From NCBI RefSeq assembly GCF_002979435.1, contig NZ_PCOV01000003.1, positions 186,001 to 250,000 of the forward strand: a stretch of DNA of 64,000 bases, written 5' to 3'. The position numbers and the translations under genes are program-made. This document shows, piece after piece, positions 1-64,000 of this stretch (its first letter is position 1; every line of letters begins with the position of its first letter). The notes below the pieces were generated by a model that was not told where the DNA came from, made no database searches, and saw nothing but the letters and a program-made list of their open reading frames with translations. Source of the DNA: Microbacterium sp. MYb66. GTDB lineage: Bacteria; Actinomycetota; Actinomycetes; Actinomycetales; Microbacteriaceae.

Positions 1-1121
1 TCGATCGGAACACTCCCGACCCGGTCGGCGCCTCCTTCGGCCGCGATGCCGTGGGGGAGCTGACCGGCGTCGCGCTCGAGGCCGCCGCGGTCGAGCAGGT
101 CGTGGCGCCGATGCTCGCCAAGGCGCAGCAGCATCTCCCCCGGATCCTTCCCGCGCATCTGCGCGACCTGGCATCCCGCGGCATCACCACGGTGTCGGAC
201 CTGTCGTGGAACCCCGACCTCAACCCGCTCATCGATGCCCTCCGCACGCAGGGCGCGATGCCCGTGCGGCTGCGGTGGTACGAGATGTCCCGCCCGGGCG
301 GAGTCGCGGCCCCGCGCGGCGGCGACGATCCCGTGTTCCGGCAGACGGGGGTGAAGACCTGGTCGGACGGTTCGCCATGGGTGGGCAACATCGCGACCTC
401 CTTCCCCTACCTCGACACCCCGGCGACCCGTTCCCTCGGGCTCGAACCGCATCACATCGGGCACGCGAACTACACGGCCGAACAGCTGCGCACGATCGCC
501 GAGCCCTATGCCGCCGCGGGGTGGCAGCTCGCCTGTCATGTGCACGGCGACCGCGCGATCGACGCGACGCTCGACGTCTACGCGCAGATCGTCGCCCAGC
601 ACGAGCTCACCGACCACCGGTTCCGCCTCGAGCATTGCGGGGCCATGACGCCCGTGCAGTTCGAACGCGCGGCCTCCCTCGGCGTCACCGTCAGCCTGTT
701 CGTCGACCACATCACCTACTGGGGCGAGGTGCTCGTCGACGACCTCTTCGGTCCTGAGCACGGCGGAGCGTGGGCGGATGCCGGAGCCGCGTTCGCCGCC
801 GGCCACCGGGCCACGTTCCACAACGACGGCTGGGTCACTCCGAACGAGCCGTTCCGCAACATGGCCGTCGCCGAGACCCGCACCACGCGCAACGGATACC
901 GGATGCCGGGCGGCACTCCGGTCACCCGCGAGCAGGCACTTCACGCGCACACCGCGAACGCGGCCTGGCAGCTGTTCAGCGAGCATGAGGTGGGAGCCCT
1001 CTCCCCCGGCCTCCTCGCAGACTTCATCGTCGTCGACCGCGATCCCGTCACCGTCTCGGCCGAGGATCTCGCGACGACGCAGGTGACGGCGACCTACGTG
1101 GGTGGCAACCGGGTCGTCTGA
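1..1121 (+). CDS. Amidohydrolase family protein (YtcJ-like), 5' end outside window
   Basis: The reading frame is open from base 3, so the gene starts upstream of the window; about 372 C-terminal residues are visible. It is a metal-dependent amidohydrolase of the YtcJ type, a family that hydrolyses amide or N-acyl bonds. Visible metal-site elements are CHVHGDRAID, RLEHCG and HNDGW, followed by the usual C-terminal GLLADFIVVDRDP strand, in which the composite beta-sandwich closes. The GTG at base 51 could be read as a start, but the codons before it (DPVGASFGRDA) continue the family's conserved region, so it is internal. The substrate cannot be told from sequence. Confidence 0.8.
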   Translation, partial: DRNTPDPVGASFGRDAVGELTGVALEAAAVEQVVAPMLAKAQQHLPRILPAHLRDLASRGITTVSDLSWNPDLNPLIDALRTQGAMPVRLRWYEMSRPGGVAAPRGGDDPVFRQTGVKTWSDGSPWVGNIATSFPYLDTPATRSLGLEPHHIGHANYTAEQLRTIAEPYAAAGWQLACHVHGDRAIDATLDVYAQIVAQHELTDHRFRLEHCGAMTPVQFERAASLGVTVSLFVDHITYWGEVLVDDLFGPEHGGAWADAGAAFAAGHRATFHNDGWVTPNEPFRNMAVAETRTTRNGYRMPGGTPVTREQALHAHTANAAWQLFSEHEVGALSPGLLADFIVVDRDPVTVSAEDLATTQVTATYVGGNRVV

Positions 1122-1165
1122 CACGCGGTCATCGGCGGCCTCCGCCGACGGATAGTGTGTGAGCC

Positions 1166-1588
1166 ATGGACCTGCGTGTCGCGGCGTACGCGGTCGTCAC
1201 CGATGACGACGGACGGTTGTTGTTGGCGCGCTGGACCGAGGGACGTCGCGTGGCGTGGACGATGCCCGGCGGTGGTATCGAGCCCGGTGAGTCACCGGAG
1301 GATGCGGTGCGCCGCGAGCTCCGGGAGGAGACCGGCTACACCGTGAAGGTCGGCGAGCTCCTCGGCATCCACTCCCGGGTGATCCCCGCCGGACGTCGCG
1401 TGCAGAAGGCCGCACAGCCGCTGCACACCCTGCGCATCGTGTACCGCGCCGAGGTCACCGGAGGGAAGCTCCGCTTCGAGACGGACGGTTCGACCGACAT
1501 GGCCGAGTGGTTCCCGCTGAAGGCCGTCGCGGAGTTGCAGCGCGTGAAGCTCGTCGACATCGCCCTGAGGATGGCCGGCATCCTCTGA
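1166..1588 (+). CDS. Nudix hydrolase
   Basis: A 140-residue single-domain Nudix protein, expected to hydrolyse a nucleoside diphosphate linked to another moiety. The Nudix box GX5EX7REUXEEXGU is complete at roughly residues 36-58: GGIEPGE, then seven residues, then RELREETGY. The ATG at 1166 has no convincing ribosome binding site. A TAGTGT hexamer at 1153-1158 lies seven bases upstream, which suggests a leaderless transcript. It stands alone between the amidohydrolase and the convergent YbaK gene. Substrate unknown. Confidence 0.85.
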   Translation: MDLRVAAYAVVTDDDGRLLLARWTEGRRVAWTMPGGGIEPGESPEDAVRRELREETGYTVKVGELLGIHSRVIPAGRRVQKAAQPLHTLRIVYRAEVTGGKLRFETDGSTDMAEWFPLKAVAELQRVKLVDIALRMAGIL

Positions 1589-1619
1589 TCGGATCCGCGA
1601 TCCCGAACTCGTCGAAGGC

Positions 1620-2135
1620 TCAGCGATCCTCGGGCACCGAGATGTCGGCGACGGTGGCTCCGTAGGCGGAGATCAAGTCGTCCGCCTCCACGAAGAGGCT
1701 GTATCCGTGCGCCCCGGCACCCATGGCGATGCGCTGTCCGACGATCGACTCGTCGGCGTAGATCGGCCAGTCGGTGATGCTGCCGATCGGCACGATGGTG
1801 CCCCGTTCGTAGCCGGTGGCCGCGAGTGCCAGCTCGGGCTCGGGCAGGCGCAGCTTGTTCACGCCGACCAGCGCGCGGAGCTTCGGCCAGGAGATCGAGC
1901 GACCGCCGGGGACGAGGGCGAACAGGAAGGTGTCGTCCGAGCGCTTCACGACGAGGGTCTTCACGATGCCGGAGGGCGGGATGCCGAGGAGCTCGGCGGC
2001 CTCGAACAGGCTTCCGGCCGCGGGGCGTTCACGGATCTCGATGTCGAGACCCCGCGCACGGGCGGCCTCGCGCACCCGTGCATGCTGATCGCCTCCGTCA
2101 CCAGGGGCGACGGAGGCGAGATCAGAGTGGTTCAC
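1620..2135 (-). CDS. YbaK/EbsC-type aminoacyl-tRNA deacylase
   Basis: A 171-residue protein of the YbaK/ProX trans-editing family, which clears mischarged aminoacyl-tRNA such as Cys-tRNA(Pro) or Ala-tRNA(Pro). The family core is visible: GIVKTLVVK with the conserved lysine, LVPGGRSISWPKL, and the C-terminal glycine-rich GAGAHGYSLFV segment. The GTG start at 2135 shares a GTGA overlap with the stop of the upstream gene, so the two are translationally coupled. Which mischarged tRNA it acts on cannot be read from the sequence. Confidence 0.85.
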   Translation of the reverse strand: MNHSDLASVAPGDGGDQHARVREAARARGLDIEIRERPAAGSLFEAAELLGIPPSGIVKTLVVKRSDDTFLFALVPGGRSISWPKLRALVGVNKLRLPEPELALAATGYERGTIVPIGSITDWPIYADESIVGQRIAMGAGAHGYSLFVEADDLISAYGATVADISVPEDR

Positions 2136-2638
2136 GCGTCAGGAGCTGCGAGCGGGTCGTCCGCGACCCAGAGCTCATCGTCGGCACGCAGCGTCTGCCA
2201 TGCGGCGTAGAGCACGCCGACGGCTGCGGCTGCCCCGAGGATGATCGCGATGACGGAACCGAGACCCGGTCCGGACTTCTGCTTCTTGCCGAAATCGCCC
2301 CGACGCGCCGGTGCGGCCACGCCGTGGCGCTTGGCGTTGGCGACATCCCACGCGGTGAGGGCCGAACCGACGACGCCGCCCACGATGGGAACGAACTTGT
2401 CGTCGACGACGTGCTTGCCGATCTTCACGCCGCGGTCGACGACCGGGGCGACACGGCGGTTGTACGTGTCCTGGATGACCGGGACGACCTGCTCACGATT
2501 GAGGTTGCCGAGCTGACGTCCGGCCTCTCGGGCGACATCGGCGGCGTGACCGACGAGCACCTGCTGGTTCTCCCAGAGCTGGTTCGCGTCGTTCTGAAGA
2601 CGACGCAGTTCCTTCTTCCGCTTGCGGCTGAGGCTCAC
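2132..2638 (-). CDS. Conserved hypothetical single-pass membrane protein
   Basis: A 168-residue protein of unknown function. The N-terminus is very basic (SLSRKRKKELRR) and is followed by a long amphipathic helical stretch. A basic linker then leads to one C-terminal membrane segment at about residues 133-155 and a short acidic tail with WQTLRADDELW. The GTG at 2638 was chosen because AGGAG sits five bases upstream; the frame stays open for almost 1.9 kb further, but that extension is antisense to ppiA and the rhomboid gene. It is divergent from ppiA and coupled to the YbaK gene. Confidence 0.7.
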   Translation of the reverse strand: MSLSRKRKKELRRLQNDANQLWENQQVLVGHAADVAREAGRQLGNLNREQVVPVIQDTYNRRVAPVVDRGVKIGKHVVDDKFVPIVGGVVGSALTAWDVANAKRHGVAAPARRGDFGKKQKSGPGLGSVIAIILGAAAAVGVLYAAWQTLRADDELWVADDPLAAPDA

Positions 2639-2782
2639 GATGCTCTCCTGTCCATTGGAGTACGGGTTCCCCATCTTGCCACGAGAGCCTGGAAGGCGGG
2701 CGGGAATCGCCCGGCCCTTGCGCCATCGACCGATCCGGGGTACACCGGGCGAACTCACCGGAAGCTCTGAGAGAATGAAGGC

Positions 2783-3340
2783 ATGGCTCACGCTTCCCAC
2801 GTCGCAACTCTGCACACCAACCACGGTGACATCGTCATCAACCTCTTCGGGGATCATGCACCGAAGACGGTCAAGAACTTCGTCGGCCTCGCCGACGGCA
2901 CCCAGGAGTGGACCGATCCCGCCACCGGCAAGCCGGGCGAGGGTCCCCTCTACAAGGACGTCATCTTCCACCGCATCATCCCGAACTTCATGATCCAGGG
3001 CGGCGACCCGCTCGGTCAGGGCGTCGGCGGCCCCGGCTACAACTTCGACGACGAGATCAACATGGAGCTCAACTTCGAGGCTCCCTACATCCTCGCGATG
3101 GCCAACGCCGGCCTGCGTCGCAACGCGATCACGGGCAAGCCCGAGGGCACCAACGGCTCGCAGTTCTTCATCACCACCGACCCGACGCCGTGGCTGCAGG
3201 GCAAGCACACCATCTTCGGTGAGGTCGCCGACGACGCGTCCCGTGCCGTCGTCGACGCGATCGGTGCCGTGCAGACCGGTCCCGGCGACCGCCCGGTGGA
3301 GCCGGTCGTGCTGCAGTCGATCGACATCGTCGCGGCCTGA
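2783..3340 (+). CDS. ppiA: Peptidyl-prolyl cis-trans isomerase, cyclophilin type
   Basis: A 185-residue cytoplasmic cyclophilin that catalyses proline cis-trans isomerisation. Active-site elements are present in order: VIFHRIIPNFMIQGGD (the catalytic Arg with Phe and Gln), GTNGSQFFIT, and WLQGKHTIFGEV. There is no signal peptide. A GAGAAT hexamer six bases before the ATG and the lack of a good ribosome site suggest a leaderless transcript. The rhomboid gene follows after 21 bases and is probably co-transcribed; this ppiA-rhomboid order is common near the origin in Actinobacteria. Confidence 0.93.
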   Translation: MAHASHVATLHTNHGDIVINLFGDHAPKTVKNFVGLADGTQEWTDPATGKPGEGPLYKDVIFHRIIPNFMIQGGDPLGQGVGGPGYNFDDEINMELNFEAPYILAMANAGLRRNAITGKPEGTNGSQFFITTDPTPWLQGKHTIFGEVADDASRAVVDAIGAVQTGPGDRPVEPVVLQSIDIVAA

Positions 3341-3361
3341 CGACAGCTGCGGCCGATCCGG

Positions 3362-4255
3362 ATGACGACGCCTGAGTTCACGAGCAATCGCGACAACTTC
3401 TGCTACCGGCATCCGGATCGGCAGAGCTTCGTGCTCTGTCAGCGGTGCATGCGCACCATCTGCCCCGAGTGCCAGACCCAGGCGCCTGTCGGCGTCATCT
3501 GCCCCGAGTGCATGAACGCCGATCGGAAGAGCCGCACGCCTGCGCAGAAGAAGGCGGCGCGGCGGTGGGGCAATGGCAACGGCGCGACCATGGCGATGGC
3601 GCGCAGCGGCAAACCCGTCGTCACCTATGCGCTGCTCGCGGTGACCTCGTTCATCGGCCTGGTGCAGCTGATCCCGGGCATCGGCACCGAGATCACCCGC
3701 CAGCTGCTCTTCGCGGCACCGTATCTCTACCCGAACCTCTTCCCGCTCCCGTTCGAGCCGTGGCGCCTGCTCACCGCGATGTTCGTGCACGGCAGCTTCA
3801 TCCACCTGGCGCTGAACATGCTCGCGCTGTGGATGCTCGGGCAGAGCCTCGAACCCATGCTCGGCCGCGCCCGCTTCCTCGCCATCTACCTGATCAGTGG
3901 ATTCGGCGGATCCGTGATGGTCGCCTGCCTCGCACCCGGCACCTCCACGGTCGGTGCCTCCGGAGCGATCTTCGGACTCATGGCCGCCCTGCTGATCATC
4001 GGCCGCCACATCGGTGCGAACGTCACCGGGCTCCTCGTGATCCTCGGCATCAACTTCGCCTTCGGATTCTTCGTCGGCAACATCGCCTGGCAGGCCCACC
4101 TCGGCGGCGCCATCGTCGGCGCCCTGGTCGCCCTCATCTACACCCGCACGAAGCGCCGCGATCAGCGCACCTGGCAGATCGTGCTGCTTGCCGCGCTCGT
4201 CGTCCTGTTGATCGTCGTGGTCGCTTTCGTTCCAGCGCTGGTCCTTTTGTCCTGA
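3362..4255 (+). CDS. Rhomboid family intramembrane serine protease
   Basis: A 297-residue rhomboid. Residues 13-50 hold a cysteine/histidine-rich, B-box-like zinc-binding head (CYRHPD, CQRCM, CPEC, CPEC). Six to seven hydrophobic helices follow from about residue 85. The catalytic dyad is visible: Ser200 in GASGAIFG and His246 in AHLGG, with Asn152 in HLALNML as oxyanion residue. It should cleave membrane proteins within the bilayer; the substrate is unknown. The ATG at 3362 lies 21 bases after ppiA. Downstream the DNA holds no gene for 540 bases. Confidence 0.92.
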   Translation: MTTPEFTSNRDNFCYRHPDRQSFVLCQRCMRTICPECQTQAPVGVICPECMNADRKSRTPAQKKAARRWGNGNGATMAMARSGKPVVTYALLAVTSFIGLVQLIPGIGTEITRQLLFAAPYLYPNLFPLPFEPWRLLTAMFVHGSFIHLALNMLALWMLGQSLEPMLGRARFLAIYLISGFGGSVMVACLAPGTSTVGASGAIFGLMAALLIIGRHIGANVTGLLVILGINFAFGFFVGNIAWQAHLGGAIVGALVALIYTRTKRRDQRTWQIVLLAALVVLLIVVVAFVPALVLLS

Positions 4256-4261
4256 TCCTGA

Positions 4262-4338
4262 GTTGTTAACAGGGTTGTTAACCCCTGTGAATAACACCGG
4301 TGTAATTCTCCCCAGGCTGTGGAGAGACCTGTGGATAA
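4262..4338 (+). promoter_or_regulatory. Two DnaA-box-like sites plus a GTTGTTAAC direct repeat
   Basis: TGTGGATAA at 4330-4338 is a perfect match to the complement of the DnaA box TTATCCACA, and TGTGAATAA at 4286-4294 differs by one base; both have the same orientation, 44 bases apart. Just before them GTTGTTAAC occurs twice (4262-4270 and 4274-4282). Sequence locally is A+T-richer than its surroundings. Two sites are too few for a replication origin. They may titrate DnaA or regulate nearby transcription. Confidence 0.5.
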
Positions 4339-4543
4339 CTCCGTCGGACCGTCGCCGGGTGCGTGCGTAAGTGAGTCCGCGTCCTGCTCGCTTCCGACCG
4401 GTATGTTCTCCTCGGTACGGAACCGGACACCGTCCTGCTCTCGATCGGCACGTAGAGACCAGGAGTCCCCTGCTCCGGATTGAGATCCTGAGATCAATGC
4501 GCGACATCCGGCTCCCATCCCCAGAACGGGCCGCGCGCAGAGT

Positions 4544-4584
4544 CGGGTATGGGGCGTCTCACCCCACGGTGCTCCCCATACCCG
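4544..4584. repeat. Inverted repeat with 11-base arms and C-rich inner loop
   Basis: CGGGTATGGGG at 4544-4554 is the exact complement of 4574-4584. The 19-base spacer can itself fold (CACC, loop CCAC, GGTG). It lies 212 bases upstream of the LuxR-type start and 289 bases after the rhomboid stop, so it is not an obvious terminator for either gene. It could be an RNA hairpin or a protein-binding site. Confidence 0.5.
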
Positions 4585-4795
4585 GTGTCGGGGCCCGAAG
4601 AGCACATCGTCACGTCTTCGAACGCGGTCGTGGCCTCGGGGCCCGGGAGTGACCGCATGACCCCATCACTGCGGGGTCGTGTCCATGAGCGCGAGGTTGT
4701 CGCAGGCATCCCGAGTCGGAAGGCGCGCGAGTCGTCTGGCGACACGTAACCTTATACTGACGCCCAGTCGGTCGGCGGGAGGGGAGATCGGGATC

Positions 4796-5344
4796 GTGCA
4801 CGGCAATCGCGAAACGACACGCATCGACACAGAGGATCCGGTGGATGAGGAGGCTCCGCGTGCCGAGGATCTCATCGAGGAGATCGCGAAGGTGATCTAT
4901 GTCGAGCAGTCGCGGGTGGGCCTGGTCCCCGAACAAGGAGGCGCTGACTGGGCGCAGATGCCCCCGCAGCGACGAGAACCGTGGATCCTGACCGCGCGCG
5001 CCGCATTCTCCGCCCTCGCAGCAGCGCGCACACACCTCGGAGGAGGAAGCCGGGCTCGCATGGATGCTGACAGCTGCGCCTCGACTTCGCTCTCACCTCC
5101 CAGAGGCAGGCATCTGACGAAGCGCGAGCGCGGGATCCTGTCCTCATTGAGCGAGGACGCGACCATCCGGCAGATCGCCGTGCAGGAGTTCCTCTCCCGG
5201 AACACCGTCAAGACGCATGTGCGGAACATCTATCGCAAGCTCGGCGTCTCCGACCGTGCAGGGGCGGCAGCGGCGGCTCGCATGCTCGGCATCGGTCGAG
5301 AGGAGCACTCACCCGCCGAGCAGCAGGACTCGGCGGCCACGTGA
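4796..5344 (+). CDS. LuxR-type HTH transcriptional regulator
   Basis: A 182-residue regulator. The first hundred residues are acidic and not recognisable as a receiver domain. The C-terminal part, about residues 105-165, is a LuxR/FixJ HTH beginning LTKRERGIL and containing SRNTVKTHVRNIYRKLGV. The GTG at 4796 was chosen because a strong GGGAGGGGAG lies about eight bases upstream and a TATACT -10 box is at 4753-4758; an upstream in-frame ATG at 4679 would place the promoter inside the gene. Without a receiver domain it is probably not a classical response regulator. It is convergent with crgA across a terminator. Confidence 0.75.
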   Translation: MHGNRETTRIDTEDPVDEEAPRAEDLIEEIAKVIYVEQSRVGLVPEQGGADWAQMPPQRREPWILTARAAFSALAAARTHLGGGSRARMDADSCASTSLSPPRGRHLTKRERGILSSLSEDATIRQIAVQEFLSRNTVKTHVRNIYRKLGVSDRAGAAAAARMLGIGREEHSPAEQQDSAAT

Positions 5345-5363
5345 GGGATGTTCCTGAGCAGAC

Positions 5364-5396
5364 GAAAGGGCCCCTCGCGATGCGAGGGGCTCTTTC
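5364..5396. terminator. Bidirectional intrinsic terminator between luxR-type gene and crgA
   Basis: A 15-base-pair stem with a single G-U pair and a GAT loop, flanked by GAAAG on one side and CTTTC on the other. It sits in the 68-base convergent gap, so it can serve both strands. Confidence 0.85.
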
Positions 5397-5412
5397 GGGA
5401 AGTGAGAGGTCG

Positions 5413-5652
5413 TCAGCGCCAGCGAGTGGTCATCAGGAAGCCGATGAGCGCGATGCCGAGGCCGATCGCGAGGTTCCAGTTGTCGAGACCCGGGATCGGG
5501 AACTGCATGCCGGAGATGTAGAACACCAGGATCCACGCGAGGCCGAGGAGCATGAAGCCGATCATCACCGGCTTGAACCAGACGGCGTTGGGAGCTGCCT
5601 CGCCTTCGGCGCGCTCGACGACGGGTTCTTCACTCTTGCGGTCACGTGCCAT
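5413..5652 (-). CDS. crgA: Cell division protein CrgA
   Basis: A 79-residue CrgA, a small divisome membrane protein of Actinobacteria that interacts with FtsZ, FtsI and FtsQ. It has a charged cytoplasmic head, then two membrane helices at about residues 29-48 and 60-75 ending TTRWR. The loop carries the family-typical GMQFPIPGLDNWN. The ATG at 5652 is preceded by TACAAT (5659-5664) with exactly six bases between, so the transcript is probably leaderless. Longer readings of the frame overlap the divergent sortase gene. Its neighbours match the conserved crgA-trpG-pknB block. Confidence 0.93.
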   Translation of the reverse strand: MARDRKSEEPVVERAEGEAAPNAVWFKPVMIGFMLLGLAWILVFYISGMQFPIPGLDNWNLAIGLGIALIGFLMTTRWR

Positions 5653-5743
5653 GCGGCCATTGTACCCATGACACCTCTCTTCCGACGAGGCCGCGATCGC
5701 AGTGACCGCGCCGATACGCGGGCATCCGTTCAGTGTTCCCGGA

Positions 5744-5749
5744 TATGAT
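5744..5749 (+). promoter_or_regulatory. Leaderless -10 box of the sortase operon
   Basis: TATGAT followed by exactly six bases and then the ATG at 5756, so the transcript would begin at the start codon. No Shine-Dalgarno sequence is present. This decides the sortase start against an in-frame GTG at 5702. Confidence 0.65.
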
Positions 5750-5755
5750 CGCGGC

Positions 5756-6550
5756 ATGACTGCTTCCGTCGTGCCTGGGGGGCGACGCCCGCGGCGAGAA
5801 CGACCACGATCTCGCGCGACGTTCGCGAGCGTTCTCGGAGAGCTGTTCCTCACCGCCGGAGTCCTCGTCCTGCTGTTCGTCGCGTGGCAGATGTGGATCG
5901 GCGACATCATCATCAGCGCCCAGAAGAACGACGAGGGCGCGGCCATCTCGCAGGAGCTCGCTCAGGGCGAGGCCCCCGAGCTTCCGCCGACCACCGAGGC
6001 GCCCGACGGCACCACCGTGTACGTGCCGCCGGTGCCCGCGGCGCCGGCCGACGGCGCGTGGTTCGCGCAGATGCACATCCCCCGTTTCGGCGCCGACTAC
6101 AACTACGGGATCTACGGGGGCACCAGCCGCGCTCGCACCCTCGACCAGAAGGGGATCGGCGTCTACACGAACTCGAAGATGCCCGGAGAGGTCGGCAACT
6201 TCTCGATGGCCGGACACCGCACCACCTGGGGCAAGCCGTTCAACCAGCTCGACAAACTGCAGCTCGACGACGCCATCGTCGTCGAGACGCCCGACGGCTG
6301 GTACACGTACCGCTTCCGGACGCTCGAGTACGTCACGCCCACTCAGACCGACGTGCTCGCCGACGTTCCGCAGATGCCCGAGCAGCAGACGGGCGAGCAG
6401 TACATCACCCTCACCGCATGCTCCCCGCTCTACTCCCTGGCCGAGCGCATCGTCGCCTACGGGGTGTTCGAGAGCTTCCAGCCCCGCGCCGAGGGCCCCC
6501 CGACCGCCCTGACCGATCCGCCGCCACCGCCGGCCGCGCCATCCGTGTGA
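5756..6550 (+). CDS. Class E sortase
   Basis: A 264-residue class E sortase, a membrane-anchored cysteine transpeptidase that joins surface proteins to the cell wall, usually at LAXTG signals. A basic N-terminus precedes a membrane helix (about residues 29-48) and a proline-rich linker. The catalytic residues are His154 in MAGHRT, Cys222 in TLTACSP and Arg231 in AERIVAYG. A proline-rich tail follows. No LAXTG substrate gene is visible in the window. It leads an operon with a 51-residue membrane protein and trpG, an arrangement conserved beside pknB in Actinobacteria. Confidence 0.93.
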   Translation: MTASVVPGGRRPRRERPRSRATFASVLGELFLTAGVLVLLFVAWQMWIGDIIISAQKNDEGAAISQELAQGEAPELPPTTEAPDGTTVYVPPVPAAPADGAWFAQMHIPRFGADYNYGIYGGTSRARTLDQKGIGVYTNSKMPGEVGNFSMAGHRTTWGKPFNQLDKLQLDDAIVVETPDGWYTYRFRTLEYVTPTQTDVLADVPQMPEQQTGEQYITLTACSPLYSLAERIVAYGVFESFQPRAEGPPTALTDPPPPPAAPSV

Positions 6551-6578
6551 TCATGGACGCCCCCAAGGGAGAAGACTG

Positions 6579-6734
6579 ATGTACGCCGCACTCTGGCGCC
6601 TGCTGCCCGGTCCGTGGTGGCTGCGTGTGCTCATCCTCGTGATCGTGATCGCCGCCGTGCTCTACGGGCTGTTCTGGTACGTGTTCCCGTGGGTGAGCCC
6701 GATCATCGCCCCGGGCGAGGTCGACGTCGAATGA
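6579..6734 (+). CDS. Small membrane protein (51 aa) between sortase and trpG
   Basis: A 51-residue protein with one long hydrophobic helix (about residues 17-40) after a tryptophan-rich amphipathic start (MYAALWRLLPGPWW), ending in the acidic EVDVE. AAGGGAGAAG lies a few bases before the ATG at 6579. Its stop overlaps the trpG start as ATGA, so it is coupled both in position and translation. Its function is unknown; its place downstream of the sortase suggests an accessory role at the membrane, but nothing in the sequence proves that. Confidence 0.75.
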   Translation: MYAALWRLLPGPWWLRVLILVIVIAAVLYGLFWYVFPWVSPIIAPGEVDVE

Positions 6735-7363
6735 CGCGAGTCCTCGTGGTGGACAACCACGACAGCTTCGTGCACACGCTCGTCGGGTACCTCCGCGAGC
6801 TCGGCGCCGAGACCACGATCGTCGAGTCCGACGCCACGGACGCCGCGGAGATCGAGCGGATGCTTCCGGCGTACGACGCGTTGATGCTCTCCCCCGGGCC
6901 GGGTACGCCCGCGGATGCCGGGGCCTCGCTCGACGCGGTGCGGATCGCCGCACGGCTCCGCATGCCGACCCTCGGAGTGTGCCTCGGGCATCAGACGATC
7001 GGCGAGGCGTTCGGGGCGCCCGTCACCGCCGCACCGGAACTCATGCACGGCATGGTCTCCGCCGTCACCCACGACGGGTCGGCGCTGTTCACCGGCATCC
7101 CGTCGCCGTTCGACGTGGGGCGGTACCACTCCCTGGCGCTCGCAGCATCCGATCTCCCGCCCGAGTTCGTGGTCACCGCCTGGACCGAGAACGGAACGGT
7201 GATGGCTCTGGCGCATCGCGAACTGCCGCTGCTCGGGGTGCAGTTCCACCCGGAGAGCGTGCTCACGGAGGGCGGGTATCGGCTCCTCGCGAACTGGCTC
7301 GACCTGTGCGGCGATGCGGATGCCGTGGCGCGGTCGGAGGGTCTGCACCCGCTGTCGCGGTGA
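6731..7363 (+). CDS. trpG: Class I glutamine amidotransferase, TrpG/PabA type
   Basis: A 210-residue glutaminase subunit that supplies ammonia for anthranilate or 4-amino-4-deoxychorismate synthesis. The N-terminus VLVVDNHDSF, the LSPGPGTP oxyanion strand, the nucleophile Cys84 in GVCLGHQ, and the His173/Glu175 pair in QFHPES are all present. The ATG at 6731 overlaps the previous stop. No synthase component is adjacent, so TrpG and PabA cannot be separated; mycobacterial relatives at the same locus are called trpG. It converges on pknB. Confidence 0.88.
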   Translation: MTRVLVVDNHDSFVHTLVGYLRELGAETTIVESDATDAAEIERMLPAYDALMLSPGPGTPADAGASLDAVRIAARLRMPTLGVCLGHQTIGEAFGAPVTAAPELMHGMVSAVTHDGSALFTGIPSPFDVGRYHSLALAASDLPPEFVVTAWTENGTVMALAHRELPLLGVQFHPESVLTEGGYRLLANWLDLCGDADAVARSEGLHPLSR

Positions 7364-7393
7364 TCGTGGGGGCGTCGGCCCGGTGCGCGGCGG

Positions 7394-9082
7394 CTAGCCG
7401 GTGCAGTGCCGGAGCTCGACGGGCGAGCCGATCGGCACGTCGCCCGGCGCCACCGACATGGAGTGCACGGTGGGCGGCTCGGTCGGCTGGCAGTCCGCCT
7501 CTGCGACGGGCACAGCGGTCAACCCGAGGTCGGTCAGATTGGCCGTGGCGGCGTCGACGGTCCAGCCGACGAGGTCGGTCAGAGTCACCTTCCCGCTCGC
7601 CACGACGAGGTTGATGACCGTGCCGGGATCCAACTCGGCTTCGGCCTTCTCGCTCGCGGAGATGACGGTGTCCGCAGCCAGGGCCTTGTCGTTCCGCTGG
7701 ATGACCGTGCCGAGTTCGAGGCCTGCCGCCTTCAAGGCGTTCGTGGCATCGGCGAGAGCCATGCCCTCGATCTTCGGCATGACCACCGTCTCTTCACCCG
7801 ACGAGACGTGCAGGGTGATCGTCGAGCCCTCCTCGACCGAGACTCCCGCCTCGGGGTCGGTGCGGATGACGTTGCCCTCGGCGATCTCGGAGCTGGACTC
7901 GATCACGATCTTCGACGTCAGGTCGAGCTTGGCGAGGTCGTCCTGTGCGCGCTCCGAGGAGACGTTCACGAGGTTCGGGATCACTCGGGAAGAGCTCGGC
8001 ACCTCGGTCGGACGCATGCTGATAGTGACCACCCAGAACAGCACGGATGCCAGCAGCACGGCGAGCAGGGCGACTCCCGCCCAGATCCAGGCCACCGGGG
8101 GGCCGGACTGGGTCCGGGCCATGGTGGTGTCGGTGCTGAGCTGACGCAGCGATCGCGCCGTCTCCTGCGCCGCCCGCGGGCTCGGGCCGTACAGCTCGCT
8201 GGTCAGCGCGCCGAGTTCCTTGCGGCTCGGTGCGTTCCCGGCCACGGCGGCATCCAGCGCCGCACGGAAGTGCGCGGCATCCGGGTATCGCTGATACGGG
8301 TCCTTCGCGAGCGCGCGAAGGACGATCGGGTCGAGCGCGCCGGGGGCGTCTTCGTTCACCTCGGTCGGCGGGACCGGGGTCTCGCTGACGTGCTGGTACG
8401 CGACGGCCACCGGAGACTCGCCGCGGAACGGCTGGCGGCCGGTGAGCAGCTCGTAGAGGACGACACCGGTGGAATAGAGGTCGGCGCGCGCGTCGACCGG
8501 CTCGCCCTTCGCCTGCTCCGGCGAGAAGTAGGCGGCGGTGCCGATGATCTGCGTCGTCTCGGCCACGGTCGACGAGGAGTCGGAGACGGCTCGGGCGATA
8601 CCGAAGTCCATCACCTTGACCTGGCCCTTGTCGGTCACCATCACGTTGCCGGGCTTGATGTCGCGGTGCACGACGCCGGCGCGGTGCGAGTAGTCGAGGG
8701 CCTCGAGGATGCCGTCGACGTAGCGCACCGCGTCGGCCACGGGCACGGGGCCCGCGGAGATGATGTTCTTCAGCAGCGTGCCCTTGACGAGCTCCATCAC
8801 GATGTACGGCGGCTCGTCGGACGAGCTGTCGTTCGCCGAGGGATCTCCGGCGTCGAAGACCCGGACGATCGACGGGTGCGACATCCGCGAAGCGGCCTGC
8901 GCCTCCAGCCGGAACCGGGTGCGGAAAGCCGTGTCACGCGCCAGGTCGGGGTCGAGGATCTTGATCGCGACCTCGCGCCCGAGCGTCACGTCGTACCCGC
9001 GATAGACCTTCGCCATTCCGCCGTGCCCGATGAGCTCGTCGACGCGGTATCGACCCGCGATGACTCGTGGCTCTGTGGACAC
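7394..9082 (-). CDS. pknB: Serine/threonine protein kinase PknB with three PASTA repeats
   Basis: A 562-residue transmembrane Hanks-type kinase that senses muropeptides or lipid II and controls cell-wall growth. The kinase domain covers about residues 11-275: glycine loop GHGGMAKVY, Lys41, HRDIKPGN with Asp141, DFGIAR at 159-163, and an activation loop rich in Ser and Thr. One helix at about 330-354 leads to three extracellular PASTA repeats (about 367-562). The GTG start has AGGGGGG upstream. It is the last gene of the fhaA-to-pknB operon, 48 bases after pknA. Confidence 0.95.
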   Translation of the reverse strand: MSTEPRVIAGRYRVDELIGHGGMAKVYRGYDVTLGREVAIKILDPDLARDTAFRTRFRLEAQAASRMSHPSIVRVFDAGDPSANDSSSDEPPYIVMELVKGTLLKNIISAGPVPVADAVRYVDGILEALDYSHRAGVVHRDIKPGNVMVTDKGQVKVMDFGIARAVSDSSSTVAETTQIIGTAAYFSPEQAKGEPVDARADLYSTGVVLYELLTGRQPFRGESPVAVAYQHVSETPVPPTEVNEDAPGALDPIVLRALAKDPYQRYPDAAHFRAALDAAVAGNAPSRKELGALTSELYGPSPRAAQETARSLRQLSTDTTMARTQSGPPVAWIWAGVALLAVLLASVLFWVVTISMRPTEVPSSSRVIPNLVNVSSERAQDDLAKLDLTSKIVIESSSEIAEGNVIRTDPEAGVSVEEGSTITLHVSSGEETVVMPKIEGMALADATNALKAAGLELGTVIQRNDKALAADTVISASEKAEAELDPGTVINLVVASGKVTLTDLVGWTVDAATANLTDLGLTAVPVAEADCQPTEPPTVHSMSVAPGDVPIGSPVELRHCTG

Positions 9083-9130
9083 GGATGACCCCCCTGGGAA
9101 CTGCTGTGTGTGACTGAACTGGACTAAAGA

Positions 9131-10861
9131 TTACCCGTCGGCGCCGTCGTCACCGTCTCCGGGGGCGGGGGCCGCCACGATCGGGACCGAGAGCGGCGGG
9201 GAGGCGGCGGAGGTGCGCTGGTCGCCACCGGAGCACATGCCCTGGTAGGTGACAATGAGCTGCTGGCCCTCGGCATCCGCGACCTTCACCTGGGTGTTGC
9301 GCTGCGTCGGCTGGAAGTTCGGTCCGCCCGACACGAAGGTGCCGTTCTGGAGCGAGACGACGTAGCCCGAGAGCGTCGTGCCGCTGGGGCATGTGAAGCC
9401 GGTGCCCCAGGAGATCGTCACGGTGCTGCCCGCCACCGGGTCGCCCGTGATGGTGGGCGCGTCGGTCGGCGTCGGCAGGCCGGCGCGCGCGGCGTAGATC
9501 GTGAGGGTGATCGACTGGGTCGTCTCGACGTTCCCCGAGGGGTCGACGCGGTAGACCTTGCCGACCTCGGCGTCGGTGGGTGCGGGATCGCCGTCGACGC
9601 AGGTGATGTCGCTCGAGAAACCGGCACCGGTGAGCGTGGACGTGGCGGTGCCGCAGTCCATGCCGCCCAGGTTCAGCGCCGTGACGTCGACGCGCGTGAC
9701 CTCGGGGGTCGGCGTCTCGGACGGGGTCTGCGACTGCGTCTGGGTGTTCGTCGGCGTGCCCGTCGGATCGGCGTCGCCGCCCTGGTTCGCCAGCATCGCC
9801 CACACCGTCCCGCCGAGCACGATCACCAGCAGGGCGATCAGTGCGATCAGCGGCCAGGTCCACGGGCTGCGCTTCTTCTTCTTCTCCTCCTCCGCGGCTT
9901 CCTCGGTGGGGAGCTGGGCGGTGGTGGGGAGGATGCGCGTGGCGCCGTCATCACCGGAGGCGTTCAGCATCCGGGTCGCGTCGTCGTTGCCGGCGATGCC
10001 GCCGGTCGCGATCGCAGGAACGGCGATCGCCGCGGAGTTCAGGTCGCCGCGGCGCAGGGCCTGGGCCGCGCGTGCGACGGTCGCGGACGAGGACGGCCGA
10101 TCGGCCGGCTTCTTCGCGATCATCGCCATGACGAGGTTCTGCACCGGGATCGGCACGGTCGGCGGCAGGGGCGGCGGCTGCTCGTTGATCTGCGCCATCG
10201 CGATGGCCACCTGCGACTCGCCCGTGAACGGACGCTTGCCCGCCAGGCACTCGTACGCGACGATGCCGAGCGAATAGGTGTCGGTGGCGGGCGATGCCGG
10301 GTGTCCGGACGCCTGCTCCGGCGACAGGTACTGCACCGTGCCCATGACCTGGCCGGTCGCGGTCAGCGGCACCTGGTCGGCGATGCGGGCGATGCCGAAG
10401 TCGGTGATCTTCACGCGGCCGTCAGGTGTGATCAGCAGGTTGCCCGGCTTGATGTCGCGGTGCACGAGGCCGGCGGCGTGGGCGGCCTGCAGAGCGGATG
10501 CCGTCTGGGCGACGATGTCGAGCGTCTTGTCGGCGCTCAGCGCACCGTCGCGTTCGAGCACGGTCGAGAGCGCCTCGCCGGGCACCAGCTCCATGACGAG
10601 ATACGCGCTGCCGTTCTCCTCGCCGTAGTCGAACACGCTGGCGATGCCCTCATGGTTGACGAGAGCAGCGTGCCGCGCTTCCGCACGGAACCGCTCGAGG
10701 AACCCGGGGTCCCCCATGTACTCGTCCTTGAGGATCTTGATGGCGACGGTACGTCCGATGACGTGATCCGTCGCTTCCCACACCTCGCCCATGCCACCGA
10801 TCGCGATCCGCGACTGCAGCTCGTAACGACCACCGAACGACACACCCTGCGTCGGCCTCAT
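9131..10861 (-). CDS. pknA: Serine/threonine protein kinase PknA-like, with long ectodomain
   Basis: A 576-residue kinase partner of PknB. Kinase residues visible are the glycine loop IGGMGEVWEA, Lys42, Asp136 in HRDIKPGN and DFG at 154-156. A lysine run (KKKK) precedes a membrane helix at about 336-357. Unlike the short ectodomain usual for mycobacterial PknA, about 215 residues lie outside the membrane: a Thr/Pro-rich linker, one PASTA-like segment around 395-455, then an apparently Fn3/Ig-like region rich in Thr. The ATG at 10861 overlaps the pbpA stop by four bases. Confidence 0.92.
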   Translation of the reverse strand: MRPTQGVSFGGRYELQSRIAIGGMGEVWEATDHVIGRTVAIKILKDEYMGDPGFLERFRAEARHAALVNHEGIASVFDYGEENGSAYLVMELVPGEALSTVLERDGALSADKTLDIVAQTASALQAAHAAGLVHRDIKPGNLLITPDGRVKITDFGIARIADQVPLTATGQVMGTVQYLSPEQASGHPASPATDTYSLGIVAYECLAGKRPFTGESQVAIAMAQINEQPPPLPPTVPIPVQNLVMAMIAKKPADRPSSSATVARAAQALRRGDLNSAAIAVPAIATGGIAGNDDATRMLNASGDDGATRILPTTAQLPTEEAAEEEKKKKRSPWTWPLIALIALLVIVLGGTVWAMLANQGGDADPTGTPTNTQTQSQTPSETPTPEVTRVDVTALNLGGMDCGTATSTLTGAGFSSDITCVDGDPAPTDAEVGKVYRVDPSGNVETTQSITLTIYAARAGLPTPTDAPTITGDPVAGSTVTISWGTGFTCPSGTTLSGYVVSLQNGTFVSGGPNFQPTQRNTQVKVADAEGQQLIVTYQGMCSGGDQRTSAASPPLSVPIVAAPAPGDGDDGADG

Positions 10862-12312
10862 CTGCCCAGCACCGCCTCTATGACCTTCTTCGCAATCGGA
10901 GCGGCGATGGTGTCGCCGCTACCTGATTGTCCCTGTCCGCCGCCGTCTTCGACGACGACCGCTACTGCGACCGCGGGGTCGTCCGCCGGCGCAAAACCGG
11001 TGAACCACAACGTGTGCGGCCTGTTTCCGTTCTCTGCGGTTCCCGTCTTACCGGCCACGTCGATCCCGTCTATTCTTGCACCCTGGGCCGCGCCCGTTGC
11101 GACGCTCGCCACCATCGCTGCGGTCACGTCGTTCGCCACGTCGGCGTCCATCGCACGGCCGAACTCGGTGTCCTCGAACGCCTTGATGACCGACAGGTCG
11201 TTGCCGATCACGGCGTCCACCATCCTCGGGTTCATGACCACGCCGTCGTTCGCGAGTCCGGCGGAGACCATGGCCATCTGCAGCGGTGTCGCGGTCACCT
11301 GGCCCTGGCCGAATCCGGTCAGCGCGGTCTGCGCGTCGTCGAGGGCCCGAGGGTAGCTCGACGGCGTCGACTTCAGCGGCGTCTCGAAGGACTGGTTGAA
11401 CCCGAGCTTGTCGGCCATCTCGCGGATCGTGTCGTCGCCGAGCTCGACCGCGAGCTCGGCCATCGGGATGTTGCAGCTGAGCCGGATCGCCTCCGCGATC
11501 GTGACCGTGTCTCCGGGGCCGCACTTCCCGCCCCAGGCGTTCGACACGCGACTGGACGAGCCGGGCAGCGTGTAGGTGATCGGGTTCGGCAGGGTCGACT
11601 GCGGCGTCCAGTTGCCGCTGGCGTAGGCCGCCGCGGCGACGACGACCTTGAACGTCGAGCCGGGGGGATTGAGGTCGCCCGCGATGGCCCGGTTGGACAG
11701 CGGCTTGTTCGGGTCGGCGACCAGCTGGTCGTACGTGGAGTTCGCGGCATCCGCATCGTGGGTCGCCATCAGGTTGGTGTCGAACCCGGGGGTCGACACC
11801 ATGGCCAGGATGCGTCCGGTCTTCGGGTCGATCGCGACGACCGCCCCCTTGAGCCCGCCGAGTGCCTCGTACGCGGCCCGCTGCGCCGCCGTGTTCAGCG
11901 ACAGCTCGACGCTGTAGCCGCGCTGCGGCTGACCGGACAGGATGCGCTCGACCTCGCCGAGGAACGCGTTGGCCCCGGTGCCGGACAGGTCGGCGTTCAT
12001 CGCCTTCTCGATGCCGGTCCGCGAGTCGAGTGCCGCATTGAAGTACCCGGTGACCGGCGCCCACATCGGAGCATCCGCATAGACGCGCTGGAACTGGTAC
12101 TGGTCGTCGCTCGGCACCGAGTTGGCGATGGCGACGCCGTCGACGATGATCGACCCGCGCTGGATCTCGTAACTGTCGAGCCGGGTGCGCTTGTTGTGGC
12201 TGTTCTGGGCGAGGCTGTCGGCCTCGACGACCTGGATCCAGCTGGACGCGGCGAACAGTGCGATGAACATGAACAGCATCACGATGCTGAGGCGACGGAG
12301 TTCTCTGGTCAT
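10858..12312 (-). CDS. pbpA: Peptidoglycan transpeptidase PbpA (penicillin-binding protein 2 class)
   Basis: A 484-residue class B PBP anchored by an N-terminal helix (about residues 9-27). It cross-links peptidoglycan together with RodA. All three active-site motifs are present: STFK at 219-222, SCN at 279-281 and KTG at 422-424. It lies one base after the rodA stop and overlaps pknA by four bases, as in the conserved actinobacterial operon. Confidence 0.95.
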   Translation of the reverse strand: MTRELRRLSIVMLFMFIALFAASSWIQVVEADSLAQNSHNKRTRLDSYEIQRGSIIVDGVAIANSVPSDDQYQFQRVYADAPMWAPVTGYFNAALDSRTGIEKAMNADLSGTGANAFLGEVERILSGQPQRGYSVELSLNTAAQRAAYEALGGLKGAVVAIDPKTGRILAMVSTPGFDTNLMATHDADAANSTYDQLVADPNKPLSNRAIAGDLNPPGSTFKVVVAAAAYASGNWTPQSTLPNPITYTLPGSSSRVSNAWGGKCGPGDTVTIAEAIRLSCNIPMAELAVELGDDTIREMADKLGFNQSFETPLKSTPSSYPRALDDAQTALTGFGQGQVTATPLQMAMVSAGLANDGVVMNPRMVDAVIGNDLSVIKAFEDTEFGRAMDADVANDVTAAMVASVATGAAQGARIDGIDVAGKTGTAENGNRPHTLWFTGFAPADDPAVAVAVVVEDGGGQGQSGSGDTIAAPIAKKVIEAVLGR

Positions 12313-12313
12313 G

Positions 12314-13699
12314 TCAGCCGATCACCACCCGGGGCTGGCGGCGCACGCCGTCGGAGATGCGCAGCAGCAGGGCCACGATGAGCCAGTTGGCCACGAGCGA
12401 GGATCCGCCGGCGGCGAGGAACGGGGTGGTCAGACCGGTCAGCGGGATGAGACGCGTGACACCGCCGACCATGATGAACACCTGCAGGGCGATCGTGAAC
12501 GACAGCCCCGTGGCGAGCAGCTTGCCGAAGTCGTCCTGACCCGCCAGGCCGATGCGCATGCCGCGGCTGACGAACACCATGTAGAGGCAGAGGATCGCGA
12601 ACAGCCCGATCAGGCCGAGCTCCTCGCCGAGGCTGGTGATGATGTAGTCGCTGTGCGCGAGCGGGGTCACCTCGGGGCGACCTTGACCCCAGCCCGTGCC
12701 GATGAGTCCGCCGCGCGCGAGACCGAACAGCCCCTGCATCGGCTGGTAGCCGGCGCCGTCGGGGTCGACCTGGTTCGCGTCGAACAGGAACAGCCAGTTG
12801 ATGAATCGGCCCTGCACGTAGCTGAGGATCTGGGTCGCGAGGGCGACACCGGCGACCACCAGGGTCAGGCCGATGAGCACCCAGCTCGTCTTGCCGGTCG
12901 CCACGTAGAGCATCGCGACGAACATCCCGAAGATCAGGGTTCCGGTACCGAGGTCGCGCTGGAAGACGATGATGCCCAGCGAGATGATCCAGACGACGAG
13001 CACGGGTCCGAGTTCTCGCATCCGGGGCCAGGTGATGCCGAGGACCTTCTTGCCGACCGACGTCAGGCTCTCGCGGGTGCGCACCAGGTAGCCGGCGAAG
13101 AAGATGGCCAGGCAGATCTTGGCGAGCTCGCCCGGCTGGAACGCGAAGACGCCGCCGAGCGACACCCAGACCGCCGCGTTCGCATCGGCGATGCGCAGGC
13201 CCGGGACGAACGGCAGAAGCAGCAGCAGGATTCCGGCGAGGCCGAAGATGTAGGTGTACCGGAACAGGACCCGGTAGTTGCGCAGCAGGATCACGACGGC
13301 GATCGCACCGGCGAGCGAGATCGCCGTCCACGCGAGCTGCTTGGTCGAGTAGGCGTCCCAGCCGGTGTTCTTGAACGCGATGTCGATGCGGTAGATCATC
13401 GCGATGCCGAGGCCCGTGAGCAGCGTCGCGATCGGCACCACGAACGGGTCGGCGTCGGAGGCGACGAAGCGCAGCACGATGTGCAGGGCGAACGCGAGGG
13501 CCGCGAGCCCGCCGCCGATCGCGAGGATCATCGGGTCGATCACCCCGAGCGCGCCCAGCTGCACGAGGGTGAGGGCGGCGCCGCTGATCGCACACGCGAA
13601 CAGCAGCAGCCAGAACTCGCGGTTGCGCTGCGTCTGCGGCATCCGCAGGCGTTTCAGTGCCTTGATGACGGTGGTGTCGGCCTGGACGTCGGTGCTCAT
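12314..13699 (-). CDS. rodA: Peptidoglycan glycosyltransferase RodA (FtsW/RodA/SpoVE family)
   Basis: A 461-residue polytopic SEDS glycosyltransferase with about ten to twelve membrane helices. It polymerises lipid II and works with PbpA. Family signatures include AFQPGELAKI, QRDLGTG (the region holding the catalytic Asp/Glu), and the C-terminal PFLAAGGSSL. The ATG at 13699 overlaps the pstP stop as ATGA. Confidence 0.95.
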   Translation of the reverse strand: MSTDVQADTTVIKALKRLRMPQTQRNREFWLLLFACAISGAALTLVQLGALGVIDPMILAIGGGLAALAFALHIVLRFVASDADPFVVPIATLLTGLGIAMIYRIDIAFKNTGWDAYSTKQLAWTAISLAGAIAVVILLRNYRVLFRYTYIFGLAGILLLLLPFVPGLRIADANAAVWVSLGGVFAFQPGELAKICLAIFFAGYLVRTRESLTSVGKKVLGITWPRMRELGPVLVVWIISLGIIVFQRDLGTGTLIFGMFVAMLYVATGKTSWVLIGLTLVVAGVALATQILSYVQGRFINWLFLFDANQVDPDGAGYQPMQGLFGLARGGLIGTGWGQGRPEVTPLAHSDYIITSLGEELGLIGLFAILCLYMVFVSRGMRIGLAGQDDFGKLLATGLSFTIALQVFIMVGGVTRLIPLTGLTTPFLAAGGSSLVANWLIVALLLRISDGVRRQPRVVIG

Positions 13700-15000
13700 C
13701 CGTCACCTCCGGCCGGGGTCTCGGTCGGGGTCGGCATCGGCGTGGGCAGCGGAGTCTGCTCGATCGCGTTCGCGTCGGCGCCCGCACGGAGCCGGTCGAC
13801 GATCGCCATGGCGTCGGAGAGGGAGCGCGCGGTGATGGTGCGCTCCACCGAGGCCCGCTGATACGGCGGGAGGTTCGCGAGGAGGATGTCGGTGTCTTCG
13901 ATCGGAGTCGACAGCGTGATCGGGCCGATGTTCTGCTGCACGCCCTGGAAGATCACGACGCTGTCCTCGTCGGCGCCGATGAAGTAGCGCGTCTGGGTCC
14001 AGCTGTAGGCCGCGAAGGCGGCGACGCCGAGCATCACGATCACCACGAGCGCTCCGGCGATCCAGCCGAGGCGACGGCGTTTGGCGCGACGGCGATCCTC
14101 CTCGATGAGCTCTTCGAGGTACTCGGGGGCCGGCTCGAAGTGGCTGGGCTCGTTCGCAGCCTGACGCACCGGGTGCAGCCAGTTGCCGCGCGGCGGGCGC
14201 ACGGGCGGCACATACATGCCGGACGGGTTCGAGGCCGCGCCGACGACCGTGGGGGTGCCGGAGTGGATCGGATGCTGTCCGCCGACATCGACCAGGACGA
14301 TCGTGACGTTGTCGGGAGCGCCGCCGTCGAGGGCCTGCTTCAGGAGGTTGTCGGCGGTGCGGCCCGGAGCGAGGCCGAGCTGCATGGCCTTGAGGATGTG
14401 GGGCTCGTCGACCACGCCGGAGAGTCCGTCGGAGCACAGCAGCCAGCGGTCGCCCGGCTGAGTGTGCATGACGAACATGTCGAGCTCGGGGTCGGAGTCC
14501 ATGTCGCTGAGCACGCGCATGAGCACGGAGCGGCGGGGGTGGTAGCGCGCCTCCTCCGGGGTGATGCGGCCCGAGTCGACGAGCCGCTGCACGAAGGTGT
14601 GGTCCGCGGTGATCTGGGTCAGCGCCTCGTCGCGGTACAGGTAGATGCGCGAGTCGCCGATGTGGCCGATGACCGCGTACTCGTCGACCATGATGATCGC
14701 GCTGACGGTCGTGCCGAGTCCGGCCAGCTCCGGGCGGTCCTTGGCGGCGCGGATGAGATCGCCGGCCGCCGTGGTGACCGCCGCCTGCAGGGAGGCCTGC
14801 GCGTCTTCGGTCGACGCGTACGGCTGGTCGAGCGGCTCGAGGCGCTGGATCGCGATGCTGGAGGCGACATCTCCGCCGGCGTGCCCGCCCATGCCGTCGG
14901 CGACGACGAACAGGTTCGCTCCGGAGTAACCGGAGTCCTGGTTGTTGGAGCGGACCTTCCCGGTGTGGGAGATCGCGACGCTCGAGCCTTCGAAGACCAT
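13696..15000 (-). CDS. pstP: Membrane PP2C-type protein phosphatase PstP
   Basis: A 434-residue metal-dependent Ser/Thr phosphatase that reverses PknA/PknB phosphorylation. PP2C metal motifs are visible: SNNQD near residue 22, ADGMGGHAGG with Asp35, GDSRIYLYR, and CSDGLSGVVDE. A membrane helix lies near residues 312-335 after a basic stretch. About 90 extracellular residues follow, ending in a Pro/Thr repeat tail. The start lies seven bases after fhaB. Confidence 0.95.
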   Translation of the reverse strand: MVFEGSSVAISHTGKVRSNNQDSGYSGANLFVVADGMGGHAGGDVASSIAIQRLEPLDQPYASTEDAQASLQAAVTTAAGDLIRAAKDRPELAGLGTTVSAIIMVDEYAVIGHIGDSRIYLYRDEALTQITADHTFVQRLVDSGRITPEEARYHPRRSVLMRVLSDMDSDPELDMFVMHTQPGDRWLLCSDGLSGVVDEPHILKAMQLGLAPGRTADNLLKQALDGGAPDNVTIVLVDVGGQHPIHSGTPTVVGAASNPSGMYVPPVRPPRGNWLHPVRQAANEPSHFEPAPEYLEELIEEDRRRAKRRRLGWIAGALVVIVMLGVAAFAAYSWTQTRYFIGADEDSVVIFQGVQQNIGPITLSTPIEDTDILLANLPPYQRASVERTITARSLSDAMAIVDRLRAGADANAIEQTPLPTPMPTPTETPAGGDG

Positions 15001-15007
15001 GCCGGCG

Positions 15008-15523
15008 TCAGGCTCGCAGCTCGAAGGTCGTGGCGCCCACCTTGATGGGGGTGCCGAGCGAGAGGGCGACGGGCGAGCCGGACACGCGCCGGCCCGCGAC
15101 GAAGGTGCCGTTGGTGGAGTCGAGGTCCTGGATCGCCCAGCTGTCGCCGCGGAGCATCAGTCGGGCGTGATGGCTGGAGGTGTAGTCGTCGCGGATCACG
15201 AGAGCGGACTCGCTGGAGCGGCCGATGGTGAGCGAGTCGGCGCTGAGCGGCAGCTCGAGGCCCGCCTTGGGGCCCGAGGTGATCACGAGACGCTTCGCCG
15301 TGGCGACCGTGGCCGGTCCGGTCGAGGAGCGCGAGGATGCCGGCTTCGCGGCGGGTGCCGCAGCCGGCGCGGGGGCGGGCGCACCCGCGGTCGCCTCGGC
15401 CGGGAGCTTGCGCACCCGCACGCCGAAGAGGTCGGCGCGCAGGGAGTACACGACCCCGAACACGAAGAACCACATCAGGACGAGGAACCCGATGCGGAGC
15501 AGGAGGAGGATCAGTTCACTCAT
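15008..15523 (-). CDS. fhaB: FHA domain protein FhaB
   Basis: A 171-residue membrane-anchored FHA protein. An N-terminal helix (about residues 3-28) is followed by an Ala/Pro-rich linker and a C-terminal FHA domain that binds phosphothreonine. The domain shows LTIGRSSES, SSHHARL and DLDSTNGTFV. It is expected to recruit proteins phosphorylated by PknA/PknB. Its start overlaps the fhaA stop by four bases. Confidence 0.93.
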   Translation of the reverse strand: MSELILLLLRIGFLVLMWFFVFGVVYSLRADLFGVRVRKLPAEATAGAPAPAPAAAPAAKPASSRSSTGPATVATAKRLVITSGPKAGLELPLSADSLTIGRSSESALVIRDDYTSSHHARLMLRGDSWAIQDLDSTNGTFVAGRRVSGSPVALSLGTPIKVGATTFELRA

Positions 15524-16248
15524 CCGAGGGCTCCGAACGCTCGGGTGGCGTCGTCACCCCGAGGCGCCGCGGGGCGCGAGGGAGTGGCGACCGGGACGAT
15601 GCGGAACACCAGGTCGGTGCGGCCGATCGTGATCGTGGTGTCGGTGGGGAGGGCGGCCTCGCGGAGCTTCTGCCCGTTGACCTTCGTGCCGTTGGTCGAG
15701 CCGAGGTCGCGCATCATGGCGCGCTCGCCGTCCCACAGGATCTCGACGTGCTTGCGGCTCGAACCGGCATCCGCGATCGTGATGTCGGCATCCGATCCGC
15801 GGCCGATGACCGTCCGTGCGCGGGTGATCGAGTGGCGGCGGCCGTCGACGTCGACGACGGCCTGCCAGCTGACGCGACCCTCGACGGTGCCGGAGTTCAC
15901 GTGCACGGTGCCGGTGGCGACCTTCTCGTCGGCCTCCAGGTTGACCGACAGGGGGCCTGCGAAGCTGTAGCCCTGCGCCTTGGCATGCTTGGCGAGGAGC
16001 GCGTGCAGCTCGTCGGTGAGGGCGCCGCCGAGGCCGCGCATCCGCTCCGCATCGTCGGGGCTGAGACGCACGACGAAGCTGTTGGGCGCGATGATGCGAT
16101 CACGGCTCACGACCCCCGCCTTCGTATCGGCCTCACGCCGAAGCGCCGAGGCGATCTCCACCGGCTGAATGCCGCTGCGGAAGGTCTTCGCGAACGCGCT
16201 GTTCACTGCGCGCTCGAGACCCTTCTCAAAGCTGTCAAGTAGTCCCAC
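15520..16248 (-). CDS. fhaA: FHA domain protein FhaA with N-terminal DUF3662
   Basis: A 242-residue protein, the first gene of the operon. The N-terminal half (to about residue 120) is the DUF3662 domain found in FhaA. The C-terminal FHA domain contains VIGRGSDAD, SSRKHVE and DLGSTNGTKV. The GTG at 16248 was preferred to an upstream ATG because GAGGAG lies just before it and because family members begin GLLDSFEKGLERAV. In mycobacteria FhaA binds the pseudokinase domain of MviN. Confidence 0.93.
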   Translation of the reverse strand: MGLLDSFEKGLERAVNSAFAKTFRSGIQPVEIASALRREADTKAGVVSRDRIIAPNSFVVRLSPDDAERMRGLGGALTDELHALLAKHAKAQGYSFAGPLSVNLEADEKVATGTVHVNSGTVEGRVSWQAVVDVDGRRHSITRARTVIGRGSDADITIADAGSSRKHVEILWDGERAMMRDLGSTNGTKVNGQKLREAALPTDTTITIGRTDLVFRIVPVATPSRPAAPRGDDATRAFGALG

Positions 16249-16393
16249 TGGGCTCCTCTGGCATGCCGACCGGTAGGGACATCGTAGCCAGGTGTCCTGG
16301 GGGAACGCCGCCGATGACCGTTCGGGGGCGTGCAACAGGCGGTGAAATCGCGTGATATTGTGGGGAAGTTGAGTTCTTCGGAGCGAGACACAC

Positions 16394-16476
16394 GCGCGAG
16401 TGGCGGAATGGTAGACGCGCTGGCTTCAGGTGCCAGTGTCCGTAAGGACGTGGGGGTTCAAGTCCCCCCTCGCGCA
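16394..16476 (+). tRNA. tRNA-Leu (anticodon CAG)
   Basis: The acceptor arms GCGCGAG and CTCGCGC pair completely, the T-loop GGTTCAAGTCC is intact, and a long class II variable arm (TGTCCGTAAGGACG) marks a leucine tRNA. The anticodon loop TTCAGGT gives CAG at 16427-16429, reading CUG. CCA is not encoded. A weak GATATT -10 box lies at 16354-16359. Confidence 0.95.
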
Positions 16477-16522
16477 CAGTAAAGGGTGTGTTGGTCTTCA
16501 CAGCCCGGATGTGTTCGCAGGA

Positions 16523-16557
16523 AAAGAGCCGGTCAGAGTTGGTCTGACCGGCTCTTT
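16523..16557 (+). terminator. Intrinsic terminator after tRNA-Leu
   Basis: A perfect 15-base-pair stem with loop GTTGG, whose right arm ends CTCTTT. It begins 47 bases after the tRNA 3' end. No long T-tract follows beyond the arm. Confidence 0.75.
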
Positions 16558-16703
16558 CCGTCTGTCCTGCCCAGCGCCCGCCCCGAAGGCCTTCAAGGAT
16601 GACGTCGTTCCATTCGTCATCAAGGAGCGCCTCCGACGGCTGAACGAGATCTCGCGGGAGTTCACCTACCGAACGAAGCGGTAGACGTGTTCGCGAGGCT
16701 TCT

Positions 16704-18701
16704 TCATGTCCCGGGGACTGCTCGCACCGGGTCCGCCGGCATGTACTTCTCGAACCACATGCCGGCTCTGGTGAGGAAGTCGGTGACCGCGGGGTACAGG
16801 CGCACCCCGTGTCCCTCCTGCGGATAGATCACCAGCGTCGAAGGGACGCCGTGGTACGTCAGGGCTCGGTGGAACTCCTCCGCCTGCGCGGGTGGTGTGC
16901 AGAGGTCGAGTGCACCGGCGACGTTGAGACACGGAGTGCGCACGCCGGCCGCGTTGAGCGCCGGGCTGCGCGTGTGGGCGTGCGAGCCGGGGCTCTCGAG
17001 ATCCGCCAGGAGGAAGATGTCCCGCAGGACCCCGATGTTGCTCGTGAGCGTCTGGCTGTACCAGTCGGTCACCGGGGACATCGGCACGGCAGCCGCGAAG
17101 ATGCTGTCCCTGGTGACGAGCCAGGACGACATGAAACCGCCGTAGCTTCCTCCGATGAGGCCGATGCGATTCTCGTCGGCGATGCCGCGCTCGACCATCG
17201 CTGCGACGCCGGCGAGGAGGTCTTCGGCGTCGCCTCCGCCCATGTCGCCCACGACCATCGCGGCGAACTCGCGCCCTCGCCCACTGCTTCCTCGGGGGTT
17301 GGGGCTGAGGACGGCGTAGCCGCGCGAGACGAGCAGAGAGACATAGGGATACGACATGGCCCACGTCGGGCGGAACGCCCAGACGGGCCCGCCGTGGATG
17401 TGCATCACGAGCGGGAACGGTCCTTCGCCCTCGGGAAGGCACAGGATGCCGTCGATCTCCAGGCCGTCCGGTGCATCCCAGTGCACGACCTGCGCGGATC
17501 CGATCTTCGAGCGGAGGTAGGTGGTCCCGTCGTGATCGATGGCGACGAGAGTCACGCTCTCTTCGCGGAACGTGCGAACGATCCGCTGCGGGACGTCGTA
17601 GGCCTCCTGGATGCTGAGCACCGAGTCGTCCGACAGCACGACACCCGCGGGGTAGAGCACGGAGCCTCCGAGGCTTCCCGTCGTCGTCACCAGCTCGGTG
17701 CACTGCGCGCGAGTGACATCGACGACCCCGGCGATCGACTCCACCCGCCGCACGCCGAAGCAGCCGATGCGGTCGTCGTCGATCCAGGCGATGTGCGAGA
17801 TGTCGCCGTCGAGCGCCGGGACCTCGACGACCTCTGCGTTCTGCGCATCGATCACCACGAGCGCCCCCGCGAGGAGGCCGCGATCGCTGCTGATGCCCTC
17901 GATCACAGCGACCCGCGTCCCGTCGGGAGAGCCGGTGGGGAGTGCGAGCTGCACGTCGCTGCGGTACACCTCCGTCGTCGCTCCGGTCTCGACCTGGATG
18001 AGCTGCATCGGCGCGTGGTACCACTCGTCCTCCTCGGGGCCCGGTGATGCGATCGCCACGAGGCGATCGGGGCTGCACCAGTCCGCCTCCCACACGTTCT
18101 GCTCCGTGGGCACCCGGTGCGTCGCGCCGGTGTCGAGCGAGTGCACCCAGACGCTCCGCCCGGGAGCGCGCTCGTCGGAGGAGACGACCCGGGGCAGCCA
18201 CGCGGCCGGAGCGGCATCCGCCGGCGAAGCCGTCGTCCCGGATCCCTGCATGACACCGCGGTCGGCCCCCGGGTCGGCCACGCCCATCAGCAGACGACGC
18301 GAATCGGGAGACCACCGCAGGTACTCGACGCTGCCCGGCACCGGCGGCACAGCAGTCGGCTCGCCAGCCCCGTCGTCGAGGTAGGCCTGGAACAGGCCGC
18401 GGCCGTCGCGATCCGAGAGGAATGCGAGGGTCTCTCCGTTCGGCGAGTATGCGGGCGAGAGCGACGACCCCTCCCCGGGGTGACGCTCGACGAGGGAGCC
18501 GTCCTCGACAACGAAGATGCCGGTGCGCGGGGGTGCATCCAGCGACTCGAGGACGACGCCGCACGCGGCCACCCGCTCTCCGTCCGCTGAGGCGGTCAGT
18601 TCGCGCAGGGCGCTGGGGCGTCCGAAGGCGGGTTCGTGCGCGCGCCGCAGATGCTCTTCGACGGCGGCGTACTCCGGGGTTCCGCGCAGGTCGTTCCTCA
18701 T
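16704..18701 (-). CDS. S9 family serine peptidase (acylaminoacyl-peptidase-like)
   Basis: A 665-residue prolyl-oligopeptidase-family enzyme of the acylaminoacyl/dipeptidyl peptidase type. A beta-propeller region occupies about residues 30-400, and the alpha/beta hydrolase domain follows. The triad is visible: Ser519 in GGSYGGF, Asp599 in AGALDLCTPP and His631 in PQEGHGVRL. The oxyanion segment HGGPVWAF is at 436-443. There is no signal peptide. The ATG at 18701 overlaps the stop of the upstream small gene, and these two genes plus the alpha/beta hydrolase form one operon divergent from a GntR regulator. Confidence 0.9.
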   Translation of the reverse strand: MRNDLRGTPEYAAVEEHLRRAHEPAFGRPSALRELTASADGERVAACGVVLESLDAPPRTGIFVVEDGSLVERHPGEGSSLSPAYSPNGETLAFLSDRDGRGLFQAYLDDGAGEPTAVPPVPGSVEYLRWSPDSRRLLMGVADPGADRGVMQGSGTTASPADAAPAAWLPRVVSSDERAPGRSVWVHSLDTGATHRVPTEQNVWEADWCSPDRLVAIASPGPEEDEWYHAPMQLIQVETGATTEVYRSDVQLALPTGSPDGTRVAVIEGISSDRGLLAGALVVIDAQNAEVVEVPALDGDISHIAWIDDDRIGCFGVRRVESIAGVVDVTRAQCTELVTTTGSLGGSVLYPAGVVLSDDSVLSIQEAYDVPQRIVRTFREESVTLVAIDHDGTTYLRSKIGSAQVVHWDAPDGLEIDGILCLPEGEGPFPLVMHIHGGPVWAFRPTWAMSYPYVSLLVSRGYAVLSPNPRGSSGRGREFAAMVVGDMGGGDAEDLLAGVAAMVERGIADENRIGLIGGSYGGFMSSWLVTRDSIFAAAVPMSPVTDWYSQTLTSNIGVLRDIFLLADLESPGSHAHTRSPALNAAGVRTPCLNVAGALDLCTPPAQAEEFHRALTYHGVPSTLVIYPQEGHGVRLYPAVTDFLTRAGMWFEKYMPADPVRAVPGT

Positions 18702-19129
18702 CGGTTCTCCTTGATTCGGGTGGGTCGTGGTTCGGGAAGGGTGGTCTCCACCGCGCCGATCCGCTGGGCGGTGGAACGGGCAGGAGCGATGCGCTCGAGC
18801 ACGTCGAGATCACCATCGGGGCGCAGGGGCAGGATCACGTCCTCGCCGCGACGCCGCGCATGCAGGGCGTCGAGCACCTCGGGCCACTCCCCGACGAAGG
18901 TCACGTCGGCGTGCGGAGGATCTCCGACGTCGATGCACACACCGCGGTGCGGATCGAAGATCATCTGCCAGCGCACGTCGTCGCCGTCGTCCGGCCCGTC
19001 GGTCAGGACGAACGACAGGGCGTAGGGGCGATCGAGGTCACGACAGGCGAGGGCGACCGACACGGACGCGTCGAGTCTCCACCGCATGATCGCGATGTGC
19101 TCCGCCGACATGAACACCGGGGCACTCAT
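18698..19129 (-). CDS. Hypothetical protein, possibly SCP2-like fold
   Basis: A 143-residue protein of unrecognised function. The strand pattern, with ADVTFVGEWPEVLDAL followed by a basic loop and DGDLDVLERIAPA, loosely recalls SCP2-type lipid-binding proteins; this is a weak resemblance, not a family call. The ATG at 19129 is the first plausible start after the upstream gene's stop; a second ATG six codons in is possible. It is coupled to the S9 peptidase by an ATGA overlap, so its role is probably tied to that enzyme's substrate. Confidence 0.6.
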   Translation of the reverse strand: MSAPVFMSAEHIAIMRWRLDASVSVALACRDLDRPYALSFVLTDGPDDGDDVRWQMIFDPHRGVCIDVGDPPHADVTFVGEWPEVLDALHARRRGEDVILPLRPDGDLDVLERIAPARSTAQRIGAVETTLPEPRPTRIKENR

Positions 19130-19149
19130 CGCGCCGCGCCCACGGCCAT

Positions 19150-19971
19150 CTACCGCGTGGTCCCGGATGTCGCGGCCGCCTGCCTCGTCACCTGACGGAT
19201 GACGTCGAGGGACTCGGCGGCGTGATCGAGGTGCACGGCGTGCGTCGATCCGGGCCACCGCAGCAGAGGAGCGCCCAGCGCGTCGGCGAGGCGTTCGTGC
19301 GCCCGCATGACCGCGGCCAAGGACTCGTCTTCCTCGGGGTAGTCGGCGCTCACGACGGCCGCCGGGATGCCATGGGGCAGGTCGCTTGCGTCGAACGCCG
19401 CCGCGAGGTCGCCCAGCCCCCGTGCCGCCTCCGCGAGCTCGCCCATGTCGACCGCCACGATGCTGCGCAGCGCCGCGGCCTGCTCGTCTCCCAGCCCCAG
19501 CGCCTGGATCAGCTGCTCCGCCTGGGTCGCCCGCGCCTCCATCCCCGCCCGCCGCGCCTCCGGATCCGTCTCCACGGCGGCCAGGGCGCGGACGGCCTCC
19601 TCCGTTCGGCCTGCCGCGGTCGCGTCGTTGATCGGGGTGACGTCGAGGAGCACGAGGCCGGCGACATCGTCGGGGAAGTCGCGGGCGAGCAGCAGCGCCA
19701 CCGCGCCGCCGAGGCTCTGGCCGACGATGACGACCGGACCCATGCCCAGTTCCTGCACCAGGGAGTGCAGGTGCGCGGAGGCTTCGGCGAGGGTGCCTTT
19801 CTGGGTCGAGGTGCCGGTGCCGGGCCGGTCGTGCACGATCACTCGCGCTCCCGGATCGTCGATGAGACCCTCGATGAATCCCGGGTAGAAGCCTGTCGCG
19901 CTGACGTGGCCGCCGGGGAGCAGCAGCACCGGCTGCCCGCTGGATCCGTGAATCTGAACACCTTCGTGCAT
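19150..19971 (-). CDS. Alpha/beta hydrolase
   Basis: A 273-residue cytoplasmic alpha/beta-fold hydrolase. The oxyanion region LLLPGGH is near residues 16-22, RPGTGTS near 49-55, and the nucleophile elbow GQSLGG gives Ser86. The C-terminal STHAVHLDH supplies the catalytic His. It could be an esterase, amidase or peptidase. It heads the operon with the small unknown protein and the S9 peptidase. Confidence 0.85.
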   Translation of the reverse strand: MHEGVQIHGSSGQPVLLLPGGHVSATGFYPGFIEGLIDDPGARVIVHDRPGTGTSTQKGTLAEASAHLHSLVQELGMGPVVIVGQSLGGAVALLLARDFPDDVAGLVLLDVTPINDATAAGRTEEAVRALAAVETDPEARRAGMEARATQAEQLIQALGLGDEQAAALRSIVAVDMGELAEAARGLGDLAAAFDASDLPHGIPAAVVSADYPEEDESLAAVMRAHERLADALGAPLLRWPGSTHAVHLDHAAESLDVIRQVTRQAAATSGTTR

Positions 19972-20052
19972 GCTGCACTCCTTCGTCGAGTCGAGCCGGA
20001 TTCACCCGGGAGCACGGGTTGCGTCATATTGAGGAGCAATCCATACTTGGTT

Positions 20053-20063
20053 TTGTTGAACAA
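20053..20063. promoter_or_regulatory. FadR/GntR-type operator candidate
   Basis: TTGTTGAACAA is a perfect odd palindrome with the GT-N3-AC core typical of FCD-type GntR regulators. It lies 15 bases before the GntR start and about 80 bases before the divergent hydrolase start, so it is placed to control both. Confidence 0.6.
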
Positions 20064-20078
20064 TAAAGGGGATGGTTG

Positions 20079-20777
20079 ATGAGCGCAATGGTCGATCGAG
20101 GATCGGACGCCGCCGACTCCGCGCCGGGTCGTGTCGCTGCACAGCTGCGCGAGGAGCTCCTCGACGGCATCCATCCGGTGGGCACGCGACTCCGCGAGGA
20201 AGAGTTGGCTGCGCGCTTCGACGTCGCCCGCCACACCGTCCGTTCTGCACTGCGCAGCCTCGTCGACGCGCGGCTCGTCAGCCATGAGCGCAACCGAGGC
20301 GTGGTCGTCGCACCGCTGGACCGGCAACGCATCGACGAGGTGTTCGACTACCGCAAGGTGCTCGAGCTCGGCGCGCTGCGGATCGCCCTCGACAACTCCG
20401 TCGACCTGTCCTCGGTGGAGGATCGCGTGGAGCAGCTGGAAGCCTTGGCCGGCCGGTCCACTCCTGCCGCGTGGCATGAGCTCACTCTTGTTCACAGCGC
20501 CATCCACGAAGCGATCGTCGCGCTGTCGGGGAACTCCCTCCTCGTCGACAGCTACCGACGCTGCGAAGACGAGGTTCGTCTGCTCCTCACCTTCGTACGT
20601 CCCGATTTCGACGCGGCATCGATGGCGATGAAGCACAGAGCCCTCTTCGAGAGCCTGCGACGAGGGGGAGACGAAGCGATCGAGGCGCTGACATCCGACA
20701 TCGATGACACCGGTCGAGCCGCCGTCCTGCACAGTCTCACGCGTCTCGAGGACGCCGCCCGTCTGCTCGGACGCTGA
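20079..20777 (+). CDS. GntR family transcriptional regulator (FCD domain)
   Basis: A 232-residue regulator. The N-terminal winged HTH (about residues 15-75) includes GTRLREEELAARF and RHTVRSALRSLVDARLV. The C-terminal all-helical FCD ligand domain begins near FDYRKVLELGALRIA and contains the metal-site-like HSAIHEAIV. The ATG at 20079 has AAAGGGG six bases upstream; a TTG just before it is a less likely start. Divergent placement suggests it controls the hydrolase-peptidase operon and itself. The ligand is probably a small organic acid, as usual for FCD proteins. Confidence 0.88.
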   Translation: MSAMVDRGSDAADSAPGRVAAQLREELLDGIHPVGTRLREEELAARFDVARHTVRSALRSLVDARLVSHERNRGVVVAPLDRQRIDEVFDYRKVLELGALRIALDNSVDLSSVEDRVEQLEALAGRSTPAAWHELTLVHSAIHEAIVALSGNSLLVDSYRRCEDEVRLLLTFVRPDFDAASMAMKHRALFESLRRGGDEAIEALTSDIDDTGRAAVLHSLTRLEDAARLLGR

Positions 20778-20789
20778 ATCACGGACCGG

Positions 20790-21539
20790 TCAGACGAGGG
20801 GGCGGGCGGTCGACCGGTCAGAGCGTTCCGCTCTCGCCGACGAACGGCGCTGCGCGTCGAATCCTCGTCGCGTCGCGGCGATGAACTCCTCGGCGGCAGC
20901 CGGCGGAGACTTCGCCTGCAGGACGCCGGAGGTGGATCCGGTTCCCTGAGCGCCGGCTCGCATGATCGCGAAGGCGTCGTCCGGGCTGGACACGCCGCCG
21001 GCGTGCATCATCAGAATGCCGGGTGCGTGCTCGGCCACCTTCCGGTCGATCTCGGGGATCCACGGACGTTCCGTGCTCTCGGTGCTGCCGATCAGATTCG
21101 GGGGTTCGTAGAGCACGATCGTCGGCGCGAGATCGACCAGACCCATCACGGACTCGTCGTCGCCGGCGCACACCATGGTCATCAGACCGTTCTCGTGAGC
21201 GCGACGGATCGCGCGTGCCAGCGCATCGGGTGCGAGCGGACTGGCGTCGTGGTTCAGCATCACGCCATGAGCGCCCGCATCCGCGAGCGCCTCGGGCAGC
21301 ACTCGAGCGACGCTCTTGCCGGGCTCTTCGTCGTCGACACCCTGCGCGAAGACGAAGACGCCGGGGACGGCAGTGCGCACCGGGGCGATCAGCGCGGTGG
21401 GGACGGTCAGGATGACCGAGACGCCGTGACGCTCACCGGCGGATGCGGCGGCCTCGGCCACCGAGACGATCTCCGGTAGCCGGAGCAGGTTCTTCGGCCC
21501 GATCTCGAAGAAGGGGGAACGCAATGTGCGACCGTTCAC
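20790..21539 (-). CDS. Archaeal-type triose-phosphate isomerase paralogue
   Basis: A 249-residue TIM-barrel protein resembling the short archaeal branch of triose-phosphate isomerase rather than bacterial TpiA. Catalytic equivalents are visible: Lys16 in GPKNLL, His97 in GVMLNHD and Glu145 in YEPPNLIGS, with MMHAGGVSSPDD near the phosphate site. Its GTG start overlaps the deoR stop as GTGA, so it is coupled to the regulator of the sugar operon. A TIM-family enzyme in a sugar cluster usually isomerises another short phosphorylated ketose, as EryH/LerI do for erythrulose phosphates; that role here is inference. Confidence 0.8.
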   Translation of the reverse strand: MNGRTLRSPFFEIGPKNLLRLPEIVSVAEAAASAGERHGVSVILTVPTALIAPVRTAVPGVFVFAQGVDDEEPGKSVARVLPEALADAGAHGVMLNHDASPLAPDALARAIRRAHENGLMTMVCAGDDESVMGLVDLAPTIVLYEPPNLIGSTESTERPWIPEIDRKVAEHAPGILMMHAGGVSSPDDAFAIMRAGAQGTGSTSGVLQAKSPPAAAEEFIAATRRGFDAQRRSSARAERSDRSTARPLV

Positions 21540-22315
21540 TGAGGCGGCTCCACGATCACCACATTCACGGCGGCGGGCATGCCGGCCAGTGCCTCGTGGT
21601 CGGAATCGGTGACGAGCACGTCGATGTCGTCGACCGCGGCGACGCGCGACATCAGAACCCGGCCGAGCTTGGAGTGGTCGGCGACGAGGATGACACGATC
21701 GGATCGGTCCAGGGCCAGGCGCTTGCCGGCGCTCTCGTCCGGGTCGTAGTCCGTCAGTCCGCGGGTGGGGTGCACGCCGCTGATGCCCATGACGTAGGAG
21801 TCGACGTTGTAGTGGCGCAGATCGTCGGACATCGTGGAGCTCGTCGTGAGCATCTCCGATGACTTCACCCGACCACCGAGCATGAAGATCTCGATGCTCG
21901 GCTCCTGCGCCAGTTCCGAGACCACCAGGATGCTGCGGGTGAGGACGGTGAGCCGCTTTCCCGTGCCGCGCAGTGCGTGGGCGACGGCGAGGGCGGTGCT
22001 GCCGCCGTCGATGAAGACGACCTCGTCGTCGACGAGCAGATCGGCCACGGCGCGGCCGATATGGGCCTTGGTCTCGTGGGCGGCCTGCGCGCGGGTGGAC
22101 AGCGCGGGCTCACGGCTCTTCGCATCCAGCAGCAGGGCGCGCCCTCCGACGAGACGGCGGACGATCCCCTCCTCTTCGAGCGTGCCGAGGTCGCGACGGA
22201 TCGTCATCTCCGAGACGCCGAAGTGGACGGCCAGACTCTGGATGTCCACCTCCGCCGTCTCGCTCATCAGCGATTCGATCTCCACGCGTCTGCGCTGCGG
22301 AGTGATTCCGCTCAT
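21536..22315 (-). CDS. DeoR family transcriptional regulator
   Basis: A 259-residue DeoR regulator: N-terminal HTH (about residues 24-52, with FGVSEMTIRRDL) and a C-terminal sugar-phosphate-sensing DeoR domain with FIDGGSTALAVAHAL and VADHSKLGR. The ATG at 22315 was chosen because GGAGGG precedes it; the frame is open further, but that extension crosses the likely promoter. It is divergent from the CUT1 importer operon, which it most likely represses until a phosphorylated sugar accumulates. Confidence 0.88.
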   Translation of the reverse strand: MSGITPQRRRVEIESLMSETAEVDIQSLAVHFGVSEMTIRRDLGTLEEEGIVRRLVGGRALLLDAKSREPALSTRAQAAHETKAHIGRAVADLLVDDEVVFIDGGSTALAVAHALRGTGKRLTVLTRSILVVSELAQEPSIEIFMLGGRVKSSEMLTTSSTMSDDLRHYNVDSYVMGISGVHPTRGLTDYDPDESAGKRLALDRSDRVILVADHSKLGRVLMSRVAAVDDIDVLVTDSDHEALAGMPAAVNVVIVEPPQ

Positions 22316-22371
22316 CCCGATCCCTCCGACTCCCACCGGTGTGATCCCGAGGGATCCGCGAATCGAAAATC

Positions 22372-22460
22372 TATCACACCGTGTTACCAATGTGTAAACG
22401 ATTCACATAATTTCCCGAAACTCTTGCGGGCTGAGTGTGAAGCAATTACATTGACGTGAA
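22372..22460. promoter_or_regulatory. Divergent promoter region of deoR and the CUT1 operon
   Basis: Plus strand: TTGCGG at 22424-22429, 17 bases, then TACATT at 22447-22452, a good promoter for the importer operon. Minus strand: a TTTACA -35-like box near 22394-22399 with TGATAG about 16 bases further. Between and over them lie ACACCGTGT (palindrome, 22375-22384 region) and TGTG-N9-CACA (22391-22407), plausible DeoR sites, in a markedly A+T-richer stretch. Confidence 0.5.
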
Positions 22461-22517
22461 ACGCGATCACAGCTTTCCGGTCGTGGATCCCGATCACCGC
22501 CGATACGAAGGACGCCG

Positions 22518-23963
22518 ATGTACCACTCCAATCGCATTGCACCCGGCCGCCGGAAGACCGCTGCTCGCGCAGGGCTCACCGCCGGCGTGGTCACCGTCGT
22601 CGCCCTCACCGTCAGTGGCTGCGGGGGGTCGTCCAGCACCGACGTCGATCCTGAAGCCGCCGACGGCTGGTCCCAGGAGTTCGCCGGCACCGAGCTCAAC
22701 GTCCTGGCCGAGGCGACGCTGAACTCCGAGGTCCTCGCCGAGCTCGCGCCCGAGTTCACCGCGAAGACGGGGATCGAGGTCAACATCGAGACCGCACCCT
22801 TCGCCCAGCTCGTCCAGAGCGTCACGCTCGACTTCTCCACCGCGCAGGGCGACTACGACGTCGTCTCGATCCCCTACGACTATCTCGGCGCATACGCGGG
22901 CAGCGGCTACGTCGAGGAGATCACCCCGCTCATCGAGGCCAACGCCGACCGGGTGGGGGAGGAGTTCGACGAGACCGACATCGTCTCCGGACTCTGGGAG
23001 ACCGCGGCGACGTGGGACGGCAAGTCCTACGGCATGCCGTCCAACAGCGCGGTGACGATGATGCTGTACCGCGCCGACCTGTTCGAGAACGCCGAGGAGA
23101 AGGCCGCGTTCGCCGCCGAGTACGGCTACGAGCTCGCGCCGGCCCAGACGTGGGAGCAGTACAGCGACATCGCGGAGTTCTTCACCCGTGATGCCGGCGA
23201 GACCCTCGCCGGCGAGGTCCTGAGCGAGCCCATGTACGGCGTGACGATGGCCGGCAAGCGGCACGAGGCCGCCGTCTTCGAGTGGATGAACTACGCCGGA
23301 GGCTTCGGGGGCGGTGTGGTGGACGACGAGGGCGAGCTCATCGTCGACAGCGACGCATCGGTCGAGAGCCTGGAGTACATGAAGTCGCTCGGCGAGTTCG
23401 CCCCTCCGGGATTCACCTCCGCCACCTGGGACGAGGTCACCGCCAACCTGCAGCAGGGCATCGCGGCGCAGGCGATCTCCTGGGGTGACACCGCAGGAGC
23501 GATGGAAGACGAGTCTCAGTCGGCCGTGGTCGGCAAGATCGGCTACGGCGACGTGCCGGTCGCGACCGAGGGGGACGAGCACCACGCTCTGCACGGCGCG
23601 TGGACCTACACGGTCAGCACGCAGGCCGTCGACAAGGATGCTGCATACCTCTTCGTCGCCTGGGCGCTGTCCGCGCCGGTGCAGAAGAAGATCGGTGAGA
23701 TGGGCGGAGTGCCCGCGACGCGGTCGGCGTTCGAAGACCCCGAACTCGTCGCCGCACTGCCCTCCTGGCCGCAGCAGCTCGCGAGTCTCGAGAACGCCCT
23801 CGCCCGCCCGCGGAACGCCGAGTGGCCGCAGATGCTCGACCAGCTCGCTCTGCAGGTGTCGACCGCGCTCGTCGGCGACTCGACACCGCAGAAGGCACTC
23901 GACGACGCGCAGTCCGAGATCGAGGGCGTCCTCGGCGACAAGCTCCCGCTGAAGGCGTTCTGA
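22518..23963 (+). CDS. CUT1 ABC transporter sugar-binding lipoprotein
   Basis: A 481-residue extracytoplasmic solute-binding protein of the carbohydrate-uptake family 1 type. The N-terminus is basic, followed by a hydrophobic stretch and the lipobox TVSGC with Cys35 as lipid site. The mature part has the family-typical two-domain layout with conserved tryptophans and ALSAPVQKKIGEMGG in the second lobe. Two inner-membrane permeases follow directly. The ligand is probably a mono- or oligosaccharide or polyol, not readable from sequence. Confidence 0.9.
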   Translation: MYHSNRIAPGRRKTAARAGLTAGVVTVVALTVSGCGGSSSTDVDPEAADGWSQEFAGTELNVLAEATLNSEVLAELAPEFTAKTGIEVNIETAPFAQLVQSVTLDFSTAQGDYDVVSIPYDYLGAYAGSGYVEEITPLIEANADRVGEEFDETDIVSGLWETAATWDGKSYGMPSNSAVTMMLYRADLFENAEEKAAFAAEYGYELAPAQTWEQYSDIAEFFTRDAGETLAGEVLSEPMYGVTMAGKRHEAAVFEWMNYAGGFGGGVVDDEGELIVDSDASVESLEYMKSLGEFAPPGFTSATWDEVTANLQQGIAAQAISWGDTAGAMEDESQSAVVGKIGYGDVPVATEGDEHHALHGAWTYTVSTQAVDKDAAYLFVAWALSAPVQKKIGEMGGVPATRSAFEDPELVAALPSWPQQLASLENALARPRNAEWPQMLDQLALQVSTALVGDSTPQKALDDAQSEIEGVLGDKLPLKAF

Positions 23964-23965
23964 TC

Positions 23966-24925
23966 ATGTCGACCACGACGGAACGACCGCCCGTGAGACC
24001 GCCGCGATCGGAGGGCGGCGCTCGCACCGCCCTCCGATCGCGGGCTCGGAACCGCGTGTTCTGGACGCGGTTCGGCATGCAGGCGCCGAGCCTCATCATC
24101 CTGGCGATCGTGCTGGCCTTCCCTCTGGTCTACAGCGTGGTCCTGAGCTTCCAGTCGTACAGTCCGGTCGATGCCGAGGCCGACGGTCGTTTCATCGGCC
24201 TCGACAACTACATCCGGATGCTGGGCGACGCGCAGTTCGGTCGTGCGGTCCTCGTCACCATCGCGTATGTCGTGCTGGCCGTGGGCATCGAGACGGTGAT
24301 CGGCACGATCCTCGGCGTCGTCCTCTCCCGACTGATCCGCAGCCGTCGCATCGTCACCTCGGCGCTGCTGCTGCCGATGATCGCGACTCCGCTCGTCGTC
24401 GGACTCATGTTCAGCTTCGGTCTCAACCCGCAGTTCGGCTTCATGACCGACTTCCTCCGTGCCCTCGGCCTCGTCGGCGAGGGCGGCGTCCTCGACAGCG
24501 CGGGCGGCGCGTTCGCCGCACTCGTGGTGATGGACGTCTGGGAATGGACGCCGTTCATCGCACTCATGGTGCTCGCCGGTCTCTCGGCTGCTCCGCAGGC
24601 GCAGATCCAGGCGGCCGAGCTCGACGGGTGCAACACGTTCCAGCTCTACTGGCACGTCATGCTCCCGATGGTCCGTCCCGTCCTGATCGTCGCGATCCTG
24701 TTCCGAGCGACCGAGGCCATCCGGCAGTTCGATCAGGTCTACATCCTCACCGGGGGAGGACCGGGATCGGCGACCACGGTCAACGACATCTTCCAGTACC
24801 GCGTCAGCTTCGCCGCCTTCGACATGAGTTACGGCGCGGCCCTCGGTGTCGCCACGTTCGCGGTGGTCGCCACACTCGCCGCCATCCTGTTCCGCTACCT
24901 CAACCGCAAGGGCGTCGACGCATGA
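23966..24925 (+). CDS. CUT1 ABC transporter permease (MalF-like)
   Basis: A 319-residue permease with six predicted membrane helices after a cytoplasmic head. The EAA loop that contacts the ATPase is visible as AAELDGCNTFQLYWHVMLP. The ATG at 23966 is two bases after the preceding stop; a longer frame reading overlaps the binding-protein gene. It pairs with the next permease, whose start overlaps its stop. Confidence 0.9.
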   Translation: MSTTTERPPVRPPRSEGGARTALRSRARNRVFWTRFGMQAPSLIILAIVLAFPLVYSVVLSFQSYSPVDAEADGRFIGLDNYIRMLGDAQFGRAVLVTIAYVVLAVGIETVIGTILGVVLSRLIRSRRIVTSALLLPMIATPLVVGLMFSFGLNPQFGFMTDFLRALGLVGEGGVLDSAGGAFAALVVMDVWEWTPFIALMVLAGLSAAPQAQIQAAELDGCNTFQLYWHVMLPMVRPVLIVAILFRATEAIRQFDQVYILTGGGPGSATTVNDIFQYRVSFAAFDMSYGAALGVATFAVVATLAAILFRYLNRKGVDA

Positions 24926-25827
24926 GCACTTCGACCGTCGTGAACACACGAGCGATCGTGACCCGCAACGCGGGCCGCGGCCGACCCGTGGCACCGTCAC
25001 CGGGGCGCTCCCGCGCCGGCATCATCCAGGTCGTGCTCGGCATCCTCGTGGCCGCATTGATCCTCCTCTACCTGTCGCCGATCATCTGGCTCGTCGTCAC
25101 CTCGTTCAAGGACCGGGTCGACATCTTCTCGTCGGCTCCGAGCCTGTTCTTCACGCCGACGCTCGAGAACTACCGCCAGGCGTTCCTCGAGAAGGGGTTC
25201 ACGGACAACCTTCTGAACTCCACGATCGTCGGGGTCGTCTCGACCGGGATCGCCCTGCTCGTCGGGGTCCCTGCCGCCTACAGCCTCAGCCGGGCGCGCA
25301 AGGGCGAGACGTTCATGATGGCGCTGCTGGCCGCGCGACTCCTGCCGGCGATGGTCCTCGCCGTCCCGCTGTTCGTCCTCGCGTCCTCTCTGGGGGTGCG
25401 CGACTCCTACTTCGCGCTCATCGCCGCGCATCTCACCTTCGCGCTCCCGTTCACGGTCTGGATGATGCGCGGGTTCTTCCTCGCCGTCCCGATCTCGCTC
25501 GATGAGGCCGCTCGCCTCGACGGCTGCGGCGAATGGGGCACATTCCTCCGGGTGATCCTGCCCATCGTGAAGCCAGGACTCGCCTCCACCGGAATCTTCT
25601 GTCTCATCAACTCGTGGAACGAGTTCCTGTTCGCACTGGTGCTGACCGGGCGGCATACGCAGACCCTCCCCGTCGCGATCCCGAGCCTCATCACGCCGAT
25701 CGGAACCTCGTGGGGCCAGGTGGCCGCCGTGGGGACCGTCACGATCCTTCCGGTGCTCATCATCGCCTTCATCGTCCAGAAGCACATCGTGGCCGGCATG
25801 ACCGGCGGGGCGGTGTCGGCAGAATGA
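24922..25827 (+). CDS. CUT1 ABC transporter permease (MalG-like)
   Basis: A 301-residue permease with six helices. The EAA loop reads DEAARLDGCGEWGTFLRVILP, and the C-terminal half has the MalG-type LINSWNEFLFALVLT. The ATG overlaps the previous stop (ATGA). No CUT1 ATPase gene follows; such importers often share a distant MsmK/UgpC-type ATPase, so one encoded elsewhere in the genome is expected. Confidence 0.9.
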   Translation: MSTSTVVNTRAIVTRNAGRGRPVAPSPGRSRAGIIQVVLGILVAALILLYLSPIIWLVVTSFKDRVDIFSSAPSLFFTPTLENYRQAFLEKGFTDNLLNSTIVGVVSTGIALLVGVPAAYSLSRARKGETFMMALLAARLLPAMVLAVPLFVLASSLGVRDSYFALIAAHLTFALPFTVWMMRGFFLAVPISLDEAARLDGCGEWGTFLRVILPIVKPGLASTGIFCLINSWNEFLFALVLTGRHTQTLPVAIPSLITPIGTSWGQVAAVGTVTILPVLIIAFIVQKHIVAGMTGGAVSAE

Positions 25828-25877
25828 CCAGCTCCTCGATCTCATCCCCGTCCGTCTCGTCAGCAAGGAACAGCCAG

Positions 25878-26375
25878 ATGTCCGTCCAGACGCACTCGTT
25901 CACCGTCAGCACTCCCGCGCGGCAGGAGTTCTTCGACATCACCGACCAGGTGATCAGCTTCGTCGCCGATTCGGGCGTCACCGAGGGCATCGTGCAGGCG
26001 TTCACGCCGCACACCAGCTGCTGCGTGCTCATCCAGGAGGAATCCGAGGACATCACGTACTACGGCACGCAGCTCCTGCTGCAGGACACCTTGAACATCT
26101 TCGCGAAGATCGTGCCGCCGGCCCGTCACGAGGGGCAGTACCTGCATCCGGGACCGATCCACATCAAGAACGCCGCCGAGCTCCGCGGCGAGCACCCCTC
26201 GTGGGGCCTGAACACCGACGGCCACATCATCTCGTCGATCGTCGGGCGCTCGGAGTCCATCCCGCTCGTCGACGGCTCGCCCGTCCTCGGGGAGTTCGGC
26301 CGCGTGTACTTCGGCGACCTCGACGCCGTGCGTGCGCGTGAGCGCACCGTCCTGATCACCGTGGTGGGCCGCTGA
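25878..26375 (+). CDS. YjbQ family protein (UPF0047)
   Basis: A 165-residue protein of the YjbQ/UPF0047 family, small trimeric proteins with conserved histidines; a weak thiamine-phosphate-synthase activity has been reported for some. Conserved pieces are AFTPHTSCCVLIQE, the PARHEGQYLHP region and LGEFGRVYFGDLD. The ATG at 25878 was chosen for the AAGGAA upstream; an ATG at 25824 overlapping the permease stop would add 18 non-conserved residues. It sits inside the sugar operon between permease and kinase, two bases before the kinase, so it is co-expressed with catabolism. Its job there is not known. Confidence 0.85.
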   Translation: MSVQTHSFTVSTPARQEFFDITDQVISFVADSGVTEGIVQAFTPHTSCCVLIQEESEDITYYGTQLLLQDTLNIFAKIVPPARHEGQYLHPGPIHIKNAAELRGEHPSWGLNTDGHIISSIVGRSESIPLVDGSPVLGEFGRVYFGDLDAVRARERTVLITVVGR

Positions 26376-26377
26376 CG

Positions 26378-27871
26378 ATGCTCGTCTACGCGGTGGACCT
26401 CGGCACGACGAACCTGAAGGTGGTGCTCTTCGACGAGCACGCTCGTCAGCTCGCCGCGGCGAGTGCACCGATGCAGTACCGCCGCGAGGGGGCGATCGTC
26501 GAGTTCGATCCGGACACCGTCCTCGCGTCCGTCCTCGACCTGATCCACGCCGTCGCGTCGGATGCCGAGACGTCGTCCGACGCGGTGGCGCACATCGTGA
26601 TCACCGGTCAGGCGGAGTCGCTCGTGCTCGCCGACGCCGCCGGGCGCCCGCTCGCGCCCGGCATCTCCTGGATGGACGAGCGATCCGTGGCCGAGGCCGC
26701 AGAGATCGACGAGTGGTTCGGTGCGACAGCGGCCTTCGCCGTCACCGGCGAGACCGAGGCGGTGCCGACGTGGCCGGCGACGAAGCTGCGTTGGCTCCGC
26801 GCCCATCGTCCCGACATCCTCGCCGCTGCTCACCACGTGCTGATGATCAAGGACTACGTCCTGCTCCGACTCACCGGTCGTGCGGTCGGCGAGGAGACCA
26901 CCCGCGGATTCACGTACCTGTACGACGTCCCCGGCCGCCGGTACTGGCCGGAGATGCTCGAGTTCTGCGGCGTGCGCCCGGAGATGCTTCCCGAGCTGAT
27001 CCCGGCCGGCACGATCATCGGACCCGTGCTCGACGAGGTCGTCGTGTCGCTCCCGACAGCCCGTTCCTACGTCGTGAACGCGGGTGCCCTCGATCACTTC
27101 TGCGCCATGCTCGGCACATCGTCCTACGGTGCCGGCGCTGTCAGTGCTTCGGCAGGGACGGTTCTCGCGGTATCGCTCCTCGCTTCGGACTGGGCCTTCG
27201 ACCCCTCGTCGGCGCTGTCGTTCCACGCCGGGCTGCAGCCCGGCGAGACCGTGCTCTTCAGCTGCGCCGACAGCGGCGGCGTCGCGCTCGAGTGGTTTCG
27301 GGACGGCATCGCCGGCGGTCTGCCCTACGACCAGCTCGAGCGCGCACTGGCGGAACGGGACCATCGGGATGCACCGATCTTCCTTCCGTACCTGACCGGC
27401 GTCAACCCGCCCGACTTCAATTCCGAGGCACGCGGTGCTTTCGTCGATCTGCAGCTGCGCCATGATCGCATCGATCTCGCGTACGCGGTCATGGAGGGCG
27501 TCGCGCATCTGCTGCGTCGCAACATCGACGCGATCCGGGATGCCGGTGAGCCGGTCCGCGAGATCGTGAGTGCGGGCGGCGGCACGGCATCCCGATTCTG
27601 GAACCAGCTGAAGGCCGACGTCTGCGGCGTCGATGTGCGCGTTCCCCACGAGCAGGAGGCCGCGTGCCGCGGCGCCGCGATCCTCGCCCTGGTGGCCGCC
27701 GGCGAATTGCAGTCGATCGACGACTCACGACTGCCCGCGCCGGATTCGCACGTCTACCACCCCCGCACCGGCCCCATGACACGTGCCCGCTACGACCGCT
27801 TCGACGCCGCCCTCGCACGCCTGTACGGCGCGGACGGCGTGCAGACCCGCCCAGAAGGAGAAGGAAGATGA
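26378..27871 (+). CDS. FGGY family carbohydrate kinase
   Basis: A 497-residue kinase of the FGGY family (xylulose-, glycerol-, gluconate-kinase relatives), with two actin-like ATPase lobes. The N-terminal phosphate motif DLGTTNLKVVLFD, the substrate-site Asp in SWMDERS, and the C-terminal SAGGGTASRFWNQLKADV adenosine site are present. It should phosphorylate the sugar brought in by the adjacent importer, probably a ketose or polyol. It starts two bases after yjbQ and overlaps the next gene as ATGA. Confidence 0.88.
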   Translation: MLVYAVDLGTTNLKVVLFDEHARQLAAASAPMQYRREGAIVEFDPDTVLASVLDLIHAVASDAETSSDAVAHIVITGQAESLVLADAAGRPLAPGISWMDERSVAEAAEIDEWFGATAAFAVTGETEAVPTWPATKLRWLRAHRPDILAAAHHVLMIKDYVLLRLTGRAVGEETTRGFTYLYDVPGRRYWPEMLEFCGVRPEMLPELIPAGTIIGPVLDEVVVSLPTARSYVVNAGALDHFCAMLGTSSYGAGAVSASAGTVLAVSLLASDWAFDPSSALSFHAGLQPGETVLFSCADSGGVALEWFRDGIAGGLPYDQLERALAERDHRDAPIFLPYLTGVNPPDFNSEARGAFVDLQLRHDRIDLAYAVMEGVAHLLRRNIDAIRDAGEPVREIVSAGGGTASRFWNQLKADVCGVDVRVPHEQEAACRGAAILALVAAGELQSIDDSRLPAPDSHVYHPRTGPMTRARYDRFDAALARLYGADGVQTRPEGEGR

Positions 27872-28674
27872 TCCTCTGCTGTTCCACCCCGATGATCCCC
27901 GGGAACTCGCTGACCGCTCAGGCGGAGCAGTTGCGCGAATGGGGCTATGACGCCATCGCCGTGTTCCAGCCGCGCGAAGAGTGGAATCGTGACGTGCACG
28001 CCGAGCTCGCCGCGCTCGAGTCACGCACCGGGGTCCGCCCCGTCGAGTTCGTCCTCACGGGTGACATCTACGGTCACGCCATGTCGGAGAGCGCCGAACT
28101 GCGGGCGCAGTGCCGCGACATGTATCGCGAGGCCGCCGACGTGTGCGCCGAACTGGGACTCGTGACCGAGATCGAGTTCGAGTACGGACCCCAGGATCCG
28201 ATGCCGCTGTTCGATCCGTATCAGCAGCTCACGCCCGAGCAGGACGAGGAGTTCACGGCGTTCTACACGGAGCTCCTCGACCGGGTCGCCGGCTCCTCCG
28301 CCGCCATCCTGCTCGAACCGCTCAATCGCTACGAGAGCCGCTACCTGAACTCCGTCGCCGACAACCTCGCCATCGTGACGCGTGTGGCGCACCCGAACGC
28401 GGGTCTGCTGCCCGACACGTTCCACATGTCGATCGAAGAGGCGAGCATCCCCGACGCACTCCGCTCCGCCGCGGGCCAGGTGCGTCATGTGCACCTCGGC
28501 GACAACAACCGACTGCTGCCCGGACACGGCTCGCTCGAATGGGACGGCATCTTCCGCGCGCTCCGCGACATCGACTACCGGGGCGCGATCAACCTCGAAT
28601 GCTCGACCACGGGTGACCCGGCGGTCACGCTGCCGCAGACCGCCGCGCGTCTCCGGGAACTCATCGACGCCTGA
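27868..28674 (+). CDS. Sugar phosphate isomerase/epimerase (xylose-isomerase-like TIM barrel)
   Basis: A 268-residue TIM-barrel protein of the xylose isomerase-like/AP endonuclease 2 superfamily. Metal-site candidates are the Glu in LLEPLNRYES, the Asp/His in LLPDTFHMSIEE, the His in HVHLGDNNRLLPGHG and the Glu in INLECS. It probably interconverts a ketose and its epimer or aldose. AAGGAGAAGGAA precedes the ATG at 27868, which overlaps the kinase stop. The 71 bases that follow are C-rich with no clear hairpin. Confidence 0.85.
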   Translation: MILCCSTPMIPGNSLTAQAEQLREWGYDAIAVFQPREEWNRDVHAELAALESRTGVRPVEFVLTGDIYGHAMSESAELRAQCRDMYREAADVCAELGLVTEIEFEYGPQDPMPLFDPYQQLTPEQDEEFTAFYTELLDRVAGSSAAILLEPLNRYESRYLNSVADNLAIVTRVAHPNAGLLPDTFHMSIEEASIPDALRSAAGQVRHVHLGDNNRLLPGHGSLEWDGIFRALRDIDYRGAINLECSTTGDPAVTLPQTAARLRELIDA

Positions 28675-28745
28675 CCGCACCCGACCCCCCGACCCCCGGG
28701 CCCCGACTCGGAACACCTGAAGCTCGAACACCACAAGGAGAACTC

Positions 28746-29513
28746 ATGAAGATCGATCTCGCCGGACGCATCGCCGTCGTCACCGGAGGCGGACGCGGCA
28801 TCGGCCTCGCCGTCGCTCGCGCGCTCGCCGAGGAAGGCGTCGACATCGCGCTCTTCGACCTCTTGGACACGGTCGAGGAGACCGCGGCATCCCTCGCGGA
28901 GGAATTCGGGGTGCGGGCGCTCGGCCATCGTCTCGACGTCACGGATCAGGACGCCACCGCGGAGGCCTTCGCGCTCGTCACCGAGCGCCTCGGCGTCCCT
29001 CGGGTGCTGCTCACCGCCGCCGGCATCGAGATCAACGAGGACTCGATCGACGTCACGGCAGGCAACTGGCGCAAGGTCATCGACGTCAACCTCACCGGCA
29101 CGTTCTTCTCGGCCCAGGCCTTCGGCCGCACGCTGCTCGAGGCCGGGCAGACCGGCAGCGCCGTGCTCATCTCCTCGATGTCGGGCTCGATCGTCAACGT
29201 GCCGCAGTGGGCCGCGTCGTACAACTCGTCGAAGGCCGCGGTCGCCCATCTCGCCAAGTCGCTCGCCGTCGAGTGGGCCTCGTCGGGTATCCGCGTGAAC
29301 TCGATCGCCCCGGGTTACGTGCTCACCGACCTGACCCGGCAGATCATCGCCCGGGAGCCCTCGCTCGAGGCCGAATGGGTCTCGCTCATCCCGCAGGGAC
29401 GGATGGCCACGCCGGAGGACGTCGCGGGCCTCGTGGTGTTCCTGGCGTCCGACGTGTCGAGCTACATGACGGCGCAGCAGGTCACCATCGACGGCGGATA
29501 CACGGCCGTCTGA
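28746..29513 (+). CDS. SDR family oxidoreductase
   Basis: A 255-residue classical short-chain dehydrogenase. The cofactor motif TGGGRGIG is at about residues 12-19, catalytic Ser in ISSMSGS near 142, and Tyr/Lys in YNSSKAA near 158-162. The Asp at the end of beta-2 (LFDL) favours NAD(H). It is probably a polyol or sugar dehydrogenase feeding the kinase. A clear AAGGAG lies before the ATG. Confidence 0.9.
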   Translation: MKIDLAGRIAVVTGGGRGIGLAVARALAEEGVDIALFDLLDTVEETAASLAEEFGVRALGHRLDVTDQDATAEAFALVTERLGVPRVLLTAAGIEINEDSIDVTAGNWRKVIDVNLTGTFFSAQAFGRTLLEAGQTGSAVLISSMSGSIVNVPQWAASYNSSKAAVAHLAKSLAVEWASSGIRVNSIAPGYVLTDLTRQIIAREPSLEAEWVSLIPQGRMATPEDVAGLVVFLASDVSSYMTAQQVTIDGGYTAV

Positions 29514-29548
29514 CTCCCGCTGCCGCGATCACGAAGAAAGGCATCCCG

Positions 29549-30388
29549 ATGGATCCCGAGATCTCCCGCACCACCGCAGGCCCGACGACCACGTCCCGGC
29601 CGACGGACACCGCCCTCAGCACCCGCGGCATCCGCGTCTCGTACGGCCACGTGCAGGCATTGCGCGGTGCCGACTTCGACTGCCGCGCCGGGGAGGTGAC
29701 CGCGCTGATCGGTGACAACGGCGCCGGCAAGTCGACGCTCGTGAAGGTGCTGTCGGGCGCGCTCGCCCCCGACGACGGCGAGGTCTTCGTCGGAGGCGAG
29801 CCGTTCCGCGCCCACCAGCCGACCGATGCGCAGGCCGCGGGCATCGAAACCGTCTGGCAGGACCTCGCGCTCGCCCCCGACCTGGGACCGGTCGCCAACA
29901 TGTTCCTCGGACGGGAGACGCGCCGGAAGGGACCGCTGGGTGCCTTGGGGTTCCTCGACAACAAGTCGATGGCGGCCGTCGCGCAGCGTGAGTTCGCGCA
30001 GCTCGGGGTGACGGCCGATCCTCGCCGAGGGTCGGTGAGCGACATGTCCGGCGGTCAGCGCCAGGGGGTGGCCGTCGCGCGAGCGGTCAGCTGGGCGCGC
30101 ACCGTGGTGCTGCTCGACGAGCCGACCGCGGCGCTGGGGGTCGTGCAGACCAAGGGTGTGCTCGACATGGTCAAGCGCGTCGCGGGTCGCGGCCTCGCCG
30201 TCGTCCTCATCAGCCACAACATGTCGGACGTGCTGGCCGTGGCCGACCGGGTCGAAGTGCTGCGCCTGGGGCAGCGGGTCGCCAGCTACACGCGAGCACA
30301 GGCCTCGCTCGAGCTGCTCGTCTCCACCATGACCGGCGGCACGACCCGACCGGAATCCGACTCGACCGAAACCGGAGGAACCCGATGA
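29549..30388 (+). CDS. CUT2 ABC transporter ATPase, single domain
   Basis: A 279-residue sugar ABC ATPase of the FrcA type, with one nucleotide-binding domain instead of the two of RbsA. Walker A is GDNGAGKST (55-63), the signature MSGGQRQG, and Walker B VVLLDEPTAAL. The ATG at 29549 has GAAGAAAGG upstream; the frame is open further upstream over the SDR gene, which is a shadow. It is coupled to the permease by ATGA. Confidence 0.9.
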   Translation: MDPEISRTTAGPTTTSRPTDTALSTRGIRVSYGHVQALRGADFDCRAGEVTALIGDNGAGKSTLVKVLSGALAPDDGEVFVGGEPFRAHQPTDAQAAGIETVWQDLALAPDLGPVANMFLGRETRRKGPLGALGFLDNKSMAAVAQREFAQLGVTADPRRGSVSDMSGGQRQGVAVARAVSWARTVVLLDEPTAALGVVQTKGVLDMVKRVAGRGLAVVLISHNMSDVLAVADRVEVLRLGQRVASYTRAQASLELLVSTMTGGTTRPESDSTETGGTR

Positions 30389-31428
30389 CCTCTCTCGACA
30401 CTCTGGGCGCGCCCGTCCTCGCCCCTGAGCCTCCCACCTGGCGGCAGCGCTTGGAGCGCGCATGGCAGCATCCGCTGTTCGTCGTCACCTGCGCACTGAT
30501 CCTGCTGGTCGTCGTGTTCGCGATCGTCAACGGCGGGCCGTTCCTGTCGCAGGCGAACGTGCGGAACATGTTCCTCGCCGGCTCGATCATGCTGATTCTC
30601 GCCGTCGGCGTCACCTATGTGATCATCACCGCCGGGTTCGACCTGTCGGTCGGATCCGTGTTGGTGTTCTCGGGGGTCATCAGCATGATCGTGATGCGCC
30701 AGGTGGGCGGAGACGGCTGGACGACGGCTCTCATCGGTCTTGCCGTGGCCGTCGTCTGCGGCCTCGGTCTCGGGTGGATCAACGGGTTGCTCGTCGCGTA
30801 CGCCGAACTCAATCCGATCATCGTGACGCTCGGCATGTTCGGGGCGGCCCTCGGCCTGGCGCAGGTGGCCACCGGAGGACAGGACCTCAGCGGGATGCCG
30901 CTCGCGATGTCGCAATTCGGGGTCGGACGCATCCTCGGTGTGCCGTGGGTGGTGGTGATCGCCGCCGCGGTGGCCGTCATCGCCGCGATCGCCCTGCACT
31001 CCACGGTCTTCGGCCGGCACACCTACGCGATCGGCTCGAACAAAGAGGCCGCCGTCCGCGCCGGCATCCCGGTGCGTCGGCACCTCGCGGTCATCTACGG
31101 CCTCTCCGGATTGCTCGCCGGTCTCGCCGGCTGGCTGTCGCTGTCGATCTACGGCACGACCAACATCTCGGGTCACTCGCTCGATGCGCTGACCGCGGCG
31201 ACCGCCGCGATCCTCGGCGGCGCGAGCCTGTTCGGCGGAGTCGGCACGATCGCCGGCACCGCGATCGGCAACGCGATCCCGGTCGTGCTCGCCAGCGGAC
31301 TCGTGATCGCCGGACTGCAGAGCTTCTGGCAGCAGGTCGTCACCGGCGCCGTGCTCGTCGGCGCCCTGTATCTCGACCGGCTGCGTCGCATCCGGAGCCT
31401 CAAGAGATCGAGCTCGGCGCCCAGCTGA
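30385..31428 (+). CDS. CUT2 ABC transporter permease (RbsC/FrcC-like)
   Basis: A 347-residue permease with eight to ten membrane helices and the family features ITAGFDLSVGSVL and the C-terminal GGASLFGGVGTIAG. It completes the second importer of the operon, whose substrates are typically monosaccharides or small polyols. A 17-base tandem repeat separates it from the binding protein. Confidence 0.9.
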   Translation: MTSLDTLGAPVLAPEPPTWRQRLERAWQHPLFVVTCALILLVVVFAIVNGGPFLSQANVRNMFLAGSIMLILAVGVTYVIITAGFDLSVGSVLVFSGVISMIVMRQVGGDGWTTALIGLAVAVVCGLGLGWINGLLVAYAELNPIIVTLGMFGAALGLAQVATGGQDLSGMPLAMSQFGVGRILGVPWVVVIAAAVAVIAAIALHSTVFGRHTYAIGSNKEAAVRAGIPVRRHLAVIYGLSGLLAGLAGWLSLSIYGTTNISGHSLDALTAATAAILGGASLFGGVGTIAGTAIGNAIPVVLASGLVIAGLQSFWQQVVTGAVLVGALYLDRLRRIRSLKRSSSAPS

Positions 31429-31435
31429 GCGCACC

Positions 31436-31480
31436 CCCTTCACCCGCACCATCCCTTCACCCGCACCATCCCTTCACCCG
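31436..31480 (+). repeat. 17-base tandem repeat, 2.6 copies
   Basis: CCCTTCACCCGCACCAT occurs twice exactly (31436-31452, 31453-31469) and is followed by a partial copy to 31480. It lies in the 66-base gap between permease and binding-protein genes, ending just before the AGGAG of the latter. Confidence 0.85.
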
Positions 31481-31494
31481 ACACAGGAGTCCGA

Positions 31495-32517
31495 ATGAAC
31501 AGCTCTGCCTTCACCAAGCCCTCATCGCGGCGTCTCATCGTCGCGACCGCTGCCACCGCCCTTCTGCTGGGCCCGCTCGTCGCGTGCTCCGGTGCCGCTC
31601 CCGAGGCGGGAGGCGACGGCGATGACCCCGTCGCCGGTGCGACCATCGCCATCGCCGGTCCGCAGTCCGGAGACCCGTATTACGTGCAGGTCGCCTGTGG
31701 CGCGCAGGCAGCCGGTGCCGAGCTCGGCATGGACGTCGGCGAGCTGCAGGCTCCGCAGAACCAGAACCAGGCGCAACTGACCACGATCGTCCAGAACGTG
31801 CTCACGAGTGCTCCCGACGCGCTCATCTACACGCCGGCGGATCCGGTCGCCGGCGGCATCCCGGTGCAGTCCGCCCGCGCCGACGGGGTCACCGTGATCG
31901 ACGTCGACGCCCAGCTCGAGGACGAAGAGCTGTACGACTCGTTCATCGCCTCGAACCACTACGAGGGCGCCAAGGAGATCACGACCTACCTCGCCGAGCT
32001 CATCGGCGGAGAGGGGAAGATCGCCGCGATCGGCTCTCTCGCCACGAACCCGATCACGCAGGCTCGCATCAAGGGCTTCGAAGACGCACTCGAGGAATAC
32101 CCGGACATCGAGATCGTCTCGATCTCGTACCCGGAGATCTCCGCCGACATCATCCAGGCCAACGCCGCCTCGACGCTGGTGAAGTACCCCGATCTGAAGG
32201 CGATCTACACCACCAACTACCTCAACTCCACGGGAGCCGCCGTCGCTCTCCGCAATGCGGACGCCGTCGGCGACGTGAAGATGGTGAGCTGGGATGCCGG
32301 AGCGGCGAACGTCGAGCTTCTGCAGGAAGGTGTGCTGCAGGCCACGGTCGCGCAGCAGCCGTTCGCGATGGGCGAGCTGGCCATCGAGCAGATCGCCGCT
32401 CAGCTGCGCGGCGAGGAGGTCTCCAAGACCGTTGATGCGCCCGTCGAGATTCTCACGAGCGAGAACGTCGACAGCCCCGAGGGTGAGGCGCTCTGGTACA
32501 AGACCGAGTGCAGCTGA
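31495..32517 (+). CDS. CUT2 ABC transporter sugar-binding lipoprotein
   Basis: A 340-residue periplasmic-binding-protein type 1 (RbsB-like) lipoprotein. The signal peptide ends in the lipobox PLVAC with Cys31. The mature chain begins with an acidic linker, then ATIAIAGPQSGDPYY and the family-typical alternate Rossmann-like lobes. ACAGGAG precedes the ATG. It serves the ATPase/permease pair upstream. Confidence 0.9.
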   Translation: MNSSAFTKPSSRRLIVATAATALLLGPLVACSGAAPEAGGDGDDPVAGATIAIAGPQSGDPYYVQVACGAQAAGAELGMDVGELQAPQNQNQAQLTTIVQNVLTSAPDALIYTPADPVAGGIPVQSARADGVTVIDVDAQLEDEELYDSFIASNHYEGAKEITTYLAELIGGEGKIAAIGSLATNPITQARIKGFEDALEEYPDIEIVSISYPEISADIIQANAASTLVKYPDLKAIYTTNYLNSTGAAVALRNADAVGDVKMVSWDAGAANVELLQEGVLQATVAQQPFAMGELAIEQIAAQLRGEEVSKTVDAPVEILTSENVDSPEGEALWYKTECS

Positions 32518-32545
32518 CCCCCGCTGAGCCACGGAAGGAACGCGC

Positions 32546-34723
32546 ATGACCCTCACCGGATACCTCAACACCCTGTCGGCAGCGCCCGGTGAGGTCGTCG
32601 ATCTGATGATCAGCGCGACCGCCGATCACGTCGACGTCGACCTGGTGCGCCTGCAGCACGGAGACGATAATCCGGCGGGGCCGGGACGGAAGATCCTCCC
32701 GGTGCCGGAGTTCGCCGGCCGGTCGGTACCGGGCGGCCTGCGGGACGTGCATCTCGGGTCCTGCGTGGTCGTCCCCTCCCTCGGGGCCCAGTCCCTCGAC
32801 GGTCTCGAGGTGTCCGTCCTCATGCAGCCCACGATGCCCTCCTCCGGGCGCGAGCAAGGGGTCGTCACCGCGCTCGCCGCCGACGGGTCGTGCGTCCTGG
32901 GCGTCGTGATCGACGCGCAGGGACGCCTGATCCTGCGCGGTCCCGACGACGCGAACCTCGCCGAGCTCGCCGTGAACTGGCGGAGGGACGGCTGGTACCG
33001 CGTGCACGTCGAGGCGCCGAGGGGGCGGCCGGTCGTGCTCCGCTGCACGCCGACGGGCCGCCGCGGAGAGGGCGCGAGCGTGGAGGCCGAGGGATCGGCG
33101 GCCCCGGACGCTATCGTGTCGTCGGCCGTGATCGGGGCCGTCCGCTGTCGTCGGGAGGGCCGGCAGTGGATCCCCGACCGCGTCTTCAACGGCAAGCTCG
33201 AGCATCCGCAGATCCATCGGAGGTTTGAGGACGGCGCCCGGGTGCCGGTCGCCGAGTGGCGCTTCGAGCTCGACCAGGGCACCGCCGTGGCGGTCGACGT
33301 CAGCGGGCACGAGCGCCACGGCATCGTCGTCGGGACACCGGCGCGCGCGTCGACAGGGCACTCCTGGCGCCATGAGCAGGTCGATTTCACCCAGGTGCCG
33401 GAGCAGTACGCCGCGATGCACTTCCATGACGACGACCTCGATGACGCCGGGTGGGAACCGAGCCTGACGTTCACGGTTCCCGAGGGGCTCGCGTCCGGCG
33501 TGTACGCGATCGAGCTGCGCGCCGGCGGGGCAGTCGATCATGTGCCGTTCGCGATACGTCCGCGCGAGGGGGGCTCCCGGGCACGGACGGCGGTGCTCCT
33601 GCCCACCTTCACCTACATCGCGTACGCCAACGAGCGGATGGTCACGCGCCTCGACTTCGAGGGCGACCAGATGAGCGATCACGCGATCCACCCCGGCCAC
33701 CGCGACCTCGAGCTCGCCGAGCACCCCGAGTGGGGACTCAGTCTCTACGACGTGCACTCCGATGGCAGCACCTGCGCCTACTCCACGCACCTTCGGCCCA
33801 TCCCGAATCTCCGGCCGGACTACCGCGCATGGCTGCAGAACGCGCCGCGCCACCTGAGCGCCGACCTCTACCTGATCGACTGGCTCACCGAGAAGGGATA
33901 CCCCTTCGATGTGATCACGGACCATGACCTCAACCGCGACGGTGCGGCGTTGCTCGCCGACTACGACATCGTGCTCACCGGCAGCCATCCCGAGTACGTC
34001 AGCGGACGGATGCTGGACGCGCTGGACGCGCATCTCGACAGTGGCGGCTCGCTCATGTACCTGGGCGGCAACGGCTTCTACTGGGTGACGAGTCAGGATC
34101 GCGAACGCCCGCACCTGATCGAGGTACGACGTGGTCCCGTCGGCACGCGACCGTCCGAGGGCGCCCCGGGCGAGGGATTCCACAGCACGACAGGAGAGCC
34201 CGGCGGCATGTGGCGTCAGCGCGGGCGCTGGCCCAATGAGCTCACCGGCATCGGGATGACCGCACAGGGGTGGGACTCGAAGGCGCCGGGGTACCGGCGC
34301 AACCCGGATCTTCCGGAGGACTGCGCCTTCATCTTCGATGGTGTCGAGGAAGAGGTGATCGGCACCTTCGGCCTCATCATGGACGGCTCGTCGGGTGACG
34401 AGATCGATCGGTTCGACGTCGGCAGGGGGAGCCCGACCGAGACGGTCGTGCTCGCGACGTCGACCGGGCACAGCGATTTCTACCTCCTTGCCGGAGAGGA
34501 CGTGATGGCTTCGCGCGCCGGTCTCGGCGGCACGCAGAGCCCCGAGGTCCGCTCCGACATGACCTGGCTCGAGAAGTCCGGCGGCGGAGCAGTCTTCAGC
34601 GTCGGGTCGATCTGCTTCCTCGGGTCGCTCTCGCACGACGGCTATCGCAACAACATCTCCACGGTCGTCGCGAACGCACTCGACGAGATGCTGTCACGGC
34701 CGGGGAAGCGGGAATCGCGCTAG
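32546..34723 (+). CDS. N,N-dimethylformamidase large-subunit-like protein
   Basis: A 725-residue protein resembling the large subunit of N,N-dimethylformamidase (DMFase). It has an N-terminal beta-rich region with a LamG-like segment (about 80-270) and a C-terminal amidotransferase-like domain with TYIAYANE, LTGSHPEYVS and GGNGFYWVT. In DMFase iron is held by Tyr399, Tyr440 and Glu521 (recalled from published structures). Here Tyr360, Tyr401 and Glu483 lie at almost the same spacing (41 and 82 versus 41 and 81), so the metal site looks kept. No small subunit (about 130 aa) is encoded nearby. It ends the sugar-import operon; its substrate is therefore probably not DMF. GGAAGGA precedes the ATG. 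Confidence 0.8.
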   Translation: MTLTGYLNTLSAAPGEVVDLMISATADHVDVDLVRLQHGDDNPAGPGRKILPVPEFAGRSVPGGLRDVHLGSCVVVPSLGAQSLDGLEVSVLMQPTMPSSGREQGVVTALAADGSCVLGVVIDAQGRLILRGPDDANLAELAVNWRRDGWYRVHVEAPRGRPVVLRCTPTGRRGEGASVEAEGSAAPDAIVSSAVIGAVRCRREGRQWIPDRVFNGKLEHPQIHRRFEDGARVPVAEWRFELDQGTAVAVDVSGHERHGIVVGTPARASTGHSWRHEQVDFTQVPEQYAAMHFHDDDLDDAGWEPSLTFTVPEGLASGVYAIELRAGGAVDHVPFAIRPREGGSRARTAVLLPTFTYIAYANERMVTRLDFEGDQMSDHAIHPGHRDLELAEHPEWGLSLYDVHSDGSTCAYSTHLRPIPNLRPDYRAWLQNAPRHLSADLYLIDWLTEKGYPFDVITDHDLNRDGAALLADYDIVLTGSHPEYVSGRMLDALDAHLDSGGSLMYLGGNGFYWVTSQDRERPHLIEVRRGPVGTRPSEGAPGEGFHSTTGEPGGMWRQRGRWPNELTGIGMTAQGWDSKAPGYRRNPDLPEDCAFIFDGVEEEVIGTFGLIMDGSSGDEIDRFDVGRGSPTETVVLATSTGHSDFYLLAGEDVMASRAGLGGTQSPEVRSDMTWLEKSGGGAVFSVGSICFLGSLSHDGYRNNISTVVANALDEMLSRPGKRESR

Positions 34724-34758
34724 TTCCGGGGGCGATCCGGGCGCACCCGACCCCGGGC

Positions 34759-35604
34759 TCACGCCGGGAGGTAGTGGTTCAGGTGCTCGAACGGCGGCTG
34801 TGACGACAGGTGCGACACGGCTGCCGACCCGACCGCGCAGGCCGCCGCAAGCGCATCGGCCGGCGAATGACCGGCGCGGAGGGCGAGCACCAGAGCCGCG
34901 CAGAATGCATCCCCGGCACCGACGGTGTTCACGGCCTCCGCGGGAACCCCGTCCGCTCGCGCGATCTCCTCGTCGCCGCGATAGAGCGCGGCACCCGCCG
35001 CCCCGTACGTGACCGCGACGAGTGCCGCATCGGCGAGCTCGGGCATGAGCTCCCGTTCGGTCTCGTTCACGATGAACAGGTCGACTCGGCGCAACAGCGC
35101 CTCGGACAGCGGTCGGGCGGGGGCCGCGTTGACCGCGATGAAGCCCTTCGCGGTGGCGGCGACCTCCTCGACGACGGACAGGGCGATCTCCAGCTGCATC
35201 AGCACCGCCTCGTCCTCGCCGAACGTCACATCGTCGAGCGAGACGAGGTCGTTGGCGCCCTGGCAGACCGCGATCTGGTTCTCGGCATCGGCGTCGACGA
35301 CGATCAGGGCCGTGCCGGTGGGGCCGTCGACGGTGCGCAGATCGGTGGCGTCGACGCCGGCGCGATCCATCTCCTCGCGGGTCCACGAGCCATCCGCGTC
35401 GTCGCCGACCGCCCCCACCATCCGCACCCGTCCGCCGAGTTTCGCGGCGGCGACGGCCTGGTTCGCGCCCTTGCCGCCGAGGTCGCGCGAGAGCCGCCCG
35501 CCGGCCACGGTCTCGCCCGCGGTGGGGAGGCGGTCGACGAACGCGGTGATGTCCACGTTCGCACTGCCGACGACGACGAGGGACGGGAGAGCAGGAGTGG
35601 TCAT
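34759..35604 (-). CDS. rbsK: Ribokinase (PfkB family)
   Basis: A 281-residue PfkB-family kinase, best matched by ribokinase. Substrate motif GGKGANQAVAAAKLGG is near residues 40-55, and the C-terminal NTVGAGDAFCAAL holds the catalytic Asp. It phosphorylates ribose to ribose 5-phosphate. The ATG at 35604 was chosen because the protein then begins at the first beta strand (LVVVGSANVD); upstream extension would run through the operator. It is divergent from the nucleoside hydrolase, whose product is ribose, so the two form one salvage step. Confidence 0.88.
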   Translation of the reverse strand: MTTPALPSLVVVGSANVDITAFVDRLPTAGETVAGGRLSRDLGGKGANQAVAAAKLGGRVRMVGAVGDDADGSWTREEMDRAGVDATDLRTVDGPTGTALIVVDADAENQIAVCQGANDLVSLDDVTFGEDEAVLMQLEIALSVVEEVAATAKGFIAVNAAPARPLSEALLRRVDLFIVNETERELMPELADAALVAVTYGAAGAALYRGDEEIARADGVPAEAVNTVGAGDAFCAALVLALRAGHSPADALAAACAVGSAAVSHLSSQPPFEHLNHYLPA

Positions 35605-35680
35605 GGAAGCAGCTTTCGGGGTCGAAGCGGGCGGGGTCGGAACGCGGACGGCGCAGCCGACTTGACGTTCATGATAGAAA

Positions 35681-35698
35681 GTGTAAACGTTTACGCAC
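35681..35698. promoter_or_regulatory. LacI-type operator between rbsK and nucleoside hydrolase
   Basis: GTAAACGTTTAC (35683-35694) is a perfect 12-base palindrome inside GTGTAAACGTTTACGCAC. Its right half TTACGCACGC is identical to both arms of the operator at 37726-37749 beside the lacI gene. It lies 22 bases before the nucleoside-hydrolase start. Confidence 0.7.
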
Positions 35699-35719
35699 GC
35701 ACATCTGCAAAGGAGCACC

Positions 35720-36652
35720 ATGACCATTCCCGTCCTTCTCGACTGCGATCCCGGCCACGATGACGTCTTCGCCATCTGGCTCGCGGCCGGAAACGACGCC
35801 ATCGACCTGCGCGGTGTGACGACCGTCGGCGGCAACGGCTACCTCGAGCACACCACCCGGAATGCGCAGATCGCGCTCACGGTCGCCGGCGTGACGGACG
35901 TGCCCGTCGCCGCCGGTGCCGACAAACCCCTCACGCGGGAGCTGACCCCGGGCGCGTGGATCCACGGCGAGAACGCGCTGGGCGGACCGGTCCTCCCCGA
36001 GCCCACGGTTCCGCTGGACACCCGCCACGCCGTGCAGTTCCTGGCCGACACCCTCGAGGCGTCCCCGGAGCCGATCACGGTCATCCCCACGGGGCCGCTG
36101 ACCAACATCGCGCTGCTCCTGCAGCAGCATCCGGAAGCCGCGCGCAACATCAAGGAGATCATCTGGATGGGCGGCTCCACCGGGCGCGGAAACGTGGGTG
36201 CGTACCCGGAGTTCAACGCCTGGGCCGACCCCGAGGCCGCTGCCGTGGTGTTCGCGTCCGGCCTCCCGCTCACGATGGTGGGGCTCAACATCTCCCACCA
36301 GGCGCTGATCACCGAGGACGTGATCCAGCGGATCGGGGCGGTCGGCAACGCGACGTCGGCATTCGGCGTCGAACTGCTGCGCTTCTTCTGCAGCACCTAC
36401 GAGAAGGTGGAGGGGATGCCGGAGGGGCCGCTGCACGACCCGATCACGGTGGCCATCGCGATCGACCGGGCCGTCGCCACGATCCAGCGGTGCCACGTCG
36501 ACATCGAGACGACGGGCGAGTTCACCGCCGGCGCGACCTGCGTCGATCTGCACGACATGCTGGGCAAGGAGCCGAACACCGACGTCGCGATCACCCTCGA
36601 CGTGGCGAAATTCTGGGACCTGGTGACGGATGCTGTCGGCGAACTGGCCTGA
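35720..36652 (+). CDS. Inosine/uridine-preferring nucleoside hydrolase
   Basis: A 310-residue nucleoside hydrolase that cleaves the N-glycosidic bond of ribonucleosides. The calcium-binding signature DCDPGHDD (Asp8, Asp10, Asp14, Asp15) is intact near the N-terminus, with IPTGPLTNIA, IIWMGGS and the C-terminal HDPITVAIA. No signal peptide. AAAGGAG precedes the ATG. It converges on lacI with a three-base gap and is divergent from rbsK. Confidence 0.92.
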   Translation: MTIPVLLDCDPGHDDVFAIWLAAGNDAIDLRGVTTVGGNGYLEHTTRNAQIALTVAGVTDVPVAAGADKPLTRELTPGAWIHGENALGGPVLPEPTVPLDTRHAVQFLADTLEASPEPITVIPTGPLTNIALLLQQHPEAARNIKEIIWMGGSTGRGNVGAYPEFNAWADPEAAAVVFASGLPLTMVGLNISHQALITEDVIQRIGAVGNATSAFGVELLRFFCSTYEKVEGMPEGPLHDPITVAIAIDRAVATIQRCHVDIETTGEFTAGATCVDLHDMLGKEPNTDVAITLDVAKFWDLVTDAVGELA

Positions 36653-36655
36653 CGC

Positions 36656-37672
36656 TCAGCGCGGCGGAGCCGGGGTCGTGGATTCGGCCACCCGCAGGGT
36701 CGGCGCGAGACGGCTGAGAACATACGGAGCATCCGGCTCGTCCATCCGTCGGACGAGTGCCTCCGTCGCCTCGCGCGCGAGGTCGTCGAACGGCTGGACC
36801 ACCGTCGTCAACCGCGGCTCGCAGACGTCGGCGAGCATCGTGCCGTCGAAGCCGGTCACCTGCACGTCGACCGGGACCCGCTTGCCCGCGCGCTTCAGTG
36901 CGGCGATGACACCGGCGGCGACCAGGTCGTCGCCGGCCACGATGGCATCGGGGAGGGGGCCGCGCTCCAGCAGCATCCGTGCGGCTTCCTCACCGAACTC
37001 GAGCAGGTACTCGCCGAAGACGTTCTCCTCCTGCGGCAGCGATCGGCCGCGCACCGTCGCTTCGAAGGCGGCACGTCGCTCGCGCCCGACCGACGTGACG
37101 TCGTTCCCCGAGACGAGGACGACCCGGCGGGCACCGCGGGAGAGGACGTGGTCGACCGCGAGTTCGATGCCACGCCCGTTGTCGACTCCCACGAAGTCGG
37201 CTGGAAGGTCGATCACGTGGCGGTCGAGTTGCACGAGCGGAACTCGCCGAGCGGTGTCCGCGACCGCGTCGAAGGAGAGCTCGGCATCCGAGGGGACGAC
37301 GAAGACGCCTTCGACCCGGCGCTCGACGAGCATGCGGAGGCGGTCGCGTTCGCGGTCGACGTCGCCGTGCGAGTCGGCGATCACGAGATCGAACCCGCCA
37401 CGCTGCAGATGGTCCTCGAGGCGGTGGATGAGCTCACCGTAGAAGGGGTTGCTGATGACGGGGACGACGACACCGATCGTGGCACCTGTACCGGCGCGCA
37501 GGCCGCGACCGATGAGGTTGACTCGATAGCCCAGCTGCTCGGCCACCTGCGCGACATGTTCCGCGGTGCGTTCCGAGACGCGGTCCTTGCCGTTCAGGGC
37601 CCGGGAGACCGTCGCGATCGAGACGCCCGCCGCGGCGGCGACCTCGTGCAGCGTGACCGACGCCTTCTTCAT
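36656..37672 (-). CDS. LacI family transcriptional regulator
   Basis: A 338-residue LacI-type repressor: HTH at residues 1-25 (VTLHEVAAAAGVSIATVSRALNG is split here by the recognition helix starting at VSIATV), hinge to about 60, then a periplasmic-binding-like ligand domain with VVVPVISNPFYGEL and VTGFDGTMLAD. The ATG at 37672 gives the standard MKKASVTL start. Palindromes at 35681 and 37726 share arms, so it probably represses rbsK, the nucleoside hydrolase, the MFS transporter and itself. The ligand is likely ribose or a nucleoside. Confidence 0.9.
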   Translation of the reverse strand: MKKASVTLHEVAAAAGVSIATVSRALNGKDRVSERTAEHVAQVAEQLGYRVNLIGRGLRAGTGATIGVVVPVISNPFYGELIHRLEDHLQRGGFDLVIADSHGDVDRERDRLRMLVERRVEGVFVVPSDAELSFDAVADTARRVPLVQLDRHVIDLPADFVGVDNGRGIELAVDHVLSRGARRVVLVSGNDVTSVGRERRAAFEATVRGRSLPQEENVFGEYLLEFGEEAARMLLERGPLPDAIVAGDDLVAAGVIAALKRAGKRVPVDVQVTGFDGTMLADVCEPRLTTVVQPFDDLAREATEALVRRMDEPDAPYVLSRLAPTLRVAESTTPAPPR

Positions 37673-37725
37673 CACACCTCGATCTCCCCACGGTGCCGTT
37701 GTCGGCACCACGACTCAAAGATAGG

Positions 37726-37749
37726 GCGTGCGTAAAGGATTACGCACGC
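37726..37749. promoter_or_regulatory. LacI-type operator between lacI and MFS transporter
   Basis: GCGTGCGTAA and TTACGCACGC are exact 10-base inverted arms around AGGA. The site is 53 bases before the lacI start and 34 bases before the MFS start, so one bound dimer could shut both. Confidence 0.75.
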
Positions 37750-37783
37750 GAACAGCCAACGATTCGACACGAAGAAGTGAGTA

Positions 37784-39202
37784 ATGACCAATCAAGTAGA
37801 TGCGGTTCGCACCCGGACCGGCGTGGTGTCGCTGATGATCGCGCTCCTCGCCGCGTGCCTCGCCTTCCAGCTCAACGCCAGCATGCTGAGCCCCGCCCTG
37901 GTGACGATGGAGCGCGAACTCGATGCGACGGCCTCCGAGATCGCGGCGACGCAGACGGTGTTCTTCACCGCCGCCGCCCTCTTCACCCTCTTCCTCCCGC
38001 GGCTCGGTGACCTGATCGGGCGCCGTCGCGTCCTCGTCGGCATGCTCGTGGTCATGGCCGTGGGCTGCGTCGTCGCAGCACTGGCGACCAACGTTCCGAT
38101 GCTGTTCATCGGCCGCCTCATCCAGGGTGTCTCGGGGCCGGTCGTCCCGCTCTGCCTGATCATGCTGCGCGCAGCGGTCAAGGATCCGAAGATCTACGGC
38201 ACCCTGCTCGGTGTCGTGACCGCGGTCAACGGAGGGATCGCGGGCGGCGACGCACTGCTCGGCGGGTACCTGGCGACCAACCACGGCTTCGCCTCGATCT
38301 TCTGGACGATGGCCGGTGTGGCCGTCGGCGCCGCACTGGTCGTGCGCTTCCTCGCGCCTGAGACGATGGCCGAGGACCGCCCGCGGATGGACTGGTGGGG
38401 ATCGCTGCTGCTGGTCGTCTCGGTCGGCTCGATGCTGGTCGCTCTGAACGAGCTGGGCACGCTCGCGGATGCGGACATGATCCTCGTGATCGTCCTCGCT
38501 GTGGTCGCCGTCGTCTCGTTCGTCTCCTTCTGGAAGCTCGAGGGCACGGTCGATCACCCGCTCGTCTCGATCCCCCAGCTCAAGCAGCGCGCCACCTGGG
38601 CGTTGAGCGCCACTTCGCTCCTCACTCTGTCCGGGATCTTCGCGATCATGAACGGCGTGGTCCCGGCGCTCGCGCAGGACTCGTCGATGAACCTCGCGAT
38701 GAGTGCCGCGGAGGTGTCTCTGTGGATCCTGATGCCGTACGCGCTCGCCGGTCTGCTGATGGGGCCACTCAGCGGCAGGCTCGCCGCCACGGTCGGCTAC
38801 CGCACGATGCTGCGCATCGGTCTGGGCGGCACCGTGGTCGTGCTCGGGCTGATGGTCGCGAACGTCGAGACGTCGTCGCGTCTCGTCCTGCTCCTCCTCT
38901 CCGTCGCGGTCGGCATCACCTACGCCGGCATCGGCAACATCATGCTCAACGGGCTGGGCGTCGTGCTCTCGCCGAAGGAGCGGCCCGGTTCGCTCCCCGG
39001 GCTGAACACGGGTGCCATCAACCTCGGCGCGGGACTGAGCTTCGTCGTCATCTACGCGGCGCAGACCTCGTTCGCCGCGCAGTCGGACGCCGCGGCCGCG
39101 GGTTACGTCGCCGCGCTGATCACGGGTGCCGTGGTGCTCGTCGGCGCCTTCGTCTTCTCGCTGTTCATCCCGAAGCCGGTGAACGCCGAGCTGAAGGCAT
39201 AG
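37784..39202 (+). CDS. MFS transporter, DHA2-like (about 14 helices)
   Basis: A 472-residue major-facilitator protein with about 14 membrane helices. The cytoplasmic loop between helices 2 and 3 has RLGDLIGRRRVLVG, and helix 4-5 has GRLIQGVSGPVVPL. By fold it resembles drug:H+ antiporters, but its operator is shared with the nucleoside/ribose genes, so nucleoside or sugar uptake is at least as likely. A strong terminator follows. Confidence 0.85.
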   Translation: MTNQVDAVRTRTGVVSLMIALLAACLAFQLNASMLSPALVTMERELDATASEIAATQTVFFTAAALFTLFLPRLGDLIGRRRVLVGMLVVMAVGCVVAALATNVPMLFIGRLIQGVSGPVVPLCLIMLRAAVKDPKIYGTLLGVVTAVNGGIAGGDALLGGYLATNHGFASIFWTMAGVAVGAALVVRFLAPETMAEDRPRMDWWGSLLLVVSVGSMLVALNELGTLADADMILVIVLAVVAVVSFVSFWKLEGTVDHPLVSIPQLKQRATWALSATSLLTLSGIFAIMNGVVPALAQDSSMNLAMSAAEVSLWILMPYALAGLLMGPLSGRLAATVGYRTMLRIGLGGTVVVLGLMVANVETSSRLVLLLLSVAVGITYAGIGNIMLNGLGVVLSPKERPGSLPGLNTGAINLGAGLSFVVIYAAQTSFAAQSDAAAAGYVAALITGAVVLVGAFVFSLFIPKPVNAELKA

Positions 39203-39229
39203 CTCCGGCTTTCTTCCCGGAGGTCTTCA

Positions 39230-39270
39230 CCGGTGCTCGATCGTTCTGCCCGAGGGCGGTCGAGCACCGG
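39230..39270 (+). terminator. Terminator after the MFS transporter gene
   Basis: CCGGTGCTCGA and its exact complement form an 11-base-pair stem, with a smaller GCCC/GGGC hairpin inside the loop and partly complementary GAGG/CCTC flanks. No long T-run follows. Confidence 0.6.
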
Positions 39271-39283
39271 GGAGGCCTCGCCG

Positions 39284-39343
39284 TTGCGCTCCGGGGCCGG
39301 CGAGCTATACTGAACAATAGATCACCAGCCCGCACCATTGTTC
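39284..39343 (+). promoter_or_regulatory. Promoter and operator of the second FGGY-kinase operon
   Basis: TTGCGC at 39284-39289, 16 bases, then TATACT at 39306-39311. Immediately downstream GAACAAT (39312-39318) and ATTGTTC (39337-39343) form an inverted repeat. TGAACAA is also present before the SorC-linked MFS gene at 43001-43007, so SorC is the likely binder. Confidence 0.55.
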
Positions 39344-39353
39344 GGAGTTCAGT

Positions 39354-40898
39354 GTGCAGAGCCGCACTCGCATCATCCTCGGCGTCGACGCCGGAACCAC
39401 GTCGGTGAAGACCGTCGCGTTCGACCTCGACGGCCGCATCGCGAGCGTCTCGCGCTCGAGCGTCCGCGTCCAGCGTTCTGCGGACGGACGAGCGGAAGCC
39501 GACATGGATCACATCTGGGATGCCGCGGCATCCACCATCGCCGCCGTCGTCGACGAGATCGGCGATGCGGAGATCGTGGCCCTGGGCGTGACCGGGCAGG
39601 GCGACGGCGCGTGGCTCGTCGACGCCGACGGGCGCCCCGCCGGTCCGGCGGCCCTCTGGTTGGACGGACGCGCACACGCGAGGCTGGACGACTGGCTCGC
39701 TGACGGTCGGGCCGCGGCCGTCCACGAAGCCACCGGATCGCCCCTCTTCTCCGGCGCGCTGCCGATCCTCGTCGACGAGCTGATGGAAGCGGATCCGAGC
39801 CTCCGCGAACGCGCCGCCACCCAGTTGAACTGCAAGGACTGGCTGCGCTTCAAGCTCACCGGCCGGCGCGCGACCGACCCCAGCGAAGCATCCCGCACCT
39901 ATCTCGACACCGCGACGGGCGCATACTCCGAAGGGCTGTTCGCGGCTCTCGGTCAGGAGCGCGTCCGCGACCGCCTGCCCGAGGTGCTCGACCCGCAGCG
40001 CATCGCCGGCACGGTCGAGCCTCGGGTCGCCGCGGCTCTGGGACTGCCCGCAGACCTGCCGGTCGTGGTCGGGGTGGTCGACACCGCGGCCGCCGGCGTC
40101 GGACTCGGCGTGCTCGACGACGGCCGCGGCTATGCGATCCTCGGGACGACGAGCCTCGTGGGCATCAACCACGCCTCGCGCGCCGGGGTGCGCAGCGAAT
40201 CGAGCATCATCCTCGCCACCGGACGCGGCACCCAGGTGCTGGAGTCGATGGCTCCGATGACGGGAACGCCGAACCTCGACTGGGTGCGGGCGACGCTCGG
40301 ACTCGGCGACGAGGACTGGGTCGTCGTCGAGAAGCAGGCCGTCGCGGTCGCACCCGGCAGCGGTGGGGTGCTCTACCTCCCCTACGGCGCTCCGAGTGGC
40401 GAACGCGCTCCGTTCTTCGCGCCGGATGCGTCGGCATCGTGGCTCGGGATGAGCGTCACCACGACTGCGGGCCAGCTGCTGCGCAGCGTGTACGAAGGCC
40501 TCGCGTTCGGTCTGCGCGAATGCACCGAAGCCCTGGGGCTGGAGGGCCCGCTCCTCGTCTGCGGCGGAGGGTCGGATTCCGACCTGCTCTGCGCGATCCT
40601 CGCCGACGTCCTGGCGCGCGACATCGTGCGCCAGGACGAACCCGAGGTCGGAGCCCGGGGTGTCGCCACGCTCGCGATGGCCGCGGTCGGCCTCGCCGAC
40701 GACCTCCACGACGCCTCGCGTCGGCTGAGGCCCTCGACCACGACGTTCTCACCCGATCCGGCTCGCGTCGCGCTGTACGACGACGCCTTCGCCCTGTTCG
40801 TCGCCACGCGCGACGCGCTGCGACCGCACTGGCCGGGACTCCGTCGCCTGCGGGAGAACGCCGCTTCGACGGAATTATCCGAGTCTCCGGCTCTCTGA
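39354..40898 (+). CDS. FGGY family carbohydrate kinase (xylulokinase-like)
   Basis: A 514-residue FGGY kinase, distinct from the one at 26.4 kb. The N-terminal VDAGTTSVKTVAFD, the TGQGDGAWLVD substrate strand, ALWLDGRAH, and the C-terminal VCGGGSDSDLLCAILAD are visible. The GTG at 39354 was taken because it is the first codon before the conserved strand; the ribosome site GGAG lies about eight bases upstream. The aldolase/aldehyde dehydrogenase pair downstream suggests a ketose substrate phosphorylated at C1 or at the terminal carbon. Confidence 0.88.
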   Translation: MQSRTRIILGVDAGTTSVKTVAFDLDGRIASVSRSSVRVQRSADGRAEADMDHIWDAAASTIAAVVDEIGDAEIVALGVTGQGDGAWLVDADGRPAGPAALWLDGRAHARLDDWLADGRAAAVHEATGSPLFSGALPILVDELMEADPSLRERAATQLNCKDWLRFKLTGRRATDPSEASRTYLDTATGAYSEGLFAALGQERVRDRLPEVLDPQRIAGTVEPRVAAALGLPADLPVVVGVVDTAAAGVGLGVLDDGRGYAILGTTSLVGINHASRAGVRSESSIILATGRGTQVLESMAPMTGTPNLDWVRATLGLGDEDWVVVEKQAVAVAPGSGGVLYLPYGAPSGERAPFFAPDASASWLGMSVTTTAGQLLRSVYEGLAFGLRECTEALGLEGPLLVCGGGSDSDLLCAILADVLARDIVRQDEPEVGARGVATLAMAAVGLADDLHDASRRLRPSTTTFSPDPARVALYDDAFALFVATRDALRPHWPGLRRLRENAASTELSESPAL

Positions 40899-40922
40899 CC
40901 ACCACCTCCTGAAAGAAGACAC

Positions 40923-41939
40923 ATGACTGAACAGCCCCGCCCGAAGGTGCTCATCACCGCTCCCTTCGACTCCGCGATCGCCGAGTCCCTCGCCGATGGG
41001 TTCGACGTCACGTTGATCGACCCGACGATGGACGGAGGATCCCTCGCCGACCGTGGCGTCGACGAGGCGCTCGCGGCCGCCGACGTCGTGATCGCCGAGC
41101 TCGATGTCGTCGACGAAGCCGCCCTCGCGAAGGCCCCCGAGCTCAAGGCCGTCGTCTCGTGCCGCGCCAAGCCGGCGAACGTCGACCTCGACGCCTGCAC
41201 GGCCCGCGGCATCCCGGTCTTCACCACTCCCGGACGCAACGCCGAGGTCACGGCCGACCTGAGCTTCGCCCTGCTCCTGGCCACCGTGCGCAAGGTGAGC
41301 CGGTCCGAGCGCTGGCTGCGCGAGGGCAACTGGTCCGAGAGCGACGTCTTCGAGCCGTACGAGATCTTCCGCTCCATCGCGCTCAACGGACGCACGCTCG
41401 GCGTTCTCGGCGGAGGAGCGGTCGGCCGCCGGATGATCACCCGTGCCCGCGGCTTCGGCATGACCGTCAAGGTCTACGACCCGTTCCTCGCCCCGGATGC
41501 CTTCGGCGAGGAAGCGAGCGTGGTCCCCCTCGACGAGGTGCTGTCGACCTCGGACATCGTCACGATGCACGTGCCGCTGATGCCGGAGACCGAAGGGCTG
41601 CTCGGTGCACGGGAGCTCGCGCTGCTGCGCCCCGATGCCTATCTGATCAACGCCGGTCGCGCGGCCATCATCGACGAGCAGGCACTCATGGCGGTGCTGC
41701 GTGAGGGACGCATCGCCGGTGCCGGCTTCGATGTCTTCTACCAGGAACCGCTCCCCCAGGATCACGAGCTCTTCACGCTCGACAACGTCACGATGACGCC
41801 GCACATCGCCGGCGCATCCGACGACGTCATCGTCGAGCACTCGCGCATCGCGGCCGCCGCGCTGCGCGCCTGGGTCGCCGGTCAGCGCGTTCCGGGTACG
41901 GCGAACGAGAAGGCGCTCGCCGCCGTCGGCACGGCGTGA
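40923..41939 (+). CDS. D-isomer-specific 2-hydroxyacid dehydrogenase
   Basis: A 338-residue NAD(P)-dependent enzyme of the phosphoglycerate/glyoxylate-reductase family. The cofactor motif LGGGAVGRR follows a substrate-binding half. Catalytic residues are Arg in NAGRAAIID, Glu in FYQEPLPQDHE and His in MTPHIAGAS. In this cluster it may handle glycolate/glyoxylate or hydroxypyruvate. It lies 24 bases after the kinase. Confidence 0.9.
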   Translation: MTEQPRPKVLITAPFDSAIAESLADGFDVTLIDPTMDGGSLADRGVDEALAAADVVIAELDVVDEAALAKAPELKAVVSCRAKPANVDLDACTARGIPVFTTPGRNAEVTADLSFALLLATVRKVSRSERWLREGNWSESDVFEPYEIFRSIALNGRTLGVLGGGAVGRRMITRARGFGMTVKVYDPFLAPDAFGEEASVVPLDEVLSTSDIVTMHVPLMPETEGLLGARELALLRPDAYLINAGRAAIIDEQALMAVLREGRIAGAGFDVFYQEPLPQDHELFTLDNVTMTPHIAGASDDVIVEHSRIAAAALRAWVAGQRVPGTANEKALAAVGTA

Positions 41940-41944
41940 CCTGG

Positions 41945-41981
41945 GAGGTGCGGATCGTGCGCTGAGCGCGATCCGCACCTC
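41945..41981. terminator. Bidirectional terminator between dehydrogenase and sorC
   Basis: A perfect 13-base-pair stem (41945-41957 with 41969-41981) and an 11-base loop, in the 49-base gap between convergent genes. Confidence 0.8.
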
Positions 41982-41988
41982 GGTGACG

Positions 41989-42900
41989 TCAGTCGAGCAG
42001 CGCGGTGACCGTGTTCGAGTCGGTGACGAGCATGTTGACCATGCCGCTGGAGAGTGCGGTCCGCACGGCGTCGAGCTTCGCCGTGCCCGCCGCGATCGCG
42101 AGGCGGTGCGGGATCGCGCGCAGCTGGTCGAGGTCGAGTCCGACGACCCGGGCATCGAGGTCACCGCGTATCGGGGCCCCTGACGCGTCGAAGAAGCGAC
42201 CGCCGATGTCGCCGATCGCGCCGGCTTCGAGGAGTGCGGTGCGCTCCGGTGCGCTCAGCGAGCCGAACAGCAATCCCTGGCTGTCCTGGGTGCTTCCGAT
42301 GCCGGCGACCAGCGTGGTGGCCTCTGCGGCCCTGGCGAGGACGTCGCGGACCCCGGGGTCGGCGTAGGCGCTCTCCGCCGCCTGGGATGAGGCGGCGACG
42401 ATCGGCGCGGGGAGGTGGAAGGCGGAGCCGTCCGTGCGCCGGGCCAGGGCGAGCGTCAGCTCGTGAGGATTCGCGCCGTGGGCGAGGCCGCTGCTGGACC
42501 CGGTGAGGGGCACGAAACGGGCGCCCAGCGAGCGGGCCGGGAAGGCGTCGACGACGGCGGCGACGGCCGTGGAGAGGCCCATGGCGACCGTGGTGTCTTT
42601 CTCGATGACGCTCGCGAGCGCTTCGGCTCCGACGGTGGCCATGGCCCGGGAAGCCTTCAGCGGATCGTCGACGCTCGGTGCGATCCACGCCTGACGCAAC
42701 CCGAAGCGGCTCAGCAGGGCCTGCTCCTCGGCCGCGAAGAGCGACTCCTCCACGTGCACGATGATCTCCACCATGCCGGAGTCGCGGGCCTCGGCCAGCA
42801 GCCTCGTCACCCGGACGCGGGACAGCCCGAGGGCGTCGGCGATCTCCTGGTGCGTGAGCCCCAGTTCGTAGTACATGCGCGCCACGCGACCCATCAGCAT
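41989..42900 (-). CDS. SorC/DeoR-type sugar-binding transcriptional regulator
   Basis: A 303-residue regulator of the SorC family. The N-terminal HTH reads RVARMYYELGLTHQEIADALGLSR within residues 4-28 and is followed by VTRLLAEARDSG. The C-terminal sugar-phosphate domain shows TVAMGLSTAV and GIGSTQDSQG. The ATG at 42900 was preferred because GGGAGG lies nine bases upstream; in-frame ATGs at 42981 and 42987 would add a non-conserved, arginine-rich extension. It faces the kinase operon and is divergent from the polyol transporter, both of which have TGAACAA sites. Confidence 0.85.
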   Translation of the reverse strand: MLMGRVARMYYELGLTHQEIADALGLSRVRVTRLLAEARDSGMVEIIVHVEESLFAAEEQALLSRFGLRQAWIAPSVDDPLKASRAMATVGAEALASVIEKDTTVAMGLSTAVAAVVDAFPARSLGARFVPLTGSSSGLAHGANPHELTLALARRTDGSAFHLPAPIVAASSQAAESAYADPGVRDVLARAAEATTLVAGIGSTQDSQGLLFGSLSAPERTALLEAGAIGDIGGRFFDASGAPIRGDLDARVVGLDLDQLRAIPHRLAIAAGTAKLDAVRTALSSGMVNMLVTDSNTVTALLD

Positions 42901-42946
42901 GCTGAACATCCTCCCATGCCGGTTCCGCCGGCCGTCGTCGCGCTGC

Positions 42947-43010
42947 TTGACAATTCCACGACTCCTGCCCAAGATGTCCATGGGCATTCGTTCACGTGAC
43001 TGAACAAATG
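42947..43010 (+). promoter_or_regulatory. Promoter and inverted repeat before the polyol-type MFS gene
   Basis: A perfect TTGACA at 42947-42952 is followed after 17 bases by CAAGAT, a poor -10 box. GTTCA at 42990-42994 and TGAAC at 43001-43005 form an inverted repeat, and the right half continues TGAACAA as in the operator at 39312. The site probably binds the SorC regulator encoded next to it. Confidence 0.5.
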
Positions 43011-43056
43011 TACACCACAACCCCGAAATCTCTACGCGCTCAACGAGGAGACACCC

Positions 43057-44352
43057 ATGGTCACCCCCGCATCACCTCCCGCCGAAGGCCGCTTCGCGCG
43101 CCTGCTCAGCTCGCAAGGCATCTCGCGGCCCATCGCCTGGGGATTCGTCGCCCTGACGATCTTCATGATCGGCGACGGCATCGAGGCCGGCTTCCTCTCC
43201 CCGTACCTCGACGAGCGCGGCTTCGACGGCAGCCAGATCGCCCTGCTCTGGTCGGTGTACGGCATCGTCGTCGCCGTGGCCGCCTGGCTGAGCGGCGCCC
43301 TGGCGGAAGCCTGGGGACCCAAGCGCGTGATGATGCTCGGCTTCGGCATCTGGGTCGTCTTCGAAGTGCTCTTCCTCGTGTTCGGCGTGATGGCCGGCAA
43401 CTTCGAGATCATGCTCCTCGCCTTCGGAATCCGCGGGCTCGGCTACCCGATGTTCGCCTACGGGTTCCTGGTCTGGGTCACGATCGACACCGACGAGCAC
43501 GTCATGGGTCGCGCCGTCGGCTGGTACTGGTTCTTCTCCACGCTCGGACTCGGCGTGCTCAGCTCCTACTTCGCCGGGGCCGTCATCCCGATCATCGGCG
43601 AGCTGGCGACGCTGTGGATGGCACTCGCCTTCGTGGTCGTCGGCGGGGTGATGGTGCTCGTGCTGCTGCGCAATCCCGTGACCAAGAAGGTCACCGTCGC
43701 CAGCAGCGTCAAGGGTGTCGTCAGCTCCCTCACCATCGTCGCGACCAACCCGAAGGTCGGCGTCGGCGGCGTGATCCGCATCATCAACACGCTCTCCTTC
43801 TACGCGTTCGTCGTCTTCCTGACCACGTACATGGTCCGCGATGTCGGCTTCGACCTCGCCCAGTGGCAGATCATCTGGGGCACGATGCTCGCCGCGAACG
43901 TGGCCGCGAACCTGCTCTCGGGCTACCTCGCCGACTGGATCGGCCGCGTCAACGTGGTCGCCTGGGCCGGCGGCGTCGGATGCTTCGTCACCGTTCTCGC
44001 CCTGTTCTACATCCCCACCCTCATCGGGCCGAACTTCTGGATCACGATCGCGATCGCCATCGTCTACGGCCTCGCGCTGGGCATGTTCGTGCCGCTGTCG
44101 GCGATCGTCCCGCTGCTCGCACCGAAGAACAAGGCTGCCGCGGTCGCCATCCTCAACCTCGGTGCCGGCCTCAGCCAGTTCATCGGCCCGGTCATCGCCG
44201 GCCTCGCCGCGCCCGTCGGCGTCGAGGGCACCGTCTGGATCATCGCGTCGCTCTACCTGGTCGGCTTCGCCCTGACCTTCCTGTTGAAGGCGCCGAAGGA
44301 TGCGGACGACGTCGTCGAGACGAGCGCCGCTCCGACCGCCGTCACCGCCTGA
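43057..44352 (+). CDS. MFS transporter, RbtT/DalT/CsbX (polyol) type
   Basis: A 431-residue, twelve-helix transporter. The segment GDGIEAGFLSPYLD in helix 1 is characteristic of the RbtT/DalT/CsbX group, which includes ribitol and D-arabinitol carriers. The loop LAEAWGPKRVMML and the repeat LADWIGRVNVV mark the MFS halves. GAGGAGA precedes the ATG. It leads the operon with the aldolase and aldehyde dehydrogenase and probably imports the polyol or sugar they degrade. Confidence 0.88.
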   Translation: MVTPASPPAEGRFARLLSSQGISRPIAWGFVALTIFMIGDGIEAGFLSPYLDERGFDGSQIALLWSVYGIVVAVAAWLSGALAEAWGPKRVMMLGFGIWVVFEVLFLVFGVMAGNFEIMLLAFGIRGLGYPMFAYGFLVWVTIDTDEHVMGRAVGWYWFFSTLGLGVLSSYFAGAVIPIIGELATLWMALAFVVVGGVMVLVLLRNPVTKKVTVASSVKGVVSSLTIVATNPKVGVGGVIRIINTLSFYAFVVFLTTYMVRDVGFDLAQWQIIWGTMLAANVAANLLSGYLADWIGRVNVVAWAGGVGCFVTVLALFYIPTLIGPNFWITIAIAIVYGLALGMFVPLSAIVPLLAPKNKAAAVAILNLGAGLSQFIGPVIAGLAAPVGVEGTVWIIASLYLVGFALTFLLKAPKDADDVVETSAAPTAVTA

Positions 44353-44381
44353 CCCGCACCCACCCCTGAGAAGGAGTCGCC

Positions 44382-45008
44382 ATGACCACCCGCACGGAAT
44401 CACTCATCGCAGAACTGTCCGCCGTCGGCGTCGACATCGTCGCCCGCGGACTCGCGCTCGCATCCGGAGGCAATCTCTCCGCGCGCATCGATGACGAGAC
44501 GTTCGTGGTCACCGCCTCCGGCACCTGGCTCGACAGGCTCACCCCCGAGGACTTCTCGGTCATGAGCCTGTCGGGCGAGGTGATCAGCGGTTCGCCGAGT
44601 CCGTCGAGCGAATGGAAGCTGCACCAGCGGAGCTACCAGACCCGTCAGGACGTGAACGCGGTGGTCCACGTGCATCCGCAGCACGCCGTGCTCCTCAACG
44701 CGCTCGGACACGACGTGCGCCTGATCACCCTCGACCACGCCTACTACGTGCGCTCGGTCGGGACCACTCCGTACTACCCGAACGGATCGGACGAGCTCGC
44801 CGACTCCGCGGCCGAGCAGGCGGCGCACCATGACTGCATCATCATGGGCCACCACGGCTGCTCCGCCCTCGGCGACTCGGTGAGCATGGCATTCCGCCGC
44901 GCACTCAACCTCGAGGAGGCGGCCACGGCGACCTACCGCGCGCTCCTCCTCGGAGACACCGAGACCGCCTTCCCCGCCGAGGCGCTCGCCGCCCTGCACC
45001 ACGCCTGA
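44382..45008 (+). CDS. Class II aldolase/adducin family protein
   Basis: A 208-residue zinc-dependent enzyme of the L-fuculose-phosphate aldolase / ribulose-5-phosphate 4-epimerase family. Visible residues are GGNLSARI (phosphate site), SSEWKLHQ with Glu77, the metal pair His96 and His98 in VVHVHPQH, and His157/158 in MGHHG. As an aldolase it would split a phosphorylated ketose to dihydroxyacetone phosphate and a short aldehyde, which the next gene could oxidise. AAGGAG precedes the ATG. Confidence 0.88.
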   Translation: MTTRTESLIAELSAVGVDIVARGLALASGGNLSARIDDETFVVTASGTWLDRLTPEDFSVMSLSGEVISGSPSPSSEWKLHQRSYQTRQDVNAVVHVHPQHAVLLNALGHDVRLITLDHAYYVRSVGTTPYYPNGSDELADSAAEQAAHHDCIIMGHHGCSALGDSVSMAFRRALNLEEAATATYRALLLGDTETAFPAEALAALHHA

Positions 45009-45020
45009 ACAGGAACCGCG

Positions 45021-46544
45021 ATGACGACCGTCCCCACGCACATCACCATCGATCCCGACATCAGCGAGGCGACGAAGCGCTTCCTCGCCCAGCCGCCCCG
45101 CCTGCTCATCGACGGCGAACTCGTCGAAGCGCATTCCGGCCGCACGATCGACATCGTCGACCCCGGCACGGGCGCCGTCATCGCCCGTTCGGCGGCGGCG
45201 GATGCGGTGGACGCCGATCGCGCGGTCCAGGCCGCTCGCCGCGCCTTCGCCCCCGACGCTCCGTGGCGGCGCATGAGCGCGCTCGACCGCGGACGGATCA
45301 TCCTGCGTCTCGCCCGCCTGCTGGAGGAGCGCGCCGACGAGTTCGTCGAGCTCGAGGTCCTCGACGGCGGAAAGCTGAAGAGTGCAGCCGCCTCCGTCGA
45401 CCTGCCGCTCGCGATCAACCACTTCGAGTACTTCGGCGGATGGCCGTCGAAGATCGAGGGCAACACGATCCCGGTGTCGATCACGGATGCGATGGTGCGC
45501 ACCGAACGCGTCCCGGTCGGTGTCGTCGCCCAGATCGTGCCCTGGAACTACCCGCTGCTCATGGGCGTGTGGAAGATCGCGCCCGCTCTGGCCGCGGGAT
45601 GCACCATCGTCATGAAGCCCGCCGAGAACACTCCGCTTTCCCTCCTGCGGCTCGGTCAGCTCGCGCTCGAGGCGGGGATGCCGAAGGGCGTCCTGAACAT
45701 CCTCACCGGCTACGGCGCAGAGGCCGGCGAGGCCCTCGTCGACCACCCCGACGTCGACAAGGTGGCCTTCACCGGCTCGACCGCGGTCGGCACGCGCATC
45801 GCGCAGCGCGCGGCTCCGATGGTGAAGCGGGTGACGCTCGAGCTCGGCGGGAAGAGCCCCAACATCATCTTCGACGACAGCCCCGTCGAAGAGGCGGCGG
45901 CCGCGGCGGCCAGTGCGATCTTCTTCAACGCCGGGCAGGCGTGCGCGGCGGGCTCCCGCCTCTACGTGCAGAAGCGCTCGTACGACGACGTCGTGGGGCG
46001 TCTCGCCGACATCGCCTCGTCGATGACCGTCGGACACGGCTTCGACCCGTCCGCGCAGATCGGCCCGGTCATCTCCACCCGCCAGCACGAGCGGGTTCTC
46101 GGCTACATCGACGGCGCACAGGAGCAGGGGGCGGCGATCGCCGCCGGCGGATCGGCCTTCCCGGATGCCGCCATCCCCGGCGGCTACTACATCCGCCCCA
46201 CGGTCCTGACGGATGTCGACGACACGTTCACCGCCGTGCGCGAGGAGATCTTCGGCCCGGTCGTCGTCGCGCAGCCGTTCGACGACATCGACGAGATCGC
46301 CCGGCGCGCGAATGACTCGCCCTACGGGCTCGCGGCCGGCATCTGGACGCGGGACATCACGAAGGCGAACAGGCTGGCCGGGCTTCTGCAGGCGGGCACG
46401 GTCTACATCAACATGTACGGCGCGACGGATGCCGCGGCTCCGTTCGGAGGATTCAAGATGTCGGGATACGGCCGTGACATGGGCCACGCCAACCTGGAGT
46501 CGTATCTCGAGACCCGCACCGTGTGGACCAACCTCGGCCACTGA
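45021..46544 (+). CDS. NAD(P)-dependent aldehyde dehydrogenase
   Basis: A 507-residue class I-type ALDH. Motifs in order: PWNYPLLMG, FTGSTAVG, the general base in LELGGKSPNI, the nucleophile Cys in NAGQACAAGSR, and EEIFGPVV. It probably oxidises the aldehyde released by the preceding aldolase, for instance glycolaldehyde or lactaldehyde. AGGAA precedes the ATG, 12 bases after the aldolase stop. Confidence 0.93.
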   Translation: MTTVPTHITIDPDISEATKRFLAQPPRLLIDGELVEAHSGRTIDIVDPGTGAVIARSAAADAVDADRAVQAARRAFAPDAPWRRMSALDRGRIILRLARLLEERADEFVELEVLDGGKLKSAAASVDLPLAINHFEYFGGWPSKIEGNTIPVSITDAMVRTERVPVGVVAQIVPWNYPLLMGVWKIAPALAAGCTIVMKPAENTPLSLLRLGQLALEAGMPKGVLNILTGYGAEAGEALVDHPDVDKVAFTGSTAVGTRIAQRAAPMVKRVTLELGGKSPNIIFDDSPVEEAAAAAASAIFFNAGQACAAGSRLYVQKRSYDDVVGRLADIASSMTVGHGFDPSAQIGPVISTRQHERVLGYIDGAQEQGAAIAAGGSAFPDAAIPGGYYIRPTVLTDVDDTFTAVREEIFGPVVVAQPFDDIDEIARRANDSPYGLAAGIWTRDITKANRLAGLLQAGTVYINMYGATDAAAPFGGFKMSGYGRDMGHANLESYLETRTVWTNLGH

Positions 46545-46615
46545 CACCGGGCTCCGACGACGGCGCGGACGCTCCGGGCGGTTCTGGCGCAGCCCCCGTG
46601 CCATCTGGGAGGGTG

Positions 46616-46638
46616 GATCACGGAACCCGTCCGTGATC
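46616..46638. repeat. Inverted repeat at the start of the 46.6-kb membrane gene
   Basis: GATCACGG and CCGTGATC are exact eight-base arms around seven bases, ending two bases before the ATG at 46640. It may end aldehyde dehydrogenase transcripts or act as an operator. Confidence 0.5.
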
Positions 46639-46639
46639 G

Positions 46640-47299
46640 ATGAAGCGGTGGATGATGAGTGGACCCGAGTCGCCGGTGATCGCGGTGGAAGAAGCAGCAT
46701 CCCGGTGGTCTCCGTGGTGGCTGGCATCAGGGACGCTGTTCATCGCCGCGGCCCTTCTCGCCGCCTTCCGCAGCCTTCCCGGTGCTCTCGACGGCGGGGC
46801 GCTCGGAGCCCTCTCGACCGCGACGACGGCGGCGTTCAGCCTCGCGCTGGTCGCGGCCGGCGTCGCGGCAGCGCGCCGGGATGACACGCTGCGGCTGTCG
46901 AAGGCCGTGATCGTGTCGCTGTTCGTCCTCGCGGTCTGGATCCTCGTGGCCCCGCCCGTCTTGGGCGCGGTGTTCGATCTCACCTCCGCGGCGCCGTTCT
47001 ACGTGAATGCGCTCGTGAAACTGGGGCTGAGCGGAGTCGCGGTCGCCGGCATCCTCCGAGCTCCGATGCCGGCCCCGTGGAGGTTCGTCCCCGCGATCGC
47101 GCTCGGGGTGGTCGTGCTGGGTTCGCTGATGGAGTTCGCGATGCTGTCGGGGAGCGTGTCCGACCAGAACGCGCTGGTCCTCGTCTTCAACGTCCTGGTG
47201 CTGACGCGGATCCTCGCGACCGGGGCGCTCGGCGCCTTCGCCCTTCGGGCGGCGCGATCGCGTACCGGGTCGGTGATCGTGTTCGGCGGACAGTCCTGA
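46640..47299 (+). CDS. Hypothetical multi-pass membrane protein
   Basis: A 219-residue protein with about six hydrophobic helices and no motif I recognise. The helices lie roughly at residues 27-45, 57-80, 90-112, 120-140, 148-170 and 178-200. No ribosome site stands before the ATG at 46640, and the ATG pair at 46652 or 46655 is an alternative start. It is a single gene between the aldehyde dehydrogenase and a minus-strand gene fragment. Function unknown. Confidence 0.6.
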   Translation: MKRWMMSGPESPVIAVEEAASRWSPWWLASGTLFIAAALLAAFRSLPGALDGGALGALSTATTAAFSLALVAAGVAAARRDDTLRLSKAVIVSLFVLAVWILVAPPVLGAVFDLTSAAPFYVNALVKLGLSGVAVAGILRAPMPAPWRFVPAIALGVVVLGSLMEFAMLSGSVSDQNALVLVFNVLVLTRILATGALGAFALRAARSRTGSVIVFGGQS

Positions 47300-47327
47300 G
47301 AGCCGCGTCGGGGGACCTCCGTCCTCC

Positions 47328-47465
47328 TCACACCTCGCCGCCGCGTCGCGCCGCCAGCTCCGCCGTGTCGCGCATCCCCTGGGCGTCGAGGTAGGCGCGG
47401 ATGACGTCGTGGATGGAGATCGATCCGGGTGGTCGTCCGGTCCAGACGCGTGTCGCCTCCGGCCG
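47328..47465 (-). pseudogene. C-terminal remnant of an NmrA/atypical-SDR-like protein
   Basis: Directly after the stop of the SDR gene, in the same frame, 45 residues read like the end of a protein (VWTGRPPGSISIHDVIRAYL, then a charged tail and a TGA). TGRPP followed by an amphipathic helix resembles the C-terminus of NmrA-like proteins. No start codon precedes the recognisable part. It is probably the stump of a deleted gene rather than a readthrough extension, because the SDR upstream already has its normal C-terminus. Confidence 0.4.
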
Positions 47466-48269
47466 TCAACTGCGGGGGGCGTCGTTCCAGGACCAGATGT
47501 CGTCGCCACGGAGCACAGCGTCTGCACCGCCGTCGCAGTAGATGGTCTGGCCTGCCATGTGCGTGTTGGCGGGGCTCGTCAGCCATGCCAGCAGCTCGGC
47601 GATCGAGGATGCCGGCTGGTGGTAGTTGAGCGGCATCGGCACCGCCGCATCCACCTGGGCCAGGCCTTCGGGCGATCCGAGGAGACCCGCGGTCATCGCG
47701 GTGGTCACCGTGCCCGGGGCCACGGCGTTGAGCGGGATGCCCGCGCCGGCCCATGCCGAGGACACGGACTCCCGACGCACCCAGCGCGACAGTGCGCGCT
47801 TGCTGGACGAGTAGTTGAGGAAGCCCGCCTCCGGGCTGGTTGCGAGTTGGTCGCCGATCTGCAGGGCCAGTGCCTCGTCGCCGTTCAGTGCGGCATCCAC
47901 GAGCTCGGCGGACACCGGCTGCAGCGACGCCATCGACGACACGACGGCGGCGCGCGGCTGGTCCGCCAGGCTCAGCGTCGGCAGGAGCGCGGTCAGGAAC
48001 TCCGTGACGCCGAAGTAGTTGATCGCCATGGTCTTCGCGATCGGCGCCGCGATGCCCGCGCACGCGATGACCGCGTCGATTCCGCCGTCCCCCGCCTGCA
48101 CGGCGTCGCGGGCGGCGGCGGCGCGGCCGGTCGGCGTGGAGAGGTCTCCGTCCACCTCGACGCCGGCGAGATCGACACCGATCACGGTGTGCCCCTGAGA
48201 GCGGAGCAGGTCGGCGGTGGCGGCGCCGATTCCGGACGCCGAGCCGGTGATGACGTAGGTGCGGGTCAT
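47466..48269 (-). CDS. SDR family oxidoreductase, 3-alpha-hydroxysteroid dehydrogenase/carbonyl reductase type
   Basis: A 267-residue SDR. The cofactor motif TGSASGIG is near residues 8-15, the Asp in VIGVDLAG favours NAD(H), and Tyr/Lys lie in YSSSKRAL. An insertion between the Ser and Tyr and the end YCDGGADAVLRGD are typical of the 3-alpha-HSD/carbonyl reductase branch. CCAGGAGG precedes the ATG, which overlaps the marR stop. Substrate probably a ketone or steroid-like compound; not certain. Confidence 0.88.
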   Translation of the reverse strand: MTRTYVITGSASGIGAATADLLRSQGHTVIGVDLAGVEVDGDLSTPTGRAAAARDAVQAGDGGIDAVIACAGIAAPIAKTMAINYFGVTEFLTALLPTLSLADQPRAAVVSSMASLQPVSAELVDAALNGDEALALQIGDQLATSPEAGFLNYSSSKRALSRWVRRESVSSAWAGAGIPLNAVAPGTVTTAMTAGLLGSPEGLAQVDAAVPMPLNYHQPASSIAELLAWLTSPANTHMAGQTIYCDGGADAVLRGDDIWSWNDAPRS

Positions 48270-48739
48270 GGTGATTCCTCCTGGGTGGGCGGTGCCGGCG
48301 CGGTGCCGGACAGGGCGAAGACGAAGCGGGTGAGCTGCCGGCGGAACTGCGCGATCTCCTCCGGCGCCCAGCCGTGCAGGGCGTCGTCGACCATGCGGTG
48401 ACCCGCGGAGACCAGGCGCGTATAGGCCTGCGTGCCGGCGTCCGTCAGCTGCACCTGCACGGTGCGCCCGGATCGGACGGGGTCGACGACGCCCTGTGCG
48501 GCCATGCGCGACACGAGCTTCGACGTGGTCGGCCGCGACATCGCCGCGTGCTCGGCGAGCTCGCCGAATCCCAGCGCGCCCTCGTTCATGCCCAGCAGGT
48601 ACAGGGCGCGGATCGCGGTGGGGTCGAGCGCGACATCGACGGCGTCGGCGACCTGGCGCTGCAGTTCGCTCTCGCTCCACTCGGACACCACCCGTACGAG
48701 CGCGACGTGGATGGCCGCGATGTCTCCGGTGCTCGACAT
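48266..48739 (-). CDS. MarR family transcriptional regulator
   Basis: A 157-residue winged-helix regulator. The recognition region is FGELAEHAAMSRPTTSKLVSRM and the wing VVDPVRSGRTVQVQLT. TAGACT at 48746-48751 lies exactly six bases before the ATG, so the mRNA is probably leaderless. A near-perfect palindrome overlaps the -35 region, so it should repress itself and the coupled SDR gene. Such pairs are usually induced by the substrate of the enzyme. Confidence 0.88.
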   Translation of the reverse strand: MSSTGDIAAIHVALVRVVSEWSESELQRQVADAVDVALDPTAIRALYLLGMNEGALGFGELAEHAAMSRPTTSKLVSRMAAQGVVDPVRSGRTVQVQLTDAGTQAYTRLVSAGHRMVDDALHGWAPEEIAQFRRQLTRFVFALSGTAPAPPTQEESP

Positions 48740-48745
48740 GACTGC

Positions 48746-48778
48746 AGTCTACCCGAACAGTTGCCTCAGGCAACTGTT
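48746..48778 (-). promoter_or_regulatory. MarR operator and leaderless promoter
   Basis: AACAGTTGCCT (48756-48766) and AGGCAACTGTT (48768-48778) are exact complements around one C, a 23-base odd palindrome with the TTGCC/GGCAA core usual for MarR sites. The -10 box TAGACT lies at 48746-48751. Confidence 0.75.
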
Positions 48779-48794
48779 GTCGCGAGGGTCGAGC

Positions 48795-49946
48795 TCAGCG
48801 GAACAGCACCACCACGTAGACCGCGAACGTCACCAGGTGCGCGGCGCCGTGCATGGCGGTCACCCGCTTCGCGGCGAACGTCGTCACCGAGAGCAGCAGC
48901 GTGACGCCGAGCATCAGCAGGTTCGCCGGCGACTCGGCGAGCATCACGCTCTGCCCGGTGAGCATTCCGATGATCAGCACAGCGGGGATCGTGAGTCCGA
49001 CGGTCGACACCAGGGCCCCGTGGCAGAGGTTGACGACGCGCTGGGCCTCCCCGCCGAGAGCGGCTCGCACGGCGGTGATCGACTCGGGCAGGAAGACGAT
49101 GCCTGCGATGAGCACCCCGGCGAGGGCGATCGGAGCACCGAGGCGACCCAGTCCGTCGTCGAGGAGGGCCGCCATGTCGTGCGACAGGAGCACGATCGGG
49201 ACCACCGTGACCACCAGCAGCGCGAGCCGGACGATGACCTCGGTGCGGTGCTCGGCGATGACCTGACGGATGCCTCCGGTGGCCTCGGCCTTCTCCTGGC
49301 GCCGAGCGCTCTGCAGCAGGCGCGGATCGACCTCGGTGAAGTCGCTCGCCTGCGCGCCCATCTGTCGGTACAGGAAGAAGGCGTAGAGCACGAGCGTGAG
49401 GATGATGATCGGGATCTCCTGCGCGGTCGTGTACGCGCCGTCCTTGCCGATGAGGGCGGGGAGTCCGAACGCGAGCGCGACCAGCACGACCAGCATCGAC
49501 AGGTACGCCGAGGTGCCCGTGCGGTTGTGCGCCATGCCGCGATGGCGGAGTCCGCCGAGGAGGAGCGCGAGCCCGATGACGAGGTTCAGGATGATCATCG
49601 CGACGGCCATGACCGAGTCACGGGCGATGGTCGCGTGCTCACCCGGACCGAGCATGACCGCGGAGATCAGGATGACCTCGATGAGGACGATCGACAGGGT
49701 CAGGACGAGCGAGCCGTAGGGGTCGCCGAGGCGGTGCGCGAGGGCCTCGGCCTGTTTCACGACGCCGAACGCGCACACCAGGATCACGGCGATGATCGCC
49801 CCGAGCGCGACGATCAGGACCGGGCCGGCAACGGGCGCCGCCAGCATCGGGTGGAGGACGAGGAGAGCGGCGAACGCGCCCCATCCGAGGACGACGCGGA
49901 CGATGTCCGTGACGCCGATCAACTGCTTCAGTTCCGTGCGTGACAT
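48795..49946 (-). CDS. chaA: Calcium:proton antiporter (ChaA/CaCA family)
   Basis: A 383-residue antiporter with ten to eleven helices. The two alpha repeats are visible: GPGEHATIARDSVMAVAMIILNL is the first (Glu in GEHA) and FLPESITAVRAALGGE the second, with the acidic ion-binding Glu. An acidic loop of about 40 residues (EVDPRLLQSARRQEKAE) joins the halves. AAGGAG precedes the ATG at 49946; a longer frame reading would cross the next promoter. Confidence 0.88.
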   Translation of the reverse strand: MSRTELKQLIGVTDIVRVVLGWGAFAALLVLHPMLAAPVAGPVLIVALGAIIAVILVCAFGVVKQAEALAHRLGDPYGSLVLTLSIVLIEVILISAVMLGPGEHATIARDSVMAVAMIILNLVIGLALLLGGLRHRGMAHNRTGTSAYLSMLVVLVALAFGLPALIGKDGAYTTAQEIPIIILTLVLYAFFLYRQMGAQASDFTEVDPRLLQSARRQEKAEATGGIRQVIAEHRTEVIVRLALLVVTVVPIVLLSHDMAALLDDGLGRLGAPIALAGVLIAGIVFLPESITAVRAALGGEAQRVVNLCHGALVSTVGLTIPAVLIIGMLTGQSVMLAESPANLLMLGVTLLLSVTTFAAKRVTAMHGAAHLVTFAVYVVVLFR

Positions 49947-50053
49947 CGCCGGACTCCTTCGAGGTGGGGCCGTCCCCGACTGATGACCGCGACCGGGTCG
50001 TCCCGGCCGCAGTGCTGTGTCAGCGCACTGCATCGCGCCATCAATCTTAGCAA

Positions 50054-50104
50054 AAATTTCCCGGTCACACGGAAATTTGACTTCCCCTGGTTCCGGGCTA
50101 TGGT
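50054..50104 (+). promoter_or_regulatory. Promoter of the 44-residue basic protein with overlapping inverted repeat
   Basis: TTGACT at 50077-50082, 16 bases, then TATGGT at 50099-50104. AAATTTCC (50054-50061) and GGAAATTT (50071-50078) are exact arms whose right half touches the -35 box, so a bound repressor would block it. Confidence 0.6.
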
Positions 50105-50143
50105 CATGGGTTACGCCAGCCACCGAAGGGGAAGCGAGTAACC

Positions 50144-50278
50144 ATGTCCGGAAAGTCCATCCAGGGTCGCGACAGCAAGAAGGCGCCGCAGCTCTCGCTC
50201 AAGGAGAAGCGAGCAGCGAAGCGCGAGAAGAACGCACCAGACGAGTTCCTGAAGCCCCGCAAGGGCGCGAAGGGCTGA
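50144..50278 (+). CDS. Small basic protein (44 aa)
   Basis: A 44-residue protein with 13 Lys and 5 Arg, no hydrophobic segment, beginning MSGKSIQGRDSKK and ending PRKGAKG. GAAGGGGAAG lies upstream of the ATG, a well-formed promoter precedes it and a strong terminator follows, so this is a self-contained, probably well-expressed gene. By composition it could bind nucleic acid or the ribosome; no family was recognised. Confidence 0.75.
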   Translation: MSGKSIQGRDSKKAPQLSLKEKRAAKREKNAPDEFLKPRKGAKG

Positions 50279-50289
50279 GTGGATTCGGT

Positions 50290-50329
50290 CCGGCGGGTGC
50301 ATTCGCTCGCGGCGAGATGCACCCGCCGG
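50290..50329. terminator. Terminator after the 44-residue basic protein
   Basis: Thirteen exactly complementary bases (50290-50302 with 50317-50329) around a smaller CTCG/CGAG hairpin, between convergent genes. Confidence 0.8.
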
Positions 50330-50333
50330 GATC

Positions 50334-51314
50334 TCAGCGGAAGACGCGGGTGATGCCGCTCTCGATCTGAGCCAGCTGGATGAAGAGGGCCAGGCGGTGG
50401 AGGGGTTTCACCAGGGCTCGGAGGATGCGGCGGCCTCTGCGACGGGGGCCTGTCTCCCAGGTGAGCGTGACGCGGAGCTGCGTCCCGCCCGCGGCATGCT
50501 CGAGCGCGAACGCGATCCGCCGTGGATTCGCACGCGCCGCATCCGGATGGGTGAAGCGCCAGACGATGTTCATCTGCTCCGCGCGCTCCACGAGTTGGAT
50601 GCGCTGCCGCAGGAAGGCATCCTTGACGGCTATCCGTCGCCCGTCGTGTGCGGTCGTCCTCGTCCGTGCCTCCCAGACGCCGGATTCCCCGTCGTCCGCA
50701 TCGACTTCAGCGACGCCCTGGTCCCATTCGGGGATGCGGTCGGCCGAGGACACGAGCATCCACACCTCCTCGAGCGGAGCGGGCGCGAAGATCGAGCGAG
50801 AGGCCGACAGCGCATGACCCCGGTGTGAGGTCGACGGAGCGGGGTGGATCCTCCGGAGGTCGTTCAGGTGCGCTTGTACGGCATCCGGGTCCACGTCGAG
50901 CCGCTGCAGGACCGCGGCGATGAGTCCGCTCGGTTCGTCGATGAGCGCCCCCAGCACCGCCGCCGAGTCCCCGCGACGATCCCCGCCGGATGCCGCCTTG
51001 AGCACCGCGACCGCGCGGTCGGTCCATTCGTAGCCGGAGGTCTCGTGGAACACGATGCGTCCGGCTTCGGACGCGTCGGGTGCGAGGCCGACGAGGTTCA
51101 GCTGCGCCGCGTGCTGCTCGCCCACGGCCGCCCGTGCCGCATGCAGGCTGACGCCCATGCTGCGCAGGACCTGTCCGCCGGTGTCGGGGTCGATCGTCAG
51201 GGCGAGGAGGAGGTGATCGATGTCGGCATCTCTGAGCCCCAGGCGCGAGGCCTCCTCCATCGCCGCCAGCGAGAGGGTGTGCATGGTGGCGGCGGCTTGC
51301 GTGAACCGGCTCAT
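50334..51314 (-). CDS. Clp R-domain / SRPBCC fusion protein
   Basis: A 326-residue two-domain protein. The first 150 residues look like the double Clp-N (R) domain that binds adaptors or substrates in ClpA/ClpC: DIDHLLLALTIDPD and AVLGALIDEPSGLIAAVLQRLDVD are the repeated helix pairs. From about residue 170 an SRPBCC/polyketide-cyclase fold follows (SRSIFAPAPLEEVWMLVSSADRIPEWD and a final amphipathic helix). There is no ATPase part. Its start overlaps the HTH gene stop by four bases, so the two are one unit. Confidence 0.75.
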   Translation of the reverse strand: MSRFTQAAATMHTLSLAAMEEASRLGLRDADIDHLLLALTIDPDTGGQVLRSMGVSLHAARAAVGEQHAAQLNLVGLAPDASEAGRIVFHETSGYEWTDRAVAVLKAASGGDRRGDSAAVLGALIDEPSGLIAAVLQRLDVDPDAVQAHLNDLRRIHPAPSTSHRGHALSASRSIFAPAPLEEVWMLVSSADRIPEWDQGVAEVDADDGESGVWEARTRTTAHDGRRIAVKDAFLRQRIQLVERAEQMNIVWRFTHPDAARANPRRIAFALEHAAGGTQLRVTLTWETGPRRRGRRILRALVKPLHRLALFIQLAQIESGITRVFR

Positions 51315-51556
51315 GAGCTTCTCCGGGGGACGACGATGGTGGGATCTATCCGCTTCGCGTGCTTCTTGTGCACGGCCTGTCTGGTCACGCCCAGGGCGTC
51401 GGCGATCGCCTGCCAGCTCATGCCCGACCGCAGCCCGGCCTCGACCTGCTTCAGTTCGAGGGCGTCGGCGAGGGTGCGGAGCGAGGCCACCGCGCGGAGC
51501 CCGGCTCGGGGGTCTGTCGTGTCGGCGGCGACCTGTGCGACGTCGAGGGATTCCAT
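51311..51556 (-). CDS. Small helix-turn-helix protein
   Basis: An 81-residue protein. Residues about 31-66 form an HTH, with LKQVEAGLRSGMSWQAIADALGVTR split at the turn between GMSW and ALGVTR, followed by QAVHKKHAKR. TAGGTT at 51563-51568 lies exactly six bases before the ATG and TTGACA 18 bases further up, giving a leaderless promoter. Two 16-base operator-like copies overlap both boxes, so it probably represses itself and the coupled Clp-N/SRPBCC gene. Confidence 0.75.
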   Translation of the reverse strand: MESLDVAQVAADTTDPRAGLRAVASLRTLADALELKQVEAGLRSGMSWQAIADALGVTRQAVHKKHAKRIDPTIVVPRRSS

Positions 51557-51559
51557 GCC

Positions 51560-51603
51560 GTCAACCTACGTTGCTTATCGATCAGCTGTCAACCTGGGTT
51601 GCT
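51560..51603 (-). promoter_or_regulatory. Two matched operators over the leaderless HTH promoter
   Basis: GTCAACCTACGTTGCT (51560-51575) and GTCAACCTGGGTTGCT (51588-51603) match at 14 of 16 positions and lie 28 bases apart. Each contains CAAC-N4-GTTG, a palindrome. One copy covers the -10 box TAGGTT, the other the -35 box TTGACA. Confidence 0.7.
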
Positions 51604-51713
51604 CAGGGCTGCGGTCGCCGCAGCGGACTACCGCGGTGCCGTTCCGCTGTCAACGGACCTGTGCTGCCACCGTCATCGCGCGACTCTGGTCTCTCCGACG
51701 AGAGGAGTCCACG

Positions 51714-51884
51714 ATGTCGAACCCCGACGTTTTCCCGACCGACGCCGAGCAGCCCGAGACGCAGGGCGAGGAGCCCGTCGAGGCAGAGCTCGGTGAAGAC
51801 GGTCAAGGCGACCTCGCGCCCGAGGACGAGGGTGACGGCCACAGCGGCGATGCCCCGGCCGACCTGAGGGACGGCACCGAATGA
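51714..51884 (+). CDS. Small acidic protein (56 aa)
   Basis: A 56-residue, very acidic protein (about 18 Asp/Glu, one Arg) starting MSNPDVFPTDAEQPE with no hydrophobic segment; probably disordered. GAGAGGAG lies about six bases before the ATG. Its stop overlaps the next gene's start as ATGA. Function unknown. Confidence 0.65.
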   Translation: MSNPDVFPTDAEQPETQGEEPVEAELGEDGQGDLAPEDEGDGHSGDAPADLRDGTE

Positions 51885-52189
51885 GCGGTGTCGAGGATCA
51901 GGGGTCGCGACCCCAGGACGGCCCGTCCCCTGCAGACGCGGATGCGGCAGCGAGGATCGCCGAGCATCTCGCCGAGCGCGGGGCCGCGGAGTCCCCTGCC
52001 ACCGGGGATGTACCGGCCGGCGGAGCGGGAGCCGACTCCGGTGCCGCTGAGACGGTCCGCGTCGACCCGGCGTCGCGGGCGTCGGTGCCGGACGAGTCCA
52101 CGCACAACGACGAGCCCGGTGTCGGCACGCGTCGTGCCGAGGTCGACGACGCCGATCGCGATGAGGGAGACCCCGGCCGTCGAGCCTGA
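51881..52189 (+). CDS. Hypothetical acidic, probably disordered protein
   Basis: A 102-residue protein rich in Asp, Glu, Ala, Gly and Arg. The only possibly helical part is ADAAARIAEHLAERGA (about residues 19-34). It is coupled to the 56-residue acidic gene by ATGA. It stops 18 bases before the convergent alcohol dehydrogenase stop. No family recognised. Confidence 0.6.
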   Translation: MSGVEDQGSRPQDGPSPADADAAARIAEHLAERGAAESPATGDVPAGGAGADSGAAETVRVDPASRASVPDESTHNDEPGVGTRRAEVDDADRDEGDPGRRA

Positions 52190-52206
52190 GGCCTCCCGCC
52201 ATCCGC

Positions 52207-53391
52207 TCACACCGTCGACGGATGCAGCACGACCTTGATGCAGCCGTCCTCCTTCTGCTGGAACGTGCGGTAGAGGTCGGGAGCGTCATCGAGCGGCGCG
52301 TGGTGGGTGGTGAGGTCCATGACGCCGAGCGGGTCGGCGGGGTCTTCCACCAGAGGGACCAGGTCATCGACCCAGTTCTTCACGTTGCACTGTCCCATGC
52401 GCAGGGTGATCTGCTTGTCGAACAGGGTCTTCATCGGCATGATGTCGGCATCCCCCGCGTACACGCCGCTCAAGGAGACGGTCCCGCCGCGGCGGACGGC
52501 ATCGATCGAGGCGTAGACGGCGGCCAGCCGATCGATACCCGCCTTGTCGAGCAGCTGGCGCGCCGCCGCATCCGGCAGCAGCCCCACGGCCTTGTGGACG
52601 AACTCCACTCCGGCGTTCCCGTGCGCCTCGAGGCCGACGGCATCCACCACCGAATCCGCGCCGCGTCCCTCGGTCAGCTCGCGCAGCTCGTCCACGATGG
52701 TGTCCGTCAGGTCGAACGTCTCGATGCCGTGGCGCTCCGCCATCGCGCGCCGTTCGGGCACGGGGTCGACCGCGAGCACCCGGTAGCCGCGGTGCCGCCC
52801 GACACGTGACACGAACTGCCCGACGGGTCCGAGCCCCATCACGGCGAGCGTCCCGCCCTCCGGCACCTGCGCGTACTCGACGCCCTGCCAGGCTGTGGGG
52901 AGGATGTCGCTGAGGAAGAGGTACCGCTCATCGGGCAGGTCCGGCCCGACGGGGATGTGGTTGTGGTCGGCGAGTGGCACCCGCAGGTACTCGGCCTGCC
53001 CGCCGGGGACCTGGCCGTAGAGCTTCGTGTATCCGAACAGTGCGGCACCGCTGCCGTACTCCCGTACCTGCGTGGTCTCGCACTGCGACTGCAGCCCGCG
53101 TCGGCAGAGGAAGCACTCGCCGCACGCGATGTTGAACGGGATGACCACGCGGTCGCCGATCGAGAGCTTCGTCACTCCCGCGCCGACCTCGACGACGACG
53201 CCCATCGGCTCGTGACCGAGGATGTCGCCGCGGTCGAGGAACGGTCCGAGCAGCTCGTACAGGTGCAGGTCGGATCCGCAGATGGCCGAAGACGTGACGC
53301 GGATGATCGCGTCCTCCGGCTGCTGGATGACGGGATCCGGGACGTTCTCGACCGTCACCGTGCGCTTGCCCTGCCAGGTCAGTGCCTTCAT
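52207..53391 (-). CDS. Zinc-dependent alcohol dehydrogenase, formaldehyde-dehydrogenase-like
   Basis: A 394-residue medium-chain dehydrogenase of the glutathione-independent formaldehyde-dehydrogenase-like branch. Catalytic zinc ligands are in AICGSDLHLYE and ILGHEPMGVV; structural zinc Cys are in CGECFLCRRGLQSQC. The NAD site MGLGPVGQFVSRVGR is in the second half. The C-terminal QKEDGCIKVVLHP is family-typical. GGAGAGCATC precedes the ATG. It lies 89 bases downstream of the P450 gene on the same strand and may share its transcript. Confidence 0.9.
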   Translation of the reverse strand: MKALTWQGKRTVTVENVPDPVIQQPEDAIIRVTSSAICGSDLHLYELLGPFLDRGDILGHEPMGVVVEVGAGVTKLSIGDRVVIPFNIACGECFLCRRGLQSQCETTQVREYGSGAALFGYTKLYGQVPGGQAEYLRVPLADHNHIPVGPDLPDERYLFLSDILPTAWQGVEYAQVPEGGTLAVMGLGPVGQFVSRVGRHRGYRVLAVDPVPERRAMAERHGIETFDLTDTIVDELRELTEGRGADSVVDAVGLEAHGNAGVEFVHKAVGLLPDAAARQLLDKAGIDRLAAVYASIDAVRRGGTVSLSGVYAGDADIMPMKTLFDKQITLRMGQCNVKNWVDDLVPLVEDPADPLGVMDLTTHHAPLDDAPDLYRTFQQKEDGCIKVVLHPSTV

Positions 53392-53480
53392 GATGCTCTC
53401 CGCTCGTCGGTCCGTCTCGGCCCAGGCTGGCCGCTCGACGTTCCGACGCCAACCCGGTTGACAGCCGCGCGGCCCCGGGT

Positions 53481-54809
53481 TCAGTGGAACGGGCAGCCCC
53501 GCCCCGAGCCCGCGGCTCGCACCTTCCCACCGGATGACGGCTTGGTCGGCAGGCGACGGCGGTTCACGTCGAGACCGGCGTCGAGGATGTCGAGTCGAGG
53601 ATCGCTCAGCACGGTGATCGCGGCGGAGAGTCCCGCGATCACGAGCTTCTCCCCCGGGCAGCGATGTCCGGTCGCGACCTCCGCGCCGCCCTGCGGGATG
53701 AAGGTGCGCACCGACTCGTGATCGGTGACATCGGCGAACCGCTCCGGAGCGAAGCGATGCGGGTGGGCCCAGGAGTGCTCGTCGGTGTTCGTGCCCAGGA
53801 TGTCGAGCACCACGCGACCGCCCGCCGGCACGCGCACCTCGCCGATCTCGATGTCGACGAGCGCGCACCCGGGCAGCATCGGCACGAACAGCGCCGTCCG
53901 GCGCACCTCCTGCGCGAACATCGTCGCCAGGGTCCCACCGACCACGTCGCCGCGCTCCTCGGCTTCGGCGGCGATGCGTGCTCGCCACTCCGGCCGGTCG
54001 TGCAGCTCCTTGGCGGCGAAGGCGACGAAGCGCGCCGCGGCGATCATCGGGCGGATGCTGTTCTGCAACTCGACACCCGCCACGCTCGAGGGGAGAAGCC
54101 TCCCGTCCGGCGTGCGGTGCGCACCCCACAGGGCCAGTGCCGTGCCGTCTTCGGCAGACAGCGTGCCGTCGCGCACGGCCTCGATGAGGCGCTTGGCATG
54201 CCGATCGGACCAGAGCCGATTCATGACCGCGGCGAGGTACTCGGGCGAATAGGGGACGCCGAAGCCGTCGACGATCTGAGCCAGCCGTGCCGACCATCGG
54301 GTCTTCGCCGCCGGGGTGCCGGGGAGGCCGGCCCAGCCCATGATCGCGCGGCCGAGAGCGCCGACCGCCGCGTCGTAGGCGCTGCGCGTGCCGCCGGCGA
54401 GCCAGGCATCGCGTTCGGAACGCCACTCGCGTTCCAGCCACGGTGTCAATCGGGCGACCTGTTCGTCTTCGTAGGCGACCTCCACGAAGGTCGCCTTGCG
54501 GTGGCGGTGCGCCGCGCCGTCGAGGCTGTGGACCGAACCGTGGCCGAACAGCGTCTCCTGCACGATCCCCGGCATGGCCCCGGAACGGGCGATACGGGAC
54601 TCGTCGTAGAAGAGATCGATGCCCTCCGCACCCCGCACCAGCACCGCCTCGTCGCCGAGCAGACGCAACGGCGCGGAGCGGGCGCCCTGCCGGGCTCGCC
54701 GCCAGATGCGCTCGCCGAAGTCATAGCCGCGGGTGAGAAGGGAGGGGGAATCGTCATGCACGACCGCGTCGACCGCGTTCGAAACCCGTGAGGTCAGTCT
54801 CTGGAACAT
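53481..54809 (-). CDS. Cytochrome P450, CYP152-type fatty-acid peroxygenase
   Basis: A 442-residue P450 of the peroxygenase class, which uses H2O2 directly on fatty acids. The heme ligand is Cys384 in GHRCPGE, the ExxR motif EVRR is at 301-304, and IPQGGAEVATGHRC precedes the Cys as in P450-BS-beta. The Arg-Pro pair that binds the fatty-acid carboxylate is Arg253-Pro254 in NSIRPMIA, replacing the usual acid-alcohol pair. At the position of Gln85 in the hydroxylase P450-BS-beta it has His94, as in the alkene-forming decarboxylase OleT. It is divergent from an SRPBCC gene, with an inverted repeat between. Confidence 0.9.
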   Translation of the reverse strand: MFQRLTSRVSNAVDAVVHDDSPSLLTRGYDFGERIWRRARQGARSAPLRLLGDEAVLVRGAEGIDLFYDESRIARSGAMPGIVQETLFGHGSVHSLDGAAHRHRKATFVEVAYEDEQVARLTPWLEREWRSERDAWLAGGTRSAYDAAVGALGRAIMGWAGLPGTPAAKTRWSARLAQIVDGFGVPYSPEYLAAVMNRLWSDRHAKRLIEAVRDGTLSAEDGTALALWGAHRTPDGRLLPSSVAGVELQNSIRPMIAAARFVAFAAKELHDRPEWRARIAAEAEERGDVVGGTLATMFAQEVRRTALFVPMLPGCALVDIEIGEVRVPAGGRVVLDILGTNTDEHSWAHPHRFAPERFADVTDHESVRTFIPQGGAEVATGHRCPGEKLVIAGLSAAITVLSDPRLDILDAGLDVNRRRLPTKPSSGGKVRAAGSGRGCPFH

Positions 54810-54832
54810 CCTCCGACCGTGGCAGGCACGAA

Positions 54833-54859
54833 GGGAACACTCCAGGGGGGAGCGTTCCC
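54833..54859. promoter_or_regulatory. Inverted repeat between P450 and SRPBCC genes
   Basis: GGGAACACTCC (54833-54843) and GGAGCGTTCCC (54849-54859) are complementary at ten of eleven positions around AGGGG. It lies 23 bases before the P450 start, within the divergent promoter region. Confidence 0.55.
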
Positions 54860-54953
54860 GTGGTGATTGTGCTATCCGCTCCGACCGGTCCCTTTGTCAA
54901 GCACCTCGCCTGGACGAGCGGCGCCGCGCAGGATCATCACGAACGGAGGAATC

Positions 54954-55391
54954 ATGGCGACCAACACTCGAGATCTGGCCTGCACCACCGAAGACGTGTT
55001 CCGTGTGCTCGGCAACGGCTGGCTTTATCCCGCATGGGTGGTCGGTGCCTCCCGGATGCGGGACGTCGATGCGGACTGGCCCGCCGTCGGGGCGCAACTG
55101 CATCATTCCTTCGGCGTGTGGCCCGCTCTGCTCGACGACACCACCGAGGTGCTCGCATGGGATCCGCCCCGTCGGGTCGTGCTCCGGGCGCGCGGCTGGC
55201 CGATGGGTGAGGCCGAGGTCACGTTGCGGGCGCGGACGATCCCGTCCGGTTGCCAGGTGCGCATCGACGAGGAGCCCGTGAAGGGCCCGGCGGTGCTGAT
55301 CCCCCGGCTGCTCACGACCCCGATGCTCCGATGGCGCAACGCCGAGACGCTGCACCGGCTCGCCTATCTCGCGGAGGGTCAGGCGAGCTGA
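54954..55391 (+). CDS. SRPBCC family protein
   Basis: A 145-residue START/Bet-v1-like protein with a deep ligand cavity in its family. The order is typical: ACTTEDVFRVLGNGWLYPAWVVGASRM as the first strand-helix unit, then RMRDVDADWPAVG, paired strands around TEVLAWDPPRRVVLRARG, and a C-terminal helix with MLRWRNAETLHRLA. The ATG at 54954 has CGGAGGAATC upstream. Divergent pairing with the P450 suggests that it binds or processes a related lipid-like compound; this is inference. Confidence 0.8.
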   Translation: MATNTRDLACTTEDVFRVLGNGWLYPAWVVGASRMRDVDADWPAVGAQLHHSFGVWPALLDDTTEVLAWDPPRRVVLRARGWPMGEAEVTLRARTIPSGCQVRIDEEPVKGPAVLIPRLLTTPMLRWRNAETLHRLAYLAEGQAS

Positions 55392-55413
55392 GGATCGATG
55401 GACCGCGGAGGGA

Positions 55414-56427
55414 TCACTCCCCCGCACCCTCTTTGAACTGACGTTCCCAGTCCCGGAGCTCGGACCGCCCGATGAGCGAATCGAGCGACACCTGGAACAG
55501 CAGTCCCCGGCGGGCGTTGACCTGCTTGATGTTGTCGACGATCTGAGTGGTCACGGCCGCCAGCGCCTCACGGACCTCGCCGACGCGCTCGTCCGGGGCG
55601 TCCCAGAGGTCGGGGCGGGTGAGGAGGTCGAGCAGGTAGTCGGGTTCCAGGGCGGCGACGAGGCGTGCGAGCTTGTCGGAGTACTCCGCCTCGGCGAGCA
55701 CGCTCTGATCTTCGCCCGCTTTCGCGTCCAGGCGCACGAAGAGCTGCTCGACGTGGGAGGCGAGCGCGTCGATGCCCGCAGCCGTCTCCGCGGCGACGGG
55801 GTTGTTCGGCACGTTCGCATAGTCGACGCGCAGTTCACGCAGACGGCTCACCCGCTGGCGGATGCCGGCGGGGACCGGGTCGGCGGAGGTCACCGCCTTC
55901 GGTGCTCGGCGTCGGCGGGCGAGAACGCCGATCGCGGTGCCGGCCGCGGCGAGGACGACCACTCCGCCGATCACGACGGGAAGCAGCCAGTCCGCACCCC
56001 CGCCTTCGGACCCTCCGCCCGGCGAGGTCGGCGTCTCCTCGGCGATCTGCTGCACGGTCTCGACCAGCGCGGTCTGCGTGTCGCCACCGGCCGCGGTCTC
56101 GTTCTCGTTGGCGATGCGCATCGCCTCGGCCCCGTCGATCGAGACCGAGCCGGCCATCAGGTCGTTCCCGATCGCGAGCACCACGGTCTGCTGATCGGCG
56201 GCATCGGTGAGCTTCTCGAGGATGTACGTGCTGTAGGGGCTGTCGAGGCCGGCGTCCTTCGGCAGCACCACGACCGCGATCGAGCCGTCGGTCGGCACGG
56301 CGCCCGTCAGGGCCTCCGTCAAGGCCGACTCTCCCTGCATGCCGGGAGCGACATATACGTTTCCGGCGTCGAGACCGGCGATCGCGTCGTCGATCCACCC
56401 CGAGCCGGATGCCGCGGAGATGACCAT
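55414..56427 (-). CDS. Membrane protein with TPM-like domain (DUF6676/Rv1476-like)
   Basis: A 337-residue protein. An N-terminal extracytoplasmic-type domain of about 140 residues (VYVAPGMQGE, SIAVVVLPKDAG, TVVLAIGNDLMAGS) resembles the Rv1476/TPM fold. A membrane helix follows at about 147-170 and then a long helical cytoplasmic part with RVSRLRELRVDYANVPNNP. The ATG at 56427 was preferred to a GTG two codons earlier because GAGG lies five bases before it. It starts seven bases after the VWA gene and is likely its partner. Confidence 0.7.
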   Translation of the reverse strand: MVISAASGSGWIDDAIAGLDAGNVYVAPGMQGESALTEALTGAVPTDGSIAVVVLPKDAGLDSPYSTYILEKLTDAADQQTVVLAIGNDLMAGSVSIDGAEAMRIANENETAAGGDTQTALVETVQQIAEETPTSPGGGSEGGGADWLLPVVIGGVVVLAAAGTAIGVLARRRRAPKAVTSADPVPAGIRQRVSRLRELRVDYANVPNNPVAAETAAGIDALASHVEQLFVRLDAKAGEDQSVLAEAEYSDKLARLVAALEPDYLLDLLTRPDLWDAPDERVGEVREALAAVTTQIVDNIKQVNARRGLLFQVSLDSLIGRSELRDWERQFKEGAGE

Positions 56428-56434
56428 GCCCACC

Positions 56435-58273
56435 TCAGAAGTTGTTGATCACGGACGCGAAGACGAGGTCGATGCGTTCGGCGTCCGAGGCGTCGAACAT
56501 CTGCCCGCCGGTCGCGTCGGCGATGCGCTGCAGCGCCGAGGTGTCGGCTCCCGACCCGTAGGCGATGGGGAAGATGCGCACCGGGGCGTCGGAGCCGCCC
56601 TCGGCCGTGCTCTTGCCGATCTTCGCGATCAGGGAATCGAGCGACGTGGTCGAATCGGTGTCCTCGCCATCCGAGAGGACGACGATCGCGTTGATGCGTC
56701 CCGGCTCCGCGCGCTCGCTCATGGCCTCGTAGGCGGTGAGGATCGCGTCGTACAGCGGCGTCCCGTTCCGCTGGGCGTAGCGGAGGTCATCCAGCGAGGA
56801 GTCGAGTTTCTCGCCGTCCGCGCCCAGCGCCGTGACGTCGCGCAGCACCTGGATACCCTCGCCCTCCTGCGACGAGACGCCGGTGGTGAACGCCCAGACG
56901 CCGACCTCGTCGGTCGAGCGGAAGTGGTCGAGCGTCGTCTGCGCACCTTCGATCGCGCCGTCGAGCCGCGAACGGCCGTCTCCGATCGGATCGTCCATCG
57001 AGCCTGAGATGTCGATCAGTTCGAGCACGGACGAGGGTTTGCGCACCTGGGTCCACTGGTCGATCGCCGTGGAGATGACATCGACCTCGGGCTTGGGCAG
57101 TGTGACCGTCGGCTGCGCCGGGTCGACGCCGAAGTTCGCGGTGAACAGGTCGCCCAACGGCACGGACTCGTCCAGCGGGCGGAAGCCGTACTCGGGGAGG
57201 ATCTCCTGCGCCGGAGTGCTCTGCAGGAACTCCGCGAAGGCCTCGCCGGCCGTGCGCTGCTCAGGGGTGACCCAGTCCGCGCCGAGGACGGTGACCGGGT
57301 TGTCCGACCACATCGAGCCGCCCGCAGGATAGACCGCGACGAGCTTCGTCTTCGGCGGGGTCAGGGTCTCCCCCGGCTGCACGGTGTGCGAGTCGGGGTT
57401 GCCCTTGTTGTAGTTGAGCAGCGAGGTCTCCTCGAGCGCGACGGCGGAGACGTAGGCGGATCCGTCGGCACCGTTCTGCGTCTCGTCGTACAGCGTCGAC
57501 AGCACGTTGCCGGTGGTGTCGCCGTAGTGGATCACGCACTCCTCGAACACGCGGGAGAAGTCGGCGGCGGCATCCACGTCTTCGGAGGTGAGCCCTTCGG
57601 CCTTTCCGGATGCCTCGTACGACTGCATCAGGATGGTCGACAGGCCGGTGGTCGAGGTGTTCGGGTTCGTCTTCGAGATCTTGAACGCCCCCCAGATGTC
57701 CTTGCCCACACTGCCCCAGCCGCTCGGGTCCTGGCACAGGCCCTCGAGGTCGGTGATGCTGATGGGCTTGTCCGGCCAGCCGAGCGCCTTGGCCATGGGC
57801 TCCGGCATCCCGAACACCACGGGCGTGCGGGTGAACGATGCGGGCTCGCCGACGAGGGCAGGCGACGCGGCCGCGGCGACGCGATCCGTCCACACCGTGG
57901 AGGCCGGCGACCACAGGGTCGGCCACAGCGCGCGGTCGTCGCTCGGCCAGTCGTCACCCGACGTGAGGTAGCGGGCCGCGTTGCCGGACGAGACGTTCGT
58001 CGGGCGGACCGTGGCGCAGGTGTCGAGCTTCTCGTGCTCCGGGGAATCCTTGAAGGCGGTCGCCAGCTCGTCGAGCATGTTGACCTTCTCCGACGAGGTA
58101 GCGACGGCGATGTGTGTGCACCCGTCGTCCGGGAACCCCTGGCTGCCCTCGGTCGTCGGGTCCTCTCCCCCGCCGGTGCAGGCCGCGAGCACCAGCGCCG
58201 CGATGGCAGCCGTCGCCAGCGCGGCGGGTGTTCGCCGGAAGATGGTCCGTCGTGCGATGCGAGGCGCGCTCAT
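56435..58273 (-). CDS. Lipoprotein with solute-binding-like and VWA domains
   Basis: A 612-residue lipoprotein. A signal peptide ends with the lipobox LAACTGG. Residues about 45-380 resemble an extracellular solute-binding protein (ILPEYGFRPLDE near its end). A von Willebrand factor A domain then follows with the MIDAS motif DISGSMD near 420, DPIGDGRSRLDGAIEGA and VVLSDGEDTDS. TAGCCT at 58280-58285 is six bases before the ATG, so the mRNA is probably leaderless. The ligand is unknown; the VWA part suggests protein binding through a metal. Confidence 0.85.
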   Translation of the reverse strand: MSAPRIARRTIFRRTPAALATAAIAALVLAACTGGGEDPTTEGSQGFPDDGCTHIAVATSSEKVNMLDELATAFKDSPEHEKLDTCATVRPTNVSSGNAARYLTSGDDWPSDDRALWPTLWSPASTVWTDRVAAAASPALVGEPASFTRTPVVFGMPEPMAKALGWPDKPISITDLEGLCQDPSGWGSVGKDIWGAFKISKTNPNTSTTGLSTILMQSYEASGKAEGLTSEDVDAAADFSRVFEECVIHYGDTTGNVLSTLYDETQNGADGSAYVSAVALEETSLLNYNKGNPDSHTVQPGETLTPPKTKLVAVYPAGGSMWSDNPVTVLGADWVTPEQRTAGEAFAEFLQSTPAQEILPEYGFRPLDESVPLGDLFTANFGVDPAQPTVTLPKPEVDVISTAIDQWTQVRKPSSVLELIDISGSMDDPIGDGRSRLDGAIEGAQTTLDHFRSTDEVGVWAFTTGVSSQEGEGIQVLRDVTALGADGEKLDSSLDDLRYAQRNGTPLYDAILTAYEAMSERAEPGRINAIVVLSDGEDTDSTTSLDSLIAKIGKSTAEGGSDAPVRIFPIAYGSGADTSALQRIADATGGQMFDASDAERIDLVFASVINNF

Positions 58274-58305
58274 GCGCCTAGGCTACCCAGGTATCGGGCT
58301 CGGGA

Positions 58306-59130
58306 TCACGCGCTTCCTGCGCGCATGAACTCCTCGGCGGCCCGCACCTGCTCCGCAGACGGACGGATGCCGGTGTACAGCACGAACTGCTCCAGCGCCT
58401 GCAGCGTTGCGACCTCGGCGCCCGTGATCACGGCCTTCCCGGCTGCGCGGCCCGCGGCGATCAGAGGGGTCTCGGCGGGAAGGGCGACGACGTCGAACAC
58501 GACCGATGCGGCGTCGATCGCCTCCGACGAGAACGACAGGGCGTGCTCGTCCGTTCCGCCGGCCATGCCGATCGGCGTGACGTTGACCAGGATGTCCGCA
58601 TTCACCTCGCCCGGGTCGTCCGTCCAGTCGAAGCCGTAGAGGTCGGCGAGGGCCCGGCCGTTCGCCTCGTTGCGCGCGATGATCGTCACCCTCGAGAACC
58701 CCGCGTCGCGGAAGGCTGCGGCGGTCGCCTTCGCCATCCCTCCGGAGCCGCGCAGCAGCACGGTGCCGGCGGGGTCGAGTCCGTTGCGCTCGATCAGCTC
58801 TGCGATGGCGGAGTAGTCGGTGTTGTGGGCCGTGAGAACGCCGTCGTCGTTCACGATCGTGTTGACCGAGTCGATCGCGCTCGCCGAGGGATCCATCCGA
58901 TCGACGAGGGCGATGACGTCCTCTTTATAGGGCATGGATATCGCGCAGCCCCGGATGCCGAGTCCGCGGACCCCCGCGATGGCCTGCGCGAGGTCGGTCG
59001 GCGCGAACGCCTTGTAGATCCAGTTCAGCCCGAGCGCCTCGTAGAGATGGTTGTGGAAGCGGGTCCCGTTGTTGCTCGGCCGCGCCGAAAGCGAGATGCA
59101 GAGCGTCATGTCCTTGTTGAGCAGCGTCAC
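58306..59130 (-). CDS. Shikimate 5-dehydrogenase-like protein
   Basis: A 274-residue AroE-family protein. The substrate site shows ISMPYKEDV with the catalytic Lys and AHNTDYSAI with the catalytic Asp; the nucleotide motif GSGGMAKATAAAF is a variant of the usual GAGGA. LVNVTPIGMAGG is the conserved loop. The length is normal. The GTG at 59130 is six bases after TACCCT (59137-59142), a leaderless arrangement; an ATG seven codons in is the alternative. No other aromatic-pathway gene is near, so a shikimate/quinate or AroE-like side role is open. Confidence 0.85.
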   Translation of the reverse strand: MTLLNKDMTLCISLSARPSNNGTRFHNHLYEALGLNWIYKAFAPTDLAQAIAGVRGLGIRGCAISMPYKEDVIALVDRMDPSASAIDSVNTIVNDDGVLTAHNTDYSAIAELIERNGLDPAGTVLLRGSGGMAKATAAAFRDAGFSRVTIIARNEANGRALADLYGFDWTDDPGEVNADILVNVTPIGMAGGTDEHALSFSSEAIDAASVVFDVVALPAETPLIAAGRAAGKAVITGAEVATLQALEQFVLYTGIRPSAEQVRAAEEFMRAGSA

Positions 59131-59222
59131 CGCATCAGGGTACTCGCGCGCCCGCGGATTCGGGGGAGAAGGACGACGGAGGTGCCTCCGTGCTGTGCGT
59201 CCTGTCTCCTCCCGAAACCTGC

Positions 59223-59287
59223 GATCCCTGCGGGATCAGTTCCCCGACCTTCGCCGATCCCGCTGGACCGAAGTCCGTGGCGGGATC
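59223..59287. repeat. Two GATCCC/GGGATC hairpins upstream of the RNA candidate
   Basis: GATCCC-TGC-GGGATC at 59223-59237, then a larger element at 59256-59287. Its outer arms GATCCCGC/GCGGGATC enclose GGAC-CGAA-GTCC. They lie between the aroE-like promoter and the -10 box at 59301. They could be an RNA structure of either strand or a paired binding site. Confidence 0.5.
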
Positions 59288-59312
59288 GTTCATCCTCCCC
59301 TATGGTGAAGGT

Positions 59313-59447
59313 GCATGCACAAGGGGCTTGATCGTCTCCGTCTCTCCCCACGAGACGGCGGCCCACCCCAGGGGCAAAGACGATCCGTGCATGCGATTGG
59401 GCCCTCTCGAGTAGTTCAGTCCCCAATGGGCTACTCGAGGGGGCCGC
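59313..59447 (+). ncRNA. Candidate structured small RNA with C-rich hairpin loops
   Basis: TATGGT at 59301-59306 is followed by six bases and then the first stem. Outer stem GCATGCAC/GTGCATGC (59313-59320 with 59387-59394) encloses GATCGTC/GACGATC (59330-59336 with 59379-59385). Inside sit two hairpins: CCGTCTC/GAGACGG with loop TCCCCAC (59338-59358) and GCCC/GGGC with loop ACCCCAG (59361-59375). A third hairpin of 15 base pairs with one G-U pair (59400-59445) has CCCC in its loop and could terminate. C-rich-loop RNAs such as 6C pair with G-rich ribosome sites in Actinobacteria; membership in that family is not established here. Confidence 0.5.
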
Positions 59448-59477
59448 TATCGTTCATTCTCGCACCGAAGTTCAGAT

Positions 59478-59499
59478 TTGTCCCCCAAAAGGGGGACAA
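59478..59499. repeat. Perfect hairpin with nine-base arms and AAAA loop
   Basis: TTGTCCCCC and GGGGGACAA are exact complements around AAAA. It follows the candidate RNA and may be a further terminator or an operator; another short inverted repeat (AGCCT/AGGCT) lies at 59501-59522. Confidence 0.6.
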
Positions 59500-59550
59500 G
59501 AGCCTCGAAAAGAAGCTAGGCTGTTTCTGACGCACCCTCCGGTCGTCTTC

Positions 59551-59590
59551 GGCCCTCATCGCTCCCCCCGCGGTGAGGGCCACACCATTT
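59551..59590 (+). terminator. Hairpin with six-C loop and T-run
   Basis: A 12-base-pair stem with one U-G pair (59551-59562 with 59570-59581) and loop TCCCCCC, followed by ACACCATTTT. The T-run suggests a terminator on the plus strand; the six-C loop is the hallmark of 6C-type RNA hairpins. A TAGGCT box at 59517-59522 could start a second short RNA near 59529. Confidence 0.55.
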
Positions 59591-59659
59591 TCCGGGCGCC
59601 GCCTGCGGCCCGCGCCCGTGGATCCGTCGTGTGACGGGCGGATGCCGCTCGTGCAACAT

Positions 59660-59688
59660 TTGGATTACCTTCTGCCCGCGGCTATTCC
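59660..59688 (+). promoter_or_regulatory. Promoter of the cold-shock gene
   Basis: TTGGAT at 59660-59665, 17 bases, then TATTCC at 59683-59688. Transcription would begin near 59695, leaving a 5' leader of about 73 bases, as often seen for cold-shock genes. Confidence 0.5.
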
Positions 59689-59767
59689 CCTCGGGGTCTC
59701 CTCCACTAGCGTTAGCGATGTCGGGGCATCCCTGCGTCGGCTTCTTCACCAGCAGAACAGGCAGTAC

Positions 59768-59974
59768 ATGAGCACCCAGGGCACGGTTAAGTGGTTCAAC
59801 TCGGAGAAGGGCTTCGGCTTCATCTCCCCCGACGACGGAGGCGCTGACGTCTTCGCACATTACTCCGCCATCGAATCTTCCGGCTACCGGTCTCTCGACG
59901 AGAACCAGCGAGTCGAGTTCGACGTGGCGCAGGGGCCCAAGGGCCTGCAGGCAGAGAACATTCGCCCCCTCTGA
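59768..59974 (+). CDS. cspA: Cold-shock protein (CspA family)
   Basis: A 68-residue single cold-shock domain that binds single-stranded RNA and DNA and melts RNA structure. RNP1 is GFGFI and RNP2 VFAHYSAI, within the usual [18 protein letters not shown] start, split here at the motif. The frame is open upstream, but that extension shows no protein-like sequence. A strong terminator follows. Confidence 0.95.
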
Positions 59975-59984
59975 GCGGGCGATA

Positions 59985-60042
59985 CACAGGACTCCCTGAC
60001 CGGATCGCGTCACCGACGCGTCATCCGGCGGGGAGTTCTGTG
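59985..60042 (+). terminator. Terminator of cspA
   Basis: A long stem: CACAGGACTCCC pairs with GGGAGTTCTGTG with one G-U pair, and inside it CCGGAT/ATCCGG and GCGTC/GACGC pair further. Confidence 0.85.
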
Positions 60043-60127
60043 CTTCCGGCGGCGGGTGAGGACACGCGAAGGCGCTGGTGACGGTCGCCCGGGCGGGCGA
60101 AGTCGTGGCGCATGTGTGTTGCCGAGG

Positions 60128-60793
60128 TCAGCTCAGCAACAGCGCGCGCAGCTCGTCGACGGATGCGACGCGGAACGCGGCGTCGTCCCCCTCATGGGAG
60201 TCGCTGAAGCCCCACTCGACGAAGATCACCGGGACGCCGTTGGCGTTGCCGCCCTCGACGTCGTGATGCCGGTCGCCGACGAGCACCGGTCGCGAGGTGT
60301 CGGCGCCGAGCTCGCGCAGACGCCGCAGCGCTTCGGCGACGATGTCGGTCTTCGATGCGAGCGTCGACTCGTCGGGGGTGGCACCGACCGTCGTCAGGAA
60401 CGCGGGGCGGAGGCCGAAGTGGTCGACCAGCGCGTCGACCTGGTTCTCCGGCTTCGAACTGGCCGTCGCCTGCGGGACGCCCGCGGCATGCAGCGCGTGG
60501 ATGAGGTCGGTCACGCCGGGATAGGTCGCGACGTCGGTCGTGTATCCGTCGGCCTTGCCGAGCGTGCGGTAGAAGGCGACCGCCTCGGCGGACTGCTCCG
60601 GGGTCATTCCCGCCTGGTCCTGGAAGGACTGGAACATGGGAGGCCCGATCCAGTGCACCAGCTCCTCGCGCGTCGGCGCCGGGTGGCCGAAGTGGGTCAG
60701 CGCGACGTTCAGCCGGCGGAGGATGCCGACGGACGCGTCGATGATCGTGCCGTCGACGTCCCACAGCACGCAGGAGTAAGGGGAATGGGGCAT
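60128..60793 (-). CDS. HAD-superfamily phosphatase (phosphoglycolate-phosphatase-like)
   Basis: A 221-residue HAD hydrolase. Motif I is DVDGTIID with the nucleophile Asp near residue 12, motif II SSKPE near 113, and motif III/IV GDRHHDVEGG. A helical cap lies between motifs I and II, as in Gph/PpaX-type enzymes. TAGGCT at 60800-60805 lies six bases before the ATG; GGAGG is present but only one base from the ATG, so a leaderless start is more likely. Substrate probably a small phosphate ester. Confidence 0.88.
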   Translation of the reverse strand: MPHSPYSCVLWDVDGTIIDASVGILRRLNVALTHFGHPAPTREELVHWIGPPMFQSFQDQAGMTPEQSAEAVAFYRTLGKADGYTTDVATYPGVTDLIHALHAAGVPQATASSKPENQVDALVDHFGLRPAFLTTVGATPDESTLASKTDIVAEALRRLRELGADTSRPVLVGDRHHDVEGGNANGVPVIFVEWGFSDSHEGDDAAFRVASVDELRALLLS

Positions 60794-60937
60794 GCCTCCA
60801 GCCTATGGGCACGCGCGGGGGTGCCTGCTCCTTCTGCACAGGTGTGCGTCGGAGAAGGTTCTGCACACCTCATGTGAACGCCCTCTGTCCACATATAAGG
60901 TCGTGACAAGAGTGGATCTGCGGGTCAGAATGGGGGC

Positions 60938-61228
60938 ATGTACGTGTCGGTGGAAGTCATCACGATGCTGGCGACAGCGGTGACGATGCTCGTGGCGATC
61001 GTCAGCGGATTCGGCTGGATGATCAATCGGATGGACGCGCGATTCGAGGCGCAGGACGCGAAGTACGAAGCACGCTTCGATCGGATCGATGATCGGTTCG
61101 ATCGGATCGATGATCGGTTCGACCGGATCGACGATCGTCTGCAGAAGGTCGAGGTCGAGATCACGGAGGTGAAGATCGCGGTCGCGCGGCTCGAAGGACC
61201 GACTCCGCGCCTGATGACCGTTCGTTGA
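60938..61228 (+). CDS. Membrane-anchored heptad-repeat coiled-coil protein
   Basis: A 96-residue protein: a membrane helix at about residues 3-29, then a continuous coiled coil. Three exact heptads RFDRIDD follow each other at about 47-68 and are continued by RLQKVEVEITEVKIAVARLE. CAGAAT lies six bases before the ATG. The design suggests an oligomeric stalk on the membrane; the short charged tail ends MTVR. Function unknown. Confidence 0.7.
   Translation: MYVSVEVITMLATAVTMLVAIVSGFGWMINRMDARFEAQDAKYEARFDRIDDRFDRIDDRFDRIDDRLQKVEVEITEVKIAVARLEGPTPRLMTVR
61076..61138 (+). repeat. 21-base tandem repeat coding the RFDRIDD heptads
   Basis: TTCGATCGGATCGATGATCGG occurs exactly at 61076-61096 and 61097-61117; a third copy with a few changed bases ends near 61138. 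Copy number could change by slippage in units of one heptad. Confidence 0.85.
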
Positions 61229-61250
61229 CGAGTGGGGCGCCGGCTCGCCG

Positions 61251-61649
61251 CTACCCGCCGTCACCCCGTCGCCCTGCGAGATAGTCCGCAAGGGGACCGC
61301 CGGCCGGGCGCCGTCGCCACCACCAGCCATCCTTGTCGTCGATCCGGAAGTAGTGGCCGACGAGGCCCTCGACGTCGGGCTCCGTTGAGGCTCTGAATCG
61401 GTCATCGGCTTCCGCAACCGCACTCGCGATGTACTCCTGCACGCCCTCCGACGCCGCCGCCGAGAACTTCGCGATGTAGTCGCGCGAGCACAGATCGTTC
61501 GTGTAGTCGTCGATCGTCGGCGTGTACGCGGCGACTTCGGCAGCAAGGTCTCGCCACGTCTGCAGCTCCCGCTGCAGGCTGGTGTGAGCGGCCCAGCCAG
61601 CGGCGTGCATCTCGGCTTCGGTGCGGCTTATCTCGGATTCGAGCGTCAT
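61251..61649 (-). CDS. Hypothetical protein
   Basis: A 132-residue soluble protein without recognisable family. It begins with a helical stretch (LESEISRTEAEMHAAGW) and carries a tryptophan/arginine cluster (GWWWRRRPAGGP) near the C-terminus. The ATG at 61649 is six bases after CAGACT; a GTG two codons earlier is possible. It is convergent with the coiled-coil gene and 54 bases from nucS on the same strand. Confidence 0.55.
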   Translation of the reverse strand: MTLESEISRTEAEMHAAGWAAHTSLQRELQTWRDLAAEVAAYTPTIDDYTNDLCSRDYIAKFSAAASEGVQEYIASAVAEADDRFRASTEPDVEGLVGHYFRIDDKDGWWWRRRPAGGPLADYLAGRRGDGG

Positions 61650-61703
61650 ACGCACAGTCTGCCAACGGCGGCTCCACGAAGCATTCGGGGCAACGCGGTG
61701 GCT

Positions 61704-62399
61704 TCAGAACAGGCGGGGGATGCCCGACTCGATGCCCTTCATGTCGTCGTAGTCGAGCACGAGGCAGCGGATGCCGCGGTCCTCGGCGAGAACGCGCGCC
61801 TGGGGCTTGATCTCCTGGGCGGCGAACACGCCCTGCACGGGGGACAGGTGGGGGTCGCGGCCGAGCAGTTCGAGGTAGCGGGTGAGCTGCTCGACGCCGT
61901 CGATGTCGCCGCGGCGCTTGATCTCGACCGCGATCGCTGCGCCGTCGGCATCCCGCACCAGCAGGTCGACCGGGCCGATGGCCGTCGGATACTCGCGGCG
62001 CACGAGGGTCGCGCCCTCGGAGATGCGGTCCACCTGCTCGGCGAGCAGGCGCTGCAGGTCGGCTTCGACACCGTCCTTCTGCAGACCGGGGTCGATGCCC
62101 AGCTCGTGGGAGGTGTCGTGGATGATCTCGTAGATCTGCACACGCAAAGCGTCGCCGGTCTTCTTGTGGGTCACGCGCCACACCTCGACGACGCCGGCGC
62201 TGGCCTCTTCCTCCCCGGGCTCCTCGCTCGACAGCGAGCACGGCGGGCTCATCCAGTTCAGCGGCTTGTAGCTGCCGCCGTCGGAGTGCACGAGCAGACT
62301 CCCGTCTCCCTTGTGCACGAGCAGACGCGTGGCGAGCGGGAGATGGGCATTGAGCCGACCGGTGTAGTCGACCGAGCAGCGGGCGATGACGAGACGCAC
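61704..62399 (-). CDS. nucS: Mismatch-repair endonuclease NucS (EndoMS)
   Basis: A 231-residue NucS, the nuclease of non-canonical mismatch repair in Actinobacteria that lack MutS/MutL. The C-terminal RecB-like nuclease shows [18 protein letters not shown] and the QLTRYLE helix; the N-terminal domain has [10 protein letters not shown]. The C-terminus ends [10 protein letters not shown], close to the usual sliding-clamp-binding tail. The GTG start is six bases after TAGGCT (62406-62411), so the mRNA is probably leaderless. Confidence 0.93.
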
Positions 62400-62457
62400 C
62401 CGTCGAGCCTACTTCGTCACGGCACCGCCGCGTCCCACCCGCCCGGACGCGCACCGC

Positions 62458-63360
62458 TCAGCGATCGAGGAACGAGCCCAGCGCCTCGAACAGCCCGAGC
62501 TCGGTCGCCGCCGACCGCGCGATGAGGAATCCGATGATCCCGATGATCCAGGCGGTGTTCTCGGCGCCGGTGCGCTCCATCCAGGCAGCGAAACGCTCGA
62601 GTGGCCGTCGGACCAGGGGAGCAGCGACGATCCGAAGGATGAGGAGGACGATCGCCGGGAGGATCATCAGCGCGCAGTAGCCGACGAGGGACAGCACACG
62701 AAGCGGCGCGTCGATCCCGGCATCCGCGAGCATGGTCATCGCGACGATGTACGGGAGCATGGTCGCGACCTCGACGAGACCCGCCGCGATCGCGACCGCC
62801 ATCACGGCGGTTCCTCTGGTGCGCGGGTCGAGCAGGCGCTCCCGCCATCGCGTGATGCGGCCGGGGCGAGGAGCGGCATCCGCCTCGGCTCCGGCCGTCG
62901 ACCCCGGGGCCGCCGCGGGAGGAGGTCGCATGCCGCCGGAGGCATGCGTGTCATCGGCCGTCGACATGCTCGTCCACGGAGAGACCTGCGGCGCGGAGGC
63001 CACCGGGGATGCGGCCTCGGGCGGAGTCGTGCCTCGGGACGCCTTGTCGCCCGTCGGCATCGCGAACGCGGTGATCAGGAGCGCGCCTCCCACCACGAGC
63101 CTCGTGATCAGCCCGCGCGGGGACGAGAGGAAGTCGGAGGCGACGTCGACGAGGTTCACGAGTCCCCAGAGGAACAGCAGGCCGACGAGGAGGTAGAAGC
63201 CGGCGATCGTCACGAGGTACAGGAGGATGCGCCCGGCGCGCACCCGCCCCGGGTGCAGCAGCAGGAAGACCGGGATGAGGAGAGTGCCGACGCTCAGCCC
63301 GTCGATCAGCGCCAGAAGCGCGAGGGAGAGGGGGAGCGGCAGGCCGCCGAAGAGTTCCAT
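62458..63360 (-). CDS. GAP family (Sap-like) multi-pass membrane protein
   Basis: A 300-residue membrane protein with about six helices in two groups of three. They are separated by a Pro/Ala/Gly-rich cytoplasmic loop (about residues 105-180). The first half begins LLALIDGLSVGTLLIPVFLLL, split at the GTLL turn, and the second has AAGLVEVATMLPYI. This arrangement fits the GAP/Sap family linked to lipid export or addressing. GGAGGT precedes the ATG at 63360. It is divergent from the following gene. Confidence 0.7.
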   Translation of the reverse strand: MELFGGLPLPLSLALLALIDGLSVGTLLIPVFLLLHPGRVRAGRILLYLVTIAGFYLLVGLLFLWGLVNLVDVASDFLSSPRGLITRLVVGGALLITAFAMPTGDKASRGTTPPEAASPVASAPQVSPWTSMSTADDTHASGGMRPPPAAAPGSTAGAEADAAPRPGRITRWRERLLDPRTRGTAVMAVAIAAGLVEVATMLPYIVAMTMLADAGIDAPLRVLSLVGYCALMILPAIVLLILRIVAAPLVRRPLERFAAWMERTGAENTAWIIGIIGFLIARSAATELGLFEALGSFLDR

Positions 63361-63475
63361 ACCTCCACGCTCGTCGGGTCGGGGCCGCGGCGGATCGGGC
63401 GAAAGTACCGTTCCCGCGCCGCTCCTCATCCCTTCGGCTGATGCGCCGCGACGCGCGCCGTGGTTGCATGAGGTC

Positions 63476-64000
63476 ATGCACGAGCAGGTCGATGGCGGAT
63501 TCGGCGCCTGGTACCGCCGGCACCGCTGGTGGGCGGATCCGATCGGGATGGCGCTCCTCGCCGTCGTGATGGCGGCGCTCGGCTTCCGCGGCATCTGGGG
63601 GCCGTTCTCGATCCTTCCGACCGACGTGTCGCCGTGGTGGGCGCTGGTTCTCACGCTTCCGGCATGCGCCCTCGCTCTCGCCAAGAGACGGATGCCGTGG
63701 ACCGTGCTCGCTCTCGTCACGCTGCTCTTCGTGATCGATCTCCTCACGGTCGGCGGCATCGGCACGGTCCTCGTCCTGCTGGATGTGCTGTGGACGGCGG
63801 CTTTCCTCGCCGGCGAGCAGGGCCGCCGAGTGCTGCTCGTGCTCCTGGGGGCGGCGACGGTCGCGCTGTTCCTCGCCGCGCTGCTCTTCGCGGATGTGCC
63901 GTTCGCGGTCGCGTTCCTCATCGGGGTGCAGTTCGGCGCGATCTTCGGCACCGACTACTGGTGGGCGGTCGCCGTCTCCCAGGCGCACGAACTCGCCGAA
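63476..64000 (+). CDS. Probable sensor histidine kinase, N-terminal part only
   Basis: An open frame of 175 residues running off the window. It starts MHEQVDGGFGAWYRRH and has about five hydrophobic helices. The last visible residues are SQAHELAE, which look like the start of the coiled-coil/dimerisation helix of a NarL-type-partner histidine kinase. The kinase domain would lie outside. Only the membrane sensor part is seen, so the assignment is inference. Confidence 0.5.
   Translation, partial: MHEQVDGGFGAWYRRHRWWADPIGMALLAVVMAALGFRGIWGPFSILPTDVSPWWALVLTLPACALALAKRRMPWTVLALVTLLFVIDLLTVGGIGTVLVLLDVLWTAAFLAGEQGRRVLLVLLGAATVALFLAALLFADVPFAVAFLIGVQFGAIFGTDYWWAVAVSQAHELAE

Follow-up and report, generated by a model that had tools for sequence, protein, structure and literature searches.

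In the 64,000-nucleotide stretch of Microbacterium sp. MYb66 DNA analysed here (hereafter the window), the plus strand almost certainly carries a real, conserved and structured RNA, which we call RNA A. Positions 59313-59450 (predicted ends) most likely yield a small folded RNA that shows three CCCC loops, as judged from its fold, from compensatory changes in relatives and from an excess of G·U pairs. RNA A is a member of a multi-copy Microbacterium family that is absent from Rfam. We favour the reading, at a probability of roughly 0.6, that RNA A is a trans-acting antisense small RNA (sRNA) which works through redundant C-rich loops and is present in several copies, similar to LhrC and to B11/6C.

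Results

A sequence-only reading of the window had described at this place a -10-like box TATGGT six bases ahead of position 59313, followed by an eight-pair outer stem that encloses a second stem and two inner hairpins with the seven-base loops TCCCCAC and ACCCCAG. All these elements were found as described. The box (59301-59306) is conserved within CCTCCCCTATGGTGAAGG in 22 orthologues. The outer stem pairs 59313-59320 with 59387-59394 (98.3% of pair cells paired; two-sided changes in 4 of 8 pairs in the 22 orthologues), and the inner stem of seven pairs joins 59330-59336 to 59379-59385 (98.0% of cells paired). Hairpin 1 (59338-59358) carries the loop TCCCCAC at 59345-59351 and shows two-sided changes in five of its seven pairs; hairpin 2 (59361-59375) carries the loop ACCCCAG at 59365-59371, with two-sided changes in two of four. 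The third hairpin, which had been given 15 pairs, is present but has 19 (59400-59445, loop GUCCCCAA), seven of them with two-sided changes. We call it terminator-like; a clear U run was not seen after it. A good -35 box had been reported as missing, and indeed none is conserved among the 22 orthologues.

For 59313-59450, the minimum free energy (MFE) structure, the centroid structure and the fold drawn in the earlier reading were one and the same (-76.5 kcal/mol). The energies of 200 dinucleotide shuffles had a mean of -50.9 (sd 4.15), none was as low as that of the native sequence, and the resulting z was -6.17.

An alignment of the locus in relatives had been proposed as a check for compensatory changes. 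We aligned the 22 copies that lie at loci of the aroE-csp type, writing out by hand the structure first proposed, and found that 96.4% of pair cells pair and that 18 of 45 pairs have changed on both sides, with such changes in the outer stem, hairpin 1, hairpin 2 and the terminator-like hairpin. All five measures lay above those of all 500 shuffles. When the partners were slid against each other as a control, pairing fell to 34-44%; kinship can inflate two-sided counts, yet the slid versions keep the kinship and score far below. The inner stem showed zero two-sided changes within its own class (the 22 orthologues); across classes, all five pairs of the corresponding helix had changed on both sides. 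A different class 1 inner stem suggested by RNAalifold was dropped in favour of the MFE stem, with its 98% of cells paired. Over the 22 orthologues and the 32 family members described below, compensatory changes strongly support the earlier proposal of a structured regulatory RNA with C-rich loops.

The mismatches also inform on the strand. Over all pairs, G·U cells outnumbered A·C cells by 87:12 in the 22 orthologues and by 98:5 and 105:15 in the two further counts; when only pairs that are Watson-Crick in both reference and majority were counted, the ratios were 44:12 (orthologues), 41:5 and 61:13. The excess of G·U over A·C cells indicates that the plus strand is the folding RNA. It also bears on the idea that the hairpins are plain terminators or DNA elements without any regulatory RNA, the repeated hairpin being merely a shared terminator. 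The terminator stem is the part best conserved between paralogues (majority identity 0.91) and was what first linked them, as such an idea would have it; however, covariation extends to the 5' domain, whose loops are kept, and on the plus strand G·U cells are in excess of A·C. We regard this explanation as scarcely credible.

The copy is not intact in all relatives. RNA A is absent beside its neighbour RNA B (see below) in two of them (loci L245 and L265), and in L020 the terminator loop has decayed, the class 2 model introduced below giving no match to that copy.

We searched 119 genomes of the genus with the DNA; at E<=0.01, 54 of them had matches, part of which covered no more than the third hairpin. 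This terminator-like hairpin led to other loci, which proved to be whole paralogues with different stems on the same plan: two hairpins, with loops like UCCCCAG, enclosed by an outer stem and followed by the terminator-like hairpin with loop GUCCCCAA. In the genome from which the window was taken (the window genome), the all-class covariance model described below found RNA A itself (contig C12, 106.9 bits), a copy at C14:117340-117489 (136.4 bits) close to a gene that its domains mark as radA-like, and a third, weaker copy with the three-run pattern at C1:46749-46876 (29.1 bits, E 0.031), downstream of ispH (LytB domain) and upstream of a DUF6264 gene. Three CCCCA-type runs at such spacing occur four times in this 3.88 Mb genome and not once in the reversed control, and three of the four matches we assign to RNAs of the RNA A kind. 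We also observed three TCCCCA-type runs, one of them in a hairpin loop, on the minus strand at C11:140938-141006 of the same genome (L115), between two genes that, by their translations, resemble those of a response regulator and of a sensor kinase.

Class 2 of these RNAs (29 sequences) pairs in 98.7% of cells, with two-sided changes in 9 of 43 pairs; four of five measures lay above all 500 shuffles, and the fifth (further pair types) was equalled by 47 of the 500. A covariance model built from class 2 only gave the copy in the window 56.8 bits (E about 1e-10), a score explained in part by the hairpin common to all classes; the terminator hairpin alone gives about 9-41 bits with this model on the opposite strand. 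Upstream of class 2 members, TGACA or TGACG stands in the -35 region of 36 of 60 distinct upstream strings. When 35 chosen loci were compared with the class 2 model, 33 were members on the RNA strand, L020 gave no match and L033 was weak; the E limit removed L018 and left 32 members. Among these 32, which cover all classes, 94.6% of cells pair (71.6% shuffled, 28-47% slid) and 32 of 43 pairs, or 274 cells, show two-sided changes (24.5 and 79 shuffled), with the reservation that this alignment was fitted to the model and hence leans towards it.

The stems and loops of the 32 members have fared differently. Majority identity is 0.53 in the stems of the 5' domain and 0.91 in the terminator stem, while CCCC is found in or at the loops of hairpin 1, hairpin 2 and the terminator hairpin in 32/32, 30/32 and 32/32 members, respectively, 'in or at' covering the loop and five alignment columns to either side of it (30/32 for the loop columns of hairpin 1 alone). 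The likeness of the terminator hairpin between classes is partly due to selection, because the paralogues were found through that hairpin; the CCCC counts for hairpins 1 and 2 are free of this selection. Fixed loops on freely changing stems point to the loops as the seat of function.

The family is widespread in the genus. An all-class covariance model gave matches at E<=1e-6 in at least 68 of the 119 genus genomes, a lower bound, as only 26 candidates per genome were scored and copies were thus missed. A search of 249 genomes of the family Microbacteriaceae (12 candidates per genome, so that copies were missed here as well) gave three matches at E<=0.001, all in Microbacterium and one of them in the window genome. 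When one genome from each of 40 genera was searched (79 candidates each), one foreign genus was matched; these matches were inverted repeats without CCCC loops and were rejected. The three-run pattern was not in excess in 118 genomes of other genera (45 matches, 57 in the reversed control), and two genomes of the same genus gave 7 matches against 0 in the reversed control. Across 84,980 species genomes, the terminator pattern found 87 stretches, 81 of them titled Microbacterium; the other six comprised three titled Microbacteriaceae bacterium, two actinobacterial metagenome-assembled genomes without a genus and one titled Stenotrophomonas maltophilia. The last is a 3,085-base contig (L172) that bears the Microbacterium terminator pattern, perhaps through contamination. 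Plasmid records gave three short, chance-like matches only. Within the family Microbacteriaceae, the RNA A family thus appears to occur almost nowhere else than in Microbacterium, to judge from these searches.

None of the 4227 Rfam families, which presumably include a model of LhrC, matched RNA A even at E<=10, and homology to LhrC was set aside on this result. No Rfam family reached its cut-off in the gap of the window that holds RNA A or at 15 further loci, taken from the family and its surroundings. As far as Rfam goes, the earlier suggestion of a new family is thereby borne out. The companion suggestion, that 59301-59447 might be a divergent relative of 6C, was not supported: a covariance search with RF01066 (cut-off 47 bits) gave no match at E<=10. 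The architecture differs as well. The 6C RNA consists of two hairpins, each with about six Cs in its loop; RNA A has three four-C loops, two of which lie inside an outer and an inner stem. Of the interpretation first offered, the structured C-loop regulatory RNA and the new family are supported, and the kinship to 6C is not.

A 6C-like RNA does lie next to RNA A. Both are located in a 637-base gap between an aroE-like gene on the minus strand (58306-59130; Shikimate_dh_N domain) and a cold-shock protein (csp) gene on the plus strand (59768-59974). RNA B, a conserved element on the plus strand at 59528-59591, starts about 80 bases downstream of RNA A and comprises about 64 nt with two hairpins and a T run: a short one (59529-59547) with the loop CUCC and one of 12 pairs (59551-59581) with the loop UCCCCCC (TCCCCCC in the DNA). 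Compared with the two C-rich hairpin loops of 6C, the loop of the 12-pair hairpin fits, and the other hairpin is short. A -10-like box TAGGCT precedes it at 59517-59522. RNA B scores 28.3 bits with 6C (RF01066), which is below the 47-bit cut-off; no other candidate scored in the window genome matches 6C better. Its own model, from an alignment of 14 distinct sequences, matches at E<1e-13 in 37 of the 119 genus genomes. Of 39 genus genomes searched, 11 have a 6C match of at least 36 bits; ten of these lack a match to RNA B, and one (G033) has both. RNA B may accordingly be a divergent 6C or a replacement for it. In the flanks of 20 6C-like loci in other genera, neither a csp nor an aroE motif was seen.

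The csp gene raises two other explanations for RNA A. The first is that the C-rich loops are a decoy which titrates an RNA-binding protein, for example the neighbouring cold-shock protein. The repeated, alike loops would suit such a role, and so would the csp gene downstream: the csp motif VKWFN is encoded no more than 450 bases past RNA B at each of the 30 loci examined. However, at the 24 paralogue loci examined, each over 2.6-6 kb, neither of the csp motifs VKWFN and KGFGFI is encoded, and it is the loop sequence itself that is fixed, not merely its pyrimidine content. We consider the decoy unlikely. The second explanation, a cis-acting leader in which RNA A would belong to a long 5' untranslated region (UTR) of csp with structural switches, draws on the common strand and on the order A-B-csp, kept in most loci examined. 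Yet RNA A has a terminator-like hairpin of its own and ends 318 bases before the csp start, RNA B has its own -10-like box, L245 and L265 retain B and csp without A, and the paralogues are not beside csp. A csp leader of this kind is therefore very unlikely.

Two further observations concern possible regulatory leaders in the window. The stretch 59640-59768 ahead of csp is well conserved, with the blocks GCAACATTTGG-TTACCTTCTG and CTAGCGTTAGCG in the alignment, and is perhaps the promoter and regulatory leader of csp. On the minus strand, a Guanidine-II riboswitch (49965-50009, 41.1 bits) immediately precedes a gene (48795-49946) whose product has a sodium/calcium exchanger domain; if this gene is the target, it would be an unexpected riboswitch partner.

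Between RNA A and RNA B lies a perfect palindrome, TTGTCCCCCAAAAGGGGGACAA (59478-59499, no strand), of the form GTCCCCC-N4-GGGGGAC, which begins 32 bases past the terminator-like hairpin of RNA A, recurs in the genus and is the predicted operator of RNA B. With one mismatch allowed, it was found in 114 of the 119 genus genomes (reversed control: 2 of 119). The window genome has two sites at up to one mismatch (control: none), which serve RNA B and one other place; at up to three mismatches the reversed control also matched once per strand. Among 118 distinct sites, the distance from the palindrome centre to a TANNNT box is 27-28 bases at sites of the RNA B type (28 in the window) and 30-32 at most sites of RNA A-type paralogues; at six loci (L027, L140, L159, L182, L218 and L342) there was no box within 45 bases in the C-loop direction. 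Other palindrome sites lead into more 6C-like hairpins or into new triple-loop RNAs. RNA A itself has no upstream palindrome in the window genome.

At RNA B, the palindrome centre is about 40 bases before the predicted start, a position that would suit an activator. We did not find the regulator, and the site was in none of the papers that a literature search listed. In another genus (L235), a near palindrome, TCCCCAAAAGGGGGACAAAA, precedes a 6C match, a hint that this operator is older than the genus.

The second palindrome site of the window genome (G000:C4:73548, L033, minus strand) and its counterparts L314, L316 and L340 show 24 bases from palindrome centre to box, followed by two hairpins with the loops GGGG and CUGGGG(A) and then, on different stems again, by a terminator-like hairpin whose loop is clearly G-rich only in L316 and L340. 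CUGGGGA is the exact complement of UCCCCAG. Among 128 flanks of 64 palindrome sites without marks of A or B, CTGGGGA occurs within 190 bases downstream in 18 and TCCCCAG in 13; the background for CTGGGGA is 0.78% of windows, or about one expected among 128 flanks, and some of the 64 sites are orthologues and hence not independent. Strand matters for these loci because the opposite strand would show CCCC loops. The order of promoter, hairpins and terminator, together with wobble pairs, both judged by eye, favours the G-loop sense.

These putative G-loop RNAs give rise to a further alternative for RNA A, namely that the C-loop RNAs act mainly on co-evolving G-loop RNAs (CUGGGGA) of the same palindrome regulon, with mutual titration. 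The G-loop hairpins after palindromes, in the window genome and in relatives, and the 18 of 128 flanks with CTGGGGA speak for it; against it, the G-loop sense is putative, the complementary strand would show CCCC loops, the sites include orthologues and RNA A has no upstream palindrome in the window genome. As an account of RNA A, we find it improbable. A wider picture, which we put forward tentatively and rate as rather doubtful, is a genus-wide network in which one regulator at GTCCCCC-N4-GGGGGAC would drive both rapidly diversifying C-loop sRNAs (RNA B and many RNA A paralogues) and mirror-image G-loop RNAs (CUGGGGA) built on a similar plan, the two kinds being opposed as decoys or targets through kissing loops.

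Discussion

Our preferred reading of RNA A as a trans-acting antisense sRNA implies the following course of events. RNA A would be transcribed from about position 59313 and would terminate near 59445-59450. Each CCCC loop could then nucleate a duplex with a G-rich stretch (UGGGGA or GGGG) of another RNA, probably near the ribosome binding site in most cases, and the outcome would be repression, either by a block of translation or by destabilization of the message. Several copies with three alike loops each would provide dose and redundancy, as in LhrC and B11/6C.

One prediction of this reading, that the loop complement is common at ribosome sites, was examined in the window genome. In 464 kb of this genome, CTGGGGA was present at the predicted ribosome site of none of 305 starts. 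GGGGA occurred 10 times in the Shine-Dalgarno (SD) zone and 2 times in a control zone, a modest difference in a test whose choice of starts is biased towards SD sites. The seed for loop-target pairing would be short (four to seven bases). Further points that weigh against the preferred reading are the absence of RNA A at L245 and L265, its decayed terminator loop at L020, the missing U run and -35 box, and the role of the terminator hairpin in the finding of the paralogues. A narrow target set, or G-loop partners, would fit these counts better than a global block.

Since the 5' stems turn over almost freely and the three alike loops are fixed, what the loops read can be tested directly by loop swaps. 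The shared palindrome offers a handle on the regulator and, if the G-loop RNAs are real, they and the C-loop RNAs would form a network of RNAs with complementary loops that answers to one control. Among the open-access papers listed in our searches, none deals with small RNAs of Microbacterium in its title or abstract.

RNA A resembles 6C/B11 (RF01066) in being actinobacterial and in having C-rich hairpin loops that are expected to pair with G tracts; it differs from 6C in its three loops of four Cs and its branched fold, as opposed to two hairpins with about six Cs. For B11, one C-rich loop, whichever of the two, is reported to be enough for repression of a reporter whose 5' UTR holds a six-G tract (PMC10470900).

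The closest parallel in organization is LhrC of Listeria monocytogenes. LhrC is reported to exist in five copies, to have three redundant CU-rich sites, including the terminator loop, with the site motif UCCC, and to bind a message at its ribosome site (PMC4132741). By its sequence, RNA A likewise has several copies in the window genome and three C-rich sites that include the terminator loop. In contrast to LhrC, it comes from a different phylum, has a branched fold with an outer stem, lacks an Rfam match and presents the motif (U)CCCCA in loops of seven and eight bases. A similar C-rich seed motif, the feature on which we compared them, is present in RsaE and further UCCC-loop sRNAs of Firmicutes that the same paper names (PMC4132741). 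Through the RNA A family, multi-copy sRNAs with several loops, as typified by LhrC, would extend to Actinobacteria.
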